A stretch of DNA of 64,000 bases from Parolsenella massiliensis (GTDB lineage Bacteria > Actinomycetota > Coriobacteriia > Coriobacteriales > Atopobiaceae), in contig NZ_LT671675.1 in the NCBI RefSeq assembly GCF_900143685.1, positions 967,111 through 1,031,110 of the forward strand, written 5' to 3'. Of this stretch, positions 1 through 64,000 are shown one piece after another. The notes under the pieces are model-generated. The model did no database searches. It worked only from the letters and a program-made list of their open reading frames with translations, and was not told the DNA's origin. Position 1 is the stretch's first letter. Each line of letters starts with the position of its first letter. The translations under genes were made by a program, and so were the position numbers.

Positions 1-215
1 AGCCTGCCGTTAAGGATGTCAATGACCTGCTTTGAGACGAACTCGGCAGGCGCGGCAACCGTGATCGTGGCATCGGGCTTGGACAGTTCGACGCTCGAGC
101 CAGAGCCCTTGAGGTCGTAACGCTGCGTGAGCTCGCGCGCGGTCTGCTGGACGGCGTTGTCTACCTCCTGCATGTCCACCGTGGAGACGACGTCAAAGCT
201 CGAATCCTTGGCCAT
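1..215 (-). CDS. YajQ family nucleotide-binding protein, 3' part cut by window edge
   Basis: The visible 71 residues begin MAKDSSFDVVSTVDMQEVDN and continue with the RELTQRYDLKGS segment typical of the YajQ/DUF520 family. These are small two-domain cytosolic proteins that bind nucleotides, and cyclic-di-GMP in some species. The ATG at 213-215 is preceded by an AGAAAGGA ribosome binding site, so the start is well placed. The C-terminal half lies outside the window. The next gene upstream is the RodZ-like gene on the same strand. The family call is firm from the N-terminus; the ligand is unknown here. Confidence 0.85.
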   Translation of the reverse strand, partial: MAKDSSFDVVSTVDMQEVDNAVQQTARELTQRYDLKGSGSSVELSKPDATITVAAPAEFVSKQVIDILNGR

Positions 216-267
216 GTCTGTTCCTTTCTCGGGCTTGCGCCCGTGAGCAAGTTCATGTGAACGCGGC

Positions 268-1746
268 CTACTCGCCGCTCGTGCCGCCCTTGGAGGAGTC
301 TGACGAGCCGGAGTCCGAGGAGCTGGTGGTGCTGGCGGTGGTGGCCGCCGCGGGATCCGTACCCTCGATCGTGAGGGTCGAGGTGCCGGCGGACTTGCCC
401 GAGAAGGTCTGGCGCTCGCCGTTCTTCTCGACAGTCACGACGCTTGGGTCGCCCACCCTAATCTCGAGCGACTTCTTGGGGCTGTACTCCTGCGACCACG
501 AGCCCGTGATGGACTCGGCGACCTTCTGCTCGCCATCGCACGTGACCTCGACCCAGGTGGTGGCCCCGTCTGCGACGCTCACCGTGACCTTCGTCTCCTG
601 CGTGGCGGCAGCGGCCGCGGAGGCGGCCTTCTTGGCGGCGGCCTCGGAGAGTGCATGCTGCTCGGCGGCGGAAGTCGTGGTGGCAGAGGTGGACGCAGCC
701 TCGCTCGTCACGGCGGTCACGACGTTCACCTTGCTGTTGTCGACCTTCGACGAGGCGCAGGAGCGGATCGAGAACGTGAGGATAACGACGAGCAGCACCA
801 CGAGCAGCGCCGAGAGCACCACGGCCGCGCGCCTCGGGTCAGACGCGATGGAGTCGATAATGCCGGCGATGCCGCTGCGCTGGGGCTCGTTGCGACGACC
901 CCTGTTGCGCGGATCGCGGTTGCGGTCCCTGTTGGGGGCCTGGCGACGCACGTTGGGGCGGACGGGCGCGGAGATGTTGCGGCTCCCCTCTCGGCCAGCA
1001 CGCGTGGACGAGGGGCGATACGGACGCGCGTCTGAGCCAAAGCGCAGGTCGTCGCGATACTGTCCGGAGTCAACGCGACGGGTCTGGATGTCGTCCCCGT
1101 AGCGTGAGCCCGTGTGAGAAGATCTCGCGCGGGAAGTGCCGGAGCCCGCGCCGCGGCCGCGCTGGTAGTCGTCACCATAGGCATCGCGGGCACGACGGGC
1201 GCGACCCGCCTGCTGACGGCGGGCGCGATCATCATAGTCGTTAGGGTTTCTCGTGGTGTAGCGCCTATCGGCGGGAGAGCCGTAGGAGCTCGAGTAGCTC
1301 GAGCCATACGAGCCGCGCGGGTCGTAGGCGCCCTGCGCCGAGTAGCCAGACGGGGCACCGTAGCCCAATCCCGAGGTTCGAGCCAACGCGAGGCCCGTCG
1401 TGGTGGAGCGAGCCTGGCTCGCGGCCGAGGCGGGACCGTCATGACCCGGCTCGTCTGCCAGGCGGGCAAGGCCGGTGGGGGCCCTACCGGTGACGCCCGC
1501 CACGTACTCGGCGTGCTCCCTCTCGTAGAGCTCAGTGATGCGGCGAGGGTCAAGGCCAAGGTAGCGGGCATAGCTCGCTACCATACCCTGGGCATATCCA
1601 AGTGCGGGCAGGTGATCGAAGTCGCCAAGCTCAAACGCCTCAAGCACGCTCTCGCGCATCCTGAGCACGCGGGCCGCCTGAGGGATGGAGAGCCTCAGCT
1701 GATGGCGCCTGCTCGCCAGAAGCTCGGCAAACTGCGGACGCTGCAT
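268..1746 (-). CDS. RodZ-like helix-turn-helix membrane protein with DUF4115 domain
   Basis: 492 residues. Residues 1-75 are an HTH_25 (RodZ-type) domain (LRLSIPQAARVLRMRESVLE ... GYAQGMVASYARYLGLD). A long Arg/Ser/Tyr/Gly-rich low-complexity cytoplasmic linker follows (about 90-305), then one membrane span near 312-332 and a Ser/Ala/Thr-rich external part holding a DUF4115 domain (about 385-455). RodZ links MreB to the elongation machinery in rods; in actinobacteria such proteins are assigned to cell shape or division. It starts 5 bp after ftsK, so the two are probably co-transcribed. The linker is unusually long and basic. The family is clear; the precise role is inferred. Confidence 0.8.
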   Translation of the reverse strand: MQRPQFAELLASRRHQLRLSIPQAARVLRMRESVLEAFELGDFDHLPALGYAQGMVASYARYLGLDPRRITELYEREHAEYVAGVTGRAPTGLARLADEPGHDGPASAASQARSTTTGLALARTSGLGYGAPSGYSAQGAYDPRGSYGSSYSSSYGSPADRRYTTRNPNDYDDRARRQQAGRARRARDAYGDDYQRGRGAGSGTSRARSSHTGSRYGDDIQTRRVDSGQYRDDLRFGSDARPYRPSSTRAGREGSRNISAPVRPNVRRQAPNRDRNRDPRNRGRRNEPQRSGIAGIIDSIASDPRRAAVVLSALLVVLLVVILTFSIRSCASSKVDNSKVNVVTAVTSEAASTSATTTSAAEQHALSEAAAKKAASAAAAATQETKVTVSVADGATTWVEVTCDGEQKVAESITGSWSQEYSPKKSLEIRVGDPSVVTVEKNGERQTFSGKSAGTSTLTIEGTDPAAATTASTTSSSDSGSSDSSKGGTSGE

Positions 1747-1751
1747 GTTGG

Positions 1752-4415
1752 CTACACCTCCCTAAACGCGGCCTCGGCCGCACGAAGCTCCTCGAGCCCG
1801 TCGGCGTCGAGCAGCACCTCTCTTGGCTTGGAGCCGTCGGGGGGTCCAACGACGCCCTTCCGCTCCAGGTTGTCCATGATTCTTCCTGCCCTAGCGTACC
1901 CCACCTTGAGCCGGCGCTGGAGTCCAGACGTCGAACCTAGCTGAGAGTCCACAACAACCTGCGCAGCCTCCCAGACGAGCGGGTCGTCCTCGTCCATGTC
2001 ATCGGCCGTGGCGGCGCTTCCGGGCTGGGCCGGCGCCACGGCAGAGAGGATCTCGTCGTGGTACTCGGGCTCGCGCTGGTCACGGATGAAGGACACGACG
2101 TTCTCGATCTCCTCGTCGCTCGCATAGGCGCCAAGGACGCGGCGCAGGACGCCGCCCGCCTTGCGAAAGAGCATGTCTCCCCTGCCCATGAGTCGCTCCG
2201 CGCCCGTCTGGTCGAGAATGACGCGGGAGTCGATGGACGAGGACACCTTGAGCGCCACACGCGTGTCGACGTTGGACTTGATGAGTCCCGTGACGACGTC
2301 TGCCGAGGGGCGCTGCGTGGCAAGCACGAGGTGGATGCCCGCGGCGCGGGCCAGCTGAGCGATGCGGACGATGGAGGCCTCGACGTCCTTGCCGGCGACC
2401 ATCATGAGGTCGCTGAGCTCGTCGATGACAATGACGAGGTAGGGCATGGGCTTGGGCGGGTTCTCCATGTCGGCGAACTTACCGTCCTCGACCATCTTGT
2501 TGTAGACCTTGACGTCCCTCGCACCGGCACGCTCGAAGACCTTGAGCCTGCGGTCCATCTCGGTGACGGCCCACTGAAGGGCGCTCGCCGCCTGCCTTGG
2601 CTCGGTCACGACGGGAACGTAGAGGTGCGGCAGGCCCGCGTAACACGAGAACTCGACGCGCTTGGGGTCCACGAGGATGAGGCGAACCTGCTCGGGCGTC
2701 GTGCGCATGATGAGCGACATGATGATGGCGTTGATGAGCACCGACTTGCCCGAGCCCGTGGTGCCGGCGACGAGCATGTGCGGCATGCGCGCGAGGTCGG
2801 CCACGACGGGAGACCCCTCGGAGTCTCGTCCGATGGCAAACTCGAGCGGCCCTCCCTGCGCATAGGGCAAAACGTCACCCAGGCACACGTTCTGGCGCTT
2901 CTTGTTCGGGATTTCGATGCCCACGAGCGAGGTGCCCGGGATGGGCGCAAAGATGCGCACCGACTCCGAGGCGAGCGAGAGCTGGATGTCGTCCTGCAGG
3001 TTCGTGATCTTGTTGACGCGCTCGCCCTCGCCCATCTCGATCTTGAACGTGGTAACGAGAGGACCGGCGGTCCAGCCAGAGACGCGGCTCGTGAGGCCAA
3101 ACTCCTCGAGTGTCGACTGAAGGCGCTGCGCGGTGCGCTCGAGCTCGGAATCCGTGCTGGCAGAGCTCGCCGAATTGGGATTGCTGCTGAGAAGCGACAG
3201 CGGCGGCATCGTGAAGTCGTCGGAGTCGTCGCCGGGACGGACGGGCGCGTCTGGGACCGCCTGCTGCTTGGCACGACTTCCTCGACCAGGCCTGGGCTTC
3301 TCGGCCTTGAGCTGGGCGGCAGCGCCGTTCTTGGCAGCAGCGGCCAGCAGGAAGTCCGGCACGGCAGGGTCTGCGGCAGCGGGCTCGGAAGCGGCGGGGG
3401 TAGACTCGGGCTCCTCCGAAACCGGTTGCATCACGTTGGCCTTTGAAGAGGCCGGGGCCGCAGGAGGCTCGAGGGGGGTGTCCCAGAGCGTGGGGTCGGC
3501 GTTGGCGGCGGCAAGGGTCGCGGCGGCATCGAAGGGCTGGGGATCGGCGGGTGCCTCGACCTTGTCCTTCTTTCGCCGCTTGCGACCAAGCAGCGTCGTC
3601 TTGGGCTCTGCGGGAGTCTGCTCGCCCATGCTCTCCATCTCGCGCGTGCCGGTGGCGTGGTCCATGCGCGTGGTCTTGTTGGCGCCACGACGAAGCACGC
3701 TCGTCTTGCGCGAGCCGATGAAGCTCGTCTCGGGCTCATCCATGACGGCCGTCTCGGGCTCAGCCACCTCTACGTCGTCCCAGGGGGCGGAGTCATTAGC
3801 CTCGTGGGCCTCGCGCCTGCGCGTGCTGTGGCTCTCGTGCGCGGCAGCCAGGTGCTCCGCGGCCACGCCAAGGGAGTTGCGGATGCGAAGCACAAGGTTG
3901 GAGATGGAAAAGCCGCACACGACGATGCCGCACACGGCCATGCCTATGAGCAGGACCATGCCCACGAGCTGCCCCATGTAGGTAAGTAGCAGCCATGCGA
4001 CCCCGGAGCCCACGTAGCCGCCGTAGGCCACGGCGTTTTCCGCCTCAAGCACCATCTCGGGCTGGGCATCGGCACCAGGAACGAGGATGGAGAGCATCGA
4101 CAGCGCGGAGAGCACCACGAGCGCCAGGCCCACGGCGACCCTCGCCACGAGCGAGGAGTCCGTGGGCAGAAACATCGTGATGGCAAACAGGATGAGCGCG
4201 AAGGGCACGAGGATGGCGCCCTCGCCAAAGCCAAGCCTGAGGCCCTCGGCCATCGCATGGGTCACGATGGCCGAAGACGGGGACACGAGCGACACGATCA
4301 TGGCCATGGCCACGACGATGATGCCGACGCCGATGAGGTCGTTGGCGATACCGGAGCCCGCGGAATTGTCCGCAGGCTTCTTCCTTTGTGCGTTTGAGCT
4401 GCGTTTGGCTGGCAC
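1752..4415 (-). CDS. ftsK: FtsK/SpoIIIE DNA translocase
   Basis: 887 residues, GTG start. Four or five N-terminal membrane spans (residues 20-185) anchor it at the division septum. A charged, Pro/Ala-rich linker (190-430) leads to the motor: the FtsK alpha/beta domains with Walker A GTTGSGKSVLINAI and Walker B LVIVIDELSDLMM, then a C-terminal winged-helix gamma domain (about 815-880, QLGSTSGLQRRLKVGYARAG) that reads KOPS-like sequences. FtsK pumps DNA through the closing septum and activates XerCD recombination at dif. It lies between rnj and the RodZ-like gene, with a 4-bp gap to rnj. Length and domain order are normal. Confidence 0.96.
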   Translation of the reverse strand: MPAKRSSNAQRKKPADNSAGSGIANDLIGVGIIVVAMAMIVSLVSPSSAIVTHAMAEGLRLGFGEGAILVPFALILFAITMFLPTDSSLVARVAVGLALVVLSALSMLSILVPGADAQPEMVLEAENAVAYGGYVGSGVAWLLLTYMGQLVGMVLLIGMAVCGIVVCGFSISNLVLRIRNSLGVAAEHLAAAHESHSTRRREAHEANDSAPWDDVEVAEPETAVMDEPETSFIGSRKTSVLRRGANKTTRMDHATGTREMESMGEQTPAEPKTTLLGRKRRKKDKVEAPADPQPFDAAATLAAANADPTLWDTPLEPPAAPASSKANVMQPVSEEPESTPAASEPAAADPAVPDFLLAAAAKNGAAAQLKAEKPRPGRGSRAKQQAVPDAPVRPGDDSDDFTMPPLSLLSSNPNSASSASTDSELERTAQRLQSTLEEFGLTSRVSGWTAGPLVTTFKIEMGEGERVNKITNLQDDIQLSLASESVRIFAPIPGTSLVGIEIPNKKRQNVCLGDVLPYAQGGPLEFAIGRDSEGSPVVADLARMPHMLVAGTTGSGKSVLINAIIMSLIMRTTPEQVRLILVDPKRVEFSCYAGLPHLYVPVVTEPRQAASALQWAVTEMDRRLKVFERAGARDVKVYNKMVEDGKFADMENPPKPMPYLVIVIDELSDLMMVAGKDVEASIVRIAQLARAAGIHLVLATQRPSADVVTGLIKSNVDTRVALKVSSSIDSRVILDQTGAERLMGRGDMLFRKAGGVLRRVLGAYASDEEIENVVSFIRDQREPEYHDEILSAVAPAQPGSAATADDMDEDDPLVWEAAQVVVDSQLGSTSGLQRRLKVGYARAGRIMDNLERKGVVGPPDGSKPREVLLDADGLEELRAAEAAFREV

Positions 4416-4419
4416 GAGG

Positions 4420-6078
4420 CTAGACCTCCATGACGACCGGGATGATCATCGGGCGCGTGCGGGTCTTGGACCACAGGTAGTTGGAAAGCGAGTTGCGAAC
4501 GGCCTTGCGAAGCACGTCCACCGACGGGCTCCCCTGGTTGTTCTTGTCGATGGCGGCGCGGCAGGTGTCCTCGATACCGGCAAGCAGCTCGTCGTCGCTG
4601 GCGAACGACACGCCACGGCTCGAGACGTCGACGTCGGCCACCTTGTGCGAGCGGGCCTTGAGAGTCACGACGCACGTCACGATGCCATCCTGCGACAGCT
4701 TCTGGCGGTCGCGAAGCACCACCGGGTCGGTGTCGCCGATGCGCAGGCCGTCGACGTAGATGATGCCGGAGTCGAAGCTGGGGCCGCGAGATACCTTGCC
4801 GTCCCTCATCTGCAGCGAGTCACCGTTGTCGAGGATGAAGATTTGGTCGTCGGACATGCCCATGCTCTTGGCGAGCTTGGCGTGCGCGCGAAGGTGCACG
4901 GCCTCGCCGTGGACGGGCATGAAGTTCTTGGGGTGGACCATGGCCAGCATGAGCTTGAGCTCCTCCTGGCGGCCGTGGCCGGAGACGTGGACCGTGGCGT
5001 TCGTCTTGTCATAGACGTCGCAACCGATCTTCGAGAGCGAGTTAATGATGCCCTGGACGCTCTTCTCGTTGCCGGGGACGGGCGTCGCCGAGATGATGAC
5101 CGTATCGCCCTCGCAGATCGAGAGGCTCTTGTGCTCGCCGTTCGCCATGCGAGCGAGCGCGGAGAGGGGCTCGCCCTGGCTGCCGGTGCACAGCACGACG
5201 ATCTTGTCCTCGGGGATGTCATTGATCTCGAAGGCGTCGATGATGTCTTCGTCGGCAATCTTGAGGTAGCCCAGCTCGCGAGCGATCTTGGTGTTCGTGA
5301 CCATGGAGCGGCCCGTCACGACGACCTTGCGGCCCACGGCCGTGGCGGCGTCGCAGACCTGCTGGAGACGATGAATGTGGCTCGAGAAGCTCGCCACGAA
5401 CACGCGGCCGGGGGCGTTCTTGATGATGTGGCGAAGGGAGGCGCCCACGGTGGCCTCGCTCGGCGTGAAGCCGGGGAAGTTGGCGTTCGTGGAGTCGGAG
5501 AGCATAAGGTCGACGCCCTGCTTGCCGAAGCGGTTGATGGCGTTGTAGTTGGGGCGCACGCCGTCAATGGGCGTCTGGTCGAGCTTGAAGTCGCCCGTGT
5601 GCAGCACCGTGCCGGCCGGCGTCTTGAGGAAGATGCCAAGGGCGCCGGGGATGGAGTGCGTCATCGCGAAGAACTGCAGCGAGAAGCAGCCCAAGTTCAC
5701 GCTAGAACCATCCGTGACCTCGCGGAACTTCGGGGACTTGATGTTGTGCTCGGCGAGCTTGCCCTCGATCATGCCAAGGGTGAGCTTGCTCGAGAAAATG
5801 GGCACCTTGTGCGTGAGGTCCATGAGCAGGTACGGCAGCGCGCCGGTGTGGTCCTCGTGGCCGTGCGTGATGACGATGCCACGAAGCTTCTCCTCGTTCT
5901 CGAGCACGTAGGTGTAGTCGGGAAGGACGAGGTCGATGCCGGGCTGGTCGTCATCGGGGAACATCAGGCCGGCGTCGACGAGCACCATGTCGTCGCCGCA
6001 CTCGAAGGCCGTCATGTTCTTGCCGATGCCGTCCAGACCACCCAGCGGGATGATCCTCAGGGTCGGGGTCTTTGCCAT
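4420..6078 (-). CDS. rnj: Ribonuclease J
   Basis: 552 residues, a metallo-beta-lactamase/beta-CASP RNase. Zinc-binding motif HGHEDHTGALPY, then HTGDFKLDQTP, DSTNANFPGFTPSE and the beta-CASP motifs TGSQGEPLSALARM and SGHGRQEELKLML with HGE near the C-terminus. RNase J has endonuclease and 5'-3' exonuclease activity and matures rRNA and degrades mRNA in bacteria without RNase E, or alongside it. PNPase, the main 3'-5' exonuclease, is encoded just upstream on the same strand, putting both arms of RNA decay together. The SD and ATG at 6076-6078 are convincing. Confidence 0.95.
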   Translation of the reverse strand: MAKTPTLRIIPLGGLDGIGKNMTAFECGDDMVLVDAGLMFPDDDQPGIDLVLPDYTYVLENEEKLRGIVITHGHEDHTGALPYLLMDLTHKVPIFSSKLTLGMIEGKLAEHNIKSPKFREVTDGSSVNLGCFSLQFFAMTHSIPGALGIFLKTPAGTVLHTGDFKLDQTPIDGVRPNYNAINRFGKQGVDLMLSDSTNANFPGFTPSEATVGASLRHIIKNAPGRVFVASFSSHIHRLQQVCDAATAVGRKVVVTGRSMVTNTKIARELGYLKIADEDIIDAFEINDIPEDKIVVLCTGSQGEPLSALARMANGEHKSLSICEGDTVIISATPVPGNEKSVQGIINSLSKIGCDVYDKTNATVHVSGHGRQEELKLMLAMVHPKNFMPVHGEAVHLRAHAKLAKSMGMSDDQIFILDNGDSLQMRDGKVSRGPSFDSGIIYVDGLRIGDTDPVVLRDRQKLSQDGIVTCVVTLKARSHKVADVDVSSRGVSFASDDELLAGIEDTCRAAIDKNNQGSPSVDVLRKAVRNSLSNYLWSKTRTRPMIIPVVMEV

Positions 6079-6173
6079 GTGTTTGGTAAACCTCCTTGGT
6101 TGTAGGTGTGTACGTCAAGCGGGCAAGCCCGCGTCTACTTGTCTGTCGTGGTGCGCCCACAAGGCGCCCCAGG

Positions 6174-6249
6174 GCGTCAGACGGGCAGGAGCCCATCTGA
6201 CGCGACTCTCCATTATGCAGCAAGGGGAGGACTCCGTGGAGCCCTCCCC
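6174..6249 (-). promoter_or_regulatory. Two strong hairpins between pnp and rnj
   Basis: A near-perfect long hairpin lies at 6174-6203 (arms GCGTCAGA/TCTGACGC with inner GGGC/GCCC). A second at 6224-6249 has GGGGAGG/CCTCCCC arms extended by GACTCC/GGAGCC with one wobble. Neither has a long T run, so they look more like RNA processing or stability elements, or weak terminators, than classical terminators. Their place in the pnp 3' end and rnj leader is suggestive of control by these RNases themselves, which is inference. Confidence 0.5.
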
Positions 6250-6295
6250 CATGCGTTCTACCTAATTACCATGCCTTGCGGCGCGTTGCCGAGGC

Positions 6296-8530
6296 CTAGC
6301 CCTCGTGGTGGCGGCGCGGGGCGCGGCCAGAGCCGGCGTTACCGTTGTCACCGGGGTGACGGCGAGGCTTGCGCTCGCCACGGCGCTCGCCGCGCGGCTC
6401 GTGGTGGTCGGAGTGACCTCCCTTGGAGCCACCGGGAACCTCGGGCTTGTCGAGACGGTCGAGACTGATCTTGCCCTTCTCGTCGACCTCGAGGACCTTG
6501 ACCTTGACCTCGTCGCCAATGGCCAGGACATCCTCGACCTTGTCGACGCGGCCCTGGGCGACGCGGCTGATGTGCAGCAAGCCGTCCTTGCCGGGCAGGA
6601 GCTCGACGAAGGCACCGAAGGGCTGGATGCCCACGACGCGGCCGGTGTACTCCTCGCCCACCTCGGGCACCTTGACGATGGCCTTGATGCGAGCGGCGGC
6701 GTCCTGGGCGGCGCCGTCCGTGCCGGCGATGAAGACGTTGCCGTCCTCCTGGATGTCAATCGTGGCGCCCGTGTCGTCCTGGATGCCGCGGATGACCTTG
6801 CCGCCGCTGCCGATGACGTCGCGGATCTTGTCCGTCGGGATCTGGATCGTGATGATCTGCGGGGCCGTGTCCTTGGGCGTCTCACGCGGGGTGGGGATGG
6901 CGTCGAGCATCGTCTTCAGGATGAAGGCGCGGCCCTCGTGGGCCTGGTGCAGCGCCTGGGAGAGGATCTCGGGCGTGAGGCCGGTGGCCTTGTTGTCCAT
7001 CTGCATGGCCGTGATGCCGCGCTCGGTGCCCGTCACCTTGAAGTCCATGTCGCCGAGGAAGTCCTCGAGACCCTGGATGTCGGACAGGACGACCGTCTTG
7101 CCCTCCTCCTGGATGAGGCCCATGGCGATGCCGGAGACGGGGCGCTTGAGCGGCACGCCAGCGTCCATGAGGGCGAGCGTGGAGCCGCACGTGGAGGCCA
7201 TCGAGGAGGAGCCGTTGGACTCCATGACCTCGGAGACCACGCGGATCGTGTAGGGGAACTCCTCCTCGGAGGGGATCACCGGGAGAAGCGCGCGCTCGGC
7301 GAGGTTGCCGTGGCCGATCTCGCGGCGCTTCGGCGAGCCCATGCGGCCCGTCTCGCCGGTGCAGTACGGCGGGAAGTTATAGTGGTGGATGTAGCGCTTG
7401 CCGTCGACCGGCTCGATGGTGTCGAGGCGCTGCCACTCGTTGAGCATGCCGAGGGTGCAGACGGACAGGACCTGCGTCTGGCCACGCTGGAACAGGCCGG
7501 AGCCGTGCACGAGCGGCAGGTAGTCGGGCTTGACCATGAGCGGGCGGATCTCGTCGGCGGCACGGCCGTCAACGCGCTCGCCGGTCTCGACGACCATGCA
7601 GCGCATGGCGTGCTTCTCGAGGCTCTTGAGCTCGACGGGGATCTCGCGGCTGTAGAGAGCCTGCTCCTCCTCGGTGAACTCGGCCTTGATGGCGGCCTTG
7701 AGCAGCTCGACCTTGCCGATGCGCGAGAGCTTGTCGGCGTCCTTGAGCGCGGCGCTCATCTCGTCGTAGTGGGCGAAGACCTTGTCGTGGACGTAGGGCA
7801 CCGGCTCGTCGTAGACGTACTCGCGCTTGACGATCGGGCCGTTGACCTGCTCGTACTCGGCGAAGAACTTCTTCTGCTCCTCGCAGAAGGCGGCGATGGC
7901 CTCCTGGCCGAACGCCATGGCGGCGAGCATGTCCTCCTCGGAGATCTCGTCAGCGGAGGCCTCGAGCATGGAGATGAAGGAGTCGGAGCCAGCGAGCTCG
8001 AGGTCGAGGTCGGAGGCGTCGCGCTCCTCGTAGGTCGGGTTCACGATGAACTCGCCGGTCTCGGGGTTGCGGCCGATGCGGACGCAGGCCAGCGGGCCCT
8101 CGAAGGGCACGCCGCCCACGGTGAACGCGGAGGAGGCGGCCATGACGCACATCGTGTCGACGGGGTTCACCTGGTCGGCGACGAGCGAGGTAGCGACGAC
8201 CTGGACCTCGTTGCGGAAGCCGGCCGGGAAGCTCGGGCGCAGCGGACGGTCGATCATGCGGGCCGTGAGGGTGGCCTTCTCGGAGGGACGAGCCTCACGC
8301 TTGAGATAGCCGCCGGGGATGCGGCCCACGGCGTACATCTTCTCGATGAAGTCGACCGTCAGCGGGAAGAAGTCGTAGTCCTTGCGCTCCTTCGAGACCA
8401 CGGCCGTAACGAGCACCGTGGAGTCGCCCTGCTTGACGAGGACGGCACCGGTGGCCTGCTTGGCCAGCTCGCCGGTCTCGAGCACGTAGTGCTTGCCGTA
8501 GAGGTCGAACTCATGTGTAACCTTTGCCAT
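6296..8530 (-). CDS. pnp: Polyribonucleotide nucleotidyltransferase (PNPase)
   Basis: 744 residues. Two RNase PH-like domains (about 10-240 and 320-560) flank the helical linker. A KH domain with GxxG (IRDVIGSGGKVIRGI, about 575-635) and an S1 domain (GRVVGIQPFGAFVELLPG, about 645-705) follow, then a Gly/Arg/His-rich basic tail. PNPase degrades RNA 3'-5' by phosphorolysis and can add tails. It lies downstream of rpsO, the order conserved in many bacteria, with an rpsO terminator between them. The tail after S1 is low-complexity and basic, as in other actinobacterial PNPases. Confidence 0.97.
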   Translation of the reverse strand: MAKVTHEFDLYGKHYVLETGELAKQATGAVLVKQGDSTVLVTAVVSKERKDYDFFPLTVDFIEKMYAVGRIPGGYLKREARPSEKATLTARMIDRPLRPSFPAGFRNEVQVVATSLVADQVNPVDTMCVMAASSAFTVGGVPFEGPLACVRIGRNPETGEFIVNPTYEERDASDLDLELAGSDSFISMLEASADEISEEDMLAAMAFGQEAIAAFCEEQKKFFAEYEQVNGPIVKREYVYDEPVPYVHDKVFAHYDEMSAALKDADKLSRIGKVELLKAAIKAEFTEEEQALYSREIPVELKSLEKHAMRCMVVETGERVDGRAADEIRPLMVKPDYLPLVHGSGLFQRGQTQVLSVCTLGMLNEWQRLDTIEPVDGKRYIHHYNFPPYCTGETGRMGSPKRREIGHGNLAERALLPVIPSEEEFPYTIRVVSEVMESNGSSSMASTCGSTLALMDAGVPLKRPVSGIAMGLIQEEGKTVVLSDIQGLEDFLGDMDFKVTGTERGITAMQMDNKATGLTPEILSQALHQAHEGRAFILKTMLDAIPTPRETPKDTAPQIITIQIPTDKIRDVIGSGGKVIRGIQDDTGATIDIQEDGNVFIAGTDGAAQDAAARIKAIVKVPEVGEEYTGRVVGIQPFGAFVELLPGKDGLLHISRVAQGRVDKVEDVLAIGDEVKVKVLEVDEKGKISLDRLDKPEVPGGSKGGHSDHHEPRGERRGERKPRRHPGDNGNAGSGRAPRRHHEG

Positions 8531-8545
8531 TTCTTTCCCTTATCT

Positions 8546-8567
8546 CCGCCTGCCACGTTGCAGGCGG
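8546..8567 (-). promoter_or_regulatory. Hairpin in the pnp leader
   Basis: CCGCCTGC and GCAGGCGG are perfect complementary arms separated by 6 nt, just 16 bp upstream of the pnp start codon. A further hairpin (GTGCCCA/TGGGCAC) lies at 8643-8662. Leader hairpins of pnp are cleavage and autoregulation sites in enterobacteria; here that role is inference only. Confidence 0.45.
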
Positions 8568-8670
8568 GCCGTCTGCGGGCCCCGGCCGCGGGTTGCTCCC
8601 GCCGCCGCTTGGTCTGGCCCGGAATGCCCGGGCAAGCCCGCTGTGCCCAGACCCTTGGGCACGCAATATG

Positions 8671-8694
8671 AAAAGGGGCGCCAGAGGGCGCCCC
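8671..8694 (-). terminator. Intrinsic terminator of rpsO
   Basis: On the minus strand GGGGCGCC, a 4-nt loop CTCT and GGCGCCCC are followed at once by TTTT. It begins 11 bp after the rpsO stop codon. It separates rpsO from pnp, so pnp needs read-through or its own promoter. Confidence 0.85.
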
Positions 8695-8704
8695 GTAGGT
8701 CCAC

Positions 8705-8983
8705 TTACTGGATGTTGTCGCGAATGCCAAGCTTGGCGATGAGCTCACGGTACTCGTTGATGTCGTTGCCCTTGATGTAGGAGAGCAGGCGACGACGCTT
8801 ACCGACGAGCATGAGCAGGCCGCGGCGGGTGTGGAAGTCCTTCTTGTGGGACTTCATGTGCTCGGTGAGCTCCTTGATGCGGTCGGTGAGGATGGCGACC
8901 TGGACGGGGGCAGAGCCGGAGTCGCGCTCGTTCTTGCCGTAGGTCTTGATGAGCTCGGCCTTGCGCTCCTTGGAGATGGTCAT
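8705..8983 (-). CDS. rpsO: 30S ribosomal protein S15
   Basis: 92 residues starting [20 protein letters not shown]. The S15 signature [22 protein letters not shown] is complete in sense, with the C-terminal [12 protein letters not shown]15 binds 16S rRNA at the central domain junction early in 30S assembly. The start at 8981-8983 is chosen over longer in-frame options because AAAGGTG lies 5 nt upstream and the length fits the family (about 89). It stands alone upstream of pnp. The roughly 90-nt leader may hold an S15 autoregulatory structure, but I could not define one. Confidence 0.97.
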
Positions 8984-9074
8984 GTTGACACCTTTCTTCT
9001 GATTTCGCCCCAGACTGGGAGAGCCGCTGGTGTGGGCGCGCCTCCAAGTGAGGGGTACTGACAAAACCTTGAAG

Positions 9075-9080
9075 AGGATA
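9075..9080 (-). promoter_or_regulatory. rpsO: Candidate rpsO promoter (-10)
   Basis: On the minus strand TATCCT is preceded by TGC, giving an extended -10 element, about 90 nt upstream of the rpsO start. No good -35 box was seen at normal spacing. Confidence 0.4.
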
Positions 9081-9190
9081 GCACAGGCGCGGGCGAACGG
9101 ATTCGTAAACACAAGACCGCCACGGATATGGCGCCGGAAGCAGAGCAAATCCAAGGCTCATCCTACGTCAGCCGAACGTATGCTGTTGCC

Positions 9191-9760
9191 ATGACGAATT
9201 CGGAGCACATAAAGTCCCTGCCGCGAACCGTGGCATACGTCGGCGCCGTCGACGATCCAAACGCGCTACCAAGCCTTTTGCTCGAGGACTTCGACGACGC
9301 GCTGCATGCCTATGCACATCTCGGCGGTGTTGGGGCGCCCCAACGCGTCGAAGACGCCCGCGATGCCGATGCGGTCGTCTTCGCGACGAGCGCACGTCGC
9401 CCAAGCCTCGTCGAACTGTCGGGCCTCTCCCCCAGCGCGCTCGTCTATGCGCTCATCGCATGTGATGGTGCGGAGACCGACGAGGCCAGGCTCGCCATGG
9501 AGCGGCTGCGCGGCCTTCTCGGGCAATCGGGGGCCGCGCTTGCGGGCTGCGCCCTCATTCCCCTCGCTGGCCGGCTCGAACGACACATGAAAGGTCCCCG
9601 GATGGGACACGCGCGCAGAAACGTCTCCGAGGCCACCGATGAGCTCGTCTTGGCCCTGCACTGCGCCGCCACCCCTGGTGTGATCGAGGTACGCCCACCC
9701 TGGCCGTGTGTCCTCCATCGACTGGGCAACGCCTTGAGGTGCCTGGGGCCTTTCAGCTAG
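9191..9760 (+). CDS. Hypothetical protein, weakly flavoprotein/NAD(P)H-reductase-like
   Basis: About 189 residues from MTNSEHIKSLPRTVAYVGAV. I do not recognise it firmly. The last third (GPRMGHARRNVSEATDELVL ... IEVRPPWPCVLHRLGNALR) resembles the tail of a group of flavodoxin-like NAD(P)H-dependent oxidoreductases in Coriobacteriia, but no flavin-binding motif is visible. The start is uncertain because no strong SD precedes 9191 and an upstream in-frame ATG exists at 9128. It is the only plus-strand gene in this region, divergent from rpsO and convergent with the permease gene. The reading frame stays open past the TAG; see the next entry. Confidence 0.5.
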   Translation: MTNSEHIKSLPRTVAYVGAVDDPNALPSLLLEDFDDALHAYAHLGGVGAPQRVEDARDADAVVFATSARRPSLVELSGLSPSALVYALIACDGAETDEARLAMERLRGLLGQSGAALAGCALIPLAGRLERHMKGPRMGHARRNVSEATDELVLALHCAATPGVIEVRPPWPCVLHRLGNALRCLGPFS

Positions 9761-9910
9761 CCAAAAGCCTCGTCGGGCATGAGCGGCGGCATGCGTGGCT
9801 CAGGGCAGCCGCAGGCACCCGGAGCCGGCAGCACCACGCCCGAGGGACAGGGCCAGATGCCGGGAGGCCAGGAAGGCCAGTCCGGCGGCACGCCCGGACG
9901 CCAAGGCTAG
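9761..9910 (+). other. In-frame Gly/Gln/Pro-rich extension beyond the TAG at 9758
   Basis: After the stop TAG at 9758-9760 the same frame is open for 49 codons to TAG at 9908-9910. It encodes a low-complexity stretch rich in Gly, Gln, Pro and Ser (from MSGGMRGSGQPQAPGAG onward). It reads like a natural disordered tail rather than random sequence. It may be the original C-terminus of the upstream gene separated by a nonsense mutation or base error, a separate tiny ORF, or chance. Its last bases overlap the 3' end of the permease gene on the other strand. Confidence 0.3.
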
Positions 9911-10830
9911 AGGCCCAGTGCCAGCATGACGAGGCCAGCGCAGACGCCGAGCGCGTACATAAGCGCCACGATGGCGACGTTCTCGCATGCGTTGTCATTC
10001 GTACGGAACAGCACGAGGTAGCCGGCACCCCCGGCAACGAGGGTGCCGGCCATCATCGGCGCAAACCCAAGCGCGCCATCAATGTAGAGCTGCGTCACCA
10101 CCACGGATGCCGCGCAGTTGGGGACGAGCCCCACGAGCGCTGAGGCAAACGTCGAGAGAACCGCGTTGCTCGAGAAGAACGTCGCGAGCGCGTCCTCGCC
10201 AACCCAGGCTATGGCCGCATCGAGCAGAAGCGTCACGACGAAGATGAAGACGATGACCTGAGCCGTGCGGTACGCGGAGTTCACGACAACCCACTGCGCA
10301 ATCTGGCCGCGCGTGAGCGGCTCGCCACAGCCACAGCCGCAGGAGTAGGCGGACGGGTCCACATCCTCGCCCACGGCCTCGTCTGCAGCCTCGCCCTCGT
10401 CATCCGCGGCGAGATAGGTGCGGCCAAGCACGAGGCGAAGCACCGCGTCGACGCAGAAGCCCAGGACCACGCCGAGAACCGCCTTCGTGAGAAGGATCCG
10501 AGCGAGCAGGGCGGCATCGAGCTGCTCGGCGAGCAGCAAGGGAACCATCTCGTCAGAAGTGGAGAGGACCACGGCAACGAATGTGCCGAGCGTGGCGATG
10601 CGGTCGGCATACAGCATGGCCCCCATGGCGGAAAAGCCGCACTGCGGAACGATGCCGAGAATGCCGCCAATGAGCGGGCCTGCATGGCCCGCGCGCTGGA
10701 TGGCCGCGTTGGCTCGGTCTCCCGCAAACAGTTCGAGCAGGCTCACGGCAACGTAGGTGAGAAACAGGAACGGCACGAGCTCGGCCGTATCCTTGAGGGC
10801 GTCGATGACGACGTCGAGAACAGCTTGCAT
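9907..10830 (-). CDS. ArsP_2-type permease, putative metal or arsenic efflux
   Basis: 307 residues with about ten membrane spans in two halves, each carrying a similar loop motif (GIVPQCGFSAMGAMLYADRI and VGLVPNCAASVVVTQLYIDG). These paired motifs mark the ArsP_2/DUF2899 family, annotated as arsenic efflux or putative manganese transporter. A Cys-rich segment CGCGCGEP sits in the central cytoplasmic loop beside an acidic stretch and could bind metal. It is transcribed alone, with a palindrome in its upstream region. The substrate cannot be told from sequence. Confidence 0.7.
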   Translation of the reverse strand: MQAVLDVVIDALKDTAELVPFLFLTYVAVSLLELFAGDRANAAIQRAGHAGPLIGGILGIVPQCGFSAMGAMLYADRIATLGTFVAVVLSTSDEMVPLLLAEQLDAALLARILLTKAVLGVVLGFCVDAVLRLVLGRTYLAADDEGEAADEAVGEDVDPSAYSCGCGCGEPLTRGQIAQWVVVNSAYRTAQVIVFIFVVTLLLDAAIAWVGEDALATFFSSNAVLSTFASALVGLVPNCAASVVVTQLYIDGALGFAPMMAGTLVAGGAGYLVLFRTNDNACENVAIVALMYALGVCAGLVMLALGL

Positions 10831-10871
10831 CTTAGGTTGGACCCCCGTCTGAAACGTCTTAACGGGTTGGC

Positions 10872-10893
10872 ATGATAGTCAGCCAGACGTCTG
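10872..10893 (-). promoter_or_regulatory. Candidate promoter with palindromic operator before the permease gene
   Basis: The perfect 10-bp palindrome CAGACGTCTG (10884-10893) lies a few bases upstream of a possible -10 TATCAT (minus strand, 10872-10877), about 45 bp before the start codon. Half-site-like AGACGT and CAGACG repeats occur between it and the gene. This suits a dimeric repressor site; the regulator is unknown. Confidence 0.35.
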
Positions 10894-10971
10894 AATGACT
10901 GCTCACACACTCACCGTGGAGGCGGCTCCACATGCGAGGCGCGACATTGGTGCCAGGGCCGGCTTCCGCCG

Positions 10972-11721
10972 TCACAGGCTGAGCGCGAACTCGAAGGCGC
11001 GAAGGCGCGCGTCGAGGTGCGTCGCGGCCCAGGTGTGAGCCATCGCCAGAAGCAAGCTCGCCATGGACGGGTCGATTTGTGACTCGAGCAACGCATCAAA
11101 CGTCGAACCCACGAGTGCGGCAACCCACGCAAGCGTCGCAGTGTCAACCGGCTCGGCCCCCTCGACCTCACGGGAGCAGCTCTCGCACAGCCCACCGCCC
11201 GCAAGCGCGGAGAACCTCGTGGCCGAGAACTCCCCGCAGGCCACGCATGAGTCCACGACCGGCCGCCAGCCCCCGTGCGAGAGCACCTTGAACACGTAGG
11301 CCGCCACCACCACGTCGAGATGGGGCTGGTCAGGGGCCTGCTCGCAGGCGAGGAGTGCCCGAGAGCAGATGGGGAAGAGAAACGGGTCCGGTGCGTCCTC
11401 GAAGCTCGTGAGCCGGGCCACCTCGCACACGACGCTCGCGGCGCTCACGCGCGCAAGGTCTCCCCTGAGGGATGCGTGCGGGCACGTGAGCTGGGCCTCC
11501 GCGACCACGTCGAGGTTTCGCCCAAGCGCGAGTAGCAGGTCGACCTCGCAGAAGAGCTGCACGCGCGCCGCGAGCTTGCCTCCGGGCTTTCTCGCGCCCT
11601 TTGCCACGGCACGGCCCTGGCAGCCGTCGGCCTCGAGCAGGGTGAGGATGAGGTCGCTCTCGCCCAGCTTGGTTCGGTCGATGACGATGGCCGAGGTATG
11701 GCGCGTGCGTCCGCGGGCCAC
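10972..11721 (-). CDS. recO: DNA repair protein RecO
   Basis: 249 residues from the GTG at 11719-11721, which lies 2 bp after the era stop with GAGG upstream. An upstream ATG would overlap era by about 55 bp. The N-terminal OB fold (TSAIVIDRTKLGESDLILTL, GARKPGGKLAARVQLF) is followed by a helical domain with a four-Cys zinc site (CVACGEF ... CESC). RecO anneals ssDNA and, with RecR, loads RecA onto SSB-coated gaps. It closes the long operon that begins at dnaJ2. The order era-recO is common in Gram-positives. Confidence 0.93.
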   Translation of the reverse strand: MARGRTRHTSAIVIDRTKLGESDLILTLLEADGCQGRAVAKGARKPGGKLAARVQLFCEVDLLLALGRNLDVVAEAQLTCPHASLRGDLARVSAASVVCEVARLTSFEDAPDPFLFPICSRALLACEQAPDQPHLDVVVAAYVFKVLSHGGWRPVVDSCVACGEFSATRFSALAGGGLCESCSREVEGAEPVDTATLAWVAALVGSTFDALLESQIDPSMASLLLAMAHTWAATHLDARLRAFEFALSL

Positions 11722-11723
11722 GG

Positions 11724-12626
11724 CTACTCGGTCGCCTCGTAGCCCAGACGGCGGATCTCGTTCTGGTCGCGACGCCACTGGGGACGCACCTGGACGCGAA
11801 GCTCGAGGTAGACCTTCGCCCCAAGCAGGCGCTCGATGTCGGGGCGAGCGGCCATGCCGATTTTCTTGATCATGGAGCCGCCCTTGCCCACGATGATGCC
11901 CTTCTGGCCGTCACGCTCCACAAGGATCGTGGCGCTCACGCTGGCGTGGCCGTCCTTCTTCCACTCGATGTCGTTGCAGACGACCGCAACGGAGTGCGGG
12001 ACCTCGTCGCGGCAGTTGAGCAGGACCTTCTCGCGAACGAACTCGCTCACGAGGTCCTCCTCGGTGGCATCGGAGTCCATGTCGTCGGGGAACCACTTGG
12101 GGCCCTCCGGGAGCTTCTCGCTCACAAGGGCGAGGAAGGCGTCGACGTTGAAGCCCTCCGTGGCGCTCGTGACGATAATGTCATCGAAGTGCGCGAGCTT
12201 GCTGGCGGCCTCCACCTGGGCCTGCATCTGGTCGGGCTTGGCGATGTCGGCCTTGGTGAGCACGAGGACCTTGGGCGCGTGGGCCTTGTCGACATGGGCG
12301 GCCACCCACTCGTCGCCCGTTCCCACCGGCTTCGTGGCGTCGACGAGCATGGCAACGACGTCGACGTCGGCGAGCTCGCCCAGGGCGGCGCGGTTGAGCT
12401 CCTTGCCCAGCGCGTCCTTGGGCTTGTGAAGGCCCGGGGTGTCAACGATGACGATCTGGCTGCTCGGCGTGTTCACGACCGCGCGCAGGCGCTTTCGCGT
12501 GGTCTGCGCCACGGGGCTCGTGATGGCGATGCGCTGGCCGCACGCGGCGTTGAGCAGCGTGGACTTGCCGGCGTTGGGGCGGCCCACGAGGGCGACGAAC
12601 CCGCTTCTGAACTTGGTGTCAGGCAT
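11724..12626 (-). CDS. era: GTPase Era
   Basis: 300 residues. G1 GRPNAGKSTLLNAACGQ, G3 DTPGLHKP, G4 TKAD and G5 SATEGFNVD are visible, then the C-terminal KH domain (about 215-295) with KGGSMIKKIGMAARPDIERL. Era binds the 3' end of 16S rRNA and checks 30S maturation. Its neighbours ybeY (16S 3' processing), dgkA, phoH and recO form the standard cluster. The SD AGGAG overlaps the dgkA stop codon region, so translation is probably coupled. Confidence 0.97.
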   Translation of the reverse strand: MPDTKFRSGFVALVGRPNAGKSTLLNAACGQRIAITSPVAQTTRKRLRAVVNTPSSQIVIVDTPGLHKPKDALGKELNRAALGELADVDVVAMLVDATKPVGTGDEWVAAHVDKAHAPKVLVLTKADIAKPDQMQAQVEAASKLAHFDDIIVTSATEGFNVDAFLALVSEKLPEGPKWFPDDMDSDATEEDLVSEFVREKVLLNCRDEVPHSVAVVCNDIEWKKDGHASVSATILVERDGQKGIIVGKGGSMIKKIGMAARPDIERLLGAKVYLELRVQVRPQWRRDQNEIRRLGYEATE

Positions 12627-12635
12627 GTGTGTCTC

Positions 12636-13019
12636 CTAGAGGAACTTCTCGATGAGGGCGGAACCGATCGTGATGATGCCCGCAGCCGCGACGAACACGC
12701 ACAGCACCCACACGGCGGCTGCGGCGATGTCCTTGGCGCGGCCCGCCAGGGGATGATACTCGGGCGAGACGAGGTCCACGATGGTCTCGATGGAGGTGTT
12801 GACCAGCTCTGCGCACAGCACGACGCCGCAGCACAGAAGCACGATGCCCCAGCGCACCGCGTCAAGCCCCGCGATGAGACCGGCAACGACCGCAAGCACG
12901 AACCCCGCGAGCATCACCTTGATGTTGCGTTCGCTTCTGATGGCGAACCTGAAGCCCTGAAAGGCGAAGCCGAAGCTCTTGCGAAACGAGGGGTGATTCT
13001 CCTTCGATCCCGGGATCAT
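12636..13019 (-). CDS. dgkA: Diacylglycerol kinase family protein (undecaprenol kinase type)
   Basis: 127 residues, a small trimeric-type integral membrane kinase. The N-terminal segment SFGFAFQGFRFAIRSERN, three membrane spans and the catalytic motif CAELVNTSIETIVDLVSPEY (Glu and Asn of the ENT-like site) mark the DgkA family. In Gram-positives this enzyme phosphorylates undecaprenol for recycling into cell-wall carrier lipid more than diacylglycerol. Its ATG overlaps the ybeY stop by 4 bp. Family is firm; substrate is inferred. Confidence 0.9.
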   Translation of the reverse strand: MIPGSKENHPSFRKSFGFAFQGFRFAIRSERNIKVMLAGFVLAVVAGLIAGLDAVRWGIVLLCCGVVLCAELVNTSIETIVDLVSPEYHPLAGRAKDIAAAAVWVLCVFVAAAGIITIGSALIEKFL

Positions 13020-13557
13020 GCGCCCTCACCGCCTTCAGCATCATTCGCTGAGGCAGGAAGAGGCGTGTCGTCGTCGTGACGCGTCGTGGCTACGTGGACG
13101 ACCTCGCGCCCGCAGGCAAGCGCGAGAAGCTCATCCTCGCGCGCCTCCATGACGCGGGCATCGCGTTCCTCGATGTGATCGTAACCAAGCAGGTGGAGCA
13201 GCGAGTGGATGGCCATGAGGCGCGTCTCGTCCGCGGGCGTGGTGCCAAAGCGGGCGCTCTGGGCGGCAAGGACGGCGGGGGCCATCGCGATGTCGCCGAG
13301 CTCGCAGGGCTCTTCCGGCCCCAGGTCGGGGTCATCGGGACGCTCGCACTCGAGCGAGATGACGTCCGTGGGCGCCTCGATGCCGCGCCACTCGCCATTG
13401 AGCGCCTGCATGGACTGCTCGCCAAGCACGCTTACGGACACGAGGCAGGTGCGCTCGACGCCCTCCTCGGAAAGCACGAGGTCGAACACGCGAGAGAGCT
13501 CGTCCTCGCTGATGGCGAGCTCGCAACCCTCCTCGCAGTACAGGTTGATCGATGCGC

Positions 13558-13561
<4 letters not shown>
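13016..13561 (-). CDS. ybeY: Endoribonuclease YbeY
   Basis: 181 residues with the zinc motif HSLLHLLGYDHIEERDARVM (HxxxHxxGxDH). YbeY takes part in 16S rRNA 3'-end maturation and 70S quality control. The conserved TDVISLE segment that opens the family's core is at residues 69-75. It overlaps phoH upstream (4 bp) and dgkA downstream (4 bp), so the genes are translationally coupled. The tail after the zinc motif is about 30 residues longer than in the shortest homologues. Confidence 0.95.
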
Positions 13562-14556
<995 letters not shown>

Positions 14557-14564
14557 ATCATACG

Positions 14565-15824
14565 TCAGCTTCGGGCGTCAAGCATGCCGCTGGCATCAAG
14601 CCCATGGGGCACGAGCCAGGCGAGCTGCCCCGCAAGGCCGGGGTCAGTGCGGACGCGCACGCCACTACCCGTCGTGCCAAGGCAGCCCCGCTCGCATAGG
14701 ACGAGTTGTCGCGTGCCCACGAGCCCGCGTGCGTGCTCGCTCGCAAGGGCGTGGGAGAGCTGACGCATGATTCGAGAGCGCTCGGCGCTCGTATGCGCGT
14801 CCACCTGCCCGTCCATCTGGGCCGCCGGAGTGCCGGGGCGCCTCGAATAGCGAAAGACGTGCATGCCGCTAAGCCCGAGCTCGCGACAGGTGGCGAGGCT
14901 CCGCTCGAACTCCTCGTCCGTCTCGCCGGGAAAGCCGACGATGACGTCGGTGGAAAGCGCAAGCCCAGGGACCGCGTCAATCGCCTGCGAGGCCATCTGG
15001 GCATACTCGCGGACCGAGTATGGGCGGCCCATGCGCCGCAACGTGGCATCGCAGCCGCTCTGCAGCGGCACATGCAGAAACGGGGCCACGCGACCGCCCG
15101 AGCCCGCCATGACCTCGAGCAACTCCGGCGTGACGCCAGCCGGCTCCACGGAGGAAAGCCTCGCCCTGCCGATACCTGTCTGGGCAAGGATCAGCGAAAG
15201 CAGCGACGCCAGCGTCACGGACCCGCAACGATATCGGCCCAGATCGATGCCCGTGAGAACGACCTCGCGTGCGCCATCGGCCTCGAGACGCCTGACGCGC
15301 TCAATGACGTCGACGGCGTCAAGCGAGCGCGCCGGGCCCCGCGCCTTCCAGACGATGCAGTACGTGCAGCGCCGGTCGCAGCCGTCCTGGATCTTGAGCC
15401 CGGGGCGCATCCGCCCCGTGGGGGTCACGGGCGCGGCACCACAGACAGCGCGAGGCGAACTGAGAGGCGAGGGCTCGGCGGCCCTGTCCGCAAGCTCGAG
15501 AACGCGCGACGCCACGCGATCCTTGTCGGGCTCCACCATGACGCACGGATCGGTCTCGAGTAGCTCGTCGGCAAACAGCGTCGCGGCACACCCGGTCGCC
15601 ACGACGAGGCGAACGCCGGGACGCGAGGCCGCATGCCTCACCGCGTGACGCGCCTTGGCCTGGGCCTCGGCCGTGACGGCGCACGTGTTCACGACCACGG
15701 CCTCGGCCCCGTCCTCGTCAACGAGCTCGCAGCCATGGGACGCGAGCTCGCGCGCCATCGCGTCGAGCTCGGCCCTGTTGACTCGACAGCCCAGGTTGAC
15801 GAGGGCAACGCGAGCGTGGCCCAT
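14565..15824 (-). CDS. mtaB: tRNA t6A37 methylthiotransferase MtaB
   Basis: 419 residues from the ATG at 15822-15824. The N-terminal UPF0004 domain carries three Cys of the auxiliary cluster (LGCRVNRAE, NTCAVT, ATGCAAT). The radical SAM domain has CDRRCTYCIV and VLTGIDLGRY, and a TRAM-like C-terminus follows. MtaB turns t6A37 of ANN-decoding tRNAs into ms2t6A. The start overlaps the dnaJ stop (TAATG), showing coupling; the frame is open much further upstream but that would lie inside dnaJ. A chaperone-MTTase pair like this is common in Gram-positives. Confidence 0.92.
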   Translation of the reverse strand: MGHARVALVNLGCRVNRAELDAMARELASHGCELVDEDGAEAVVVNTCAVTAEAQAKARHAVRHAASRPGVRLVVATGCAATLFADELLETDPCVMVEPDKDRVASRVLELADRAAEPSPLSSPRAVCGAAPVTPTGRMRPGLKIQDGCDRRCTYCIVWKARGPARSLDAVDVIERVRRLEADGAREVVLTGIDLGRYRCGSVTLASLLSLILAQTGIGRARLSSVEPAGVTPELLEVMAGSGGRVAPFLHVPLQSGCDATLRRMGRPYSVREYAQMASQAIDAVPGLALSTDVIVGFPGETDEEFERSLATCRELGLSGMHVFRYSRRPGTPAAQMDGQVDAHTSAERSRIMRQLSHALASEHARGLVGTRQLVLCERGCLGTTGSGVRVRTDPGLAGQLAWLVPHGLDASGMLDARS

Positions 15825-16990
15825 TACTTGCCGTGCTTGGGCCTGGCAGAGGCCGCGCGCCCGTGCTTGTGCCCAAAGAGCCCCTCGATGCCACCTTCGG
15901 ACTTCTCGCCCACGCGCTCGCCACGCTCGGCGGCGATGTCGCGGATCTGCTCGAGCTGCTTGGCCGAGAGGTCGGTGGGGACCACGACGTTGAGGACCAC
16001 GACGAGCTTGCCGCGGGCATGGGAGCCCTGGCGGGGCATGCCATAGCCCTCGACTTCGATGTGCTGGGCGTTCTGACTGCCGGCAGGTACGCTCACGCTC
16101 ACGTGCTCGTCTGCCATGATGCCCTCGACGTCGAGCGTGCAGCCGCACATGGCCTCAATCGCAGTGACGTCCTCCATGCAGTACAGGTCGTCGCCCTCGC
16201 GCTGGAAGCGCTCGCCCTCGACGACCTCGACGCGAACGATGAGGTCACCGGACCTGTCGCCACGGATGCCCGCCTCGCCAAAGCCCTCGACCTTGAGCGA
16301 TTGGCCGGAGTGGACGCCAGCGGGGATGTCCACCTTGACGGTCTCGTGGTTGGGCGTGCGTCCCTGGCCGCCGCAAGTCTCGCAGGGGTGGTCGATGGAG
16401 TGGCCGGTGCCGTGGCAGACCGGGCACTCGCTCTGCGTCTGCATCTGGCCGAGGATGGTCTGCTGGACCGTCACCACGCGGCCCGTGCCATGGCAGCGCG
16501 AGCAGGTCGTGACGTGGCCTCCCTCGGCGCAGCCGCTCCCGTTGCAGTCGTCGCAGGGTGCAAGGCGGTCGTAGGCAACGGTCTTCGTGCAGCCCGCCGC
16601 GGCCTCGGCAAGCGTGACGCGCAGCGTAATGCCCATGTCGCGACCGGCCGTGCGAGCGGCGCGACCGCCTGCGGCCCCTCCGCCAAAGAACGAGGAGAAG
16701 ATGTCGTCCATGCCAAAGCCGCCGAAGATGTCGGAGACGTCGACACCGCCACCGCCAAAGCCGCTGGGGCCATCGGGATCGCCATAGCGGTCATAGTTGG
16801 CGCGCTTGCGCTCGTCGGAGAGCACGGAGTAGGCCTCGTTGACCTCCTTGAACTTCTCCTCGGCATCCGGAGCCTTGTTGACGTCCGGGTGCAGCGTGCG
16901 TGCCTTCTTGAGAAAGGCGCGCTTGATGGTCCTTGCGTCGGCGTCGCGAGAGACGCCCAGCACCTCGTAATAGTCTGCCTTAGCTTCCAC
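15824..16990 (-). CDS. dnaJ: Chaperone protein DnaJ
   Basis: 388 residues. J domain with HPD (residues 4-68), a Gly/Phe-rich linker holding [17 protein letters not shown], four CxxCxGxG zinc repeats ([32 protein letters not shown]) and the two C-terminal substrate domains. It is the canonical type I DnaJ partner of DnaK. A second DnaJ-like gene is immediately upstream on the same strand, and mtaB downstream overlaps by one base. No CIRCE or HAIR element was recognised nearby, so heat-shock control is not shown. Confidence 0.96.
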
Positions 16991-17059
16991 GCTCGTAGTT
17001 CTCGCTTCCCTCTTGAAACCAACAAACGGATGGGGCGGCGACGCGCCGCCCGAGATTGC

Positions 17060-18175
17060 CTAGTAGAGACGGCCCCGGTAGCCCGCCGTGCCAAAGCCGG
17101 ACATGCAGGAGACCATGAGCGCCATGAACACCGCGATGGTGGCCGCGTTCATGAAGCCGTTCACGAAGTAGCGCCACGCGTTCTTCCACCAGACGGACGC
17201 ATGGTGGAGCACGCCACCGCCCTTGGCGACAAGCACGAGGCCGATGACGAGCGGGATCCCCACGATGACGGAGAGCTGCGCGAGCACGTTGAGAAGCACG
17301 CCCAGCACCAAGAACGGCATGGCGAAGCCGATCATCTGGAAGCCCTGCGCGGCCTGGGGCTGCAGGCGCTCGCTTGGCACGCCCACGCGGCACACGAAGT
17401 CTCCCGTGGAGGAGCCGTTCGTGCCGGCGTTGCCCATGCCGGGTACGCGCACGGTGTCACCGTCATGGCTCCCGGCGGGAATGTCCACGACGACTTCGCT
17501 CGCCGAAAGCACGCGACCCGTGCCTCCGCAGGCGTCGCACGGGTCGACCACGACACGGCCCGACCCCTCGCACTCGGGGCAGACCATGTTCATGACGCCC
17601 AGACCCAGAAGGCTCGCGAGGTCAACCGAGATGTGGCCGGTGCCACCGCATGTGGGGCAGGTCCTCGCGTGGTCCGCGTGAACCGAACCCGCGCCGTGGC
17701 AGACGTCGCAGGCGACGTAGCGCTGGTAGGTGACGCCACGGCGCACGCCCTCCTTGGCCTGCTTGTCGTCGATGTCAAGCTGGTAGACGACGTCCCCGCC
17801 CGCCTTGGGGTTGTAGGCGCGGCTGCGACGCGAGCCCGCCTGGGGACCGGCGCCCGCCGCACCGAACGGCCAGCCCCAAAAGCCACCCATGCCGGCGAAC
17901 GGGTCGCCCTGCGGCTGGCTCGGCGAGCCGTACGAGGCGCCCGCGAAGGGGTTGCCGGACTGCATCGCGTCATAGCGACGGCGCTTGTCGGGGTCTGAGA
18001 GCACGGCGTAGGCCTCGGAGATCTCCTTGAACTTCTCCTCGGCGCCCGGCTCCTTGTTGATGTCGGGGTGATACTTGCGCGCGAGCTTCTGGAACGCCTT
18101 GCGAATCGTCGCGTCGTCCGCGTCATGCTCGACGCCAAGGATGGCGTAGTAGTCCTTGTCGTTCATGGATGCCAT
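17060..18175 (-). CDS. DnaJ-like protein with zinc fingers and a membrane C-terminus
   Basis: 371 residues from [21 protein letters not shown] domain with HPD, a Gly/Pro-rich linker and four zinc repeats ([32 protein letters not shown]) match type I DnaJ. The substrate domain is cut to about 50 residues and replaced by hydrophobic spans ([37 protein letters not shown]; a last one near the C-terminus). It is therefore probably membrane-anchored, with the J domain in the cytosol. It starts the operon containing dnaJ and mtaB. The ATG at 18175 is chosen for GGGAG upstream; M4 is an alternative. Confidence 0.8.
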
Positions 18176-18375
18176 GCTCGGATGGGCTCCCGTCTCGTGT
18201 CGATGGGCCTCGAGGGGTCCTCGGAGGCGCACGTATGCTCGACATTCTACCCAAACACACGCAGGGCCCACATGCCGGCCGGCACATATCTGATACGCTT
18301 TCTTCGTATGTGCCTGCGCGCCCGAGCGCGGCGCAACCCCTCACGCATCAGCCACCGCTACCAGGAGGTATCCAG
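18176..18375. promoter_or_regulatory. Divergent intergenic region dnaJ2/ettA
   Basis: Two hundred bases between divergent genes must hold promoters for both. A possible minus-strand -10 TAGAAT lies at 18244-18249. For ettA the region near 18285-18300 (CATATCTGATACGC) is a candidate, without a clear -35. The ettA SD AGGAGGT is at 18363-18369. Confidence 0.4.
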
Positions 18376-20097
18376 ATGGCAGAGTTCATCTACCAGATGT
18401 TCGAGGCCCGCAAGAGCCACGGCGACAAGGTCATCCTCGACGACGTGACCCTGAGCTTCTTCCCCGGCGCCAAGATCGGCGTCGTGGGTCCCAACGGCAT
18501 GGGCAAGTCCACGCTGCTCAAGATCATGGCCGGCAAGGAGGAGGTCACGAACGGCGACGCCCGCCTCACGCCTGGCTACACCGTGGGCCTGCTCGAGCAG
18601 GAGCCGCCGCTTGACGACGACAAGACCGTCATCGAGAACGTCCGCATGGCGTTCGGCGACCTCGTGGCAAAAATCGACCGCTTCAACGAGATCGGCAACG
18701 AGATGGCCGACCCCGACGCGGACTTCGACGCCCTCATGGCAGAGATGGGCAAGCTCCAGGACGAGATCGACGCCGCAAACGGCTGGGACCTCGACTCGCA
18801 GCTCACGCAGGCCATGGACGCCCTGCAATGCCCCGACCCCGACGAGCGCGTCGACCACCTCTCCGGTGGCGAGCGCCGCCGCGTGGCCCTGTGCCGCCTG
18901 CTGCTCGAAGCGCCGGACCTGCTGCTGCTCGACGAGCCCACGAACCACCTCGACGCCGAGAGCGTGCTGTGGCTCGAGCAGTTCCTGCACAACTACCCCG
19001 GCGCGGTGCTCGCCGTGACGCACGACCGCTACTTCCTCGACAACGTCGCCGAGTGGATCTGCGAGGTCGACCGTGGCCACCTCTACCCCTACAAGGGCAA
19101 CTACTCCACCTACCTGGAGACCAAGGCGGCGCGCCTGGAGGCCCAGGGCCAGAAGGAGGCCAAGCTAGCCACGCGTCTCAAGAACGAGCTCGAGTGGGTG
19201 CGCAGCAGTCCCAAGGCTCGCCAGGCCAAGAACAAGGCGCGCCTGGAGCGCTACGAGCAGATGGAGGCCGAGGCGCAAGCCGGCCGCAGCGTGAGCGTCA
19301 CCGACATCCGCATCCCCATGGGTCCGCGCCTGGGCACGAAGGTGCTCGTGGCAGACCACCTCACCAAGAGCTTCGGCGACCGCGTGCTCATCGACGACCT
19401 GTCCTTCGAGCTGCCGCGAAACGGCATCGTGGGCGTCATCGGCCCCAACGGCGTGGGCAAGTCGACGCTGTTCAAGATGATCGTGGGCGCCGCCGTCGAG
19501 GCGGGCGACACGGCCCTTGCCGCCTCGAAGACCGAGCAGCCCACGAGTGGCTCGATCACGCTCGGCGAGACGGTGAAGCTCTCCTACGTGGACCAGATGC
19601 GCTCCGGCATCGATGCCGACAAGAGCGTCTGGGAGGTGGTCTCGGACGGAAACGACTTCATCGTCGTGGGCAAGGACGAGATCAACTCCCGCGCCTACGT
19701 CTCGGCGTTCGGCTTCAAGGGAACCGACCAGCAGAAGCCCGCGGGCGTTCTGTCCGGCGGCGAACGCAACCGCCTGAACCTTGCGCTCACGCTCAAGCAG
19801 GGCGGAAACCTGCTGCTTCTCGACGAGCCCACGAACGACCTGGACACCGAGACGCTCGAGAGCCTCGAGGAGGCGCTGCTCGCCTTCCCCGGCTGCTCGG
19901 TCATCACCTCGCACGACCGCTGGTTCCTCGACCGCGTGGCGACCCACATCCTAGCCTGGGAGGGAACGGACGAGGAGCCGGGACGCTGGCACTGGTTCGA
20001 GGGCAACTTCGACGACTACCAGCGCGACCGCGTCCGCCGTCTGGGCGAGGAGGCCGCCAAGCCCCACCGCATCCACCGCAAGCTCACGAGGGACTAG
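18376..20097 (+). CDS. ettA: ABC-F translational throttle EttA
   Basis: 573 residues. Two ABC ATPase domains with Walker A GPNGMGKSTLLK and GPNGVGKSTLFK, signatures LSGGERRRVALCRLL and LSGGERNRLNLALTL, and Walker B LLLLDEPTNHLD and LLLLDEPTNDLD. The linker between them contains the P-site tRNA interaction motif region, and no membrane domain is present. EttA binds the ribosomal E site and senses the ATP/ADP ratio at the first peptide bonds. An extra stretch of about 17 residues follows the second Walker A compared with the E. coli form. The strong SD AGGAGGT fixes the start. Confidence 0.93.
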   Translation: MAEFIYQMFEARKSHGDKVILDDVTLSFFPGAKIGVVGPNGMGKSTLLKIMAGKEEVTNGDARLTPGYTVGLLEQEPPLDDDKTVIENVRMAFGDLVAKIDRFNEIGNEMADPDADFDALMAEMGKLQDEIDAANGWDLDSQLTQAMDALQCPDPDERVDHLSGGERRRVALCRLLLEAPDLLLLDEPTNHLDAESVLWLEQFLHNYPGAVLAVTHDRYFLDNVAEWICEVDRGHLYPYKGNYSTYLETKAARLEAQGQKEAKLATRLKNELEWVRSSPKARQAKNKARLERYEQMEAEAQAGRSVSVTDIRIPMGPRLGTKVLVADHLTKSFGDRVLIDDLSFELPRNGIVGVIGPNGVGKSTLFKMIVGAAVEAGDTALAASKTEQPTSGSITLGETVKLSYVDQMRSGIDADKSVWEVVSDGNDFIVVGKDEINSRAYVSAFGFKGTDQQKPAGVLSGGERNRLNLALTLKQGGNLLLLDEPTNDLDTETLESLEEALLAFPGCSVITSHDRWFLDRVATHILAWEGTDEEPGRWHWFEGNFDDYQRDRVRRLGEEAAKPHRIHRKLTRD

Positions 20098-20128
20098 GCA
20101 ACAGCAGCGACGAAGGGGGAGGCGCGTT

Positions 20129-21799
20129 TTGGGTTTCAAGGGACAGACCAAAGAGACCGGGGGCCATACGGGAAGAGAGCTCAACTGGTTTCTCACGCTT
20201 GGAATAGCGCTCGTCACGCTCATCTGCGCGGCACTCGCCGCGACGTCTCTGGTCCTCACCGCCTCCCCATCGCTTGCTCCCCTGAGCGAGCATGTGACCA
20301 TATGGCACCTCTTTGCGCCAGGCAGGACCCTCATGACCTGCCTGGCGCTTCTTGCCGGCGTTGCCTATGCCGCGCTTGCGGTTCTCATCGCGCGTAGGTC
20401 CTCCTCGATACCCGAGCGCGGCTTTGTGGCGGCGCTCGGCGCGGCGGCGATGGCGTTCTGCGTTGTTTGGATTGCGATGAACGCCACCGAGCACAACGGC
20501 TTCTCTGACTCCGCGCAAATCCTCGCCTACGCAAGGCAGGTCGCCCGCGGGGACACAAGCTCGTTTCTCCCCCACAGCGATTCCTTTGCCGGGAAGCTCC
20601 CGGGAGACATGTACCTGTCGAACTACCCCTTCCAAAGCGGAATACTTCTGCTCATGGAGGGGTTCTGTCGCCTGTTTGGAACCTGGGACGTCCAGGCGTT
20701 CCAACTGGCTTGCGCCCTATGCTGCGTGGGAACGTCGCTCGTCCTTGTGGACACGGCAAGGGCTTGCGGCCGTCCGAAGGCCGAGAGGCTCCTCGTGGCC
20801 TTCCTCTCGCTGACGCTGTTCGCCCCGCTTGTGTTCGTGGTGTTTCCCTATGGCAACACGATTGGCCTGTTCTTTGCCCTGCTCGCCATGGACCTGTGGC
20901 TGAGGTCACGCGAGCAAACGGGGGCCCGGCGCCACTTGTACGTCCTGACGGGGTTTCTCGCGTTTGCGTTTGGCCTAGCCGTAAAGTCGACCTACGTCGT
21001 CGTCGCCATAGGAATCTTGCTCGTGCTGCTCATAGACTGCCTCAGGAAGCGGGACGCCTGGGCTACCGCCGCGTTTGTCGTGCTCCTCGTCGTGGCGTCA
21101 CAGGCGTCAGGCATCATTCCGCAGAGAATCATGGAGGCGCGCCTGGGCTACGAGCTTCCGGCCAACCAGCCCAAGACGGCCTGGATCGCCATGGGTCTTT
21201 CGGATGACAGCGTGCTCGGCGCCGACATGCCAGGCTGGTGGAGCACCTCTGCCCTGGACAGCCAGGTTGCAAGCGAAGGTGACGTCGAGGCCATGGAGCG
21301 CAACGCCGAGGACTCGATCACCACGTCGCTTGCCACGTTTGGAGGCGACCCCGGCTATGCGGCCTGGTTCTTTGGCAAGAAGCTCGCAACCGAGTGGCTC
21401 GACCCAACGTTCCAGTCCCTCTACATCGCGGGATGTGGAACCATGCGCCCCGAGGCCCAGGCGCGCACGAACGCCAGCGACGGCAGGTTCGACCCGGCAG
21501 ACGCGAGCCTGCCCCAGGGAATCCTAGGGCGCGCCCTCGAGTGCGTCATGGACGGACAGCAGAGCGTCGTCTACTTCGGCGCCACGGCAGGTGGCCTCGC
21601 ACTTCTCGGAGAGGTAAGAAGAAGGAGGGCGAACACGCTCGAGCTCGCCCTCCCCTGCGCCTTCTTCATGGGGTTTGTCGTCTACACGCTCTGGGAGGCC
21701 AAGGGCATGTACGCCCTGCCCTTCTTCCTGTGCCTTCTGCCCCTTGCGGCAAGGGGCATTGCGCTCATGGCGCAAAGGCATGCAGCGGATAAGGCCTAG
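20129..21799 (+). CDS. GT-C type membrane glycosyltransferase-like protein
   Basis: 556 residues starting at TTG (20129) with AGGGGGAGG 6 nt upstream. About eleven membrane spans; a large external loop after the first two spans carries NATEHNGFSDSAQILAYARQ, where a GT-C-type acidic residue would lie. The layout resembles the PMT_2/ArnT group (GT39/GT83) that uses polyprenyl-phosphate sugars outside the membrane. It shares its stop region with the convergent LtaS-like gene, so it probably belongs to the envelope module here. No substrate can be assigned, and the family call is by topology only. Confidence 0.6.
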   Translation: MGFKGQTKETGGHTGRELNWFLTLGIALVTLICAALAATSLVLTASPSLAPLSEHVTIWHLFAPGRTLMTCLALLAGVAYAALAVLIARRSSSIPERGFVAALGAAAMAFCVVWIAMNATEHNGFSDSAQILAYARQVARGDTSSFLPHSDSFAGKLPGDMYLSNYPFQSGILLLMEGFCRLFGTWDVQAFQLACALCCVGTSLVLVDTARACGRPKAERLLVAFLSLTLFAPLVFVVFPYGNTIGLFFALLAMDLWLRSREQTGARRHLYVLTGFLAFAFGLAVKSTYVVVAIGILLVLLIDCLRKRDAWATAAFVVLLVVASQASGIIPQRIMEARLGYELPANQPKTAWIAMGLSDDSVLGADMPGWWSTSALDSQVASEGDVEAMERNAEDSITTSLATFGGDPGYAAWFFGKKLATEWLDPTFQSLYIAGCGTMRPEAQARTNASDGRFDPADASLPQGILGRALECVMDGQQSVVYFGATAGGLALLGEVRRRRANTLELALPCAFFMGFVVYTLWEAKGMYALPFFLCLLPLAARGIALMAQRHAADKA

Positions 21800-23790
21800 T
21801 GGTCTCCCTGACCCCAGCTCACTCCCGTGTAGCTCCAATTCGAGAAGTCGAGAGCATCGCCGTCGACGACATACTGGTCCATCGTCGTCTCGTGCACGCC
21901 GTCGTAGCGCTCCATGACAAAGTAGCGGAGACGCTGCGCCGAGTCGGAGACGTCGAAGTACGAGGTACCATCGCCAAATGACGCGGCGTCCGCCTCGTCG
22001 CCCATCGCCTTGAGCACCGTCGGCTGGAAGTCGGCGTGGCTGACGGGCGCCTCGGACACCTGGTATTCGCCCCTGGCGCCGGCGGGCTTCACGAGACAGA
22101 CCGGCGAGATGGGGTGGTTGAGGTCGTCGAGGTACTGCTCGACGATCCTGAACACGCCGCGCGTCTGCTGCTCCATCGTGGAGCCACCCTCGGGAACGTC
22201 CATGTTCTCGTCGTAGACGAACGGCACGTGGGAGCCGTTGAGGTGGATGACCTTGAGCGCGCCCGCCTTGTCCTGCTCGTCGCTCACGGAAAGGCCGCGG
22301 CTCTTGAGCTCGCCGTAGTAGGCGCCGTCATCAATGACGTAGGGAGTGTCGTAGTCGGAAGTCTCGCCAGACCCAATTCCAAGAACAGCCTGGTTCATGT
22401 CGTCCGTGTAGTACAAGAAGGCGGGCTTGACCGCCCAGGGGGCATTGCGATAGAGGGAGACCTTCGAGAGGATCCCAATGGTGGCCCACACGTCCACGCC
22501 CTTGTCGGCCGCCGGATGGATGTTGTCCGTCATGTCGCCGTAGAGCGACTTGCCCGTATAGAGGCAGTCGGCATAGAGGGAGACCGAGTAGTTGGCGTCA
22601 TTGGCGACGTCTGAGATGAAGCTGCCCTTCTCCCAGCGTCCGTCGACGTAGGAGGCATAGTCGTCTCCGGCGTTGAGCATCTGGCCCGTCATGAGGAAGG
22701 GAACGCCGTAGGCGGTGGGGATCATCGAGCCCACGGTTTTGCGGAAGTACGTGAACCCCGTGAAGCTGTCGAGCGTGTCGGGATAGTCGGCGAGCACCGT
22801 GTCGAACTCCTGCGTGTCAACGGTGTCGACGATAAACACGATGACGTTGCTCTTGTCGGAAACCTCGAACAGTCCCTGCTTGGAGACCATGTACTCAGCC
22901 GGCTGCGTGATGGCGCGCTTGACGTAACGCGCCACGCCCACTCCCTGGACGAGCATGAGGACGACGGCCAGGGAGCAGAGCCCCAGGCGACCCAGCGACG
23001 GCACCTTGACGACAAAGACGATGGCGGTAGCGACAAGAGCGGCCCAGACAACGAGGCTCACCGCAGTGGAGCCAGCGAAGCTTCCCCCAGTCCACCGCCT
23101 TGCCATCCGCCGTGGGAAGGCCGCCATTCATGAACAGCGCCTGAGCGAGGCTCGCGACGCCAAGCGCGAACACGACGGCCACCGCCACGTCAAAGGCGCG
23201 GCCCCTGAGCGCAGAAAGCAGCAGTGCCACGGGGCGGTTCCCGCGAGAAAGGCAAACGCGAGCATGACGATCCATGCGTCATGCAGGTTGAACAGCAGGC
23301 TGTCGCCGTTGGCGCCAACTATCTCATAGGGCGCCGCCACGAAGTTCGTGAACATGAGCAGGGCCATGGCCACGAGCGCAATGCCAAAGCGCTTGGACCA
23401 CGTGAGCGGCGCGCCGTCATAGGCACCGCCCTTGGGGGCCATAAGCGTCGTGGGCTTGGACGTGGGGAGGTCGGGGCTCGCGTCAACGACGCGAGACACC
23501 TGCGTCTCGACCGTCTTGCCGGCGTTCTCGTCCACCTTGAGGACGCGGAGCACGACGCGGCTCAGGCGCCTCCAGGCCACACCGATGACGGCCGAGAGCG
23601 AGAGCGCCACGGCAACGCCGGCGAGCGCCTGGATGGTGTAGGTCATGACGCTCGGGTCCACGTAGGCGAGCGCCGGGCGCGAGAGTCCGGCCCACAGGCA
23701 GGCGGCCATGGCGAGCAGCGCGACGGAATCGAGCACCGCAAGCGCCGTCGCGGCCGCTGCCTTCCGGACACAGGGGGAGGTGTTGCCCAC
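21796..23790 (-). pseudogene. LtaS/EptA-like membrane phosphotransferase, interrupted by two compensating indels
   Basis: Reads as one 664-residue protein if a base is added at the G run 23231-23234 and one removed from the C run 23084-23088. Start: GTG 23788-23790 with AGGGGAG upstream, one base after the YidC-TagF stop. The N-terminal half is membrane (five spans). The external half (from about residue 290) is an alkaline-phosphatase/sulfatase fold: NVIVFIVDTVDTQEF, a nucleophile-region motif SMIPTAYGVPFLMTG and HLNGSHVPF. These match enzymes that move phosphoglycerol or phosphoethanolamine from lipid to glycans, such as LtaS and EptA. As sequenced, about 47 codons (23089-23230) are out of frame. 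Homopolymer sequencing error or a real pseudogene are both possible. Confidence 0.75.
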
Positions 23791-23791
23791 G

Positions 23792-25783
23792 CTACTCCCC
23801 TCCCTTGCCAAGCCTCGGGAGCATGACGTCGTCGGCGAGCAGCTGCCTTCGGTCCTCGCGGGCCGCGAGCTCGGCGGCCTCGTCGCCCTCGCGGACGGCC
23901 TGGGCCTCGAGCATGAGGTCGAAAAGATAGCGACCGTCGCGCTCGGCGCCATGGCCGGGGTGGTAGATCATCTCGTCGCGCACGGCCTCGAGGCGGTCGC
24001 GCCACGAGGCGCCGTCGTCGACCATCTCCTGCACGACGTCGGCGAGCCTGCCCTCCAGCTCCTCGGGCGCCAGGCTCACGCCCACGCGGTTCCTGAGCGA
24101 AATGTCGGTGGGCTCGATGCCGAGGTCACGCCACTCGGGATTCGTCTCCTTCATCGGCGTGTCGACGAACACGCAGGGCTTGAAGGCCACGAGGGCGAGC
24201 TCGCAGAACACGCTCGACCAGTCGGTGACGAGCACGTCGGCGTCCAGGATGGAGTCGGAGCTGGAGAAGTCCTGCTCGAAGTAGAGGTCCTCAGCCGGAA
24301 CGTCGGCGAAGCGCGCCTGCAGGGCCTCCCAGCGGGGGCGGTAGCGCTTGGTGTACTCGGGGTGCGGGCGCACGACGACCCTCCAGCCGCGGCCCAGCAG
24401 CGGGCGGATCGCCTCGTCGGCGCACAGGTCCAGGATGTTGTCCTCCTGCCACGACGGGGCGATGAGCACGGTGGGGCGTGCGTTGGTGGCGTGGCCGCGG
24501 GCCAGGTAGTCGGCGCGCTCGGTGTCGATGAGGTCGTAGCCGCACGCGGCGAGCTCGCGCGGGGCCAGCCCCGCCTGCGCCTCGCGGGCGCGGGCCTCCG
24601 CCACCTGGTGCGGACCCACGCACATGAGCGCGTCGTAGTGGTCGAAGGCGGCGGCGTGGCTCACGAGGTGCAGCGACGTGGGGTGATGGAACGCGTAGAC
24701 GTAGCGCGTGTTCCTGCGCACGTAGGAGCGCTTGACGTAGAAGTTGTCCAGGTCATCGAGCGTCATGACCACGACGTCGGCGTCCATCTTCATCATGAGG
24801 GTGATGAGGCGTTTGTCGCCCACGTAGTAGGGAAGCACGCGCGGGTGGGACTCGGCGTAGGCGAAGACCTGGTCGTCGGGGTCGCCGGTGACGTAATGCA
24901 CGCACGCGTCGGAGTTGGCCAGCAGCCACTCGACGGCGCCGCGGAAGTACTTCCAGAAGCCGCTGCGCTCCGAGTAGAACACGACGTGCTTGCCCACGAC
25001 GGAAAAGAAGCGCTTGTAGTCGGCCCTCTCCCTCCTGGCGAGCGGGTCGGGCCTCCACCAGGGGCCCTTGCGCACCGACAGCGCGTTGAGCTCGGCGAGC
25101 TCGGCCTTGGAGGCCTCCAGCTCGGCGTAATCGACGTACTTGGCCGGGCGGATGCACAGGTTGCACAGCGCCTGTACCGCGATCGACAGCAGGTTGGAGC
25201 ACACCCAGTAGAACGCCATACCGGCCGACACGTAGATGCCCAGGAAGAAGGACAGCGCGATGGACAGGCCGTTGGTGGAGTTCTTCTCGGCGCGGGACTG
25301 CTCGCGCTGCAGCGGGTTGATGTGGTTGGAGGCCACGCCCATCACCACGGCCGACAGCGTGGCGAGCACGGGCATGATCCACGAGGCGCCGCCGTCCTCC
25401 ATGGGGACGAGCCCCAGGAACTCGGTGCCCGCCGCGCCCGAGTCGGCGATGGCGTGGATGACGTCGACCAGGCCGAACAGGATGACGACCTGCACGGCCA
25501 GCGGGATGAGCGAGAGCAGCGGGTGGTAGTGGTACTCCTTGTTGAGCTGGCTCTGGCGCTCGCCGATCTGCTCCTGGTCGCCGAAGTACTTGGCCTTGAC
25601 GCGGTTGAGCGCCGGCATCATGCGCACCATGACGATGGAGTTCCACTGGCACCACAGAGACAGCGGCATGAGGACGAGCTTGGCTATGAGGGTGAACAGC
25701 AGGATGGTGGCCCACCAGTTGTGGGTGAGCTCGTAGCACGGCTGCATGATGGCCATGAAGATGTCAGTGATCCAGGAGAACAC
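23792..25783 (-). CDS. Fusion of YidC-like membrane insertase and CDP-glycerol glycerophosphotransferase
   Basis: 663 residues in one uninterrupted frame, GTG start. Residues 1-225 are YidC/Oxa1-like: span 1 ATILLFTLIAKLVLMPLSLW with Lys35 where YidC usually has the groove Arg, a charged cytoplasmic loop, then four further spans. Residues 270-600 are a TagB/TagF-type Glyphos_transf domain: YAFHHPTSLHLVSHAAAFDH, IAPSWQEDNILDL, RPHPEYTKRY and DADVLVTDWSSVFCELAL. TagF polymerises glycerol-phosphate from CDP-glycerol at the cytoplasmic face. The fusion would tether it to the membrane. The LtaS-like gene follows after one base, so the two act together by context. The coupling of insertase and transferase is unexplained. 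Confidence 0.85.
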   Translation of the reverse strand: MFSWITDIFMAIMQPCYELTHNWWATILLFTLIAKLVLMPLSLWCQWNSIVMVRMMPALNRVKAKYFGDQEQIGERQSQLNKEYHYHPLLSLIPLAVQVVILFGLVDVIHAIADSGAAGTEFLGLVPMEDGGASWIMPVLATLSAVVMGVASNHINPLQREQSRAEKNSTNGLSIALSFFLGIYVSAGMAFYWVCSNLLSIAVQALCNLCIRPAKYVDYAELEASKAELAELNALSVRKGPWWRPDPLARRERADYKRFFSVVGKHVVFYSERSGFWKYFRGAVEWLLANSDACVHYVTGDPDDQVFAYAESHPRVLPYYVGDKRLITLMMKMDADVVVMTLDDLDNFYVKRSYVRRNTRYVYAFHHPTSLHLVSHAAAFDHYDALMCVGPHQVAEARAREAQAGLAPRELAACGYDLIDTERADYLARGHATNARPTVLIAPSWQEDNILDLCADEAIRPLLGRGWRVVVRPHPEYTKRYRPRWEALQARFADVPAEDLYFEQDFSSSDSILDADVLVTDWSSVFCELALVAFKPCVFVDTPMKETNPEWRDLGIEPTDISLRNRVGVSLAPEELEGRLADVVQEMVDDGASWRDRLEAVRDEMIYHPGHGAERDGRYLFDLMLEAQAVREGDEAAELAAREDRRQLLADDVMLPRLGKGGE

Positions 25784-25892
25784 GGGGCGGCTCCGATGCG
25801 TCGTAGTTCACCGCGGCGCCCTTGAACCAGGGACCCGCGAACAAAACCTCTTCACTTTAAGCTAACAAACAGTTTGGAAGGCCAAGACCGGC

Positions 25893-27101
25893 CTATTCAT
25901 CCGATGAAAGGTCCCAAAGGGCGCCATAGAGCTCGTTCCCCAGCAGCCAGCCGTCGTGCGTGGGCACGAGCGCGCTACCTTCAGACGCTGCAAGCAGGCC
26001 CCTCGAGACGAGTTCGGACAGGCAGGCGTCGACGCGCGAGCCGTCCAGCACCTCTCGTGCGCGGGCCACAAGCGACGGGGCAAGCCCGTCCGTCATGCGC
26101 GCCGCAAGCATGAGGTCCTCGGCCACGGCCTCGCGAGCGCTCAGCTGCTCGACGTCGAAGCTGAGCTCGGACAGGCTCCTCGCGCGAATGATGCCGTCTG
26201 TGTCAGTGAGCGTCGAGAGCCTGAACCTCACGGCCTCCTCATAAGGCGAGGGAAGGCTGGCGACACGCTGCCTCAGCGTCTCGTAGGACGCGCGTCCCAG
26301 CATGCTTGCCGCGGACGTGCCCAGGCCAAGGTACTCGACGCCCGTCCAGTAGGCGATGTTGTGGGCGCAGCGCCTCTGTGGCTTGGCATAGCTTGCGACC
26401 TCATAGCGAGTAAAGCCGGCCTGTCCGAGCACGTCAAGCGCGGCTTCCATGTCGGAGGCCTCGGTGACGTCCGAGGGCCAGGGAAGGCGCCCATCCTCGC
26501 ACAGGCGCTCCATGGGGGTGCCCGGCTCGATCATGAGCGGATAGCAGCTCACATGCCCCACACCAAGCCCCACGGCCGTCTCGAGCGAGCACCGCCAGCT
26601 CGCAGGCGTTTGGTATGGGATGCCGCACATGAGGTCGACCGAGACGTCCAGTCCACTTGCCACGGCCGCCGCCACGCGCCTACGGGCAAGCCCCGCGTCG
26701 TGGATGCGCCCAAGACCAGCGAGCTCGCGGTCATCGAAGCTCTGCACGCCGATGGAGACGCGCGTGGCCCCATGCTCGCGCGCGCGAATCAGAATGTCGT
26801 CCGAAAGTGACTCGGGGTTCGCCTCGAAGGTGAGCTCGGCGATGCCGGGCCCGCATGCGTCGAGAAGCAGGGCCAGGGAGGCGGACCCCAGCATCGTCGG
26901 GGTTCCGCCGCCGACGTATGCCGTGGCAAGGTCGCCGAGCACGCCATGCTCGCGAGCCTCTGAGGCCAGGTTGGAGAGGGAGCGAGCGTACTCCCCCATG
27001 CGCTCGTCTCCGTGGCGCGTGGCCGCCGTTGAGAAGTCACAATAGCGGCAGCGCCTGGCGCAGAAGGGAACATGCAGGTAGAGGGCGCGAATGCCAGGCA
27101 T
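25893..27101 (-). CDS. hemW: Radical SAM protein HemW (heme chaperone-like)
   Basis: 402 residues from the ATG at 27099-27101, overlapping the dus stop as TGATG. The [4Fe-4S] motif CARRCRYCDF lies at residues 16-25, followed by YVGGGTPTML, and a C-terminal HemW domain ends the protein. HemW was long called oxygen-independent coproporphyrinogen oxidase-like but acts in heme delivery. It lacks the extra N-terminal residues of true HemN. A possible GTG start 3 bases upstream exists. It is the last gene of lepA-dus-hemW. Confidence 0.9.
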   Translation of the reverse strand: MPGIRALYLHVPFCARRCRYCDFSTAATRHGDERMGEYARSLSNLASEAREHGVLGDLATAYVGGGTPTMLGSASLALLLDACGPGIAELTFEANPESLSDDILIRAREHGATRVSIGVQSFDDRELAGLGRIHDAGLARRRVAAAVASGLDVSVDLMCGIPYQTPASWRCSLETAVGLGVGHVSCYPLMIEPGTPMERLCEDGRLPWPSDVTEASDMEAALDVLGQAGFTRYEVASYAKPQRRCAHNIAYWTGVEYLGLGTSAASMLGRASYETLRQRVASLPSPYEEAVRFRLSTLTDTDGIIRARSLSELSFDVEQLSAREAVAEDLMLAARMTDGLAPSLVARAREVLDGSRVDACLSELVSRGLLAASEGSALVPTHDGWLLGNELYGALWDLSSDE

Positions 27102-28189
27102 CACAGCGACGCCTCGAGCTCGTCTGCCAGGGCGAGGTAGTCGTCAAGCGCGGCGCAGTGCATGGCTCGCTCACGCCACGCGGCAGCCTCGGGAACGCCG
27201 CGCAGGTACCAGCCGGCAAGGCTGCGGGCACGTGCGATGTGGGCGCCCGTGGCACCCAGCAGACGTACGTGCAGGCGAAACGCGTTGAGCCGCATGGAAG
27301 GCGTCACCTCGGCCGGCTCCAGCCCGGCCATGACGCGCTTCGCGTTCGAGAAGACCCAGGGGTCGCCATAGCTGCCGCGCGCCACGAAGCAGGCGGCAGC
27401 GTCCGTCTCGCGCAGAAGCGAGGCCGCACGACGAGCGTCCAGGGCATCTCCCGATGCGATGACCGGCACGTCCACGGCCTCAACGATCTGGGCGATGGCC
27501 GCCGCGCTCGACTGGCCCCGGTACATCTGCGACGCAACGCGCCCATGGACGGCGATGGCCTGGGCACCGGCAGCCTCCATGGCTCGTGCGAACTCAACGC
27601 CCACGAGGTGGTCGGGCACCCGACCAAGCCTGATCTTCACGGTGACGGGCACGCTAAGCTCCTCGCGCAGCGCGCCCACGATGCGGGTCGCGAGCTCGGG
27701 ATCGTCGAGAAGGGCAGAGCCCGCGCCGCCTCGCGTGACCTTGGGCACGGGACAAGCCATGTTCACGTCAACGAGGGCAAGCCTGTCGCCAACGTGCTCT
27801 CCGAGCCGGCAGGCCGCCTCGCGGAAGTGCTCCGGGTCGGCACCGAACAGCTGGACGGCAAGGTCGGGCTCGGCCACGTTGGGCTCGACGAGCGACCAAG
27901 TCTTCTCGCTGCCATAGTGGATGCCGGTCACGCTCACCATCTCAGTGTAGGCAAGGGCCGCGCCGCCCGCGCGAGCCATCATGCGATAGGCCGCATCGGT
28001 GACGCTTGCCATGGGCGCCATGAGGAAGGGCGAGGTGCAGAGGCGCTCGCGAAGCGTCCCCGCAGGGCAGAAGGGCTCGGGCGGCCAGACAAGGCCTGCC
28101 AAGGCCGCCCCCGCCGCAATCACGCGGGAGGCCTCGTCGCTGCGGGCAAGGCGCGCCTGGTTTGCCACGATCTGGGAGGTGCGGGCCAC
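27101..28189 (-). CDS. dus: tRNA-dihydrouridine synthase
   Basis: 362 residues, GTG start directly after the lepA stop. The FMN TIM barrel starts at about residue 50 (FLMAPMASVTDAAYR). The catalytic Cys lies in DVNMACPVPKVTRGGAGSAL, with IAVHGRVASQMYRG and ARGSYGDPWVF near the phosphate-binding loop. Dus reduces uridines in the tRNA D-loop with NADPH. The first 45 residues are an extension absent from most DusB proteins, so a later start is possible. The lepA-dus-hemW order suggests one transcript. Confidence 0.92.
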   Translation of the reverse strand: MARTSQIVANQARLARSDEASRVIAAGAALAGLVWPPEPFCPAGTLRERLCTSPFLMAPMASVTDAAYRMMARAGGAALAYTEMVSVTGIHYGSEKTWSLVEPNVAEPDLAVQLFGADPEHFREAACRLGEHVGDRLALVDVNMACPVPKVTRGGAGSALLDDPELATRIVGALREELSVPVTVKIRLGRVPDHLVGVEFARAMEAAGAQAIAVHGRVASQMYRGQSSAAAIAQIVEAVDVPVIASGDALDARRAASLLRETDAAACFVARGSYGDPWVFSNAKRVMAGLEPAEVTPSMRLNAFRLHVRLLGATGAHIARARSLAGWYLRGVPEAAAWRERAMHCAALDDYLALADELEASL

Positions 28190-29998
<1,809 letters not shown>

Positions 29999-30075
29999 GA
30001 GCTCGATTCTAGCGTATTTCTTTGGCGCACCTGCGAGTTCTTTGCATTTCACATGCGCGGAGGCCTTGCGTCTGC

Positions 30076-30081
30076 TATACT
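30076..30081 (+). promoter_or_regulatory. rpsT: Candidate rpsT promoter (extended -10)
   Basis: TGC followed by TATACT forms an extended -10 element about 90 bp before the rpsT start. No consensus -35 is seen at 17 bp. The spot lies in the divergent lepA/rpsT spacer. Confidence 0.55.
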
Positions 30082-30170
30082 CACAAACTTGATTGCCGTG
30101 TCAGACGTTGGAAGCCCCACTCCCAACGCCAACAGAGGCCTCAAAGAAGAGAAATCGAAAGGATCTGCAC

Positions 30171-30434
30171 GTGGCTAACATCAAGTCGCAGAAGAAGCGC
30201 ATCATCACCGCCGAGAAGGCTCGCATGCGCAACAAGGCCGTCCGTTCCGAGCTGAAGACCGCTGTCAAGCGTGTCCGTGCCGCCGTCGAGGCCAACGACG
30301 CCGAGCTCGCTCAGGCCGAGGCCAACAAGGCCGGCAAGCTGCTCGACAAGGCCGCTTCCAAGGGCGTCATCCACAAGAACCAGGCTGCCCAGCGCAAGAG
30401 CGGCGTTCAGAAGCTCGTGAACACCATCAAGTAG
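30171..30434 (+). CDS. rpsT: 30S ribosomal protein S20
   Basis: 87 residues starting at GTG with GAAAGGA 7 nt upstream: [20 protein letters not shown], then Lys/Ala/Glu-rich helices ending [13 protein letters not shown]20 is a three-helix protein binding the 16S 5' domain. A GTG start for S20 is worth noting because rpsT of enterobacteria uses a weak UUG start for feedback control; a similar effect here is only a suggestion. A terminator follows. Confidence 0.96.
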
Positions 30435-30454
30435 CTTCTCGCAACAGCGAATCC

Positions 30455-30497
30455 AAGGAGCCCCGTCGGCGTGCTGGCCGGCGGGGCTCCTTCCTTG
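30455..30497 (+). terminator. Intrinsic terminator after rpsT
   Basis: The arms AAGGAGCCCCGTCGGC and GCCGGCGGGGCTCCTT pair over 16 bp with one G-U, with a 6-nt loop, followed by CCTTG. The stem is very strong. Because the arms are symmetric it may also stop holA read-through from the other side. Confidence 0.8.
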
Positions 30498-30535
30498 TGG
30501 AGAGGATGCGAGTCCCAACATGAGCTGGGCGAGGC

Positions 30536-31519
30536 TTAGCGGACGCCTCGGGAAGGCCCTGCGGCGCAAGGAGACGCCATGGCGAGGACGAAGCACGTGA
30601 AGGCGGTCTCGGAGTCCGCGCTTCCCTTGAGCGCGCGCTCGCACTCGGCCGCCTGGCCGAGAAGGGCGACGAGCTCGTCCATGCCAAACGCACGAGCCCA
30701 GCGCACGTGGTTCTTCACCTGCCAGGACTGCCTGCCCAGCTCATGGGCCAGGCCGCTCGCGGCACCGCGCGCGTCAAGGGACTTGGTGCAGATGAGCTCG
30801 CGAAGCCTTCCCACGAGCACGGAGTGGAGAAACACGAGCGACGGGGCCTTCATGAGTCCCAGCAGCTCCATGGCACGAGGCGCGTTCCTCTCGCACACGG
30901 CGTCCGCGAACGCCCAGGGGCTCACCTCGGCCACCTGAGCCACGTTGGCCTCGACGTCTGCCAGCGTGATGCGGCCGGAGGCCCCCACGAGCTCGACGAG
31001 CGTGGAGATCTGGTTGTCGAGGGCAACCGTTGACTCGCCCACGCGCTCCACGAGCTCCTGGGCTGCGGAGGCGTCCATGGAAAGGCCGTGCTTGCCGGCG
31101 AGCTTCACCACATAGGGCGGAAGCTCCCAGCGCTTAAGCGGGGCGCAGTCGACGACAGAATGGGGCCCCACCTTGGCCACGGCCTTGTACAGCCTCGTGT
31201 TCTTTGCGAGCTTCTCGGCCAAAAGGCACAGGACGCACTGCGGGTTGGGGTCCTTAAGGTAGGCCACCACGGCCTCCGAGACAGGCTTCGCCAGCCCCTC
31301 GGCGCCGTCAATGATCACCAGGCGGAAGTCGACGCCAAAGGGCAGGGTCTGAACGGAGGATATGAGCTGGTCGGGCTCCTCGATGGCATGTGCGTCAAGC
31401 TCGTCGAGATTGAAGTCCGCAAGGTCTTGGGGCACGCGAGAGCGCAGGCGGCGCACGGCCGCATCGCGCTTGAGCTCATCGGCACCAACGATGAGATATG
31501 CGGGCAGAAGTTCGGCCAT
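30536..31519 (-). CDS. holA: DNA polymerase III delta subunit
   Basis: 327 residues from the ATG at 31517-31519 with GGAGG 5 nt upstream. N-terminal segment AYLIVGADELKRDAAVRRL matches the family start; the AAA+-like domains and C-terminal collar (HELGRQSWQVKNHVRWARAF) follow. Delta opens the beta clamp in the clamp loader. It is downstream of comEC-comEA and convergent with rpsT, an arrangement also found in Bacillus and other Gram-positives. Confidence 0.92.
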   Translation of the reverse strand: MAELLPAYLIVGADELKRDAAVRRLRSRVPQDLADFNLDELDAHAIEEPDQLISSVQTLPFGVDFRLVIIDGAEGLAKPVSEAVVAYLKDPNPQCVLCLLAEKLAKNTRLYKAVAKVGPHSVVDCAPLKRWELPPYVVKLAGKHGLSMDASAAQELVERVGESTVALDNQISTLVELVGASGRITLADVEANVAQVAEVSPWAFADAVCERNAPRAMELLGLMKAPSLVFLHSVLVGRLRELICTKSLDARGAASGLAHELGRQSWQVKNHVRWARAFGMDELVALLGQAAECERALKGSADSETAFTCFVLAMASPCAAGPSRGVR

Positions 31520-31565
31520 TCGTCCTCCAAGGTAGTTTGCCCTCAGATTGTACCCCTCGCCTCCC

Positions 31566-33935
31566 CTACCTCTCGAGAGCGACGCCAACGCCTAAGGCGC
31601 CGGGCGTCACTGTGACGTCTCCATGGTCCTTCGTGCAGAGAAACCATGAGCCGCTATTCTCAAGGACCTCCACGCACTCGGGTGTGGGGTGCCCGTAGGA
31701 GTTTCCCTCGCCAGCGCTCGCCACGGCAACCTCGGCGCTCAGGGAGGCCGCCTCCCCTTCCGTGATCGAGACGCGCGAACCATGGTGTCCCACCTTGAGA
31801 ACGTCGATGTCGCCAACCTCGTCCAAAATCTGGGCAAGCACGTCTGATTCGGCATCGCCCGTGAGCAGCATCTTGAGGGCGCCCTCCCCCTCGCCATACG
31901 TCAGGAGAAGGCAAACCGAGTCCTCGTTCTCAGAGCCCGACGTGACATCCTTGGGCCACAGGCATGCAAGCGTGAATCCACCGAGGCGAAGCTCATCGCC
32001 CGCACGTAGCTCGCTCGCCCCGCTTCCTACGAGCAGCCTCGCCTCTTCCTCAAGGTCTCCATCAAACTCCTCGCTCACTCCGTCCCCAACGTAGAGTGAT
32101 CCGGTGGGCACAAGCCCGGCGAGGTCGCCCACGCCACCCACGTGGTCGTCATGCAGGTGCGTCAACACGACCCCGTCCAACCACAGCGTGTGCTGGCGAG
32201 CGAGCGCCTCGGCGATGGCACCCGAGGGCCCCGTGTCAACAAGCAGGGCATGTGGGCCATCCCGCACGAGGATGGCGTCTCCCTGGCCCACGTCGAGCAC
32301 GGTGACGCTTGGAGGTACAAGGATGTAAAGCCTAAGGAACGCCCCAACGAGGAGCACGGCCAACGCCGTGGCTCCCCGTCTGAGGACGCGGGGAGACGGC
32401 CTGGGCCACCAGACAAGCAGAAACGCTCCCACGCCGAGAGAGATAAGCGGAAGCCACGGCGGGGCAGCGACGGGGATACTCGCGAACGGAATGGACGCCA
32501 GCAGTCGTGCGAGCCCGACGACACCAGAGGAAAGCGCCGCCGCAGCGGCCATGGACACATCGCCGATGAACGGAACGAACGCGAGCAGGCAGGCCAGAAG
32601 GCCCACGAGCACAAGCGGCGAGAGGAGTGGGCCCACGATGACGCTTGCGAGCGGAGCCACGAGCGACAGCCTCCCAAAGGTGGTGACGACGAGCGCCCAC
32701 GTCGCCATCTGGCACGTGAGTGAGGCCGCGAGAGACGCGCGAACATATCTCCGGATCTTCGAGGCGGACGGCCGAAGCGATCGCGGCACCAGTCGCATGT
32801 CTCGATAGCTGCGGGGCGGTGCCAGGACATCAAGCACCGATCCGACGTAACGCGAGAGCAGGGATAGCGCGGCGACCGAGAGTGCAGACAGTTGAAACCC
32901 GAGGTCAGTGGCACAAAACGGATCGAACAGGCACATGACGATGCCTGCGAGCGCAAGGCCGGAGGGTGCATGCCCCCGGCGGCCCGTTCCCCTCCCCAAC
33001 GTAGTGGCAACGAGCATGGCCCACGAACGCAAGGCAGACATCGGACAGCCGCAAGCCATCACGAACAACCCAGAGAGCAGAAGGGAGCACCCAGATCGAA
33101 CTCCCCTCGATACGCCGATCACGAGAAGAATTCCGTCAACGAGGGCCGCAACGACAGCGAGATGAGCGCCGGAGACGGCAACGAGATGAGAGAGCCCGGC
33201 AGAGGAGAACACGTCGCTCACGCCGCTCGCCTTAAGCTGCCGCCTATCTCCCGCAACGACACCTGCGAGCAGCGCTTGGCCATCCCCACTCTCGGGAACG
33301 ATGGTTGAGACCATCTGCTCCCTAAAAGAGGCAAGCACACCCACCACGCCACTCGCTGGTTCTCGATCGACGATGCGAACCGCCTTCACCCTTCCGGCGA
33401 TTCCCTGCGACCGACTCGACACACCCCACTCGTCATCTCCGTTGGCCGCAAAGCGCCCGATGACACGAAGGGTCTCTCCCCGTGCCACGGATTCTGGAGA
33501 TGTGAGCCACACGCGAGCCTCCCCGCCCTGCGGGAGAAGCACGCGCGCACGGACGGTCCAGGATCCCTCGCTCTCGCTTGCGTCGCCCTCAACGACGATC
33601 GAGCACTGGGAGACGGGCGTCGAGGCCAGTTCGGACACCGCCGCATCAAGCCGAGCCAGCGCCACGCTTGACCATATGCCGGCCACAAAGAGGCCCGCTG
33701 CCAGGGCGATTACGACGTGCGAGGCGTGAACATATCCCAATCGCAAGAGCACGAGACCAATGAGGAAACAGACAAGCGCCGCGCACGCAGCCACAGCAAT
33801 GTCAGCAACCCCGCGCAAGACGAGAACGTCGCACACGACGAGTCCGACCATGCCCACAAACATGGGAGGGACATAGGGACGGTTCGGAAACGCCCCCTCC
33901 TCACAAGCTTTCCCCATACGATCCATGCGGCTCAC
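31566..33935 (-). CDS. comEC: Competence protein ComEC/Rec2, DNA uptake channel
   Basis: 789 residues. N-terminal spans and a DUF4131 OB-like external domain (about 90-215), the ComEC membrane core (about 230-520; SHLVAVSGAHLAVVAALVDG is the signature) and a C-terminal metallo-beta-lactamase domain (TVLDVGQGDAILVRDG, LTHLHDDHVGGVGDL, VLKVGHHGS). It forms the channel bringing single-stranded DNA across the membrane. It overlaps comEA by ATGA. All parts look intact, so the cell may be able to take up DNA. Confidence 0.95.
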   Translation of the reverse strand: MSRMDRMGKACEEGAFPNRPYVPPMFVGMVGLVVCDVLVLRGVADIAVAACAALVCFLIGLVLLRLGYVHASHVVIALAAGLFVAGIWSSVALARLDAAVSELASTPVSQCSIVVEGDASESEGSWTVRARVLLPQGGEARVWLTSPESVARGETLRVIGRFAANGDDEWGVSSRSQGIAGRVKAVRIVDREPASGVVGVLASFREQMVSTIVPESGDGQALLAGVVAGDRRQLKASGVSDVFSSAGLSHLVAVSGAHLAVVAALVDGILLVIGVSRGVRSGCSLLLSGLFVMACGCPMSALRSWAMLVATTLGRGTGRRGHAPSGLALAGIVMCLFDPFCATDLGFQLSALSVAALSLLSRYVGSVLDVLAPPRSYRDMRLVPRSLRPSASKIRRYVRASLAASLTCQMATWALVVTTFGRLSLVAPLASVIVGPLLSPLVLVGLLACLLAFVPFIGDVSMAAAAALSSGVVGLARLLASIPFASIPVAAPPWLPLISLGVGAFLLVWWPRPSPRVLRRGATALAVLLVGAFLRLYILVPPSVTVLDVGQGDAILVRDGPHALLVDTGPSGAIAEALARQHTLWLDGVVLTHLHDDHVGGVGDLAGLVPTGSLYVGDGVSEEFDGDLEEEARLLVGSGASELRAGDELRLGGFTLACLWPKDVTSGSENEDSVCLLLTYGEGEGALKMLLTGDAESDVLAQILDEVGDIDVLKVGHHGSRVSITEGEAASLSAEVAVASAGEGNSYGHPTPECVEVLENSGSWFLCTKDHGDVTVTPGALGVGVALER

Positions 33936-34576
33936 ACGCAGACATGGTCGCGAAGCTTGGCGAACTTCTTCTCCCCAATGCCGTTCACGCGCATGAGGTC
34001 CTCGGGAGAGGAGAAGGGGCCGTTTGCATCCCTGTCCTCGACGATGGCCGCAGCCGTTGACGGGCCCACTCCAGGCAGGCTGTCCAGCTCCTCTACCGTT
34101 GCGGAATTGATGTTTACGAGCGATGAGCCCGCGTCCGAGGAGCCAGCCGTGGCCGAACCAGCGGCGTCCCCAGCCTCCGCAGGTGCCACTTCCCCCTGCA
34201 GGGGAACATGCACCTTCTGTCCGTCCCCGAGCGGCGCGGCAAGGTTCATCGACGTCGTGTCCGCCCCCTCGACAAGCCCGCCGGCGGCATCGACCGCATC
34301 GCCCACGCGCGGGATTTCAGACCGCAGCTCATAGACACCGGGGTTGACCACGGCGCCGTCGACGTGGACCACGACCACCACCAACCGATCGGTCGTCGCC
34401 GCCACGATCGCCGTCTGTGGGCGCTCAGTCTCGGCCTGTCGCTCGACCGTCACGCCAGAAGAGGGCTTCAGCAGCATGAGCGAGGCAAAAGCAACCAAGG
34501 CCACGACGGCCACAATGACGAGGAACACCCTGCCCCGAGCATCATGGCCCGCTCCCCTGCCACGCATCTGCGCCAT
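33932..34576 (-). CDS. comEA: Competence protein ComEA, DNA receptor
   Basis: 214 residues from the ATG at 34574-34576 (AGGAGGT upstream). One N-terminal span (RVFLVIVAVVALVAFASLML), an SLBB domain (VVHVDGAVVNPGVYEL), a Ser/Ala-rich linker and a C-terminal helix-hairpin-helix pair (VNINSATVEELDSLPGVGPS). ComEA is a surface DNA-binding protein that hands DNA to ComEC, whose gene follows with a 4-bp overlap. The longer open frame upstream has no SD and would cross the thiI terminator region. Confidence 0.93.
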   Translation of the reverse strand: MAQMRGRGAGHDARGRVFLVIVAVVALVAFASLMLLKPSSGVTVERQAETERPQTAIVAATTDRLVVVVVHVDGAVVNPGVYELRSEIPRVGDAVDAAGGLVEGADTTSMNLAAPLGDGQKVHVPLQGEVAPAEAGDAAGSATAGSSDAGSSLVNINSATVEELDSLPGVGPSTAAAIVEDRDANGPFSSPEDLMRVNGIGEKKFAKLRDHVCV

Positions 34577-34702
34577 CCCAACCACCTCCTTGCCCTCATC
34601 CTGACCAAGGAAGTGCTGCCATACGCTGCAATCTCCAAGAAAGTCCCGCACCGTCAAACGCAAACCTTGCAGAAATCCAACAGGATTTGCCGCTTTCGAT
34701 GC

Positions 34703-34740
34703 AAAAAATGCCCGACCAGCTGTTGAAAGCTGATCGGGCA
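34703..34740 (-). terminator. Intrinsic terminator of thiI
   Basis: On the minus strand TGCCCGATCAGCT, a 6-nt loop and AGCTGGTCGGGCA (one wobble) are followed by TTTTTT. It ends the rpoZ-thiI transcript before comEA. Confidence 0.92.
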
Positions 34741-34780
34741 CCTGCATCTACCAGGAGATGTTCAAAAATAATTCAAGGGA

Positions 34781-36037
34781 CTACTCGTCCGAACCCTGTG
34801 GCCACTCTGCGGGAGCCAGCTCGCGATGTCTCGCCTTGAGCTCACGAGGCGGACGATACGAGGAGCACGTGTCGAAGTCGACGTACTCGATCGTCTCCAT
34901 GAGGTGCTTCACCATGGCATCGTGGTCGAAGGTCTCCCACGCACGACGAACCGCGTCGAGGTGCGCATGAGTCTCGGGACGGCGTGGCATGAAGAGCGTG
35001 CAGCAGTCAGGCGCCGTCTGGGCACTGATGTCATACGTTCCGATCTGACGGGCACGGTCGATGATCTCAATCTTGTCCGTGCCGATGAGCGGACGGAACA
35101 CCGGAATGCGCGCGACGTCGTTCGTGGCGGTGATGTTGTCAAGCGTCTGCGAGGCAACCTGGCCAAGAGACTCGCCCGTGACGAGGGCCTTGGCACCCTC
35201 GAGCTCGGCGACGGCCTGGGCAACCTCGAACATGAGACGACGATACATGATCACGCGAAGCGACTGCGGGGCCTTGAGAGAGATCTCTCGCTGGCACTCG
35301 CCGAAGGGAACCACGTACAGACGGCCGATGACGCCGGCGGGCTCGAGCGCACGAACGATGTCCTGGGTAAGCCACTCGGAGGCATCGCTCGTCATGGGCC
35401 TGCCCGAGAAGTGCACGGGAATGCAGGTGGCACCGCGGCGTCCCACCATCCATGTGGCAACCGGCGAGTCAAAGCCGCTCGAGAGCAGCGTCACCACCTT
35501 GCCGGCCGTACCCACGGGAAGCCCGCCGGCACCGCGCATGGAGGCGGCATCGGCGTAGACGTAGACGTCGGACTGCACGACGTGCACGTTGACCGTGACG
35601 TCGGGCTGGTGCATCTGGACCTTCTTCTCAGGGAAGGCATCACACAGCACGGCGCCGACCTGACGGTTGAGGTCGATGCTGTGAATGGGATAGTCCGTGT
35701 TCGACCTGCGCCCGTGCACCTTGAACGACTCGAAGGGCTCGCAACCCTTAAGGCTCTCGACCGCCGCGGCGTTGTACTGCTCGGGGTCTCGCTCACACTT
35801 GAAGGCGACGGAGACACGCGCCACACCGGGAACGCACGCAATGAGGCCAGGAACATCCTGTGGGACGGCTCCATCCTCGAAGTGGACGCGAACATAGCCC
35901 GCAAGGCGCTCGACGTGGGCCGAACGCCCCTTGAGGGCGCGCTTGAGGTTGGTGATGAGCTGGCGCTCGAAGGTAGAGCGGTTCTTGCCCTTCAGACCAA
36001 TCTCGTGATAGTGGACGAGGCAGACTTTGGAAGTCAC
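34781..36037 (-). CDS. thiI: tRNA 4-thiouridine synthase ThiI
   Basis: 418 residues. N-terminal ferredoxin-like and THUMP domains (about 1-165) precede the PP-loop adenylating domain with SSGFDSPVATW (SGGxDS type) and VTGESLGQVASQTLDN. No rhodanese domain with its catalytic Cys follows, so sulfur must come from a separate cysteine desulfurase, as in B. subtilis. ThiI makes s4U8 in tRNA and can supply sulfur for thiamin. It lies 3 bp after rpoZ. Confidence 0.93.
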   Translation of the reverse strand: MTSKVCLVHYHEIGLKGKNRSTFERQLITNLKRALKGRSAHVERLAGYVRVHFEDGAVPQDVPGLIACVPGVARVSVAFKCERDPEQYNAAAVESLKGCEPFESFKVHGRRSNTDYPIHSIDLNRQVGAVLCDAFPEKKVQMHQPDVTVNVHVVQSDVYVYADAASMRGAGGLPVGTAGKVVTLLSSGFDSPVATWMVGRRGATCIPVHFSGRPMTSDASEWLTQDIVRALEPAGVIGRLYVVPFGECQREISLKAPQSLRVIMYRRLMFEVAQAVAELEGAKALVTGESLGQVASQTLDNITATNDVARIPVFRPLIGTDKIEIIDRARQIGTYDISAQTAPDCCTLFMPRRPETHAHLDAVRRAWETFDHDAMVKHLMETIEYVDFDTCSSYRPPRELKARHRELAPAEWPQGSDE

Positions 36038-36040
36038 GGG

Positions 36041-36328
36041 TTACTCGCCAATCTTGGTGTTGGTGTCCTTGATGGCCTCGTCAAAGTCTTCCTTGACGTA
36101 CCCAAGCGTGCCGTTGGCGATCTCATCCATGGCGATGGAGGTCGTGTCCTGGCCGGAGACGACGGTCGTGATGTCGTCCACGTCCTGGATGGCCGTCACG
36201 CGAAGGTGCTGGCCACGCAGCATGTTGTTGATGTCGCACGCGCGCTTGGAGGCAACGGAGCACAGCAGGAACGGGTTGTGCTCGGTCTGCTCCAGCAGGT
36301 CGTCGATTTCAGGCTTGATGACAGACAT
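36041..36328 (-). CDS. rpoZ: RNA polymerase omega subunit
   Basis: 95 residues: KPEIDDLLEQTEHNPFLLCS, VASKRACDINNMLRG and a C-terminal acidic tail match RpoZ. Omega stabilises the beta' subunit. It sits 12 bp after gmk, the conserved gmk-rpoZ pair, and 3 bp before thiI. Confidence 0.92.
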   Translation of the reverse strand: MSVIKPEIDDLLEQTEHNPFLLCSVASKRACDINNMLRGQHLRVTAIQDVDDITTVVSGQDTTSIAMDEIANGTLGYVKEDFDEAIKDTNTKIGE

Positions 36329-36340
36329 TGCTTGGGAACC

Positions 36341-36907
36341 TCAATTCATCTCATGGGAGTCAAGAACACGGAGCAGCTCCGCGCAAGCCTCCTGAAGGTC
36401 ATCGTTGACAACGCGCTCGTCGTACTCGCTGGCCTTTTCCATCTCGCCGGCGGCGTCTGCGAGCCTCAGCTCGAGGCTCTGCTCGTCCTCGGTGCCGCGC
36501 CCGCGAAGGCGCTGCTCAAGCACCTCCATGGAGGGAGGCTCGATGAAGACGAGGACGGCGTCCGGATAGACCTTGCGTACGTTGAGGGCACCCTGGACGT
36601 CGATCTCGAGGATCACGGAGCGGCCCGCCTCGAGGTTGCGGTCCACCTCCGAGCGCAGGGTGCCGTAGCAGTTGCCATGGACGTTGGCCCACTCGAGAAA
36701 CTCGCCGGCCTCGACGCGGCTGGCGAACTCCTCCTTGCAAAGGAAGTGGTACGAGACTCCGTCCACCTCACCTGGGCGTGGCTGCCTCGTTGTGGCCGAG
36801 ACCGTCAGGCCCAGGTCGGGGCGCTGCTCCCTCACAAGGGAGACGAGCGTGCCCTTACCCGCGCCCGACGGTCCGGAGACGACGAACAGTCTGGGTGTGC
36901 GCGACAC
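36341..36907 (-). CDS. gmk: Guanylate kinase
   Basis: 188 residues. P-loop VVSGPSGAGKGTLVSLV, GMP-binding SATTRQPRPGEVDGVSYHF and EIDVQGALNVRKVYPDAVLV are all present. The enzyme makes GDP from GMP and ATP. Its GTG/ATG region overlaps the stop of the mIHF gene by one base. Length is typical. Confidence 0.96.
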   Translation of the reverse strand: MSRTPRLFVVSGPSGAGKGTLVSLVREQRPDLGLTVSATTRQPRPGEVDGVSYHFLCKEEFASRVEAGEFLEWANVHGNCYGTLRSEVDRNLEAGRSVILEIDVQGALNVRKVYPDAVLVFIEPPSMEVLEQRLRGRGTEDEQSLELRLADAAGEMEKASEYDERVVNDDLQEACAELLRVLDSHEMN

Positions 36908-37215
36908 TACTTCGAGAGGATCTCGAGGAGGGCCTCACGCTGGCGAAGGCCGAGACCCTGGACGCGGCGCTTCGGGGAAATCTCGAGCTCGTCCATGATC
37001 TTGGCGGCCTTGGCCTTGCCGTAGCCCGGGAGCGACTCGATGAGGGCGCGGACGGGCATGCGGGTGGCGGCGGGGTCATCGGAGTCGAGCACGTACTCGA
37101 GCGTGACCTGACCGGTCTTGATCTTCTCGCGAAGCTCGGCACGGGCGTGACGAGCCTCGGCGGCCTTCTTCAGGTTGGCAGCGCGCTGCTCCTCGGAAAG
37201 CTGAGGGAGAGCCAT
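36907..37215 (-). CDS. mihF: Integration host factor, actinobacterial type (mIHF)
   Basis: 102 residues: LPQLSEEQRAANLKKAAEAR, then a helix-two-turn-helix core with SLPGYGKAKAAKIMDELEIS and KRRVQGLGLRQREALLEIL. mIHF is a nucleoid protein found in actinobacteria, unrelated to proteobacterial IHF. It supports the phylum assignment. The ATG at 37213-37215 has GGAGG 5 nt upstream. The gene heads the transcript mIHF-gmk-rpoZ-thiI, the same neighbourhood as in Streptomyces and Mycobacterium. Confidence 0.93.
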   Translation of the reverse strand: MALPQLSEEQRAANLKKAAEARHARAELREKIKTGQVTLEYVLDSDDPAATRMPVRALIESLPGYGKAKAAKIMDELEISPKRRVQGLGLRQREALLEILSK

Positions 37216-37291
37216 TGTTTCCTCCAAACATAGAACTAACAATCAAAGGAACCGCAGGGAACAGGTAGGTCCCCGGAATCGGCTGTATGCA

Positions 37292-37320
37292 ACTATGGCA
37301 ATAGAGCTGCCGTTTTGCAA
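37292..37320 (-). promoter_or_regulatory. Candidate promoter of mIHF-gmk-rpoZ-thiI
   Basis: On the minus strand TTGCAA (37315-37320), 17 bp and CATAGT (37292-37297). It lies 77 bp before the mIHF start in an AT-richer spacer. Both boxes match four of six consensus positions. Confidence 0.4.
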
Positions 37321-37331
37321 GAACTTAGACA

Positions 37332-37408
37332 TAAAAAGCTCCCCGTTTTGGCCAATTTACCACCAGTTTTGCACTCGGATGGACACTTTGTGGCCTTTTT
37401 CGGGGAGC
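37332..37408 (-). terminator. Terminator downstream of pyrF
   Basis: On the minus strand GCTCCCCG and CGGGGAGC form the outer stem, with GGCCA/TGGCC pairing inside, and TTTTTA follows. The loop is long (about 30 nt), so efficiency is uncertain. It ends the pyr operon. Confidence 0.6.
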
Positions 37409-37428
37409 CCTTTTAAACGCAAGGCGGA

Positions 37429-38157
37429 CTAGGCGCGCTCGAGCTCGTCGACGATCGCCTCGAAAGCGGCGACGGGGTCGGCGGCCTGCGTGATGGGCCT
37501 GCCAACCACGATGTGGCTCGCCCCCGCCTCGATGGCGGCGGCTGGGGTGGCCACGCGGCTCTGGTCGCCAAGCGCGGCGCCTGCCGGGCGCACGCCGGGC
37601 GTCACGATGAGGGCATCGGGACCGAGAAGCTCACGCATCTCGCGGGCCTCGCGCGGCGAGCAGACGATGCCGTCGAGACCCGAGTCCACAGCGAGCTTTG
37701 CGAGCGCGGCGGCCTGCTCGGGAATCGGGCGCGTGACGCCCACCTTGGCGAGCTCGTCAGCATCCATGCTCGTGAGCACGGTGATGGCGATGACGTAGGG
37801 CTTGTGGCCGTACTCTGCAAGGGCCTCCCCAGCACCCTCGTGGCAGGCGCGAAGCATCGCCTCGGAACCGGAACCGTGGACGGTCACGAGGTCAGCGCCC
37901 GTGTGGGCCGCACTCTTGACCGCGCCGCGGACCTGGTGGGGGATGTCGTGGAACTTGGAGTCAACGAACACCTTAAAGCCACGATTGCGCAGCTCAGAAA
38001 CGAGCGGGAGGCCACCGTCATAGATGAGCGTGATGCCGACCTTAAGCCAGGTGGCGTGGCCCTCGAGCTTGTCAGCAAGCGCGCGGGCCTCGTCAGGGCC
38101 GCAGTCGAGCGCCACCATGATGCGGTCGCGCGCGGAGAGGTTGTCGAACCTACCCAT
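37429..38157 (-). CDS. pyrF: Orotidine 5'-phosphate decarboxylase
   Basis: 242 residues. Active-site motif VFVDSKFHDIPHQV (DxKxxDI), phosphate loop VTPGVRP and IVVGRPITQAADP. It converts OMP to UMP, the last step of the pathway encoded here. It is the final gene of pyrRBCKDF, 9 bp after pyrD. Confidence 0.96.
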   Translation of the reverse strand: MGRFDNLSARDRIMVALDCGPDEARALADKLEGHATWLKVGITLIYDGGLPLVSELRNRGFKVFVDSKFHDIPHQVRGAVKSAAHTGADLVTVHGSGSEAMLRACHEGAGEALAEYGHKPYVIAITVLTSMDADELAKVGVTRPIPEQAAALAKLAVDSGLDGIVCSPREAREMRELLGPDALIVTPGVRPAGAALGDQSRVATPAAAIEAGASHIVVGRPITQAADPVAAFEAIVDELERA

Positions 38158-38166
38158 ATGTGTCCC

Positions 38167-39090
38167 CTATCCCTCGAAGGCGCCGATGAGCTCGTTGATG
38201 TCGGACACGCCCTGCGACTCGGCCCACTCGGTGAGCTCGTCGAGGATGCGCGGTGCGGCCGTAGGGTCAACGAGGTTTGCCATGCCAACGGAGACGCTCG
38301 TGGCACCGGCGAGAATGAACTCGGCGGCGTCGCGGCCGCTCATGACGCCACCCACGCCCACGATGGGCAGGTCAACGGCGTTGTGGACCTCCCAGACCAT
38401 GCGCACGGCGATGGGATGAAGCGCGGGGCCGCTCATGCCACCCGTGGGGCGAGACAGACGACTCTTGCGCGTGTTCACGTCGATGGACATGCCCGAGATG
38501 GAGTTGATGACCGTGAGGGCGTCGGCACCCTCGGCCTCCAGGGCCTTCGCGACGTCGACCACGCGGGCGGGCGCCATCTTGACGAGCAGCGGGCGCTTCG
38601 TGTGGGACCTCACGGCTCGGATGACCTCGGCGGCTCCCTCGGGTGTGGAGCCCATGGCACAGCCGCCGGCGGCGATGTTGGGGCAGCTGATGTTGATCTC
38701 GAGGCCCGCGGCGAAGGGCGCGAGCTCCTCGAACAGGTCGACGGCGCGGACGTACTCGTCCACGGAGTGGCCGGCGACCTGGCAGATGACCTGCGTGCCT
38801 TTGTCGGAGAGCTGCTGGAGGTAGTCGCCGTAGGAGTCGACCAAGCCACGGACACCGGGGTTCTGCAGACCCACGGAGTTCATCATGCCGCTCGTGACCT
38901 CGGCCATGCGCGGGGCGGGGTTGCCGGGCCAGGGCTCGGCGGCGCAACCCTTCGTCGTGATGGCGCCGAGGCGGCTCACGTCATAGAAGCCCTCGAACTG
39001 CCACCCAAAGCCGAACGTGCCGCTCGCGGTGTTGATGGGGTTCTTCATCTTGATGCCGCCAAGGTCGACGGCCATGTTCACCTTACTCAC
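38167..39090 (-). CDS. pyrD: Dihydroorotate dehydrogenase B, catalytic subunit
   Basis: 307 residues from GTG 39088-39090, whose bases overlap the pyrK stop (GTGA). Class 1B features: NPINTASGTFGFGWQF, EINISCPNIAAGG with the catalytic Cys, VKMAPARVVDVAK and GVGGVMSGRDAAEF. With PyrK it forms the NAD-linked heterotetramer oxidising dihydroorotate to orotate. The open frame reaches further upstream but only inside pyrK. Confidence 0.95.
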   Translation of the reverse strand: MSKVNMAVDLGGIKMKNPINTASGTFGFGWQFEGFYDVSRLGAITTKGCAAEPWPGNPAPRMAEVTSGMMNSVGLQNPGVRGLVDSYGDYLQQLSDKGTQVICQVAGHSVDEYVRAVDLFEELAPFAAGLEINISCPNIAAGGCAMGSTPEGAAEVIRAVRSHTKRPLLVKMAPARVVDVAKALEAEGADALTVINSISGMSIDVNTRKSRLSRPTGGMSGPALHPIAVRMVWEVHNAVDLPIVGVGGVMSGRDAAEFILAGATSVSVGMANLVDPTAAPRILDELTEWAESQGVSDINELIGAFEG

Positions 39091-39884
39091 CAGACGACCT
39101 TCCTCGAGTCGAACACGGGACCGTGCATGCAGGCGCCGACCATGCCGTCGGTCGTCTGGACGTTGCACGTGTTGCAGGCGCCAAATCCGCACGTCATCAT
39201 GCGCTCGAGCGAGACCTCGCAGTAAACGCCGGCGGCCTGGGCCTGAGCGGCGACCGCGTGCATCATGGGCTCGGGGCCGCACGTGAGCACGACATCATAG
39301 CCGCCCGCCCCGAGCATGGGGCCGACCTCGGCCGTCACGAAGCCCTTCGTGCCGGCGGTGCCGTCGTCGGTGGTGACGCGGACCTCGCCGCAGCCCAGGG
39401 CCTCGAGCTCGTCGGTGCCACACAGCTTGTTGGCCGTAAGCGCGCCCACGACGGCGTCAACCGAGGCGCCCGCGCCCGCGGCCATCGCCGCGGCGGCAAT
39501 GACGGGCGTTATGCCGATGCCGCCGGCCACGACAAGCACGCGACCCGGGCCCTCGGGCAGCTTCCAGCCATGGCCCCCCGGGCCAAGCACGGTGGACGTG
39601 GAGCCCGCCGGCATGGCGGCCAGGCGGCGCGTGCCGTCGCCCACGATGGCATAGAACGTCGTCACGGTGCCCGCGTCGGCGTCGGCGCTGGCATAGGACA
39701 GCGGAATGCGAATGAGCTGCGTCGTGTCCCCGGGGACGGCGAAGTTCATGAACTGGCCGGGCTTGATGGCCTTGGCAAGGCGCGGGGCCTCGATCGTGAG
39801 GCGCATGATGCCCTCTGCGACGCGCACGTTCTCCACGATGGTGAAGTCATGGATGCGCGCGGGCGATGGGGTGGGTATGGCCAT
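39087..39884 (-). CDS. pyrK: Dihydroorotate dehydrogenase B, electron transfer subunit
   Basis: 265 residues from the ATG at 39882-39884 with AAAGGAG upstream. FAD-binding domain (PLSYASADADAG), NAD-binding GGIGITPVIAAAAM and the C-terminal [2Fe-2S] cysteines (MTCGFGACNTCNV ... GACMHGPVFD). It passes electrons from PyrD to NAD+. The presence of PyrK shows that PyrD is type 1B. Confidence 0.95.
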   Translation of the reverse strand: MAIPTPSPARIHDFTIVENVRVAEGIMRLTIEAPRLAKAIKPGQFMNFAVPGDTTQLIRIPLSYASADADAGTVTTFYAIVGDGTRRLAAMPAGSTSTVLGPGGHGWKLPEGPGRVLVVAGGIGITPVIAAAAMAAGAGASVDAVVGALTANKLCGTDELEALGCGEVRVTTDDGTAGTKGFVTAEVGPMLGAGGYDVVLTCGPEPMMHAVAAQAQAAGVYCEVSLERMMTCGFGACNTCNVQTTDGMVGACMHGPVFDSRKVVW

Positions 39885-39905
39885 GTCTCTCCTTTCATGC
39901 AAAAG

Positions 39906-39966
39906 CGCCGCCACGTGTGCGCGGCGGCCCAAAGCGCCCGCCGGCTCCCTTCGGGCCGACGGGCGC
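39906..39966 (-). promoter_or_regulatory. Two tandem hairpins between pyrC and pyrK
   Basis: Hairpin one, 39934-39966, has arms GCGCCCG and CGGGCGC extended by three more pairs. Hairpin two, 39906-39927, has GCCGCC/GGCGGC arms and is followed on the minus strand by GCTTTTG just before the pyrK SD. They may weaken transcription into pyrKDF or protect mRNA ends after processing. Confidence 0.45.
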
Positions 39967-39980
39967 AAGACGTGTGGAGC

Positions 39981-41270
39981 CTAGGCGAGCTTGCAGTCCT
40001 TGAGGACGTGCTTGCCGGCGACGATGGTGTCCGTGGCACGGCCCGTGAGCTTGGCGCCCATGAACGCCGAGTTGTGCTGCTTGCCGCAGAACAGCTCCGG
40101 CGTGACCTCGAAGGCGACCTGCGGGTCGATGAGCGTGAGGTCGGCGACCGAGCCGGCCTCGACCTTGACGGGAGCCAGGCGCGCGACCTTGCGCGGGTTC
40201 ACGCACATGACCTCGACGAGGCGCTGCCAGCTCATCTTGCCGGAGGCCACGAGGTGCGTGAGCATGAGCGGGAGGCTCGTCTCGAGGCCCACGACGCCGA
40301 ACGGGGCGATCTCGAACTCGCACTCCTTCTCGTGGAGGGCGTGCGGGGCGTGATCGGTGACGACGCAGTCGATCGTGCCGTCAACGATGCCGGCGCGCAG
40401 CGCGGCGGCGTCCTCGGCCGTGCGCAGGGGCGGGTTCATCTTGAGGTTCGTGTCATACGTGTCATCGAGCGCGGACTCGTCGAGGAACAGGTGGTGCGGG
40501 CACACCTCGGCCGTGACGGGCAGGCCCTCGGCCTTGGCCGCGCGCACGAGCTCCATGCCATGGGCCGTGGAGATGTGGCAGATGTGCAGGGCGCAGCCCG
40601 TGAGGCGGCACAGCTCGATGTCGCGGGCGGTCTCGATCTCCTCGCCAGCGGCGGGCCAGCCGGCAAGGCCCAGGCGCGTGCTGGCGCGGCCCTCGTTCAC
40701 CATGCCGTGCTCGGTGAGCGAGCGGACCTCGCAGTGGCAGGCGACGGCGCGGTCGAACTGGCGCACGTAGTCCATGACGGTGCGCAGCATGCCAGCGCTC
40801 TGGACGCCGTGGCCGTCATCGGAGAACATGCAGGCGCCCTCGGCAACCATGTCGCCGATCTCGGCGAGCGCCTCGCCCTTCTCGCCGCGGGTGCAGGCGC
40901 CAATGGGGCGAACGTGCACGAGGCCGGCCGCGTCGCCCTTGGCGATCTGGTAGCGGATGCCTTCGCCCGTGTCGACGACCGGGTCGGTGTTGGGCATCGT
41001 GGCGACGTCGGTGAAGCCACCGGCGGCAGCGGCGGCAGAGCCCGTCTCGATGGTCTCCTTGTACTCGTAGCCCGGGTCACGGAAGTGAACGTGGATGTCG
41101 GTCAGGCCGGGGACGAGGTACTTGCCGTCGGCCTCGACGACCTCGGCGCCCTCGGGAGCCTTGATGCGCTCGCCAACCCTGGCGATGCGCTCGCCCTCGA
41201 TGAGCACGTCATAGACACCATCGAGACCAACCTGGGGGTCAACAACGTGGGCGCCCTTAATCAGCAGCAT
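39981..41270 (-). CDS. pyrC: Dihydroorotase
   Basis: 429 residues from ATG 41268-41270 (GGAGGAGA upstream); start overlaps the pyrB end by 14 bp. Type I dihydroorotase: metal motif DIHVHFRDPGYEYKETI, then CHCEVRSL, ICHISTAHG and DCVVTDHAPH. It closes carbamoyl aspartate to dihydroorotate. Activity may depend on association with PyrB as in other type I enzymes. Confidence 0.95.
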   Translation of the reverse strand: MLLIKGAHVVDPQVGLDGVYDVLIEGERIARVGERIKAPEGAEVVEADGKYLVPGLTDIHVHFRDPGYEYKETIETGSAAAAAGGFTDVATMPNTDPVVDTGEGIRYQIAKGDAAGLVHVRPIGACTRGEKGEALAEIGDMVAEGACMFSDDGHGVQSAGMLRTVMDYVRQFDRAVACHCEVRSLTEHGMVNEGRASTRLGLAGWPAAGEEIETARDIELCRLTGCALHICHISTAHGMELVRAAKAEGLPVTAEVCPHHLFLDESALDDTYDTNLKMNPPLRTAEDAAALRAGIVDGTIDCVVTDHAPHALHEKECEFEIAPFGVVGLETSLPLMLTHLVASGKMSWQRLVEVMCVNPRKVARLAPVKVEAGSVADLTLIDPQVAFEVTPELFCGKQHNSAFMGAKLTGRATDTIVAGKHVLKDCKLA

Positions 41271-42189
41271 TCTCTTCTCCTCCAAGCAGCAGGTACATTT
41301 CGGCCATGCGGGTGTAGAGGCCCGCGGCGACCTGTCGGGTCACGAACGAGTTCTGGGCGTCGGCCGGGATGGAGTCAATCTCCATGCCACGGTTCATCGG
41401 GCCCGGGTGCATGACGAGCGCGCCCTCCTTCATGCGGGCGTGGCGCTCGGCGTTGAGGCCCCAGAGGCGGTTGTACTCGCGCTTCGAGGGGATGGTGGCA
41501 CCCTCCATGCGCTCGAGCTGGACGCGCAGCATGTAGACGACGTCGGCGTCCTCGATGACGGAGTCGAAGTCGTAGGTCTCCTCGGCGCCAAAGACCTCGG
41601 GGTCGGGAAGCTGGAACGTGGGCGGGCCGACGAGCGTGACCTTGGCGCCCATCGTGCGAAGCGCAGGGGCCAGCGAGCCCACGACGCGGCTGTGCAGCAG
41701 GTCGCCCACGATGGCGACCTTGAGGCCGTCAAGCTTGCCGAAGTGCTCGCGCATCGTGTACAGGTCGAGAAGCGCCTGCGTGGGATGGGCGTGCTTGCCG
41801 TCGCCGGCGTTGATGACGCGGGCGTCGGTGTACTGGGTGATGCGCTCGGCCGTGCCGGCGTTGCGGGCGCGGCACACGAACATGTCGATGCCGTAGGAGT
41901 CGAGCGTCTTGATGGTGTCCTCGAGGCACTCGCCCTTGGAGACCGAGGAGCTGGAGCCGGCGACGTTGAGGGAGTCTGCCGACAGGCGCTTCTCGGCGAT
42001 CTCGAACGAGGAGCGCGTGCGCGTGGAGGGCTCGAGGAACAGGTTCACGATCGTGCGGCCACGAAGCGCCGGCACCTTCTTGATCGTGCGGTGGTTGATC
42101 TCCTCCATCGAACGGGCGGTGTCGAGGATCTGCGTGATGTCGTCGGCCGTAAGGTCCGTCGTATTGATGAGGTTGCGTACGGAGAGCAT
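41257..42189 (-). CDS. pyrB: Aspartate carbamoyltransferase catalytic subunit
   Basis: 310 residues starting MLSVRNLINTTDL with AAGGAGG upstream, one base after the pyrR stop. Carbamoyl phosphate motif FLEPSTRTRSSFEIA, HPTQALLDLYTMREH and MHPGPMNRGMEID. It condenses carbamoyl phosphate with aspartate. No PyrI regulatory subunit is encoded nearby, matching the PyrB-only type. Confidence 0.96.
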   Translation of the reverse strand: MLSVRNLINTTDLTADDITQILDTARSMEEINHRTIKKVPALRGRTIVNLFLEPSTRTRSSFEIAEKRLSADSLNVAGSSSSVSKGECLEDTIKTLDSYGIDMFVCRARNAGTAERITQYTDARVINAGDGKHAHPTQALLDLYTMREHFGKLDGLKVAIVGDLLHSRVVGSLAPALRTMGAKVTLVGPPTFQLPDPEVFGAEETYDFDSVIEDADVVYMLRVQLERMEGATIPSKREYNRLWGLNAERHARMKEGALVMHPGPMNRGMEIDSIPADAQNSFVTRQVAAGLYTRMAEMYLLLGGEENAAD

Positions 42190-42190
42190 C

Positions 42191-42775
42191 TTAGGCACTG
42201 ACCTCCTTCTTGGCGATGGCCTGCTTCTCGGCCTCGATGTCCCAGATTTCCACCGCGTCGCGGCCGTCGAGGGACTCCACGAACACGCGGACGTCCTCCT
42301 CGTGGGAGCTGGGGACGTTCTTGCCCACATAGTCGGCGCGAATGGGCAGCTCGCGGTGGCCGCGGTCGACCATGACGGCGAGCTGGATGGTGGCGGGTCG
42401 GCCAAAGTCCATGAGGGCGTCGAGCGCCGAGCGGACGGTGCGGCCGGAGAAGAGCACGTCGTCGACCAGAATGATGTCCTTGCCGTCGACGTCGAAGTTG
42501 ATCTCGGTCTTGTGGATGACGGGCGCGACGCGACGCGTCACGTCGTCACGATAGAAGCTGATGTCGAGCTTGCCCACCGGCGGGCGGATGCCCTCGATGG
42601 CCTCGATCTCATCGGCGAGCTCCTCGGCGATGTTGGCGCCGCGGCGCACGATGCCGACGAGGGCGATGTTGCCAGCTCCCTCGTTGTTCTCGATGATCTC
42701 ATGGGCGATGCGGGTGAGGGCTCGTGCCATCGCCGCCCCGTCCATGATGGTCGCCTTGGGTGCAACCTGTTCCAT
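42191..42775 (-). CDS. pyrR: Bifunctional pyr operon regulator / uracil phosphoribosyltransferase PyrR
   Basis: 194 residues with the PRPP loop DIILVDDVLFSGRTVRSALD and GIVRRGANIAEEL. In Gram-positives PyrR binds pyr mRNA in response to UMP/UTP and promotes termination. It is the first gene of the pyr operon and lies just after a terminator-like hairpin, so it probably controls its own operon. UPRTase activity is usually weak. Confidence 0.95.
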   Translation of the reverse strand: MEQVAPKATIMDGAAMARALTRIAHEIIENNEGAGNIALVGIVRRGANIAEELADEIEAIEGIRPPVGKLDISFYRDDVTRRVAPVIHKTEINFDVDGKDIILVDDVLFSGRTVRSALDALMDFGRPATIQLAVMVDRGHRELPIRADYVGKNVPSSHEEDVRVFVESLDGRDAVEIWDIEAEKQAIAKKEVSA

Positions 42776-42789
42776 GTGGCTCCCTTCAC

Positions 42790-42882
42790 AAAAAAAGACG
42801 CCTGTGCCTAATGCGGCCCGGGACGTCTGGTGAAGGTCTCATATGAGTTGCGCCGAAGCGCTCGATCCTTGCCGGTGTCCCG
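42790..42882 (-). promoter_or_regulatory. pyr leader attenuator: terminator with possible competing antiterminator
   Basis: On the minus strand AGACGTCC (42821-42828) and GGCGTCT (42796-42802) form a terminator stem followed by seven T, 15 bp before pyrR. An upstream CGGGAC (42877-42882) can pair with GTCCCG (42819-42824), which overlaps the terminator arm and would prevent it. A UUCG-capped hairpin (42850-42861) and the palindrome CTCATATGAG (42838-42847) lie between. The switch and PyrR as its effector are inferred. Confidence 0.65.
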
Positions 42883-42904
42883 CACCGTCTTAAAGGTCTT
42901 GCCT

Positions 42905-42912
42905 ACTATACT
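42905..42912. promoter_or_regulatory. Overlapping divergent -10 elements, pyrR / glycosyltransferase
   Basis: ACTATACT reads as TATACT on the plus strand (42907-42912) and TATAGT on the minus strand (42905-42910). It lies between the divergent pyr operon and the polysaccharide locus. Clear -35 boxes are missing on both sides. Confidence 0.4.
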
Positions 42913-42974
42913 ACTCAGCAACAAGAACAATGCCGAAATTCGAAATCACCTCGGCTCAACGCACAGGAGCGCCC

Positions 42975-44816
42975 ATGATCGAGCACAAGCTCTCGAACGT
43001 CTTGCTCAAGCCCGCCGACCACCTCAAGGGTCACGACGAGCTCTACGCCTTCTGCTCCTCGCCACTCGTCTATGACGAGGCGGCGGGGGCCCTCGTTGTT
43101 GGCGAGCCCACGGACTTCATGACCTTCTTGAACGCCTGCTCCACCGGAAAGTGGGCAAAGTACTGCGGCATTCACGAGGTCACGCTCTCCCTCGAGCTCT
43201 CCGGCGACGCCTGCGAGGTCGTCATCAAGGGCCTTCCCGCGGGTGCGGCCGCAGACGCCGAGAGCACCGTCGAGCTCGACCGCCTCGCCGTGGAGTCCGA
43301 GCAGGGTGCGCATGCCCGCGTGAGCGCCACGATCGACGCCGCGGGCATGGACCTCGTGGCCTTCGAGCTCCTGCCTGCCGGGCAAACGTTTCTTCATGCG
43401 GGCTCGTACGCGGCGCGCGTCGACGAGGACCGCGTGCGCCCGGTGCGCATCGCCCTTTCCACGACGACGTTCAAGAAGGAGCACTACATCGTCCCCAACA
43501 TCGAGCTCATGCGTGCAAGCGTCGCCGAGGATAGCGGCCCCATTCACGACAACTTCCACATGTTCGTCGTCGACAACGGCCAGACCCTTGACGCCGAGGC
43601 GCTCTCCGACGAGCTCGTCACCGTCATTCCCAACGCCAACGTGGGCGGCGCGGGCGGATTTGCCCGCGGCATGCTCGCGGCCCTCGACTCCAAGGAGCCC
43701 TTCACGCACGTCATCCTCATGGACGACGACGTCCACGTGTTCCCCGAGAGCATCAAGCGCACCTATAACCTCCTGGCGCTTGCGAGCGACGAGTACGCGG
43801 ATGCGTTCGTGAACGGCGCGATGCTCTCCGTCGAGCAGCCCACACGCCTGTTCGAGGACGTGAGCCACGTGCTTCGCAGCGGCAAGTACGCCAAGCTCAA
43901 GCCCGACCACTACGTGGACCGCCTCGACCAGGTCGTTGCCAACGAGCGCGAGAACGTCGAGGTGGAGCACGCCTATGGCGCCTGGTGGTTCTCATGCATC
44001 CCGATGGCGAGCATCCGCGAGAAGGGCCTGCCGCTGCCCGTGTTCGTTCGCTGCGATGACGTGGAGTACGGCCTACGCAGCAACCCCACCTACATGACGA
44101 TGAACGGCATCTGCGTGTGGCACGAGAGCTTCGAGGGGCGCCCGCGTGCCTCGGTTGACTGCTACCAGTATGTGCGCAACTTCCTCGTCATGGCCGCCTG
44201 CGACGGATTCGTGAACACGGAGCTGTTCATGAGCCGCGTGTGGCGAAACGTCGTGCTGCGCCGCCGCGACCTCGAGTATGGCGCCGCCGAGCTGCTGCTC
44301 CAGGGCGTCGAGGACTACCTGCGCGGCCCCGAGTGGCTCATGGAGGTGGACGGAAGCGCCCTCATGCGCAAGAACGCCCAGCTCAACGACAAGTTCGTTC
44401 CTCTCGCAGACATCGACCCCGAGCTTCTTGACGCCGCGAACCTCGACGCCATCCACCCCGAGCCGCACCACGCGATCGGCCTTGCCGGCAAGCTGCGCAA
44501 GACGCTGCCCTACGACAAGCACCTGCTGCCGGACGCCCTTCTTAAGAAGGCCCCCGGACACATGCAGACGACGGGGCCGTGCGTCTACGACAATGACACG
44601 ATCGCGAGGAAGACGGTGCTCGTGCTCGACGTCACGGGCGAGAAGGCCGCCGTTCGCCGCATGGACCGAGAGCGCAACCGCCGCATCATCGAGCGCGAGC
44701 GCACCCTCAAGCGCCGCTGGCAGCTCGAGCACGAGAAGGTTGCGGGCGCCTACGCCGACGCCTTCCCCACGATGAGGAGCGAGGCCTACTGGCGCCGCCG
44801 CCTGGGCATGGAGTAG
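42975..44816 (+). CDS. GlfT2-like galactofuranosyltransferase family protein
   Basis: 613 residues from ATG 42975 (AGGAG upstream). An N-terminal beta-rich domain (1-170), a GT-A domain with VVDNGQTLDAEAL, NANVGGAGGFARGM, the metal motif ILMDDDVHVFPESI and FVRCDDVEYGLR plus VWHESFE (catalytic region), then a helical C-terminus. This architecture and length match mycobacterial GlfT2 (about 637 aa), which polymerises galactofuranose. It is transcribed divergently from the pyr operon. A galactan product is inferred; UDP-galactopyranose mutase is not in the window. Confidence 0.75.
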   Translation: MIEHKLSNVLLKPADHLKGHDELYAFCSSPLVYDEAAGALVVGEPTDFMTFLNACSTGKWAKYCGIHEVTLSLELSGDACEVVIKGLPAGAAADAESTVELDRLAVESEQGAHARVSATIDAAGMDLVAFELLPAGQTFLHAGSYAARVDEDRVRPVRIALSTTTFKKEHYIVPNIELMRASVAEDSGPIHDNFHMFVVDNGQTLDAEALSDELVTVIPNANVGGAGGFARGMLAALDSKEPFTHVILMDDDVHVFPESIKRTYNLLALASDEYADAFVNGAMLSVEQPTRLFEDVSHVLRSGKYAKLKPDHYVDRLDQVVANERENVEVEHAYGAWWFSCIPMASIREKGLPLPVFVRCDDVEYGLRSNPTYMTMNGICVWHESFEGRPRASVDCYQYVRNFLVMAACDGFVNTELFMSRVWRNVVLRRRDLEYGAAELLLQGVEDYLRGPEWLMEVDGSALMRKNAQLNDKFVPLADIDPELLDAANLDAIHPEPHHAIGLAGKLRKTLPYDKHLLPDALLKKAPGHMQTTGPCVYDNDTIARKTVLVLDVTGEKAAVRRMDRERNRRIIERERTLKRRWQLEHEKVAGAYADAFPTMRSEAYWRRRLGME

Positions 44817-44854
44817 CTCTGGGGCATCGGTGCAGAAATCAAAGTACGAATGAC

Positions 44855-44891
44855 GAGAGGGACGACCGCCACCAGGACGGTCGCCCCTCTC
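44855..44891. terminator. Bidirectional terminator-like hairpin
   Basis: GAGAGGGACGACCG and CGGTCGCCCCTCTC pair over 14 bp with one mismatch between the two convergent glycosyltransferase genes. T runs are weak on both sides. Confidence 0.6.
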
Positions 44892-44936
44892 CATAACGCT
44901 ACGTGGGTGCCCAACGCAAGGCCCGTGCCTGGCACG

Positions 44937-45872
44937 CTACTTCTCGGGCCTCTTCACGTACTCGATCTGGGGATGGAAGCGAAGGCCCTCGATCGTGCCG
45001 CCCACCACGGCACGCGCGCGATCGAGCTTGCGGCCCTTGGCCTCAAGGGCGATGCGAGCCAGGTGGTTGAGGTCGCGGGCAAGCACGTAGGCATATCCGG
45101 ACGCGCCCTCGCCACGATAGAGCACGATGTCGTTGCGAAAGGCCAGGCGGAAGCGGGCGATGCGCTCGCCCGAGTCGAGCGCGACGTTGCCGGCGCCGTT
45201 CACCTTGCACTTGTGCGTCACGATGCTCGTGCCCACCACGTAGCAGGGGTACTTGCGAGACACGCGGCGCGTGAACTCCCAGTCGTCAGTCCAGATGAAG
45301 AAGTCCTTGATGGGAAGCCCCAGCTCGGCAATGACGTCTGCCGGCACGAACAGCGAGACGAACGAGGCAAGCGTGCAGGGCTGAAGCTCGGGCGAGAAGT
45401 CCTCTATCGTGGTGTGGAGCGGATGGCGCTGGCGGTTCATCGTGCAGGGATTGCCATCGGTCCACAAGCACACGCTCGTGAGATATCCGTAGTCGCCCTC
45501 GAGCCCCTCGCCGGCAAGCAGAAGCTCACGGAGGGTATCGGGATGCGTCATGCAGTCGTCGTCCATGACCCAGACGTAGTCATGGCCTGCCTCGACCGCC
45601 ACACGCATGCCATAGTTGAAGCCGCCGGCACCGCCGAGGTTCTCGCCCGTGTTGAAGTAGGAGATGCGCCCGGAGGTCACATAGGGCTCAAGCGCCTCCT
45701 CCGTTCCGTCCGTGCTCGCGTTGTCCACGACGATGACCGAGAGCTCATAGGAGTCGCCAAGACGCGCCAGGTCCTGCGCCTCTAGGCAGTCGAGGCACTC
45801 GAGCAGAAGCTGCTTGCGGTTGTACGTCACGACGACGGCGGCAACGCTCTTCTTGCGCGAATCGGTGCCCAT
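44937..45872 (-). CDS. Family 2 glycosyltransferase, GlfT1-like
   Basis: 311 residues from ATG 45870-45872 (AGGGGGA upstream). GT-A fold with VVVTYNRKQLLLECL, VDNASTDGT, NTGENLGGAGGFNYGM and the metal motif YVWVMDDDC; later FFIWTDDWEFTRRV. Size and motifs resemble mycobacterial GlfT1, which adds the first galactofuranose units onto the lipid linker. It directly follows the Wzt-like gene (10 bp), giving ABC export plus initiating transferase in one operon. A rhamnosyltransferase is the main alternative. Confidence 0.75.
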   Translation of the reverse strand: MGTDSRKKSVAAVVVTYNRKQLLLECLDCLEAQDLARLGDSYELSVIVVDNASTDGTEEALEPYVTSGRISYFNTGENLGGAGGFNYGMRVAVEAGHDYVWVMDDDCMTHPDTLRELLLAGEGLEGDYGYLTSVCLWTDGNPCTMNRQRHPLHTTIEDFSPELQPCTLASFVSLFVPADVIAELGLPIKDFFIWTDDWEFTRRVSRKYPCYVVGTSIVTHKCKVNGAGNVALDSGERIARFRLAFRNDIVLYRGEGASGYAYVLARDLNHLARIALEAKGRKLDRARAVVGGTIEGLRFHPQIEYVKRPEK

Positions 45873-45882
45873 TGGTGTCCCC

Positions 45883-46650
45883 CTAGTTGAACTGCCTGCG
45901 ATAGGCCTGGCAGACCTCATCGGTGTCACCGATCATGCGCTGCTCGCCCTTCTCGATCCAGACGCAGCGCGTGCACAGGCGCTCCACCTGCTCGAGCGAG
46001 TGGCTCACGAACAGCACGGTCACGTGCCCGCTCTCGATGAAATCGCGGATGCGGCGCTCGCACTTCTCCTGGAAGAAGACGTCACCCACGGAGAGCGTCT
46101 CGTCGACGATGAGGACGTCGGGCTCGACGACCGTGGCGATGGCGAAGGCGATACGGGCCACCATGCCGCTCGAGTAGTTCTTGAGCGGCATGTCCATGAA
46201 GTCCTTGAGCTCGGCGAAGTCCACGATCTCGTCGATGTGGGAATCGATGAACTCCTTGGTGTAACCAAGCAGCGCGCCGTTGAGGTAGATGTTCTCGCGG
46301 GCGGTGAGCTCGATGTCGAAGCCTGCGCCGAGCTCGATGAGCGGCGCGATGTTGCCGTGGACCTTGACGGAGCCCTCGCTGGGCTCAAGCACGCCGGCGA
46401 TGATCTTGAGCATCGTGGACTTGCCCGAGCCGTTCGTGCCCACAAGGCCCAGCACCTCGCCGCGACGCACCTTGAAGCTCACGTGCTTGAGGGCGTGGAA
46501 CTCCTCGAAGAACAGCTCGTGCTTCACGAGCTTGATGAAGTACTCCTTGAGGTTGTCGAGGCGCTCGCTCGCCATGTTGAAGATCATGGAGACGTCGTCG
46601 ACCTCGATGGCATAGTCCTCGGAAGTCTTGATGTCGTTCTTATCAGCCAT
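45883..46650 (-). CDS. Polysaccharide ABC exporter ATP-binding protein (Wzt/TagH type)
   Basis: 255 residues. The family's N-terminal feature of a long pre-Walker segment (MASERLDNLKEYFIKLVKHE) precedes Walker A GLVGTNGSGKSTMLKII, signature KNYSSGMVARIAFAIA and Walker B PDVLIVDETLSVGD. It energises export of lipid-linked polysaccharide or teichoic acid. No C-terminal carbohydrate-binding domain is present, as in TagH-short or mycobacterial Wzt. The permease gene is just upstream. Confidence 0.9.
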   Translation of the reverse strand: MADKNDIKTSEDYAIEVDDVSMIFNMASERLDNLKEYFIKLVKHELFFEEFHALKHVSFKVRRGEVLGLVGTNGSGKSTMLKIIAGVLEPSEGSVKVHGNIAPLIELGAGFDIELTARENIYLNGALLGYTKEFIDSHIDEIVDFAELKDFMDMPLKNYSSGMVARIAFAIATVVEPDVLIVDETLSVGDVFFQEKCERRIRDFIESGHVTVLFVSHSLEQVERLCTRCVWIEKGEQRMIGDTDEVCQAYRRQFN

Positions 46651-46677
46651 GGAATGAAACCAGCCTTCTCGAGCGGA

Positions 46678-47529
46678 CTAGATGTAGAGGATGAACTTGC
46701 GCTGGAGCTTGCGGAACACGGCGTAGCCAACCGCGATCATGAGGACCGCCCAGAAGGCGCACATGCCGATCGTGATGAGCTCGGGCGGCTGGCCGTTCAG
46801 CAGAATCATGCGCATGAACGTCACGTAGTTGTACATGGGGTTCGCGAGCATGATGACGCGCATGAAGCCGTACGGAACGGCCGCGATCATGCTCACGGGC
46901 CAGAACAGCGGCGTCACGTAGCTCCAAGCCAGGATGACGACGCCCCACAGGTGGATGACGTCGCGGAAGAAGACCGCGAGCGAAGAGAGCAGCATGCTCA
47001 TACCGATGCAGAAGCCCATAAGCAGAACGAGGAGCACCGGGAGCAGGATGATGGTCCAGCTGACCCACACGCCCTCCCACAGCATGACGATGAAGACGGC
47101 AATCATCGAGAACGCGAAGTTGACGAGCGAGAAGAGAACGCGCTCGACCGGGAACACCGTCTTGTTGATGCGCACCTTCTTGAGAAGCGGCGCGGCGTCG
47201 AGAATCGAAGTGACGCCCTGGTTGGTGGAGTCCGCGAAGATCGTCCAGATGACGTTGCCGAGGATGAGGTAGAGCGGGTAGTGCTCCATGTTGTCATAGC
47301 GCAGGAAGAACGAGAACACGAGCGACATGACGACCATCATGAGCAGCGGATTGAGGACGCTCCACACGACTCCGAGTACGCTGCGACGATACTTACGCTT
47401 GAAGTCCTTGCCCACGAGCTGGCGAAGGATGAAGCTCTCCTTGGCGCGGTCGTTGGGCGCAAATGCCTCGGAGGCGGGCACGGGCGCGGGCACGCTCCTT
47501 GCTGCCTGGGCGTTCTGGTCTTGGGACAA
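46678..47529 (-). CDS. Polysaccharide ABC exporter permease (Wzm/TagG type)
   Basis: 283 residues from TTG 47527-47529 with AAGGAG 6 nt upstream; an ATG-like longer frame has no SD. ABC2-type permease: cytoplasmic amphipathic segment RQLVGKDFKRKYRRSVLGVV, six spans and FWPVSMIAAVPYGFMRVIML near the end. Together with the ATPase downstream it forms the exporter of the glycan made by the neighbouring transferases. Confidence 0.88.
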   Translation of the reverse strand: MSQDQNAQAARSVPAPVPASEAFAPNDRAKESFILRQLVGKDFKRKYRRSVLGVVWSVLNPLLMMVVMSLVFSFFLRYDNMEHYPLYLILGNVIWTIFADSTNQGVTSILDAAPLLKKVRINKTVFPVERVLFSLVNFAFSMIAVFIVMLWEGVWVSWTIILLPVLLVLLMGFCIGMSMLLSSLAVFFRDVIHLWGVVILAWSYVTPLFWPVSMIAAVPYGFMRVIMLANPMYNYVTFMRMILLNGQPPELITIGMCAFWAVLMIAVGYAVFRKLQRKFILYI

Positions 47530-47628
47530 TTCGGTCTCCTTGACGGTCCTACAGATAGCGCGCAGAGCGCGCGAGAGCCGCCCGATGCGTACGGAGCGTC
47601 TCAAGCTTTAGATGATAGCAGCGCCGGA

Positions 47629-48831
47629 CTAGGACAGGATACCCTCCACCGCACGCTCACCAAATACCGACTGATAGGGCACGACGCCGTACTGCCCTCC
47701 CACGAACACCTGGACGTAGGTGGCAGCGACCCAGCAGACGAGCACGGCCGCCACGCAGGCACGGCGCAGACGTGGCCCGTCTATCCAGGAGAGGGCCACG
47801 GGCATGAGCAGGATGAGCATGGGCGCAAAGTAGCGTGCCACGCGGTCGATGATGAAGGGCAGAAACGTCGACGAGACGTCGAGCGCAAAGGCGAGCGTGG
47901 CACAGACGATGAGGGCCGAGGCAAGCCCCACCTGAAGGCGTTGCCCGCTCAGGCGTCCCGCGACAAGCGCGAACGCCCACGTGATGCCCGAGGTAATGAT
48001 GGCGTTGAGGCGAGGCGCCGGCCCCACGTACACGCTGCTCGCAGGATCAAGGTACAGGCCGAACCGCGTGCCCGAGAACAGCAACTGCGCTACGTGGACG
48101 CCCACGAACGCCACGACAAGCACCACTGCTAACGCCATGACGGCACGCCGCGGCGTCATCCGAACGCGCAGTAGCGGCCACAGCGCAAGCCACAATAGGC
48201 AGCTCAGGTGCATGCTCGCGCCAAGGAGCACCCACAACGCATAGTGCGCGAACGCATGGAGGCCGGGGTGTGTGCCCGGGTCTTCCTTGTCCTTGGCGCC
48301 CGCCCACGCAAGACCGTTCATCACGCAGGCGATGGCAAACCACTGCCTGGCGATGTTGTAGGACTCAAAGTAGAAGCCTGCCACGACGAAGAGCGCCACC
48401 GAGAGCGCAGGTGCGGGAGAGATGCGCCTACAGGCACGCAGGACAAGCGCATACGTGGTGGCAGAGAGCGTCGCGAACATCCACTGGGGATTGTTCGTGA
48501 ACAGGTTGAGCACGCGGATGAGCAGGTAGAACCCCGGGTCCATTCCCAGTGCGGGAGGCTGGGTGGCATAGAGGTGGTAGAGCTGCCAGTAGCCCAGATA
48601 GCCCGCAGACTCCATGGTTGCCGAGTAGTCAACGCCAATGTCATAGCGAAGCGCCGCGGGGACGAGAAGCGCGACGAACGCCACGACCCACATCGCGTCC
48701 CTGACGCGCGAGGCCAGCCCCTGTGCATGCTCCGCTATGGTCACGCATCCTATGGCGACAAGCGCAACCAGCAGGTAGACGACCAAAAGAACCTCCCACA
48801 GGCGAGCCGCCCCGACAAGGCGGCACGGCAT
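47629..48831 (-). CDS. EpsG-like polysaccharide polymerase/membrane protein
   Basis: 400 residues, about eleven membrane spans. Motifs RYDIGVDYSATMESAGYLGY and FYFESYNIARQWFAIACVMN are typical of the EpsG/Wzy-like family (PF14897). Such proteins polymerise or modify repeat-unit polysaccharides at the outer face. It is the first gene of the locus after tRNA-Asn, on the same strand as the ABC exporter. Its coexistence with an ABC exporter suggests two polymers or a modifying role. Confidence 0.75.
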   Translation of the reverse strand: MPCRLVGAARLWEVLLVVYLLVALVAIGCVTIAEHAQGLASRVRDAMWVVAFVALLVPAALRYDIGVDYSATMESAGYLGYWQLYHLYATQPPALGMDPGFYLLIRVLNLFTNNPQWMFATLSATTYALVLRACRRISPAPALSVALFVVAGFYFESYNIARQWFAIACVMNGLAWAGAKDKEDPGTHPGLHAFAHYALWVLLGASMHLSCLLWLALWPLLRVRMTPRRAVMALAVVLVVAFVGVHVAQLLFSGTRFGLYLDPASSVYVGPAPRLNAIITSGITWAFALVAGRLSGQRLQVGLASALIVCATLAFALDVSSTFLPFIIDRVARYFAPMLILLMPVALSWIDGPRLRRACVAAVLVCWVAATYVQVFVGGQYGVVPYQSVFGERAVEGILS

Positions 48832-48840
48832 TCTCGATTA

Positions 48841-48871
48841 AAGAAAAACCCCGCTAGCAATGCCAACGGGG
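48841..48871 (-). terminator. Intrinsic terminator after tRNA-Asn
   Basis: On the minus strand CCCCGTTGGC, loop ATT and GCTAGCGGGG pair over 10 bp (two wobbles) and are followed by TTTTTCTT. It lies 12 bp after the tRNA and overlaps the start region of the EpsG-like gene. Confidence 0.88.
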
Positions 48872-48882
48872 TCATCAAGTTC

Positions 48883-48957
48883 TGGCTCCTCGAGTAGGAC
48901 TCGAACCTACAACAACGCGGTTAACAGCCGCGGGCTCTACCATTGAGCTATCGAGGA
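48883..48957 (-). tRNA. tRNA-Asn (GTT)
   Basis: 75 nt including an encoded CCA. Acceptor arms TCCTCGA/TCGAGGA, D-arm TAGCTCAATGGTAGAGC, anticodon loop CTGTTAA with anticodon GTT, T-arm GTAGGTTCGAGTCCTAC. The cloverleaf is complete. Its promoter lies in the 73-bp repeat upstream. Confidence 0.97.
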
Positions 48958-49003
48958 ATTCAGTTGTCAGGAGCTCGTTGCTTGCTCCTTGCATGCGAGA
49001 ACT

Positions 49004-49031
49004 AGTATACGGAAAGCGTTCACAAGTGCAA
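49004..49031 (-). promoter_or_regulatory. Promoter of tRNA-Asn
   Basis: On the minus strand TTGCAC (49026-49031), 16 bp, TATACT (49004-49009), with an AT-rich UP-like stretch (AAAATTTT) upstream, 46 bp before the tRNA. The whole element is copied at 56371-56398. Confidence 0.75.
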
Positions 49032-49076
49032 CCCAAAATTTTGACGAATTTTCGAGACGTCTCCCGCGAGGTCCCC
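49004..49076. repeat. 73-bp direct repeat, left copy
   Basis: From AGTATACGG to GAGGTCCCC. It matches 56371-56443 at 72 of 73 positions (A versus G at 49022/56389) in the same orientation. The two copies flank the IS block exactly, so they look like a long target-site duplication. Confidence 0.9.
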
Positions 49077-49178
49077 CGTCTTTAGGATTTAGCACCAGAA
49101 CTCTTTAGAACCAGAGACCACCTTTTCCCGTCTTTAGGATTTAGCACCAGAACTCTTTAGAACCAGAGACCACCTTTT
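49075..49178. repeat. 52-bp tandem repeat, two copies, at the IS left end
   Basis: CCCGTCTTTAGGATTTAGC starts at 49075 and again at 49127; the units appear identical over 52 bp. Each begins with the terminal inverted repeat, so the left end of the IS is doubled. Confidence 0.92.
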
Positions 49179-49186
49179 CACCTCGA

Positions 49187-49210
49187 AACCAGCCGCCGGG
49201 CTGGTTTTTT
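49187..49210 (+). terminator. Intrinsic terminator inside the IS left end
   Basis: AACCAGCC, GCCG loop, GGCTGGTT followed by TTTT. It stops transcription entering the element from outside, upstream of the transposase promoter, a common protective device of IS elements. Confidence 0.85.
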
Positions 49211-49226
49211 GCGTTTTGGGGCGGAT

Positions 49227-49281
49227 TTGACAAAGTTCTTCTTGTTATCATTGTAAAATGGTGCTATGGTGCTATGGTGCT
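49227..49281 (+). promoter_or_regulatory. Transposase promoter region with 8-bp triple repeat
   Basis: A perfect -35 TTGACA lies at 49227-49232; the -10 is less clear (ATTGTA at 17 bp or TAAAAT further on). Immediately after, ATGGTGCT is repeated three times (49258-49281), 20 bp before the likely start codon. Confidence 0.5.
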
Positions 49282-49301
49282 ACGACGAACATGGGGGCAA
49301 C

Positions 49302-51047
49302 ATGGCGTACTTCCTGAAGAAATCGGCCAACAAGAAAGGGCTCTACCTCCAGATCTACGAGAGCTTCTACGACCCCGCCAGGAGGCAGACGGCACACCGC
49401 TCAGTCGAGGCTTTGGGCTATGAGCATGAGCTCAGGCAAGCCGGTATCGCCGACCCCGTCGCGCACTTCAAAGCCAAGGTAGATTCAATGAATGCCGAGC
49501 GCAGAGCAAGAAAAATCGAGGAGCGGGCAAGGCGCGTCGGCGGGTCCACCCCCGAGCGCATGCTCGGCCACTTCCCCTTCAAAGCGCTTGACGCGCGCCT
49601 GGGCGCGCTCGGCGACCTGAGGTACCTGCAGCTTGCAGGCGGGCTGCGCTTTTCCGTTTCAGACCTGCTCTCCGAGCTCGTCTACGCGCGCCTGTGCGCC
49701 CCTTGCTCCAAGCGAAGGACCTTCCACGACGTACTGCCCTCCATGTTCGGCAGCGAAGGCTTCTCCCTCGACCAGCTCTACGACGGCATGGGGTTTCTAG
49801 GAGCCGAGTATCCCAAGGTCATCGAGGCCTACAACCATGCCATCGCCGACGTGTGGCCGCGCGAAACCTCGCGTACGTACTTCGACTGCACGAACTTCTA
49901 CTTCGAGATCGACCGCGAAGACGAGCTTCGCCGCAAGGGGCCATCCAAGGAGAGGAGGGCCGATCCGATCGTCGGCATGGGCCTCTTGCTCGACGCTGAC
50001 TGCGTGCCCTTAGGCATGAGAATATACCCCGGCAACGAAAGCGAAAAGCCCGTCTTGAAGCGGGCGATCGACGAGATGAGACGGCGCGCGGGCGTGACCG
50101 GCAAGGTCGTACGCGTGGCCGACAAAGGCTTGAACTGCGCGGACAACGTCGCCGATGCCGTGCTGTCGGGAGACGGCTACATCTTCTCCAAGTCCGTCAA
50201 GCAATTGCCAAGAGCGGAGCTCGCATGGGTCCTCTCCGACGAGGGCTGGGTCGATGTCGCAGGGGTCGACGGCCAAGCGCGCTACAGCTACAAGAAGGTC
50301 GTCGGCGACTTCGAGTACAAGGTCAACAGCGAGAACGGCAAGAAAAGAGCGGTGGCGCTGCCCGAGAAGCGCGTGGCCACCTACAGCCCCAAGCTCGCCA
50401 AAAAGCAGCTCGCCGAGATAAACCGGCAGATTGAGAAGGCGAGGTCATTGCGCCTTGCCGCGGCGAAGAAGTCCGAGTACGGCGACAGCGCCAGATACGT
50501 GACCTTCACCGCAGTCGACGCCGACGGCGAGGTACCCGACGGCATGCAGGTAGCCTGCTCGCTCAACCGCGAGGCAATCGAGCGGGCGCGGTCGCTCGCA
50601 GGCTACAACATGATTGTGACCTCAGAGGTCAATATGCCGGCAAGTGAAATCTACGATGCGTACCACAATCTGTGGCGCATCGAGGAATCGTTCCGCGTGA
50701 TGAAGTCGCAGCTGGACGCACGACCGGTGTACATGCAGAAACCAAACAGCATCAAAGGGCACTTCCTCGTATGCTATATCGCGGTGCTACTGCTGCGCCT
50801 TTTACAGGTGAAGGTGCTCGGCAACAGGTACAGCTCAGAAGAGATCGTGGCGTTTGCGCGCGGGTTCAGGGTAGTGGAAGCCTCGCCGCGCAAGTATGTG
50901 AATCTGTCACGCTCTTCCTCGCTCCTCGACGAACTCGAGCGGCTGAGCGGTCAGCCGCTGGGCAACTACTACCTGAAAAAGAGCGAAGTTGATGCAATTT
51001 TGAACACGAAGCTCGACTTCGAGGCAACTCAAGACGGAGTGTCTTAG
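49302..51047 (+). CDS. IS1634-family transposase
   Basis: 581 residues from ATG 49302 (MAYFLKKSANKKGLYLQIYE). DDE transposase of the IS4 superfamily: first Asp D195 in TYFDCTNFYFE, second D274 in RVADKGLNCADN, Glu at 461/462 in LWRIEESFRVMKS. It appears complete and intact, so this copy may be active. An in-frame ATG 36 bp upstream lies within the 8-bp repeats and is less likely. It moves the element by cut-and-paste with long target duplications. Confidence 0.93.
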   Translation: MAYFLKKSANKKGLYLQIYESFYDPARRQTAHRSVEALGYEHELRQAGIADPVAHFKAKVDSMNAERRARKIEERARRVGGSTPERMLGHFPFKALDARLGALGDLRYLQLAGGLRFSVSDLLSELVYARLCAPCSKRRTFHDVLPSMFGSEGFSLDQLYDGMGFLGAEYPKVIEAYNHAIADVWPRETSRTYFDCTNFYFEIDREDELRRKGPSKERRADPIVGMGLLLDADCVPLGMRIYPGNESEKPVLKRAIDEMRRRAGVTGKVVRVADKGLNCADNVADAVLSGDGYIFSKSVKQLPRAELAWVLSDEGWVDVAGVDGQARYSYKKVVGDFEYKVNSENGKKRAVALPEKRVATYSPKLAKKQLAEINRQIEKARSLRLAAAKKSEYGDSARYVTFTAVDADGEVPDGMQVACSLNREAIERARSLAGYNMIVTSEVNMPASEIYDAYHNLWRIEESFRVMKSQLDARPVYMQKPNSIKGHFLVCYIAVLLLRLLQVKVLGNRYSSEEIVAFARGFRVVEASPRKYVNLSRSSSLLDELERLSGQPLGNYYLKKSEVDAILNTKLDFEATQDGVS

Positions 51048-51276
51048 CACCACTTTTGCATTTTATTCTCGGAAGTCGGGTATGATAGCAGAACAGGTGA
51101 GGAGGAAAAGGGGTGCATACCTTATCCAGATGACAGGTCCGAAGCGCCGGAGCGCCGCCAGCGCCAGGCGAATCGGTTTCACCTGGCGCCGGCGGTGCGG
51201 GAGCACGGGTGCGCGACGCCGGGCATACCCGATCGCTTGGCACCGGCACTTGGCGGAGAACGGGGCCGAGGGCGCG
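51048..51276. other. Junction region between IS copy 1 and the transglutaminase gene
   Basis: 51048-51080 is the IS right end. After it the sequence is unrelated to the flank of copy 2. A hairpin at 51161-51189 (GCGCCAGG/CCTGGCGC) lies downstream of the minus-strand gene and could end its transcript, without a T run. No gene is supported. Confidence 0.5.
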
Positions 51277-53904
51277 CTACGCGGCCAGGCGGCTCGGATC
51301 CACGTAGTCCTCCACCACGGAATCCAGCAGCGCGTCTTTATCGTACACGCGGCCGTCGAGCTTCGGGTCCTTCTGGTCGAGCATCAGGTACTGGCCGTCG
51401 GACTGGTTGTCGCCCTGGTCCGTGTCGTCCCAGGTCACGTCCACGACCTTCCAGGTGCCGTCGACGTTCACGAGGTTCCAGGCGTGGCCGTTGTTGTTGG
51501 AGCCCGGCTGCGGCGGCACGGTACCCGTCACGTAGAGGCTCTTGACCCCCGCCTCGTCGGCGCAGGCCTTGAAGATCGCGGCGTAACCCGAGCACACCAC
51601 GCGGTTGTCGTCGAGGAGCTCGTAGGCGGCGTAGCCGCGGTGCTTCCAGACGTCCATCGGGTCGACGTCGGCCTTATCCCCTTGGCCGGAGTTCAGGTAG
51701 TAGCTGTCCCAGTCGTAGAACAGGCGGTTCGAGAGGGCGGCGTCGAGCGCCTTGACCTTATCCGCGTCGGACATGCCGTCCTGCACGGCGTCGGCCACGA
51801 TCTGCTTGATCACCTTGTAGGTTTCCTCGCGTTTCTTGTTGAGCGCTGGGATGTCGTTGTCCTCGCCCTCGGCGTTCAGGCCGTTAATGTAGAGCGCCAC
51901 GGTGACCTTGTCGCCCTCGGTGCGCTCGTTCACGCTCATGCCGCCGGGCCACACCATCGTCATCGGGTTCTGGGCGCAGGCTTCCTCGACCACGTCGGTG
52001 ATGTCCGGCGCACCCGCCTGGGTGGCGTACTTGGTGATGTCCAGGTACATGTTGCCGGCCATGATGTTGCTCGCCACGAACTTCACGTAGTCGGAGCTGC
52101 CGGAGACGGGATAGGGAACGTCGGCCGGCTCAGACACGGCCTTGGTCGACTTCTGGATGGCCGCCCAGTCCACGTCGTTGTCGAAGTTCGCGCGCTGCGG
52201 CGAGCCGACAGCGGGGTTCGCCTTGGCCATGGCCGTGAGCTGCTCGTCGGCAGCCTTCTCGATCTCGTCCGCGCCGCCCGGCCAGTCCGTGCCGTCCAGC
52301 GTGAAGGTGCTGGTGATGAGCGTGTTCCGAACCTTGTAGGGAATCTCGAGCCGCGTGTAGGATCGCTTGGACCAGGTGGAGGGATCGCTCTCGTCCGCGC
52401 CCTCGATCATGCTGCTGTCCGTGCTCGTCATCTTGGAGACGTCGATGTCGTTCACGATCGAAGCCGCGGTTCCGTCCGCCATGGTCACGTACGTGATGAG
52501 CCGGTGGGCGAGGTACGCCTTCGGATCGGCGCGGGAGTCGGGAGCCTGCTGGGCCCAGTCGCTGTTCACGTTGATGGCGTCCTTCACGGGGATCTGGCTC
52601 AGCAGGTTGTTGATGCTCTTGAACTGGAAGGGCGACTGCTGGTCATCGGAACCGTCACCCACGGCCACGACGGTGATGGACGTGGCCTTGACCTTGTCCT
52701 TCGTAGGGGCGTACGCCACCTCGAGGCCCTGTGCGCCCTGCTTGACCTTTTCGCGGTTGTAGTAGACGGCGTCCTCGTCATCGCCGATCACGAGGTCGTC
52801 GAACTGGTAGTTCTGGTGGTAGTTCGAGGCGCCCGCGTCGCCCCACTTGGCAGCGTCGTCGGCGGCGCGCTGCTGGGAGTCCTTGGACTCGGGGTCGTAG
52901 TCGAGCGTGTTGATCTTCGTGTCCGTGGTGGTGGCGAGCAGCGACAGCTCGACGCCTTGGGAGGGGTCGGAGACCGTGGGGTCCACCGTCTTCATGTACA
53001 CCTTGTACTTCTTGGCACCGTCCACCTTGTCCCAGGAGATGCCGAGGCCGCCGTCGTCCTGGACCGCGAACTGCAGGTTCTGCGGGGCGGCGAACTGGTT
53101 CTCGGGCGCGTTCACGTCGTCCTGCACGGTGAAGTAGGTGACCTGGGGCTTCTCGAGCTTCTTGCCGTCCGAGCCGATGTAGCGCACCAGGTAGTAGCCC
53201 CCGAAGCCGTACCAGCGGCCCCAGGCACCCTTGAGGGTGTCCTTATGGAAGACGTCGTCGCCGTCCACGTCGTCTAAGTCCTTGGACTTGTCGCGGCACG
53301 TGACGAACGTCGGCTCCACCTGGAGCTCGTTCTTGCCGTCGTCATTCACCTGCGTGACCTGGATGGGGATCTCCTCAGTGAGGGCGCCGTCGGCGAAGAC
53401 GCGGGCGGAGCCGGTGGCGTCCGCGATCTGGTAGTCGCCGGTGGCCTCGTCGCCGATGTTCTCGAGACCCAGGTCCACGCCGTCGTCGAGCTCGAAGTCG
53501 AACTCGTGGTCGGGCTCGAGGTCGCGCTGCGGCGTCTGGAGGTCGTACTTGTCGGGGCTGAGGTTGTCGGAGTAGGCGTCGCCCATGGAGAGCTGCGCCG
53601 CCTGCTGGCGGAAGGGTCCGAACTCGATGAAGAAGCGCACGCCCGTGAACGCGAGCCAGACGACGAGGACGATCGCGGCCACCTTGAGCACACGGTGGCG
53701 CTTCTTGGGCTTGCCGCCGTAGTCGTTGAAGTCGGGAGCCGCCTCCCCGAACGCGCCGCCAGTGGCGGCACCGTCCGAGGCGACGGCCCCTTGCTCCTCA
53801 ACCGGCTTCTCTTCGTCGGCCGCAGGCGATGTCGCGGCGCCCGCCGGCGGGACGGGCGTCCCCGGTCGGACGGGCTTGCGCCCCTTGCTCGCTTTCTCGC
53901 TCAT
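51277..53904 (-). CDS. Large membrane-anchored protein with transglutaminase-like domain
   Basis: 875 residues from ATG 53902-53904 (AAGGGGGGA upstream). A Pro/Ala/Lys-rich cytoplasmic start (1-68), one span (about 70-90), then a long acidic external part with an Fn3-like stretch (LGISWDKVDGAKKYKVYMKT). The C-terminal 120 residues are a transglutaminase-like protease fold: C771 in RVVCSGYAAIFKACADEAGV, H807 in NGHAWNLVNVDG and an Asp in WKVVDVTWDD. Such domains in Gram-positive surface proteins may cross-link or cleave proteins. It lies in the IS-bounded block with a truncated gdhA. Partner and substrate are unknown. Confidence 0.75.
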   Translation of the reverse strand: MSEKASKGRKPVRPGTPVPPAGAATSPAADEEKPVEEQGAVASDGAATGGAFGEAAPDFNDYGGKPKKRHRVLKVAAIVLVVWLAFTGVRFFIEFGPFRQQAAQLSMGDAYSDNLSPDKYDLQTPQRDLEPDHEFDFELDDGVDLGLENIGDEATGDYQIADATGSARVFADGALTEEIPIQVTQVNDDGKNELQVEPTFVTCRDKSKDLDDVDGDDVFHKDTLKGAWGRWYGFGGYYLVRYIGSDGKKLEKPQVTYFTVQDDVNAPENQFAAPQNLQFAVQDDGGLGISWDKVDGAKKYKVYMKTVDPTVSDPSQGVELSLLATTTDTKINTLDYDPESKDSQQRAADDAAKWGDAGASNYHQNYQFDDLVIGDDEDAVYYNREKVKQGAQGLEVAYAPTKDKVKATSITVVAVGDGSDDQQSPFQFKSINNLLSQIPVKDAINVNSDWAQQAPDSRADPKAYLAHRLITYVTMADGTAASIVNDIDVSKMTSTDSSMIEGADESDPSTWSKRSYTRLEIPYKVRNTLITSTFTLDGTDWPGGADEIEKAADEQLTAMAKANPAVGSPQRANFDNDVDWAAIQKSTKAVSEPADVPYPVSGSSDYVKFVASNIMAGNMYLDITKYATQAGAPDITDVVEEACAQNPMTMVWPGGMSVNERTEGDKVTVALYINGLNAEGEDNDIPALNKKREETYKVIKQIVADAVQDGMSDADKVKALDAALSNRLFYDWDSYYLNSGQGDKADVDPMDVWKHRGYAAYELLDDNRVVCSGYAAIFKACADEAGVKSLYVTGTVPPQPGSNNNGHAWNLVNVDGTWKVVDVTWDDTDQGDNQSDGQYLMLDQKDPKLDGRVYDKDALLDSVVEDYVDPSRLAA

Positions 53905-54021
53905 GCCTTCCCCCCTTTCCCGGGTGGCCGCGCGCCGGCCCCACGAACGCGCGGGGACCGGGGAGGCCGTCCGATGACTCGTCCAACACAAGATGTGAAC
54001 GTTCCCAAAACGATTCGGATA

Positions 54022-54027
54022 AGTATA
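54022..54027 (-). promoter_or_regulatory. Candidate -10 of the transglutaminase gene
   Basis: TATACT on the minus strand, 118 bp before the start codon, in the spacer after the gdhA terminator. The -35 is not evident. Confidence 0.4.
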
Positions 54028-54119
54028 GGGCCGATGGTACGTTCGACACATGACCACCGGTTACCGATTACCTGTTCTTAACGGTTGACGCCAGTCGCCC
54101 GCGGGCCATGAGAGGTGAA

Positions 54120-54147
54120 TAAAAGAAGGGCGACCCGAGGGCCGCCC
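54120..54147 (-). terminator. Terminator of the gdhA remnant
   Basis: On the minus strand GGGCGGCCC and GGGTCGCCC form a stem (arms pair around CTC) followed by TTCTTTTATT, 52 bp after the gdhA stop. Confidence 0.75.
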
Positions 54148-54199
54148 ATCCCGAATCCCCGCCGCGCGGGCGGCAGGGGCATGCTGCAAAGCGTGTGAG

Positions 54200-55171
54200 C
54201 TACACGATGCCCTGGGCCAGCATGGCGGCGGCCACCTTGAGGAAGCCCGCGATGTTCGCGCCGACCACGAGGTTGCCCTCGAAGCCGTACTCCTTGGCGG
54301 TGTCGGCGCAATTGTGGTAGATGCCGCGCATGAGCTGCTCGAGCTTGCCATCGACCTCCTCGAAGGTCCAAGACAGGTGCTCGGCGTTCTGGCTCATCTC
54401 AAGGCCGGAGACGAGCACGCCGCCGGCGTTCGCGGCCTTGCCCGGGCAAAAGGCCACGCCGTGCTCGATGAAGTAGTTGGTAGCCTCGGTGGTGGTGGGC
54501 ATGTTGGCGCCCTCGCCCACGATCTTCACGCCGTTGGCCACGAGCTTCTCGGCGTCCTCCAGCAGCAGCGTGTTCTCGCGCGCGCAGGGCAGCGCGATGT
54601 CGCAAGCCAGACCCCACACGCCGCGGCCGTCCTCGGCATGCCAGGTGGCGTTGGGGCGGGACTCCACATAGAGCGCCAGACTCACGCCATGGTCGTGACC
54701 GGAGCGCTTCTTGTTGTAGATGTCCTCGAGCACCTGGTAGTCGATGCCGTCCGGATCCTCGACCCAGCCCTTGGTGTCGGAGGCGGCGATGGTCTTGCCG
54801 CCCAGCTGGGCCACCTTCTGGATGGCGTAGATGGCGACGTTGCCGGAGCCGTGCACCACGACGGTCTTACCCTCGAAGGAATCGCCATGGCTCTTGAGCA
54901 GCTCGTCCACGTAGTAGACCAGGCCGTAGCCCGTGGCCTCGGTGCGGGCGAGCGAGCCGCCGAAGGAGAGGCCCTTGCCGGTGAGCACGCCGGACCACTC
55001 GTCGCGGAGGCGCTTATACTGGCCGAAGAGGTAGCCGATCTCGCGACCGCCCACGCCCAGGTCGCCGGCGGGAACGTCGGTGTTGGGGCCGATGTGGCGG
55101 GAGAGCTCGGTCATAAAGGATTGGCAGAACGCCATGACCTCGCGGTTGGACTTACCCTTGGGGTCAAACTT
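54200..55171 (-). pseudogene. gdhA: NADP-type glutamate dehydrogenase, 5' end missing
   Basis: About 323 C-terminal residues from FDPKGKSNREVMAFCQSFMT to AAAMLAQGIV. The GDIGVGGRE-like segment (AGDLGVGGREIGYLFGQYKR), the nucleotide-binding VHGSGNVAIYAIQKVAQLGG and GEGANMPTTTEATNYF are present. About 125 N-terminal residues, including the substrate lysines upstream of FDPKG, are lost where the reading frame runs into IS copy 2 at 55168-55172. The remnant cannot make a working dehydrogenase. Confidence 0.9.
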
Positions 55172-56369
55172 CGACTGCACGAACTTCTACTTCGAGATCG
55201 ACCGCGAAGACGAGCTTCGCCGCAAGGGGCCATCCAAGGAGAGGAGGGCCGATCCGATCGTCGGCATGGGCCTCTTGCTCGACGCTGACTGCGTGCCCTT
55301 AGGCATGAGAATATACCCCGGCAACGAAAGCGAAAAGCCCGTCTTGAAGCGGGCGATCGACGAGATGAGACGGCGCGCGGGCGTGACCGGCAAGGTCGTA
55401 CGCGTGGCCGACAAAGGCTTGAACTGCGCGGACAACGTCGCCGATGCCGTGCTGTCGGGAGACGGCTACATCTTCTCCAAGTCCGTCAAGCAATTGCCAA
55501 GAGCGGAGCTCGCATGGGTCCTCTCCGACGAGGGCTGGGTCGATGTCGCAGGGGTCGACGGCCAAGCGCGCTACAGCTACAAGAAGGTCGTCGGCGACTT
55601 CGAGTACAAGGTCAACAGCGAGAACGGCAAGAAAAGAGCGGTGGCGCTGCCCGAGAAGCGCGTGGCCACCTACAGCCCCAAGCTCGCCAAAAAGCAGCTC
55701 GCCGAGATAAACCGGCAGATTGAGAAGGCGAGGTCATTGCGCCTTGCCGCGGCGAAGAAGTCCGAGTACGGCGACAGCGCCAGATACGTGACCTTCACCG
55801 CAGTCGACGCCGACGGCGAGGTACCCGACGGCATGCAGGTAGCCTGCTCGCTCAACCGCGAGGCAATCGAGCGGGCGCGGTCGCTCGCAGGCTACAACAT
55901 GATTGTGACCTCAGAGGTCAATATGCCGGCAAGTGAAATCTACGATGCGTACCACAATCTGTGGCGCATCGAGGAATCGTTCCGCGTGATGAAGTCGCAG
56001 CTGGACGCACGACCGGTGTACATGCAGAAACCAAACAGCATCAAAGGGCACTTCCTCGTATGCTATATCGCGGTGCTACTGCTGCGCCTTTTACAGGTGA
56101 AGGTGCTCGGCAACAGGTACAGCTCAGAAGAGATCGTGGCGTTTGCGCGCGGGTTCAGGGTAGTGGAAGCCTCGCCGCGCAAGTATGTGAATCTGTCACG
56201 CTCTTCCTCGCTCCTCGACGAACTCGAGCGGCTGAGCGGTCAGCCGCTGGGCAACTACTACCTGAAAAAGAGCGAAGTTGATGCAATTTTGAACACGAAG
56301 CTCGACTTCGAGGCAACTCAAGACGGAGTGTCTTAGCACCACTTTTGCATTTTATTCTCGGAAGTCGGG
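55168..56369 (+). mobile_element. IS1634-family element, 5'-truncated copy
   Basis: 1202 bp matching 49879-51080 with a constant offset of 5289 and no difference that I found. The left 0.8 kb, including terminal repeat, promoter and first 193 codons, is missing; it abuts gdhA. The right end is intact and followed after one base by the 73-bp repeat. Confidence 0.9.
55170..56336 (+). pseudogene. Truncated transposase, catalytic half retained
   Basis: Encodes residues 194-581 of the full transposase in frame to the stop, keeping all three DDE positions. An ATG at 55080 in gdhA antisense sequence is in frame and would give a 418-residue chimera, but no SD or promoter is evident. The N-terminal DNA-binding part is gone, so it is probably not active alone. 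It might interfere with the full copy if expressed. Confidence 0.85.
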
Positions 56370-56370
56370 A

Positions 56371-56443
56371 AGTATACGGAAAGCGTTCGCAAGTGCAACC
56401 CAAAATTTTGACGAATTTTCGAGACGTCTCCCGCGAGGTCCCC
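56371..56443. repeat. 73-bp direct repeat, right copy (duplicated tRNA-Asn promoter)
   Basis: 72/73 identity to 49004-49076. It keeps TTGCAC (56393-56398) and TATACT (56371-56376) on the minus strand, so the duplicate promoter points left into the truncated IS in antisense direction and on to the gdhA remnant. Confidence 0.9.
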
Positions 56444-56569
56444 ACGAAGGCCGCCAAACGAGGCGAATTTGCTGGCAAGCGGGTTCCTTGCCCTCGCATT
56501 TGCGAGAATGGGACGCGTCGCGAGGCGCAGCTCTCGCCGTCATGGTCACGTTGAGAACTCGGAGGCACG

Positions 56570-57355
56570 GTGTCCGGAAGAAACGCTCCAGCCCCACTCG
56601 TCGCCAAGCTTGGCTCCGCCCTGCTCGTCCTGGCGGCGCTCGCCTGGCAGGCGATTGGCGGCATCGTGCCGGGAACCGTGCCCGTCTCGGGCAGCGCGGC
56701 AGATTCGGCGTCTTCCTCGGCAAACGCTTCGATACCAGAGGGCTGGCAGAGCTGGAACGAGCAGGCGGCTCCCAATTACGTGCTCGAGGAGGGACCCGCC
56801 CAGGTTCGTGCGGACGTGGAGGCGGAGCAGATCAGCTACTCCGCCCTCGACGAGCTCGGCAGGCCCAGTCTGGCGGCCGCAAGCCTCACCCACGAGACGC
56901 GTGTGCAGGCAAAGGAGCGCGGCAGACAGGACATCGACGTCAACCCAGCCGGCTGGCCTGAGACCAACCCCAAGGTGAGCATAGAGACGCCCAGCGGCGA
57001 CACCTACAAGGGCCGCTTCTGGAACCGCTCGCACCTTTTGGCCGACAGCCTGGGAGGAGACCCCACGCGCGAGAACCTCGTGACGGGCACCCGCATGCAG
57101 AACGCCGGCGGTAACGACAACGAGGGCGGCATGGCCTTTGGCGAGCAGATGGCGAGGTCCTGGCTCGACGACCACGAGACGGGCACGCTATACTACTCGG
57201 CCCTTCCCCTCTATGTGGGCGACGAGCCCATACCTCGCGCCGTCGTCGTGGACATGCGCTCCTCAGACGGCCAAATTGACTGCGAGCTCTTGGTCTTCAA
57301 CGCGGCAAAGGGCTATGAGGTCGACTACGAGACGGGCGGCGTGACGCGCTCGTAG
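56570..57355 (+). CDS. Secreted DNA/RNA non-specific endonuclease (EndA/Spd-like)
   Basis: 261 residues, GTG start with GGAGG 5 nt upstream. N-terminal signal or anchor (LGSALLVLAALAWQAIGGIV), then a beta-beta-alpha-metal nuclease of the Endonuclea_NS_2 type: RFWNRSHLLADSLGGDPTRE (the H is the general base; Asn instead of the Asp of DRGH) and NLVTGTRMQNAGGNDN with the metal-binding Asn. Streptodornases and pneumococcal EndA share this form; EndA degrades one DNA strand during uptake. It is the first gene to the right of the IS block. Confidence 0.85.
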   Translation: MSGRNAPAPLVAKLGSALLVLAALAWQAIGGIVPGTVPVSGSAADSASSSANASIPEGWQSWNEQAAPNYVLEEGPAQVRADVEAEQISYSALDELGRPSLAAASLTHETRVQAKERGRQDIDVNPAGWPETNPKVSIETPSGDTYKGRFWNRSHLLADSLGGDPTRENLVTGTRMQNAGGNDNEGGMAFGEQMARSWLDDHETGTLYYSALPLYVGDEPIPRAVVVDMRSSDGQIDCELLVFNAAKGYEVDYETGGVTRS

Positions 57356-57379
57356 CCGACCCCCCGAGGACAGGCGGGC

Positions 57380-57649
57380 CTATTCCCCTTGCCTGACCTT
57401 ATAGGCAGCCAGCTCGCGCTCGACGCGCTTGTCGCCCGTCTCGTTGACCCACCAGGGCCACTTGACCCGGCACGCCGGCTCGCTCGCTTGCGAGAACCAC
57501 GCGCGGAGCTCGTCGAGGCTCACGGGGGCATAGCCGTTCGCGTCGACGCCAACGTCGTAGCGAAGCAGCCCCTGCTTCACGTTCATGAGGTTAAAGGCGC
57601 TCCCCTGCGAGTGGATGTGCCCGTGAAGGTGCCAGGAGCCGTGGCTCAT
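57380..57649 (-). pseudogene. Calcineurin-like phosphoesterase remnant
   Basis: 89 residues from MSHGSWHLHGHIHSQG. The GHxH metal motif HLHGHIHS belongs near the C-terminus of small metallophosphoesterases (about 170-190 residues). The upstream Asp/Asn/His motifs are absent and the 70 bp before it show no continuation. It is a 5'-truncated gene, convergent with the nuclease gene. Confidence 0.65.
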
Positions 57650-57790
57650 TCATGTGCGTGCTCTTTTCTTATGGTGCAGCCGCGACTAGCGCAACCGCCT
57701 AAGCGAATGATTCAAATCTAAATGCGTTGCGCGGCCCACGGCCCTCACGTGCGAGAATGGAGCCACTCGATTATGCCGAAGGAGCTCCGC

Positions 57791-58567
57791 ATGTCCACGT
57801 TTCTCAATGACAGCCCAATCTTTGGCCCCGTTCGCAGCCGTAGGCTGGGGGTGTCGCTTGGCGTCAACATGATGCCGGCCACGGGCAAGATCTGCACGTT
57901 CGACTGCCTGTACTGCGAGAACGGCTTCAATGACGAGCGCCGTTGCGGACGTCCGCACAACACGGCAGAAACTGCGCTCGACGCGCTCGAGCGCACGCTG
58001 ACAGACATGCACGAGACGGGTGAGCTCCCCGACGTCATCACGTTCGCGGGAAACGGCGAGCCCACCGCGGCGCCCGAGTTTCCTCAGGCCATCGCGGGTG
58101 CCATACGCCTGAGAGACGAGCTTGCCCCCGCGTGCAAGATCGCCGTGCTCTCGAACGGAACGAGGGCAGACGTCCCAGCCGTCCACGATGCGCTCATGAA
58201 GGTCGATGACAATATCCTCAAGCTTGACACCGTTGACCCCTCCTACATTCAGCTGCTTGACCAGCCCGTTGGACCCTATGACGTCGAGCACCAGATCGAG
58301 ACGTTCGCGAGCTTTGACGGCCACGCCATCATCCAGACGATGTTTCTCACCGGCTCGTTTGGCGGACGCAGCCTCGACAACACCGGCGACGAGCACGTTG
58401 GACCATGGCTTGAGGCGCTCGAGCGCATACGCCCGCAGATGGCCACTATCTACACCGTGGCGCGGGACACCCCGACCCCCGGTCTCGAGAAGGCCCCCAA
58501 GGAGGCGCTCGATGCCATCGCAGGTCGCGTGCGCGCGCTGGGCATCCCGTGCCAGGTGAGCTACTAG
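57791..58567 (+). CDS. Radical SAM protein of unknown function
   Basis: 258 residues from ATG 57791 (AAGGAG upstream; an in-frame ATG at 57773 is weaker). SAM motif CTFDCLYCENG, then FAGNGEPTAAPEFPQAIAGA and a compact barrel ending IPCQVSY. The short size and CxxDCxYC spacing match the family annotated as MoaA/NifB-like or wybutosine-like radical SAM proteins in Gram-positives. Role unknown. trmL follows on the same strand. Confidence 0.8.
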   Translation: MSTFLNDSPIFGPVRSRRLGVSLGVNMMPATGKICTFDCLYCENGFNDERRCGRPHNTAETALDALERTLTDMHETGELPDVITFAGNGEPTAAPEFPQAIAGAIRLRDELAPACKIAVLSNGTRADVPAVHDALMKVDDNILKLDTVDPSYIQLLDQPVGPYDVEHQIETFASFDGHAIIQTMFLTGSFGGRSLDNTGDEHVGPWLEALERIRPQMATIYTVARDTPTPGLEKAPKEALDAIAGRVRALGIPCQVSY

Positions 58568-58680
58568 CGCCGCCCGAAGGAGTCCTTTCAAACAATTGCG
58601 TGGGTCGACCCAGCAGTCACTATAGCTTCCGGCTCACGTTCACGGATATTCTCCCTAAGCTGCAGTTTTGAGGAACTACC

Positions 58681-59265
58681 ATGTTCAACATCGTGCTCTA
58701 TGAGCCAGAGATTCCCTCCAACACGGGAAATATCGGACGCACGTGCGTGGTCACGGGATCTCGCCTTCACCTCATCGAGCCTCTGGGGTTTTCGCTCGAA
58801 GACGACATGCTGCGACGCGCCGGACTTGGCTACTGGCACAGCCTGGACGTCAGAACCTATGCGAGCTGGGAGGTCTTTCTCGCGCAAAACGGGCTTAGGC
58901 AGGACGATGCCAGGCTTCACCTCCTCACGAAGAAGGCGAGGCGCACCTACACGGAGGCGAGCTACTCCCCTGGCGACTTCCTCGTCTTTGGCAAGGAGTC
59001 GACGGGGCTTTCCGAGGAGCTCCTCGCGCGCGTGCCCGAGCGCTGCGAGCGCATCCCGATGCTTCCCGACGCCGCAAGCATCAAGGACGCAGACGCCTGG
59101 GCCGAACGCTGCGGAGCGCGTGCGGACCACAGGGCGCTTCGCCAGGACGTCTGCGGCAACTTCGTGGACCCAGATGACTACCACATCAGTGCCCTCAACC
59201 TGTCAAACTCCGCAGCCATCGTGCTGTACGAGGCCCTGCGCCAGACGGGCTTTGCGGGTATGTAG
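58681..59265 (+). CDS. trmL: tRNA (cytidine/uridine-2'-O-)-methyltransferase TrmL
   Basis: 194 residues of the SpoU/SPOUT class: MFNIVLYEPEIPSNTGNIGR, LVFGKESTGLSEELLAR, IPMLPDAA and the knot motif ALNLSNSAAIVLYEALRQ. TrmL methylates the wobble ribose of tRNA-Leu. About 35 extra residues lie between IPM and ALNLSNS compared with the 157-residue E. coli enzyme, where the motif normally continues directly. A palindrome TGGGTCGACCCA lies 68 bp upstream. Confidence 0.9.
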   Translation: MFNIVLYEPEIPSNTGNIGRTCVVTGSRLHLIEPLGFSLEDDMLRRAGLGYWHSLDVRTYASWEVFLAQNGLRQDDARLHLLTKKARRTYTEASYSPGDFLVFGKESTGLSEELLARVPERCERIPMLPDAASIKDADAWAERCGARADHRALRQDVCGNFVDPDDYHISALNLSNSAAIVLYEALRQTGFAGM

Positions 59266-59276
59266 CAAGGACTCGA

Positions 59277-59816
59277 CTAGAAGCAGAGTTTGACGAGCGC
59301 CTGTTTGAGGCCGTCGAGGCAGTCCCAGGTGCCGTCTGCGTTCTTCTGGCAGTAGGCGTCGGCCTCTTGCTGCGTGAGCGGGGCATCGGCTATGCACTGG
59401 AGCAGCACGGCGCCGGCCTCTGAGCCGCTGAGGCCCTTCGACTTGGCCTGGAAGTCGGCGACGATTCCCGTGACCGAGCGGCACGTGAGCCTCACCTTGC
59501 ACGTGGCGCTGGTGCCCGTGCCCGTCGTGTCCGCGACCTCGTAGTCAAAGCCCTGCAGATAGGCAACGGCCACGTCGTGGGAGGAGAGGCCCATGTCGTC
59601 AAGAAGGCTGCCGACATAGCTCGTGAGCGTATCCTCGACGAGCTGCTCCGAGTCTCCGCTGCAGGTCTTGAGACCGTCCAAGCGTGTGGAGACATCGTCC
59701 TTGATGGCCTGCTCGTCGGAGGACGAGAAGTCCGAGCCGCCACAGCCCGCAAGCAGAAGCGCCGCCACGGCGAGAAGCGCGCAGAGCGCAGGCACGGCAA
59801 ATCGAAGCTTTCTCAT
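59277..59816 (-). CDS. Lipoprotein of unknown function
   Basis: 179 residues with a signal peptide and lipobox LLLAGC (Cys25). The mature part is acidic, with five further Cys (TCSGDS, TCKVRLTC, LQCIADA, TYCQKN-like region, KLCF end) that may form disulfides outside the cell. The family is not recognised. It is convergent with trmL (11-bp gap) and lies downstream of rpoD, separated by a terminator. Confidence 0.75.
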   Translation of the reverse strand: MRKLRFAVPALCALLAVAALLLAGCGGSDFSSSDEQAIKDDVSTRLDGLKTCSGDSEQLVEDTLTSYVGSLLDDMGLSSHDVAVAYLQGFDYEVADTTGTGTSATCKVRLTCRSVTGIVADFQAKSKGLSGSEAGAVLLQCIADAPLTQQEADAYCQKNADGTWDCLDGLKQALVKLCF

Positions 59817-59827
59817 GGCTACCTCCT

Positions 59828-59860
59828 AAAAATGGCCCCGCAGACTAAGCCACGGAGCCA
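59828..59860 (-). terminator. Intrinsic terminator of rpoD
   Basis: On the minus strand TGGCTCCG and CGGGGCCA (one wobble, 12-nt loop) followed by TTTTTA. It ends ribF-dnaG-rpoD before the lipoprotein gene. Confidence 0.75.
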
Positions 59861-59897
59861 TCATATCAACAAATCGTTTCGAAGAGTTTACGCGAGG

Positions 59898-61229
<1,332 letters not shown>

Positions 61230-61266
61230 GGACTTCCTCTCGACGGCAGTCGATGCACAGATGTTG

Positions 61267-61294
61267 CTTATATTACCCTGAACACACGGTTTAA
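61267..61294 (-). promoter_or_regulatory. rpoD: Candidate rpoD promoter
   Basis: TTAAAC (61289-61294), 16 bp, TATAAG (61267-61272) on the minus strand, in the 121-bp spacer after dnaG. A small CTTCCC/GGGAAG hairpin at 61321-61336 lies upstream. rpoD may thus be expressed apart from dnaG. Confidence 0.5.
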
Positions 61295-61350
61295 CGCGCA
61301 GAAACGCAAGAAATGCGCAGCTTCCCACGAGGGAAGGGCATGCGCCCCGC

Positions 61351-63243
61351 CTACTCGAGCGGCTGGGACGCTCGGACCTCGTCGCGCCTTGCCCGCAGCT
61401 GCGAGAGCTCCTGGAGCGCTGCTCGCATGTCCTGCGAATCCATCGTCCCCAACGAGCTCGTGAGCTGGGAGATGCGCCGGTCAAGCGAGCGGATCTCCGC
61501 CTCCCCCACGACGAACTCGACGTTCTTGGCATCGTCCCAGGAACTCGTGGACGAGAAGGCGCTCGAGCTCAGGATGCGCGGAGCGTCCGGGCAGGCGCGG
61601 GTGGCCACGGCCACCGCCTCTGCCGCGGGCGTTCCCTCCGGTGTGGCGAGAATGGCCCACGCTATGGCCTCGTGCCGGGCGTCTGCCCAGCCAAACGTTG
61701 CGATCCTGTCCGCATAGGGACGAAACAGGTCGGGGTTGGAGGCAAGCAGCGCCAGCAGGTTGCGCTCGGCGCGAAGCTGGGTACGGTCCTCGGCGGAGAG
61801 CTCGGAGAAGGCATCCGTGGGCACGGGGGCAACGTCTTGGGACGCCTCGTCGTAGCCCTCGTAGCCGTAGTCGTCATAGGGCGGTTCGTCGTCGTAGGTG
61901 GGTCCCTCGGGCACCGCAGGCGCCGTGCGCGCCGTCCCGCTCGCCTGCTCGCCGGGCTGCTCGATCGGGGTCTCACGCACCTTGCGTCGCGCCGCCTCCA
62001 GGTCAACGCCCAGCCGGCCCACCACCTGCTGCAGGTAGGAGTCGAGAAGGTAGGACTCCTTGAGGGGGGCGAGCACCTTCGCCACGTCATCGAGCGCGCG
62101 AAGCCTAAGGCCCGGGCTCGAGAGGTCTGTCCCCTCGAGCTTCTTCTCGAGCACGAAGTCGATGAGGGGACGCGCGCCGCGAAGCTGCTCGGCCATGGCC
62201 TCGGGGCCATGGACCTTGAGGAACTCGTCGGGGTCCTGGTTGTCGGGCAGCACGACGCACGTGAGGGCGGCCTGTGTGCTCTCCACGTAGCGGACGGCGG
62301 CCTCGGCGGCGTGCTGGCCGGCGGCGTCGCCGTCGAACATGCACACGATCGTCTTGGCGAAGCGCGAGAGCGTCTTCACGTGGTCAAGAGACAGCGCCGT
62401 TCCCAACGCGGCAACCGTATTGGTGAAGCCCGCCTCGTGCATGGAGATGACGTCCATGTAGCCCTCGGTCACGATGGCGTAGCCCTTGGCGGCGATGCTG
62501 TCCTTGGCATAGTCGAACGCGAACATATGCTTGCTCTTGTGAAAGACGCTCGTCTCGCGCGTGTTGAGGTACTTGGGCTTGGCGTCTCCCATGACACGGC
62601 CGCCAAAGCCAATGCAGCGGCCCTGTTCGTCGTGAATGGGAAACATGACCCTATTGTAGAACTGGTCTCGCGCACGTCCCGAGCGGCTGGAGATGAGATC
62701 TGCGGCCTCGAGCTCCTGACGGGAGAACCCCGCGGCCGTGAGCTCGCGCATGAGCGAGACGCCCGGATCGGCAAAGCCAAGGTGCCAGCGAGAGCAGATG
62801 TCCGAGTTGAAGCCGCGCCCGGCGAAGTAGCGCCTCGCGGCAGCGGCAGCCTCGCTGCGGCCGCGCATGAGGCGAACGGAGTAGGCGGACTGGGCCGCCT
62901 CGAGGGCGTCGACCACACGCGTGCGCTTGGGCCCGCGGCGGCCGCCCGCAGGGGCATCGTCAATGTCGATATGGGCGCGATCGGCCAAAAAGCGTACGGA
63001 GTCGAGAAAGTCGAGGCCCTCGCGCTTCATGACGTAGTCAAAGACGTCGCCCCCGGAGTGGCAGCCAAAGCAGTGCCACAGGCCCGTGGCGGGCGTCACG
63101 TGAAACGACGGGCTCTTCTCGTGGTGGAAGGGACAGCAGCCCCAAAAGTCTGAGCCACGCTGGCGAAGCACGACCGTCTCGGAGACAAGCGCCACGATAT
63201 CGGTCGCCTGGCGGACGCGCTCCTTGTCCTCCTCGGTTATCAC
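61351..63243 (-). CDS. dnaG: DNA primase
   Basis: 630 residues from GTG 63241-63243, overlapping the ribF stop (GTGA). CHC2 zinc finger ([14 protein letters not shown] ... [13 protein letters not shown]), catalytic core ([20 protein letters not shown]), Toprim with [12 protein letters not shown] and [14 protein letters not shown], then a helicase-binding C-terminus. It makes replication primers. Pairing with rpoD is classical; ribF upstream with overlap is less usual. Confidence 0.95.
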
Positions 63244-64000
63244 AGGACCTCGCCCTCCCCCAGATACGTGCCAACCCATGCGACGTTGCCAAGAACCGTG
63301 GCCTCGAGCTCTTCAAGCGAGGAGAACCTGCGCGGCTCGCGGAGCCATACCACGAAGCTCACCGAGAGCCTAGCCCCATACAGGTCTCCCGAGAAGCCCA
63401 GCAGCGTGGCCTCGAGAAACGGCTCGCCCTGCACCCCACCGAACGAGCGAGGCGCCCCGACGTTGACGGCGGCGGGCCAGGCGTGCGCGCCGTCGCACGC
63501 GAGCGCGGCATAGACGCCCTCGGCGGGAAGGCACGTCTCGGCGGGAATGCGCACGTTGGCCGTGGGAAAGCCAAACGAGGCCCCCTCTCCCCTACCGTGC
63601 TCCACCTGTCCGCGCACCATGTGGTCGCGCTCGAGAAGCCCCGCGGCCGCCTCGACCTTGCCCGCGCGCACGAGGCCGCGGATGCGCGTGGCGCTCACCA
63701 TCTGACCAGACTCGCTCACGAGCTCGTGCCCGTGGACGTCAATGCCGAGCGGGCCTGCGACCTCGCGAAGCGCGTCGACCGTTCCGGCCCCGCCCGCTCC
63801 CATGCGGAAGTCCGCGCCCACGTGGATGGAGAGCGGGCGCGCCGCAGGCACGAGCCAGTCCGTGAGAAAGCGCTCGTAGCTCGTGGACGCGAGCTCACGC
63901 GTGAACGGCACCACGAGCACGGCATCGAGCCCGAGCGTCGAGAGCAGCCTCACGCGGTCCTCGACGCAGAGCAGCGTGGCATTGACGATGGGCCCGGCGA
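63240..64000 (-). CDS. ribF: Riboflavin kinase / FAD synthetase, 5' end beyond window
   Basis: The last 253 codons are visible and the frame runs off the right edge (VEDRVRLLSTLGLDAVLVVP). FMN adenylyltransferase part: VGADFRMGAGGAGTVDALRE, SATRIRGLVRAGKVEAA. Riboflavin kinase part: GQVEHGRGEGASFGFPTANV and the C-terminal barrel with VNVGAPRSFGGVQG. The enzyme makes FMN and FAD. The N-terminal HxGH motif lies outside the window. Confidence 0.93.
   Translation of the reverse strand, partial: AGPIVNATLLCVEDRVRLLSTLGLDAVLVVPFTRELASTSYERFLTDWLVPAARPLSIHVGADFRMGAGGAGTVDALREVAGPLGIDVHGHELVSESGQMVSATRIRGLVRAGKVEAAAGLLERDHMVRGQVEHGRGEGASFGFPTANVRIPAETCLPAEGVYAALACDGAHAWPAAVNVGAPRSFGGVQGEPFLEATLLGFSGDLYGARLSVSFVVWLREPRRFSSLEELEATVLGNVAWVGTYLGEGEVL

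Follow-up and report, generated by a model that had tools for sequence, protein, structure and literature searches.

What is a YidC-fold domain doing in one polypeptide with a TagF-type transferase, and which genes work with it? This question is raised by a 64,000-nucleotide stretch of the Parolsenella massiliensis genome (the window), in which a first-pass annotation had proposed a three-gene module for building or decorating a teichoic acid–like polymer. We found the three genes where they had been placed (Table 1): a GT-C-like ORF, a YidC–TagF fusion ORF (hereafter FUS) and, between them, an LtaS-like coding stretch (hereafter SULF). Comparison with relatives leads to a different unit and, more tentatively, to a different chemistry.

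Table 1. Features of the locus, with their positions in the window, strand and the basis of each assignment
Feature	Positions	Strand	Basis
Gene for a GT-C-like membrane protein, convergent to SULF	20129..21799	+	sub-cut-off PMT and GT87 matches; ten hydrophobic segments
SULF remnant (broken LtaS-like phosphotransferase gene)	21796..23790	-	coding sequence split over two frames, with an in-frame stop and without the catalytic segment
Site of the missing Asp-His segment in the SULF remnant (approximate)	22100..22130	-	alignment with intact paralogue
Early stop codon in the SULF remnant, in frame with its GTG	23128..23130	-	sequence; paralogue alignment
FUS (YidC–TagF fusion), 663 aa, GTG start	23792..25783	-	Pfam, AlphaFold, comparison with sister species G001
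TagF-type GT-B domain of FUS, about aa 246-640	23864..25048	-	PF04464, Foldseek, RPHP and TDWSS motifs
YidC/Oxa1 domain of FUS, about aa 1-215	25139..25783	-	PF02096 at aa 23-208; 3wo7 fold
Radical-SAM gene directly upstream of FUS	25893..27104	-	Pfam; neighbor common only to G001 among fetched loci

Both halves of FUS score above the Pfam gathering cut-offs (60KD_IMP, PF02096: 90.3 bits against 35; Glyphos_transf, PF04464: 28.6 bits against 22.1), and its AlphaFold model has a pLDDT of 87.9. The YidC domain superposes on Bacillus halodurans YidC (3wo7; Z 18.4, 2.8 Å, 199 residues), and the best Foldseek match of the TagF-type domain is TagF (3l7k), with TarL also among the structure matches listed. 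PDB profile searches with two FUS alignments (A1 and A2) returned YidC/Oxa1 chains and chance matches at E >1. TagF chains were not among them, which leaves Pfam and fold as the grounds for the TagF assignment. The motifs R472-P473-H474-P475 and D521-W522-S523 are invariant in 39 of 39 sequences, as is H366, and we take all three elements to be catalytic. Between the window genome (G000) and the sister species G001, FUS shows 90% identity and a dN/dS of 0.15, which indicates a conserved gene under purifying selection. The radical-SAM gene upstream is presumably HemW-like. Literature searches of open-licence papers found no paper on a YidC–TagF fusion.

The first lesson of the window is that a tidy operon reading can conceal a pseudogene. 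The phosphotransferase gene had been described as starting one base after the stop of the fusion, and the single base between that stop and the SULF GTG is indeed there; the gene that follows is not intact. After the GTG, it loses its frame near 23.24 kb and regains it near 23.08 kb (two frameshifts), carries a premature stop, and lacks, near 22115, about 27-30 codons that in relatives encode an invariant Asp-His-Gly. This stretch reaches only 18.5 bits against the Pfam Sulfatase cut-off of 25, and none of its pieces matched an NCBIfam model; uninterrupted, longer homologues are present in relatives. Judged by its sequence, the window copy is decayed and without an intact catalytic site. In G001, SULF is gone from the corresponding site, because only about 25 bp separate the FUS and GT-C matches. 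Sequencing error is an unlikely cause of the broken frame, since 33 of 43 G001 ORFs compared with the window are intact, the catalytic segment is missing and G001 has lost the gene. One of the 10 flagged ORFs matched in a second frame, which is due to an over-long start; for the remaining nine, the comparison table, on which alone they were judged, shows no match in a second frame. Both genomes have an intact SULF copy at another site, which in the window genome lies about 20 kb from choline genes and probably serves FUS.

The second finding is that FUS and SULF belong together, as had been supposed for a cytoplasmic TagF-type and an outside LtaS-like enzyme. FUS is carried by 34 of 140 genomes of the family, and SULF is present in 33 of these 34 carriers and in none of the 106 non-carriers (E 1e-15). 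SULF lies directly downstream of FUS in 30 of 33 fetched loci, and in eight genomes (G026, G027, G077, G078, G079, G081 and those of loci L087 and L131) the two form one open frame, taken from frame length to the first stop. In five loci (L042, L045, L052, L053 and L061) the match extends beyond the FUS stop, and the long frames obtained for four of these are not counted. Among 80 named loci, 54 have full flanks; SULF adjoins FUS in 38 of them—on the downstream side or fused in 31 and on the upstream side in 8, one locus having both—and is not adjacent in the remaining 16. Because SULF is adjacent on either side, its link with FUS outlasts changes in gene order. These locus counts are based on tblastn positions, since antisense frames made the greedy ORF maps of GC-rich loci unreliable in part. 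SULF proteins of relatives consist of membrane helices followed by an alkaline-phosphatase-fold domain, and Thr358, Asp321, His519, Asp572 and His573 are invariant in 44 of 44 sequences (alignment A3), D572-H573-G574 being the Asp-His-Gly mentioned above. Thr358 is presumably the nucleophile and the Asp and His residues presumably serve the metal site, roles that we carry over from LtaS.

Gene-neighborhood conservation, proposed at the outset as a check on the three-gene reading, holds for the FUS–SULF pair and fails for its supposed third member. GT-C matches occur in 18 of 140 family genomes, among which only G000 and G001 carry FUS; the gene accompanies FUS in this genus only and is outside the conserved unit, which is a two-gene FUS+SULF envelope module, sometimes a single gene. 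No GT-C Pfam family is over its cut-off in the GT-C-like ORF (PMT 17.8 against 22.7, GT87 17.1 against 25). The ORF is convergent with SULF, their stops overlapping, and therefore shares no transcript with SULF or FUS.

The genes found near FUS relatives offer hints about its donor. LicCA-like matches occur in 29 of 34 FUS carriers versus 29 of 106 other family genomes, and in 10 of these 29 carriers, from 7 genera, a match lies ≤10 kb from FUS, where 0.77 would be expected if genomes were independent. Among 59 Coriobacteriia loci, 12 have LicC and/or LicA within the locus, and in 46 the fetched stretch, which is short for some of them, contains no LicC/LicA and no PEP mutase. A LicC/LicA fusion and a LicB-like EamA transporter adjoin FUS in several genera, and Atopobium minutum and A. 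fossor display the order licCA-licB-FUS-SULF-SULF, with LicD not detected. There are no Lic- or Pnt-type activation genes beside FUS in the window, and the lic genes of that genome are far from it. Of the 34 carriers, 30 have LicD, including the window genome, so phosphocholine transfer has another candidate there; the lic genes might also act in a separate decoration of the same polymer. That FUS replaces LicD, as hinted by genus g2, is not borne out by the counts of LicCA-positive genomes without LicD, which are 4 of 29 for carriers (G003, G004, G007, G079) versus 6 of 29 for non-carriers (G080, G090, G100, G104, G110, G136).

Other relatives neighbor phosphonate genes. PEP mutase and phosphonopyruvate decarboxylase (Ppd) occur within the locus in 11 of 80 named loci, and L139 and L154 share the order FUS–cytidylyltransferase–PEP mutase–Fe-ADH–Ppd–SULF, cytidylyltransferase and PEP mutase being one gene in L154. 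This run holds no candidate for the transfer step other than its own FUS and SULF. FUS/SULF genes lie by phosphonate pathways in Bacillota (mostly MAGs), a Planctomycetia MAG, a Victivallales MAG and Gordonibacter, and in the family carriers with PEP mutase (G025, G026, G027, G079) that gene is not beside FUS. According to PMC6697681, the biosynthetic route by which activated phosphonates become surface modifications is unknown; the paper names PntC, with LicD-like phosphotransferases or glycosyltransferases as neighbors, and neither TagF nor YidC turned up when its main text was searched for these terms. No paper on the phosphonate transferase was found in literature searches of open-licence papers. 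FUS and SULF are concrete candidates for the steps after phosphonate activation.

Our preferred reading, to which we assign a probability of roughly 0.45, is that FUS works inside, transferring a phosphocholine or phosphonate head group from its CMP-activated form, and that SULF acts outside. The GT-B domain of FUS would accept a small head group in cytidylyl-activated form and put it on a lipid or lipid-linked acceptor at the cytoplasmic face; in many Coriobacteriia this group would be phosphocholine, and in many Clostridia aminoethyl- or hydroxyethylphosphonate. The YidC domain would serve as membrane anchor and perhaps as a passage for the product, which SULF would use or finish outside. 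What we observe is the fusion itself, the folds and conserved residues, the co-occurrence and adjacency of FUS and SULF, and the genes around relatives; from these we infer the membrane topology, the donor and the acceptor, what the YidC fold does and in which order the steps occur. The known substrates of TagF-type enzymes are polyol phosphates and, to our knowledge, the use of CDP-choline by a TagF-type fold is unproven.

The alternative that survives best follows classical teichoic logic: FUS, anchored in the membrane, would polymerize glycerol or ribitol phosphate inside, and SULF would transfer glycerol phosphate outside in the manner of LtaS. The TagF and TarL structure matches speak for it, as does the nearest PDB sequence relative of SULF, which is LtaS, although fold scores are tied among LtaS, sulfatases, YejM and phosphonate hydrolases. 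G001 has TagD (TIGR01518) over cut-off, which also favors this alternative, and TagD-like domains that stay below threshold in G026, G027, G028 and G081 (frames of 448-471 aa) likewise count against our preferred reading. For the rest, the supply of CDP-glycerol points the other way. The window genome has no TagD match, and only 1 of 34 FUS carriers is over cut-off versus 20 of 106 other family genomes. Two TagD queries against the 80 named loci (E 1e-5) matched only L128, L133, L135, L136 and L139, in each case within the PEP mutase gene, in its cytidylyltransferase part, and what the neighbors of FUS relatives supply is CDP-choline or CMP-phosphonates. The absence of TagD from the window genome and its rarity among carriers weaken CDP-glycerol as the default donor. 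The phosphoglycerol chemistry that the first-pass annotation placed inside the cell therefore finds no backing here, CDP-glycerol chemistry for FUS is poorly supported, and we regard this alternative as rather unlikely, though a teichoic-like polymer of some kind may still be made.

It is also unlikely that FUS and SULF form a LicD-independent relay, in which the TagF-type domain would load a lipid with phosphocholine, AEP or HEP taken from the respective CMP ester, the YidC fold would scramble the loaded lipid to the outer leaflet, and SULF would move the head group from the lipid onto a surface glycan. A preprint describes lipid scrambling in vitro by E. coli YidC and other insertases (PMC10491306). 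In some lineages a single chain of about 1,330-1,390 aa would then combine all three activities. If true, such a relay would offer bacterial phosphonate tailoring a candidate for its transfer step.

We find it distinctly improbable that the YidC domain inserts SULF, or another membrane enzyme of the pathway, with the TagF-type domain linked for co-localization only. This would fit the better conservation of the YidC domain (95% identity between G000 and G001 versus 87% for the TagF domain), Lys35 in the first membrane helix, which is among the positions ≥90% conserved in alignment A2, the position of SULF as the usual neighbor of FUS, and the separate YidC gene adjoining rpmH. However, the TagF motifs are kept in all sequences aligned, and the gene contexts are metabolic. 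Finally, that GT-C, SULF and FUS jointly build a teichoic-like polymer in the window genome is very hard to credit and was rejected: although the three genes lie together in the window and FUS and GT-C are side by side in G001, SULF is broken in the former and missing from the site in the latter, and GT-C, on the opposite strand, is found in 2 of 34 carriers.

Should the preferred reading be correct, the FUS+SULF pair in Coriobacteriia may place phosphocholine, a group recognized by hosts, on the surface. A transferase fused to an insertase fold would be an unusual use of YidC.

Comparison with known systems highlights similarities and differences. FUS shares fold and Pfam family with the YidC2/SpoIIIJ insertases (PF02096), but it has a C-terminal transferase, a locus away from rpmH and, presumably, a Lys (Lys35) at the usual groove Arg position. 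With the TagF/TarL wall teichoic acid polymerases (PF04464) it has in common the GT-B fold and the RPHP and DWSS motifs; unlike them, it sits behind a YidC domain, its carriers seldom have TagD, and genes adjoining its relatives make CDP-choline or CMP-phosphonates. SULF resembles the LtaS/EptA/YejM family in its membrane helices, alkaline-phosphatase-fold domain and invariant Thr and Asp-His, and differs in its link to FUS and in window pieces that match no NCBIfam model. Phosphonyl tailoring (Pnt) pathways, as described in PMC6697681, share with FUS loci the genes for PEP mutase, Ppd, AEP transaminase and cytidylyltransferase, whereas in some FUS loci Fe-ADH replaces the transaminase. The lic1 phosphocholine pathway (LicA, LicB, LicC, LicD) likewise shares with FUS loci the LicC/LicA fusion and the LicB-like EamA transporter, but in loci such as L115 and L142 the adjacent candidate transferase is FUS rather than LicD.

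The first-pass annotation read three neighbouring genes, encoding a YidC-TagF fusion (FUS), an LtaS/EptA-like phosphotransferase (SULF) and a GT-C-like protein, as a possible envelope-polymer module whose neighbourhood should be conserved across genomes. Read as a three-gene module, the region is ordinary and partly pseudogene; its interest is as a lead toward a conserved YidC-TagF/LtaS-like tailoring unit. Full-length FUS occurs in 34 of 140 family genomes and SULF (counted at E 1e-15) in 33, every one among those 34; the single carrier without SULF, G012, is an assembly 88% complete. In the 33 family loci examined (all carriers except the window's genome, G000), SULF lies immediately downstream of FUS in 30, nine of them with tandem SULF copies. 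The three non-adjacent loci belong to the sister species G001 (SULF lost), G014 (SULF on a different contig) and G012 (contig stops 1.2 kb further). Conservation of the neighbourhood holds for these two genes but not for the GT-C-like gene, which is outside the FUS-SULF unit: it is convergent with the SULF remnant, has Pfam scores under the cut-offs, and is matched in 18/140 family genomes, just two of which carry FUS.

Features of the window and intact SULF copies elsewhere
Feature	Position	Strand	Remarks
GT-C-like gene	20129-21799	+	
SULF remnant	21796-23790	-	
FUS, YidC-TagF fusion ORF	23792-25783	-	663 aa; two Pfam families over cut-off
Uninterrupted SULF, G000	C1:386315-388402		
Uninterrupted SULF, G001	C1:1397111-1399177		

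The Pfam families in FUS are YidC (60KD_IMP) and CDP-glycerol:poly(glycerophosphate) glycerophosphotransferase. Its predicted structure (pLDDT 87.9) comprises a YidC part, resembling B. halodurans YidC (Z 18.4), and a GT-B part for which TagF is the top Foldseek match. G000 also encodes a second, stand-alone YidC adjoining rpmH. Between G000 and G001, the only other genome of the genus in the set, FUS shows 90% identity and a dN/dS of 0.15.

As first noted, the GTG of the LtaS-like frame begins one base past the FUS stop. A working phosphotransferase there is not supported: the frame breaks near 23.24 kb, meets a stop at 23128-23130 and resumes near 23.08 kb, and the segment carrying the invariant Asp-His, present in 44/44 aligned relatives, is missing. 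Judged by its sequence, this SULF is broken. No further clear frameshift was seen among 43 G001 ORFs compared with the window, 33 being intact and 10 flagged (one examined and explained, nine judged by the comparison table). G001 lacks SULF at this site, with ~25 bp between its FUS and GT-C matches. Each genome has one uninterrupted SULF elsewhere (83% identity). Adjoining that of G000 is a LicC-like gene (C1:388872-389591; L011:8834-9784) interrupted by an in-frame TAG, which may mark a second pathway gene decaying. SULF paralogue, LicCA and LicD all lie within ~27 kb in this genome, which has two more Lic loci (C1:409194-413750 and 679312-681969), one with LicD.

FUS and SULF form a single open frame of about 1,330-1,390 aa in eight genomes: two in genus g15, four in g31 (that of G081 truncated by a contig end) and named loci L087 and L131. 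In a phylogeny covering 77 FUS proteins, these occupy four places, L131 being a long branch of unsure placement. The shared frame supports a physical link between both enzymes.

Scanning named genomes yielded 442 stretches encoding a query relative; the 80 best loci were retained: by title and tree, 59 Coriobacteriia and 21 Bacillota, Planctomycetota and Lentisphaerota. SULF adjoins FUS in 38/54 loci with full flanks and 9/26 with short ones; many are MAGs, loci that are nearly identical do not count as independent, and a gene's absence from a draft assembly is weak evidence. Because some genomes feature in both the family set (L041-L073) and the named set, the two are not summed. Outside Coriobacteriia, SULF is adjacent in 8/21, upstream in seven (L128, L132, L147-L151) and, in L143, downstream; a few genes separate it from FUS in L136, L138, L139 and L154. 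Behind a three-domain fusion, L124:12161-16300 holds a stand-alone TagF-like gene and a 929-aa ORF, SULF-like in the ORF map and unmatched to SULF in the locus-wide search. In genus g33, one of 31 genomes (G087) has FUS and SULF, a possible horizontal gain; of its three LicCA matches within ~5 kb of FUS, two lie upstream and the third downstream.

Choline-activation genes (LicC/LicA) are candidate suppliers of the donor. LicCA-like matches occur in 29/34 FUS carriers versus 29/106 other family genomes, and lie <=10 kb from FUS in 10 of those 29 carriers (7 genera; 0.77 expected assuming independent genomes). LicC and/or LicA genes are present in 12/59 Coriobacteriia loci, beside an EamA (LicB-like) transporter, the LicC/LicA protein having weak sub-cut-off winged-helix matches at its N terminus. 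In L065:2898-4724 and L042:13051-14874, a single protein comprises both LicC and LicA and has weak, sub-cut-off N-terminal MarR/TrmB-like winged-helix matches, as if choline activation were joined to a regulator. The CDP-glycerol enzyme TagD exceeds its cut-off in 21/140 family genomes, just one a carrier, and had no match in G000. The phosphocholine transferase LicD occurs in 86/140 family genomes and 30/34 carriers; the other four (G003, G004, G007, G079) all have LicCA-like matches. Within genus g2, G002 has LicCA and three LicD matches without FUS or SULF, whereas LicCA, FUS and two SULF, but no LicD, are present in G003 and in G004. In this single genus the pattern looks like replacement of LicD by FUS. 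Six LicCA-positive, FUS-free genomes also lack LicD, so its absence alone is no pointer to FUS. LicD was not found in 5/13 named genomes tested: A. minutum (L115), A. fossor (L142), L114, L124 and Berryella wangjianweii (L090), the first four apparently the same genomes as G004, G003, G007 and G079, respectively, and not extra cases.

Phosphonate genes also occur near FUS. PEP mutase and phosphonopyruvate decarboxylase are encoded in 11/80 named loci (L128, L130, L131, L133, L135-L139, L152, L154), 10/21 outside Coriobacteriia and 1/59 inside, with a nucleotidyltransferase and either an iron alcohol dehydrogenase (eight) or a 2-aminoethylphosphonate aminotransferase (L128, L130, L152). Among 40 FUS genomes scanned, representing 40 of the 80 named loci, PEP mutase exceeds its cut-off in 16 (14/21 outside Coriobacteriia, 2/19 inside); in the family it occurs in 7/140 genomes, four of them carriers, none with it adjoining FUS. 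In L128 (a Victivallales MAG), the cluster is flanked by 4780-7946 and 15139-17860, whose ORFs have similar starts (a 148-aa ORF, then ORFs of 804 aa and 654+ aa, respectively), perhaps a mobile or duplicated segment.

All functional claims here are inferred from sequence and neighbourhood. FUS most likely works at the inner face as a CMP-head-group transferase, with SULF acting outside. FUS would move a head group from its CMP ester on the cytoplasmic side of the membrane, yielding a product that could be a lipid, lipid-linked glycan or polymer, on which SULF would act at the outer side. This topology is suggested because YidC is expected to end on the inside and the ~seven hydrophobic segments of SULF precede its alkaline-phosphatase domain. 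In a bolder version, the YidC fold would serve as a lipid scramblase, an activity that a preprint (PMC10491306) reports for E. coli YidC and other insertases in vitro.

Follow-up and report, generated by a model that had tools for sequence, protein, structure and literature searches.

Bacterial insertases of the YidC type carry a conserved arginine in the hydrophilic groove of the first transmembrane (TM) helix, and YidC inserts membrane proteins of 73–111 residues in size without Sec. TagF works on lipid-linked glycans, and we know of no member of its Pfam family (PF04464) reported to use CDP-choline or CMP-2-aminoethylphosphonate (CMP-AEP). Lipid scrambling in vitro, along the groove used for insertion, is a property of YidC and other Oxa1-family insertases; for YidC, a different protein from the one described here, it was demonstrated with generic phospholipids (PMC10491306). 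In the phosphonyl-tailoring (Pnt) pathway PntC makes CMP-AEP, as biochemical evidence from Atopobium rimae and Treponema denticola has established; the later steps and the further genes of Pnt clusters are undescribed, and YidC is not mentioned (Rice et al., 2019; PMC6697681). Our literature search gave nothing relevant on a YidC–glycerophosphotransferase fusion or such a system, in line with an earlier sequence-only reading of the present locus as a little-described system. The fusion reported here is apparently a conserved component of an undescribed headgroup-decoration system.

The window analysed is a stretch of 64 000 nucleotides from the Parolsenella massiliensis genome (complete; 2.0 Mb in one contig). 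A single uninterrupted frame of 663 codons on its minus strand (23792..25783) encodes a 663-residue protein in which a YidC/Oxa1-fold membrane module (residues 1–225; 25109..25783, minus strand) is joined to a TagF/TarL-like GT-B domain (residues about 262–632; 23888..25000, minus strand). Direct reading places a Shine–Dalgarno GGAG (25791..25794, minus strand) 7 nt upstream of the GTG start at 25783; an in-frame TGA 27 nt upstream of the GTG fixes the start position, and the frame closes with a TAG stop at 23794–23792. The frame and the YidC/Oxa1 module agree with the sequence-only reading, which gave no strand. Pfam matches the protein to two families only, PF02096 at residues 23–208 (90.3 bits against a cut-off of 35) and PF04464 at residues 438–539 (28.6 bits, cut-off 22.1); the LicD family, PF04991, is not matched. 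Because the PF04464 match spans about 100 residues, the Pfam model falls short of the 'full' Glyphos_transf domain that had been placed at residues 270–600, and it is in the predicted structure that the GT-B fold is complete. The P. massiliensis genome encodes one PF04464 protein only.

The AlphaFold2 model of the fusion protein, built on 52 homologues (mean pLDDT of 86.7, pTM of 0.67), has a YidC-type five-TM-helix core with a cytosolic C1 hairpin (residues 39–83), followed by a cytosolic linker helix leading to the GT-B domain. A family profile of the YidC part also matches Escherichia coli YidC among PDB chains (5mg3/3wvf; E = 2e-17). The groove position is occupied by Lys35 (TLIAK in the fusion versus TAIIR in the housekeeping YidC of the same genome), as had been read from the sequence, and the lysine is invariant in 52 of 52 fusion homologues. 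The corresponding residue is Asn in the module-swapped sister system described below, and the replacement of the groove Arg suggests specialization of the module. The genome has a separate housekeeping YidC, in the order rnpA-yidC-jag-rsmG.

For the GT-B domain, Foldseek ranks the CDP-glycerol-bound structure of TagF first (3l7l; E = 4e-9). With VIA-align, TarL with CDP-ribitol (8va1) gives a Z-score of 20.7 (r.m.s.d. of 4.0 over 310 residues), and UDP-GlcNAc 2-epimerases, which share the fold, score within 1 Z of it; by sequence alone, TagF is absent from the matches to PDB chains at an E of 0.01. Residues conserved across both systems are K351-R352-S353, H366, P443-S444-W445, R472-P473-H474-P475 and D521-x-S523, of which H366, R472-P-H474-P and D521-x-S523 are kept in 27 of 27 sequences. 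These appear to supply the catalytic histidine and nucleotide-binding motifs of the TagF/TarL type, with H366 the probable equivalent of TagF His444, judged by its motif rather than by superposed coordinates. The residues that follow the invariant His366 vary by group: HHxTS in Coriobacteriia, mostly H[YA]xLS alongside phosphonate genes and HG[IM]FS alongside a CobD-like fusion. One locus (L091) has HHATS yet carries phosphonate genes, so a rule linking motif to pathway is confounded with phylogeny.

Directly downstream of the fusion, 1 nt past its stop, is the GTG start (23790) of a partner gene (21796..23790, minus strand), delineated by tblastn/blastx against intact homologues. It encodes a YVDPS TM hairpin and an LtaS-like AP-superfamily protein. 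The copy in the window carries two compensating frameshifts (about 23225 and 23075, ~150 nt apart) enclosing a TGA (23130–23128). Because this adjacent copy is broken, function in P. massiliensis depends on the intact paralogue at 386–388 kb (G000:C1:386330-388360); in a congener (G126) the sole partner copy found is at another locus (C1:1397120-1399162). Intact homologues begin with an AY[VI]DPSVMTYTIQ hairpin, followed in the predicted model by five TM helices and the AP-superfamily domain, in which D326, T363, H522 and D574-H575 are invariant (L037 numbering). By sequence, the closest protein of solved structure is LtaS (E = 5e-13), and EptA and PbgA are among the Foldseek matches. The predicted models place the end of the YidC core in the cytosol, the compartment of the CMP donors, and the AP domain of the partner outside, as in LtaS; the intact homologues also have the threonine nucleophile and metal ligands of LtaS.

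Fusion homologues with 52–90% identity, mostly over at least 600 residues, are present in 48 of 298 genomes of the class, far more than chance would give, and diverged forms in two more bring the total to 50, from 29 genera. Among named genomes, 177 relatives were identified by a scan, and the 80 retained include members of the Atopobiaceae, Eggerthellaceae, Oscillospiraceae, Lachnospiraceae, Christensenellaceae, Victivallales and Kiritimatiellae and one Planctomycetia MAG; those outside Coriobacteriia have 43–48% identity, and single MAGs among them may carry binning errors. Gene calls in the relatives come from a simple codon-score script and their starts are approximate. Lancefieldella rimae has the fusion (L079). 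No relative was found in viral contigs, and a phage origin was rejected on that ground. A sequencing error, which the sequence-only reading had named as an outcome that would undo its claim, is ruled out by full-length fusions in so many genera: the fusion is real.

The fusion is one half of an obligate two-protein system. Fusion and partner occur in the identical 50 of 298 class genomes, with no discordant case (genomes treated as independent), and where coordinates were compared they are separated by 14–98 nt. At five loci (L046, L082, L083, L084 and L091) a single chain of about 1360–1400 residues has the order YidC-TagF-YVDPS-AP. In Clostridia the AP protein is encoded by a separate gene, as is the hairpin, a protein of 73–111 residues (L092:11910-12167; L098:14560-14829; L107:7440-7715; L108:14610-14900). 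Members of this stand-alone hairpin family combine the AY[VI]DPS motif with a TM helix and a basic tail and belong to no Pfam family.

The same parts recur in another arrangement. Stand-alone TagF-like homologues with 27–29% identity start with YIDPGTGSMLFT and a TM helix; they are found in seven of the 298 class genomes, an eighth (G096) being left out as its only hit at 27% is its own fusion. Where flanks were readable, these YIDPG-TagF proteins lie near or beside 60KD_IMP proteins of 860–1060 residues, mostly with a Sulfatase domain as well, the YidC-sulfatase proteins spanning 863–1059 residues (L170:8013-9278 and 17064-19652; L171:6858-13619; L173:7182-11616; L174:4520-8818; L175:7616-11602); L172 offers a fragmented frame only and L176 ends at a contig edge. 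A YidC-AP protein beside a YIDPG-TagF protein means that the same four modules (YidC, YIDP hairpin, TagF and AP) have been re-paired. Genes of the LicCA or PntC/PhnW type are near most of the stand-alone TagF-like genes. The partner, the single-chain proteins and this sister system had all escaped the sequence-only reading.

Enzymes that make CMP-activated headgroups (Lic/Pnt class) are linked to the fusion. Of 20 fusion loci outside Coriobacteriia, 18 encode either a PEP mutase or a cytidylyltransferase; the other two (L105, L107) come from genomes with phosphonopyruvate decarboxylase (Ppd). Donor-type genes at these loci include Ppd, Fe-ADH, PhnW (TIGR03301, 410 bits; L090), a PEP mutase with fused cytidylyltransferases (L096) and, at L108, a fusion of a cytidylyltransferase with a CobD-like PLP enzyme. 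Cytidylyltransferase–CobD/HisC-like PLP fusions are present with no Ppd in the genome (L108:12727-14529; L166:3888-5699); as a guess, their product could be a CDP donor of the ethanolamine or serinol type. Within Coriobacteriia, LicC-LicA is present in 47 of 50 fusion genomes versus 57 of 248 others (Fisher p = 6e-22, genomes treated as independent). Two of the three fusion genomes that lack it (G090, G096) belong to one genus, and in G090 a cytidylyltransferase–CobD-like gene adjoins the partner. The donor genes lie away from the fusion in most Coriobacteriia; adjacency is strong outside the class and partial inside it. LicD is retained in 39 of 50 fusion genomes, P. massiliensis included, and its loss as a general rule was rejected; LicD is missing from ten genomes that carry both LicCA and the fusion, for example G236, with the consecutive order LicCA-LicB-fusion-AP-AP.

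In P. massiliensis itself, LicCA, LicB, LicD and the intact partner share a ~28-kb stretch (about 386–414 kb) with six choline-binding-repeat proteins (L156:15521-19733; L157:1-6708 and 11139-12866; 395–413 kb), some with transglutaminase-core, NlpC/P60 or metallo-beta-lactamase domains. A search of the complete genome with TIGR01518 gave no match for TagD, and PF01128 gave a strong score for IspD only, not for TarI. Supply of CDP-glycerol or CDP-ribitol is thus not apparent, and the earlier assignment of CDP-glycerol as donor, with polymer synthesis, is not supported: the neighbours of the relatives make CMP-AEP or CDP-choline. A phosphonate donor was rejected for this organism, as its genome has no Ppd match. 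Ppd is present in only six of the 50 Coriobacteriia carriers, and the idea of one phosphonate donor shared by all members was therefore given up in favour of several CMP-headgroup donors. The donor in P. massiliensis is most likely CDP-choline from LicC-LicA; for other carriers we propose CMP-AEP or the product of the cytidylyltransferase–CobD-like PLP fusion.

Further genes were noted in passing. A second LicCA-like protein of 890 residues lies beside an amidohydrolase gene in P. massiliensis (G000:C1:674000-689000; L158:5304-9554), and in another genome (G162; L165) this pair recurs close to the fusion. The window also holds a TagGH-like ABC exporter (PF00005, PF01061), a glycosyltransferase-like gene and a 628-residue protein without a Pfam family (42930-47604); a 624-residue protein resembling the last is found with an ABC exporter beside LicCA and the fusion in G132 (L164).

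Alongside the fusion, folds, catalytic residues, obligate AP pairing and donor-pathway association, which were computed directly, we infer that the acceptor is a lipid, that the YidC fold serves for translocation and in which order the steps follow. The fusion may be the cytosol-facing half of a two-protein system that decorates the surface with small, charged, CMP-activated phospho- or phosphono-headgroups, for example phosphocholine or aminoethylphosphonate, by relay via a lipid; this is the likeliest reading, which we hold at slightly less than an even chance. The cytosolic TagF-like domain would use CMP-X to place X-phosphate on a lipid of the membrane, with diacylglycerol or a glycolipid as the probable acceptor. 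The YidC-fold module and the YVDPS hairpin of the partner would form a membrane core holding the lipid product, through which its headgroup would cross the bilayer. Outside, the LtaS-like AP domain would take X-phosphate onto its threonine and hand it to a surface glycan by LtaS/EptA-type chemistry, with the lipid being recycled. Obligately paired, sometimes single-chain enzymes on opposite sides of the membrane imply that a substrate must cross. More tentatively, and as a possibility only, we suggest that the relay is modular, with the insertase fold and YIDP hairpin repurposed as a lipid-headgroup passage between TagF-like and LtaS-like transferases, so that CMP-activated choline, aminoethylphosphonate or similar, made inside, reaches glycans that are already exported; the modules exist in two arrangements and a single-chain version. 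Among the roles that the sequence-only reading offered, the best remains reuse of the insertase fold to anchor the protein in the membrane or to guide lipid.

Several observations count against the relay: CDP-choline already has a user, because LicD is present in 39 of the 50 fusion genomes; LicCA occurs without the fusion in 57 genomes; most Coriobacteriia have their donor genes away from the fusion; the scrambling by YidC concerns generic phospholipids; PF04464 proteins are not known to act on CDP-choline or CMP-AEP; and the partner copy beside the fusion in P. massiliensis is broken. In an account without translocation, the TagF-like domain would decorate a lipid-linked glycan of the cytosolic leaflet with phosphocholine, AEP or a like group, the YidC module would be an anchor only, export would fall to a separate flippase, and outside the membrane the AP partner would edit headgroups or redistribute them. 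The fusion would then be a non-homologous substitute for LicD. This shares the donor association and is consistent with the ten LicCA genomes that have the fusion and lack LicD, with the TagGH-like exporter in the window and with the action of TagF on lipid-linked glycans. It leaves unexplained the exact 50/50 AP pairing, the single-chain fusions and the recurrence of YidC in both module arrangements, and we regard it as rather unlikely.

It is improbable that the YidC module serves as a private insertase, chiefly for the YIDPS hairpin protein or the partner, and couples assembly to synthesis. The 73–111-residue hairpin protein that stands alone in Clostridia is of a size suited to Sec-free insertion, and YidC accompanies the YIDP hairpin in both arrangements; the change of groove Arg to Lys in the fusion and to Asn in the sister system and the complete housekeeping YidC speak against it, and fusion to catalytic domains would go unexplained. 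Distinctly improbable is a teichoic-type polymerase that would use CDP-glycerol to build a polymer of glycerol-phosphate or the like, primed or extended outside by the AP partner. Although the fold is closest to those of TagF and TarL, the partner is closest to LtaS and the congener G126 has TagD, the complete P. massiliensis genome has no TagD match or strong TarI, and the operons outside Coriobacteriia encode CMP-phosphonate or CobD-type pathways rather than TagD-type CDP-glycerol synthesis.

The transferase steps of bacterial phosphonyl tailoring are undescribed, and the system is a candidate to supply them; in gut and oral bacteria it is also a candidate route, independent of LicD, by which phosphocholine reaches the surface. 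If the relay is true, the YidC fold does something besides protein insertion, and the physiological meaning of lipid scrambling by insertases becomes directly testable. In addition, proteins can match PF04464, and be named CDP-glycerol transferases, in the absence of detectable CDP-glycerol synthesis.

Compared with the YidC/Oxa1/Alb3 insertases (PF02096; 5mg3, 3wo6), the fusion has the five-TM core and C1 hairpin in common, but it carries a groove Lys throughout and a C-terminal enzyme domain and is a second copy outside the rnpA-yidC-jag context. It shares the GT-B fold, His366, RPHP and DxS with the CDP-glycerol/CDP-ribitol polymerases TagF and TarL (PF04464), whereas it is joined to YidC, is tied to choline or phosphonate pathways and resides in a genome without TagD or strong TarI. 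The partner resembles LtaS, EptA and PbgA in its five TM helices, extracellular AP domain, Thr nucleophile and metal ligands, and differs in its extra N-terminal YVDPS hairpin and in being obligately paired with, or fused to, the YidC-TagF protein. With LicD and the LicABC pathway the fusion likely shares the donor, CDP-choline, and a surface role, although its transferase family is unrelated and ten LicCA genomes have it without LicD. The fusion loci follow the same cytidylyl-activation logic as the Pnt pathway; in Clostridia and other groups, genes for Ppm, Ppd, PntC and AEP transaminase lie next to the fusion, which is a candidate for the missing transferase of that pathway.
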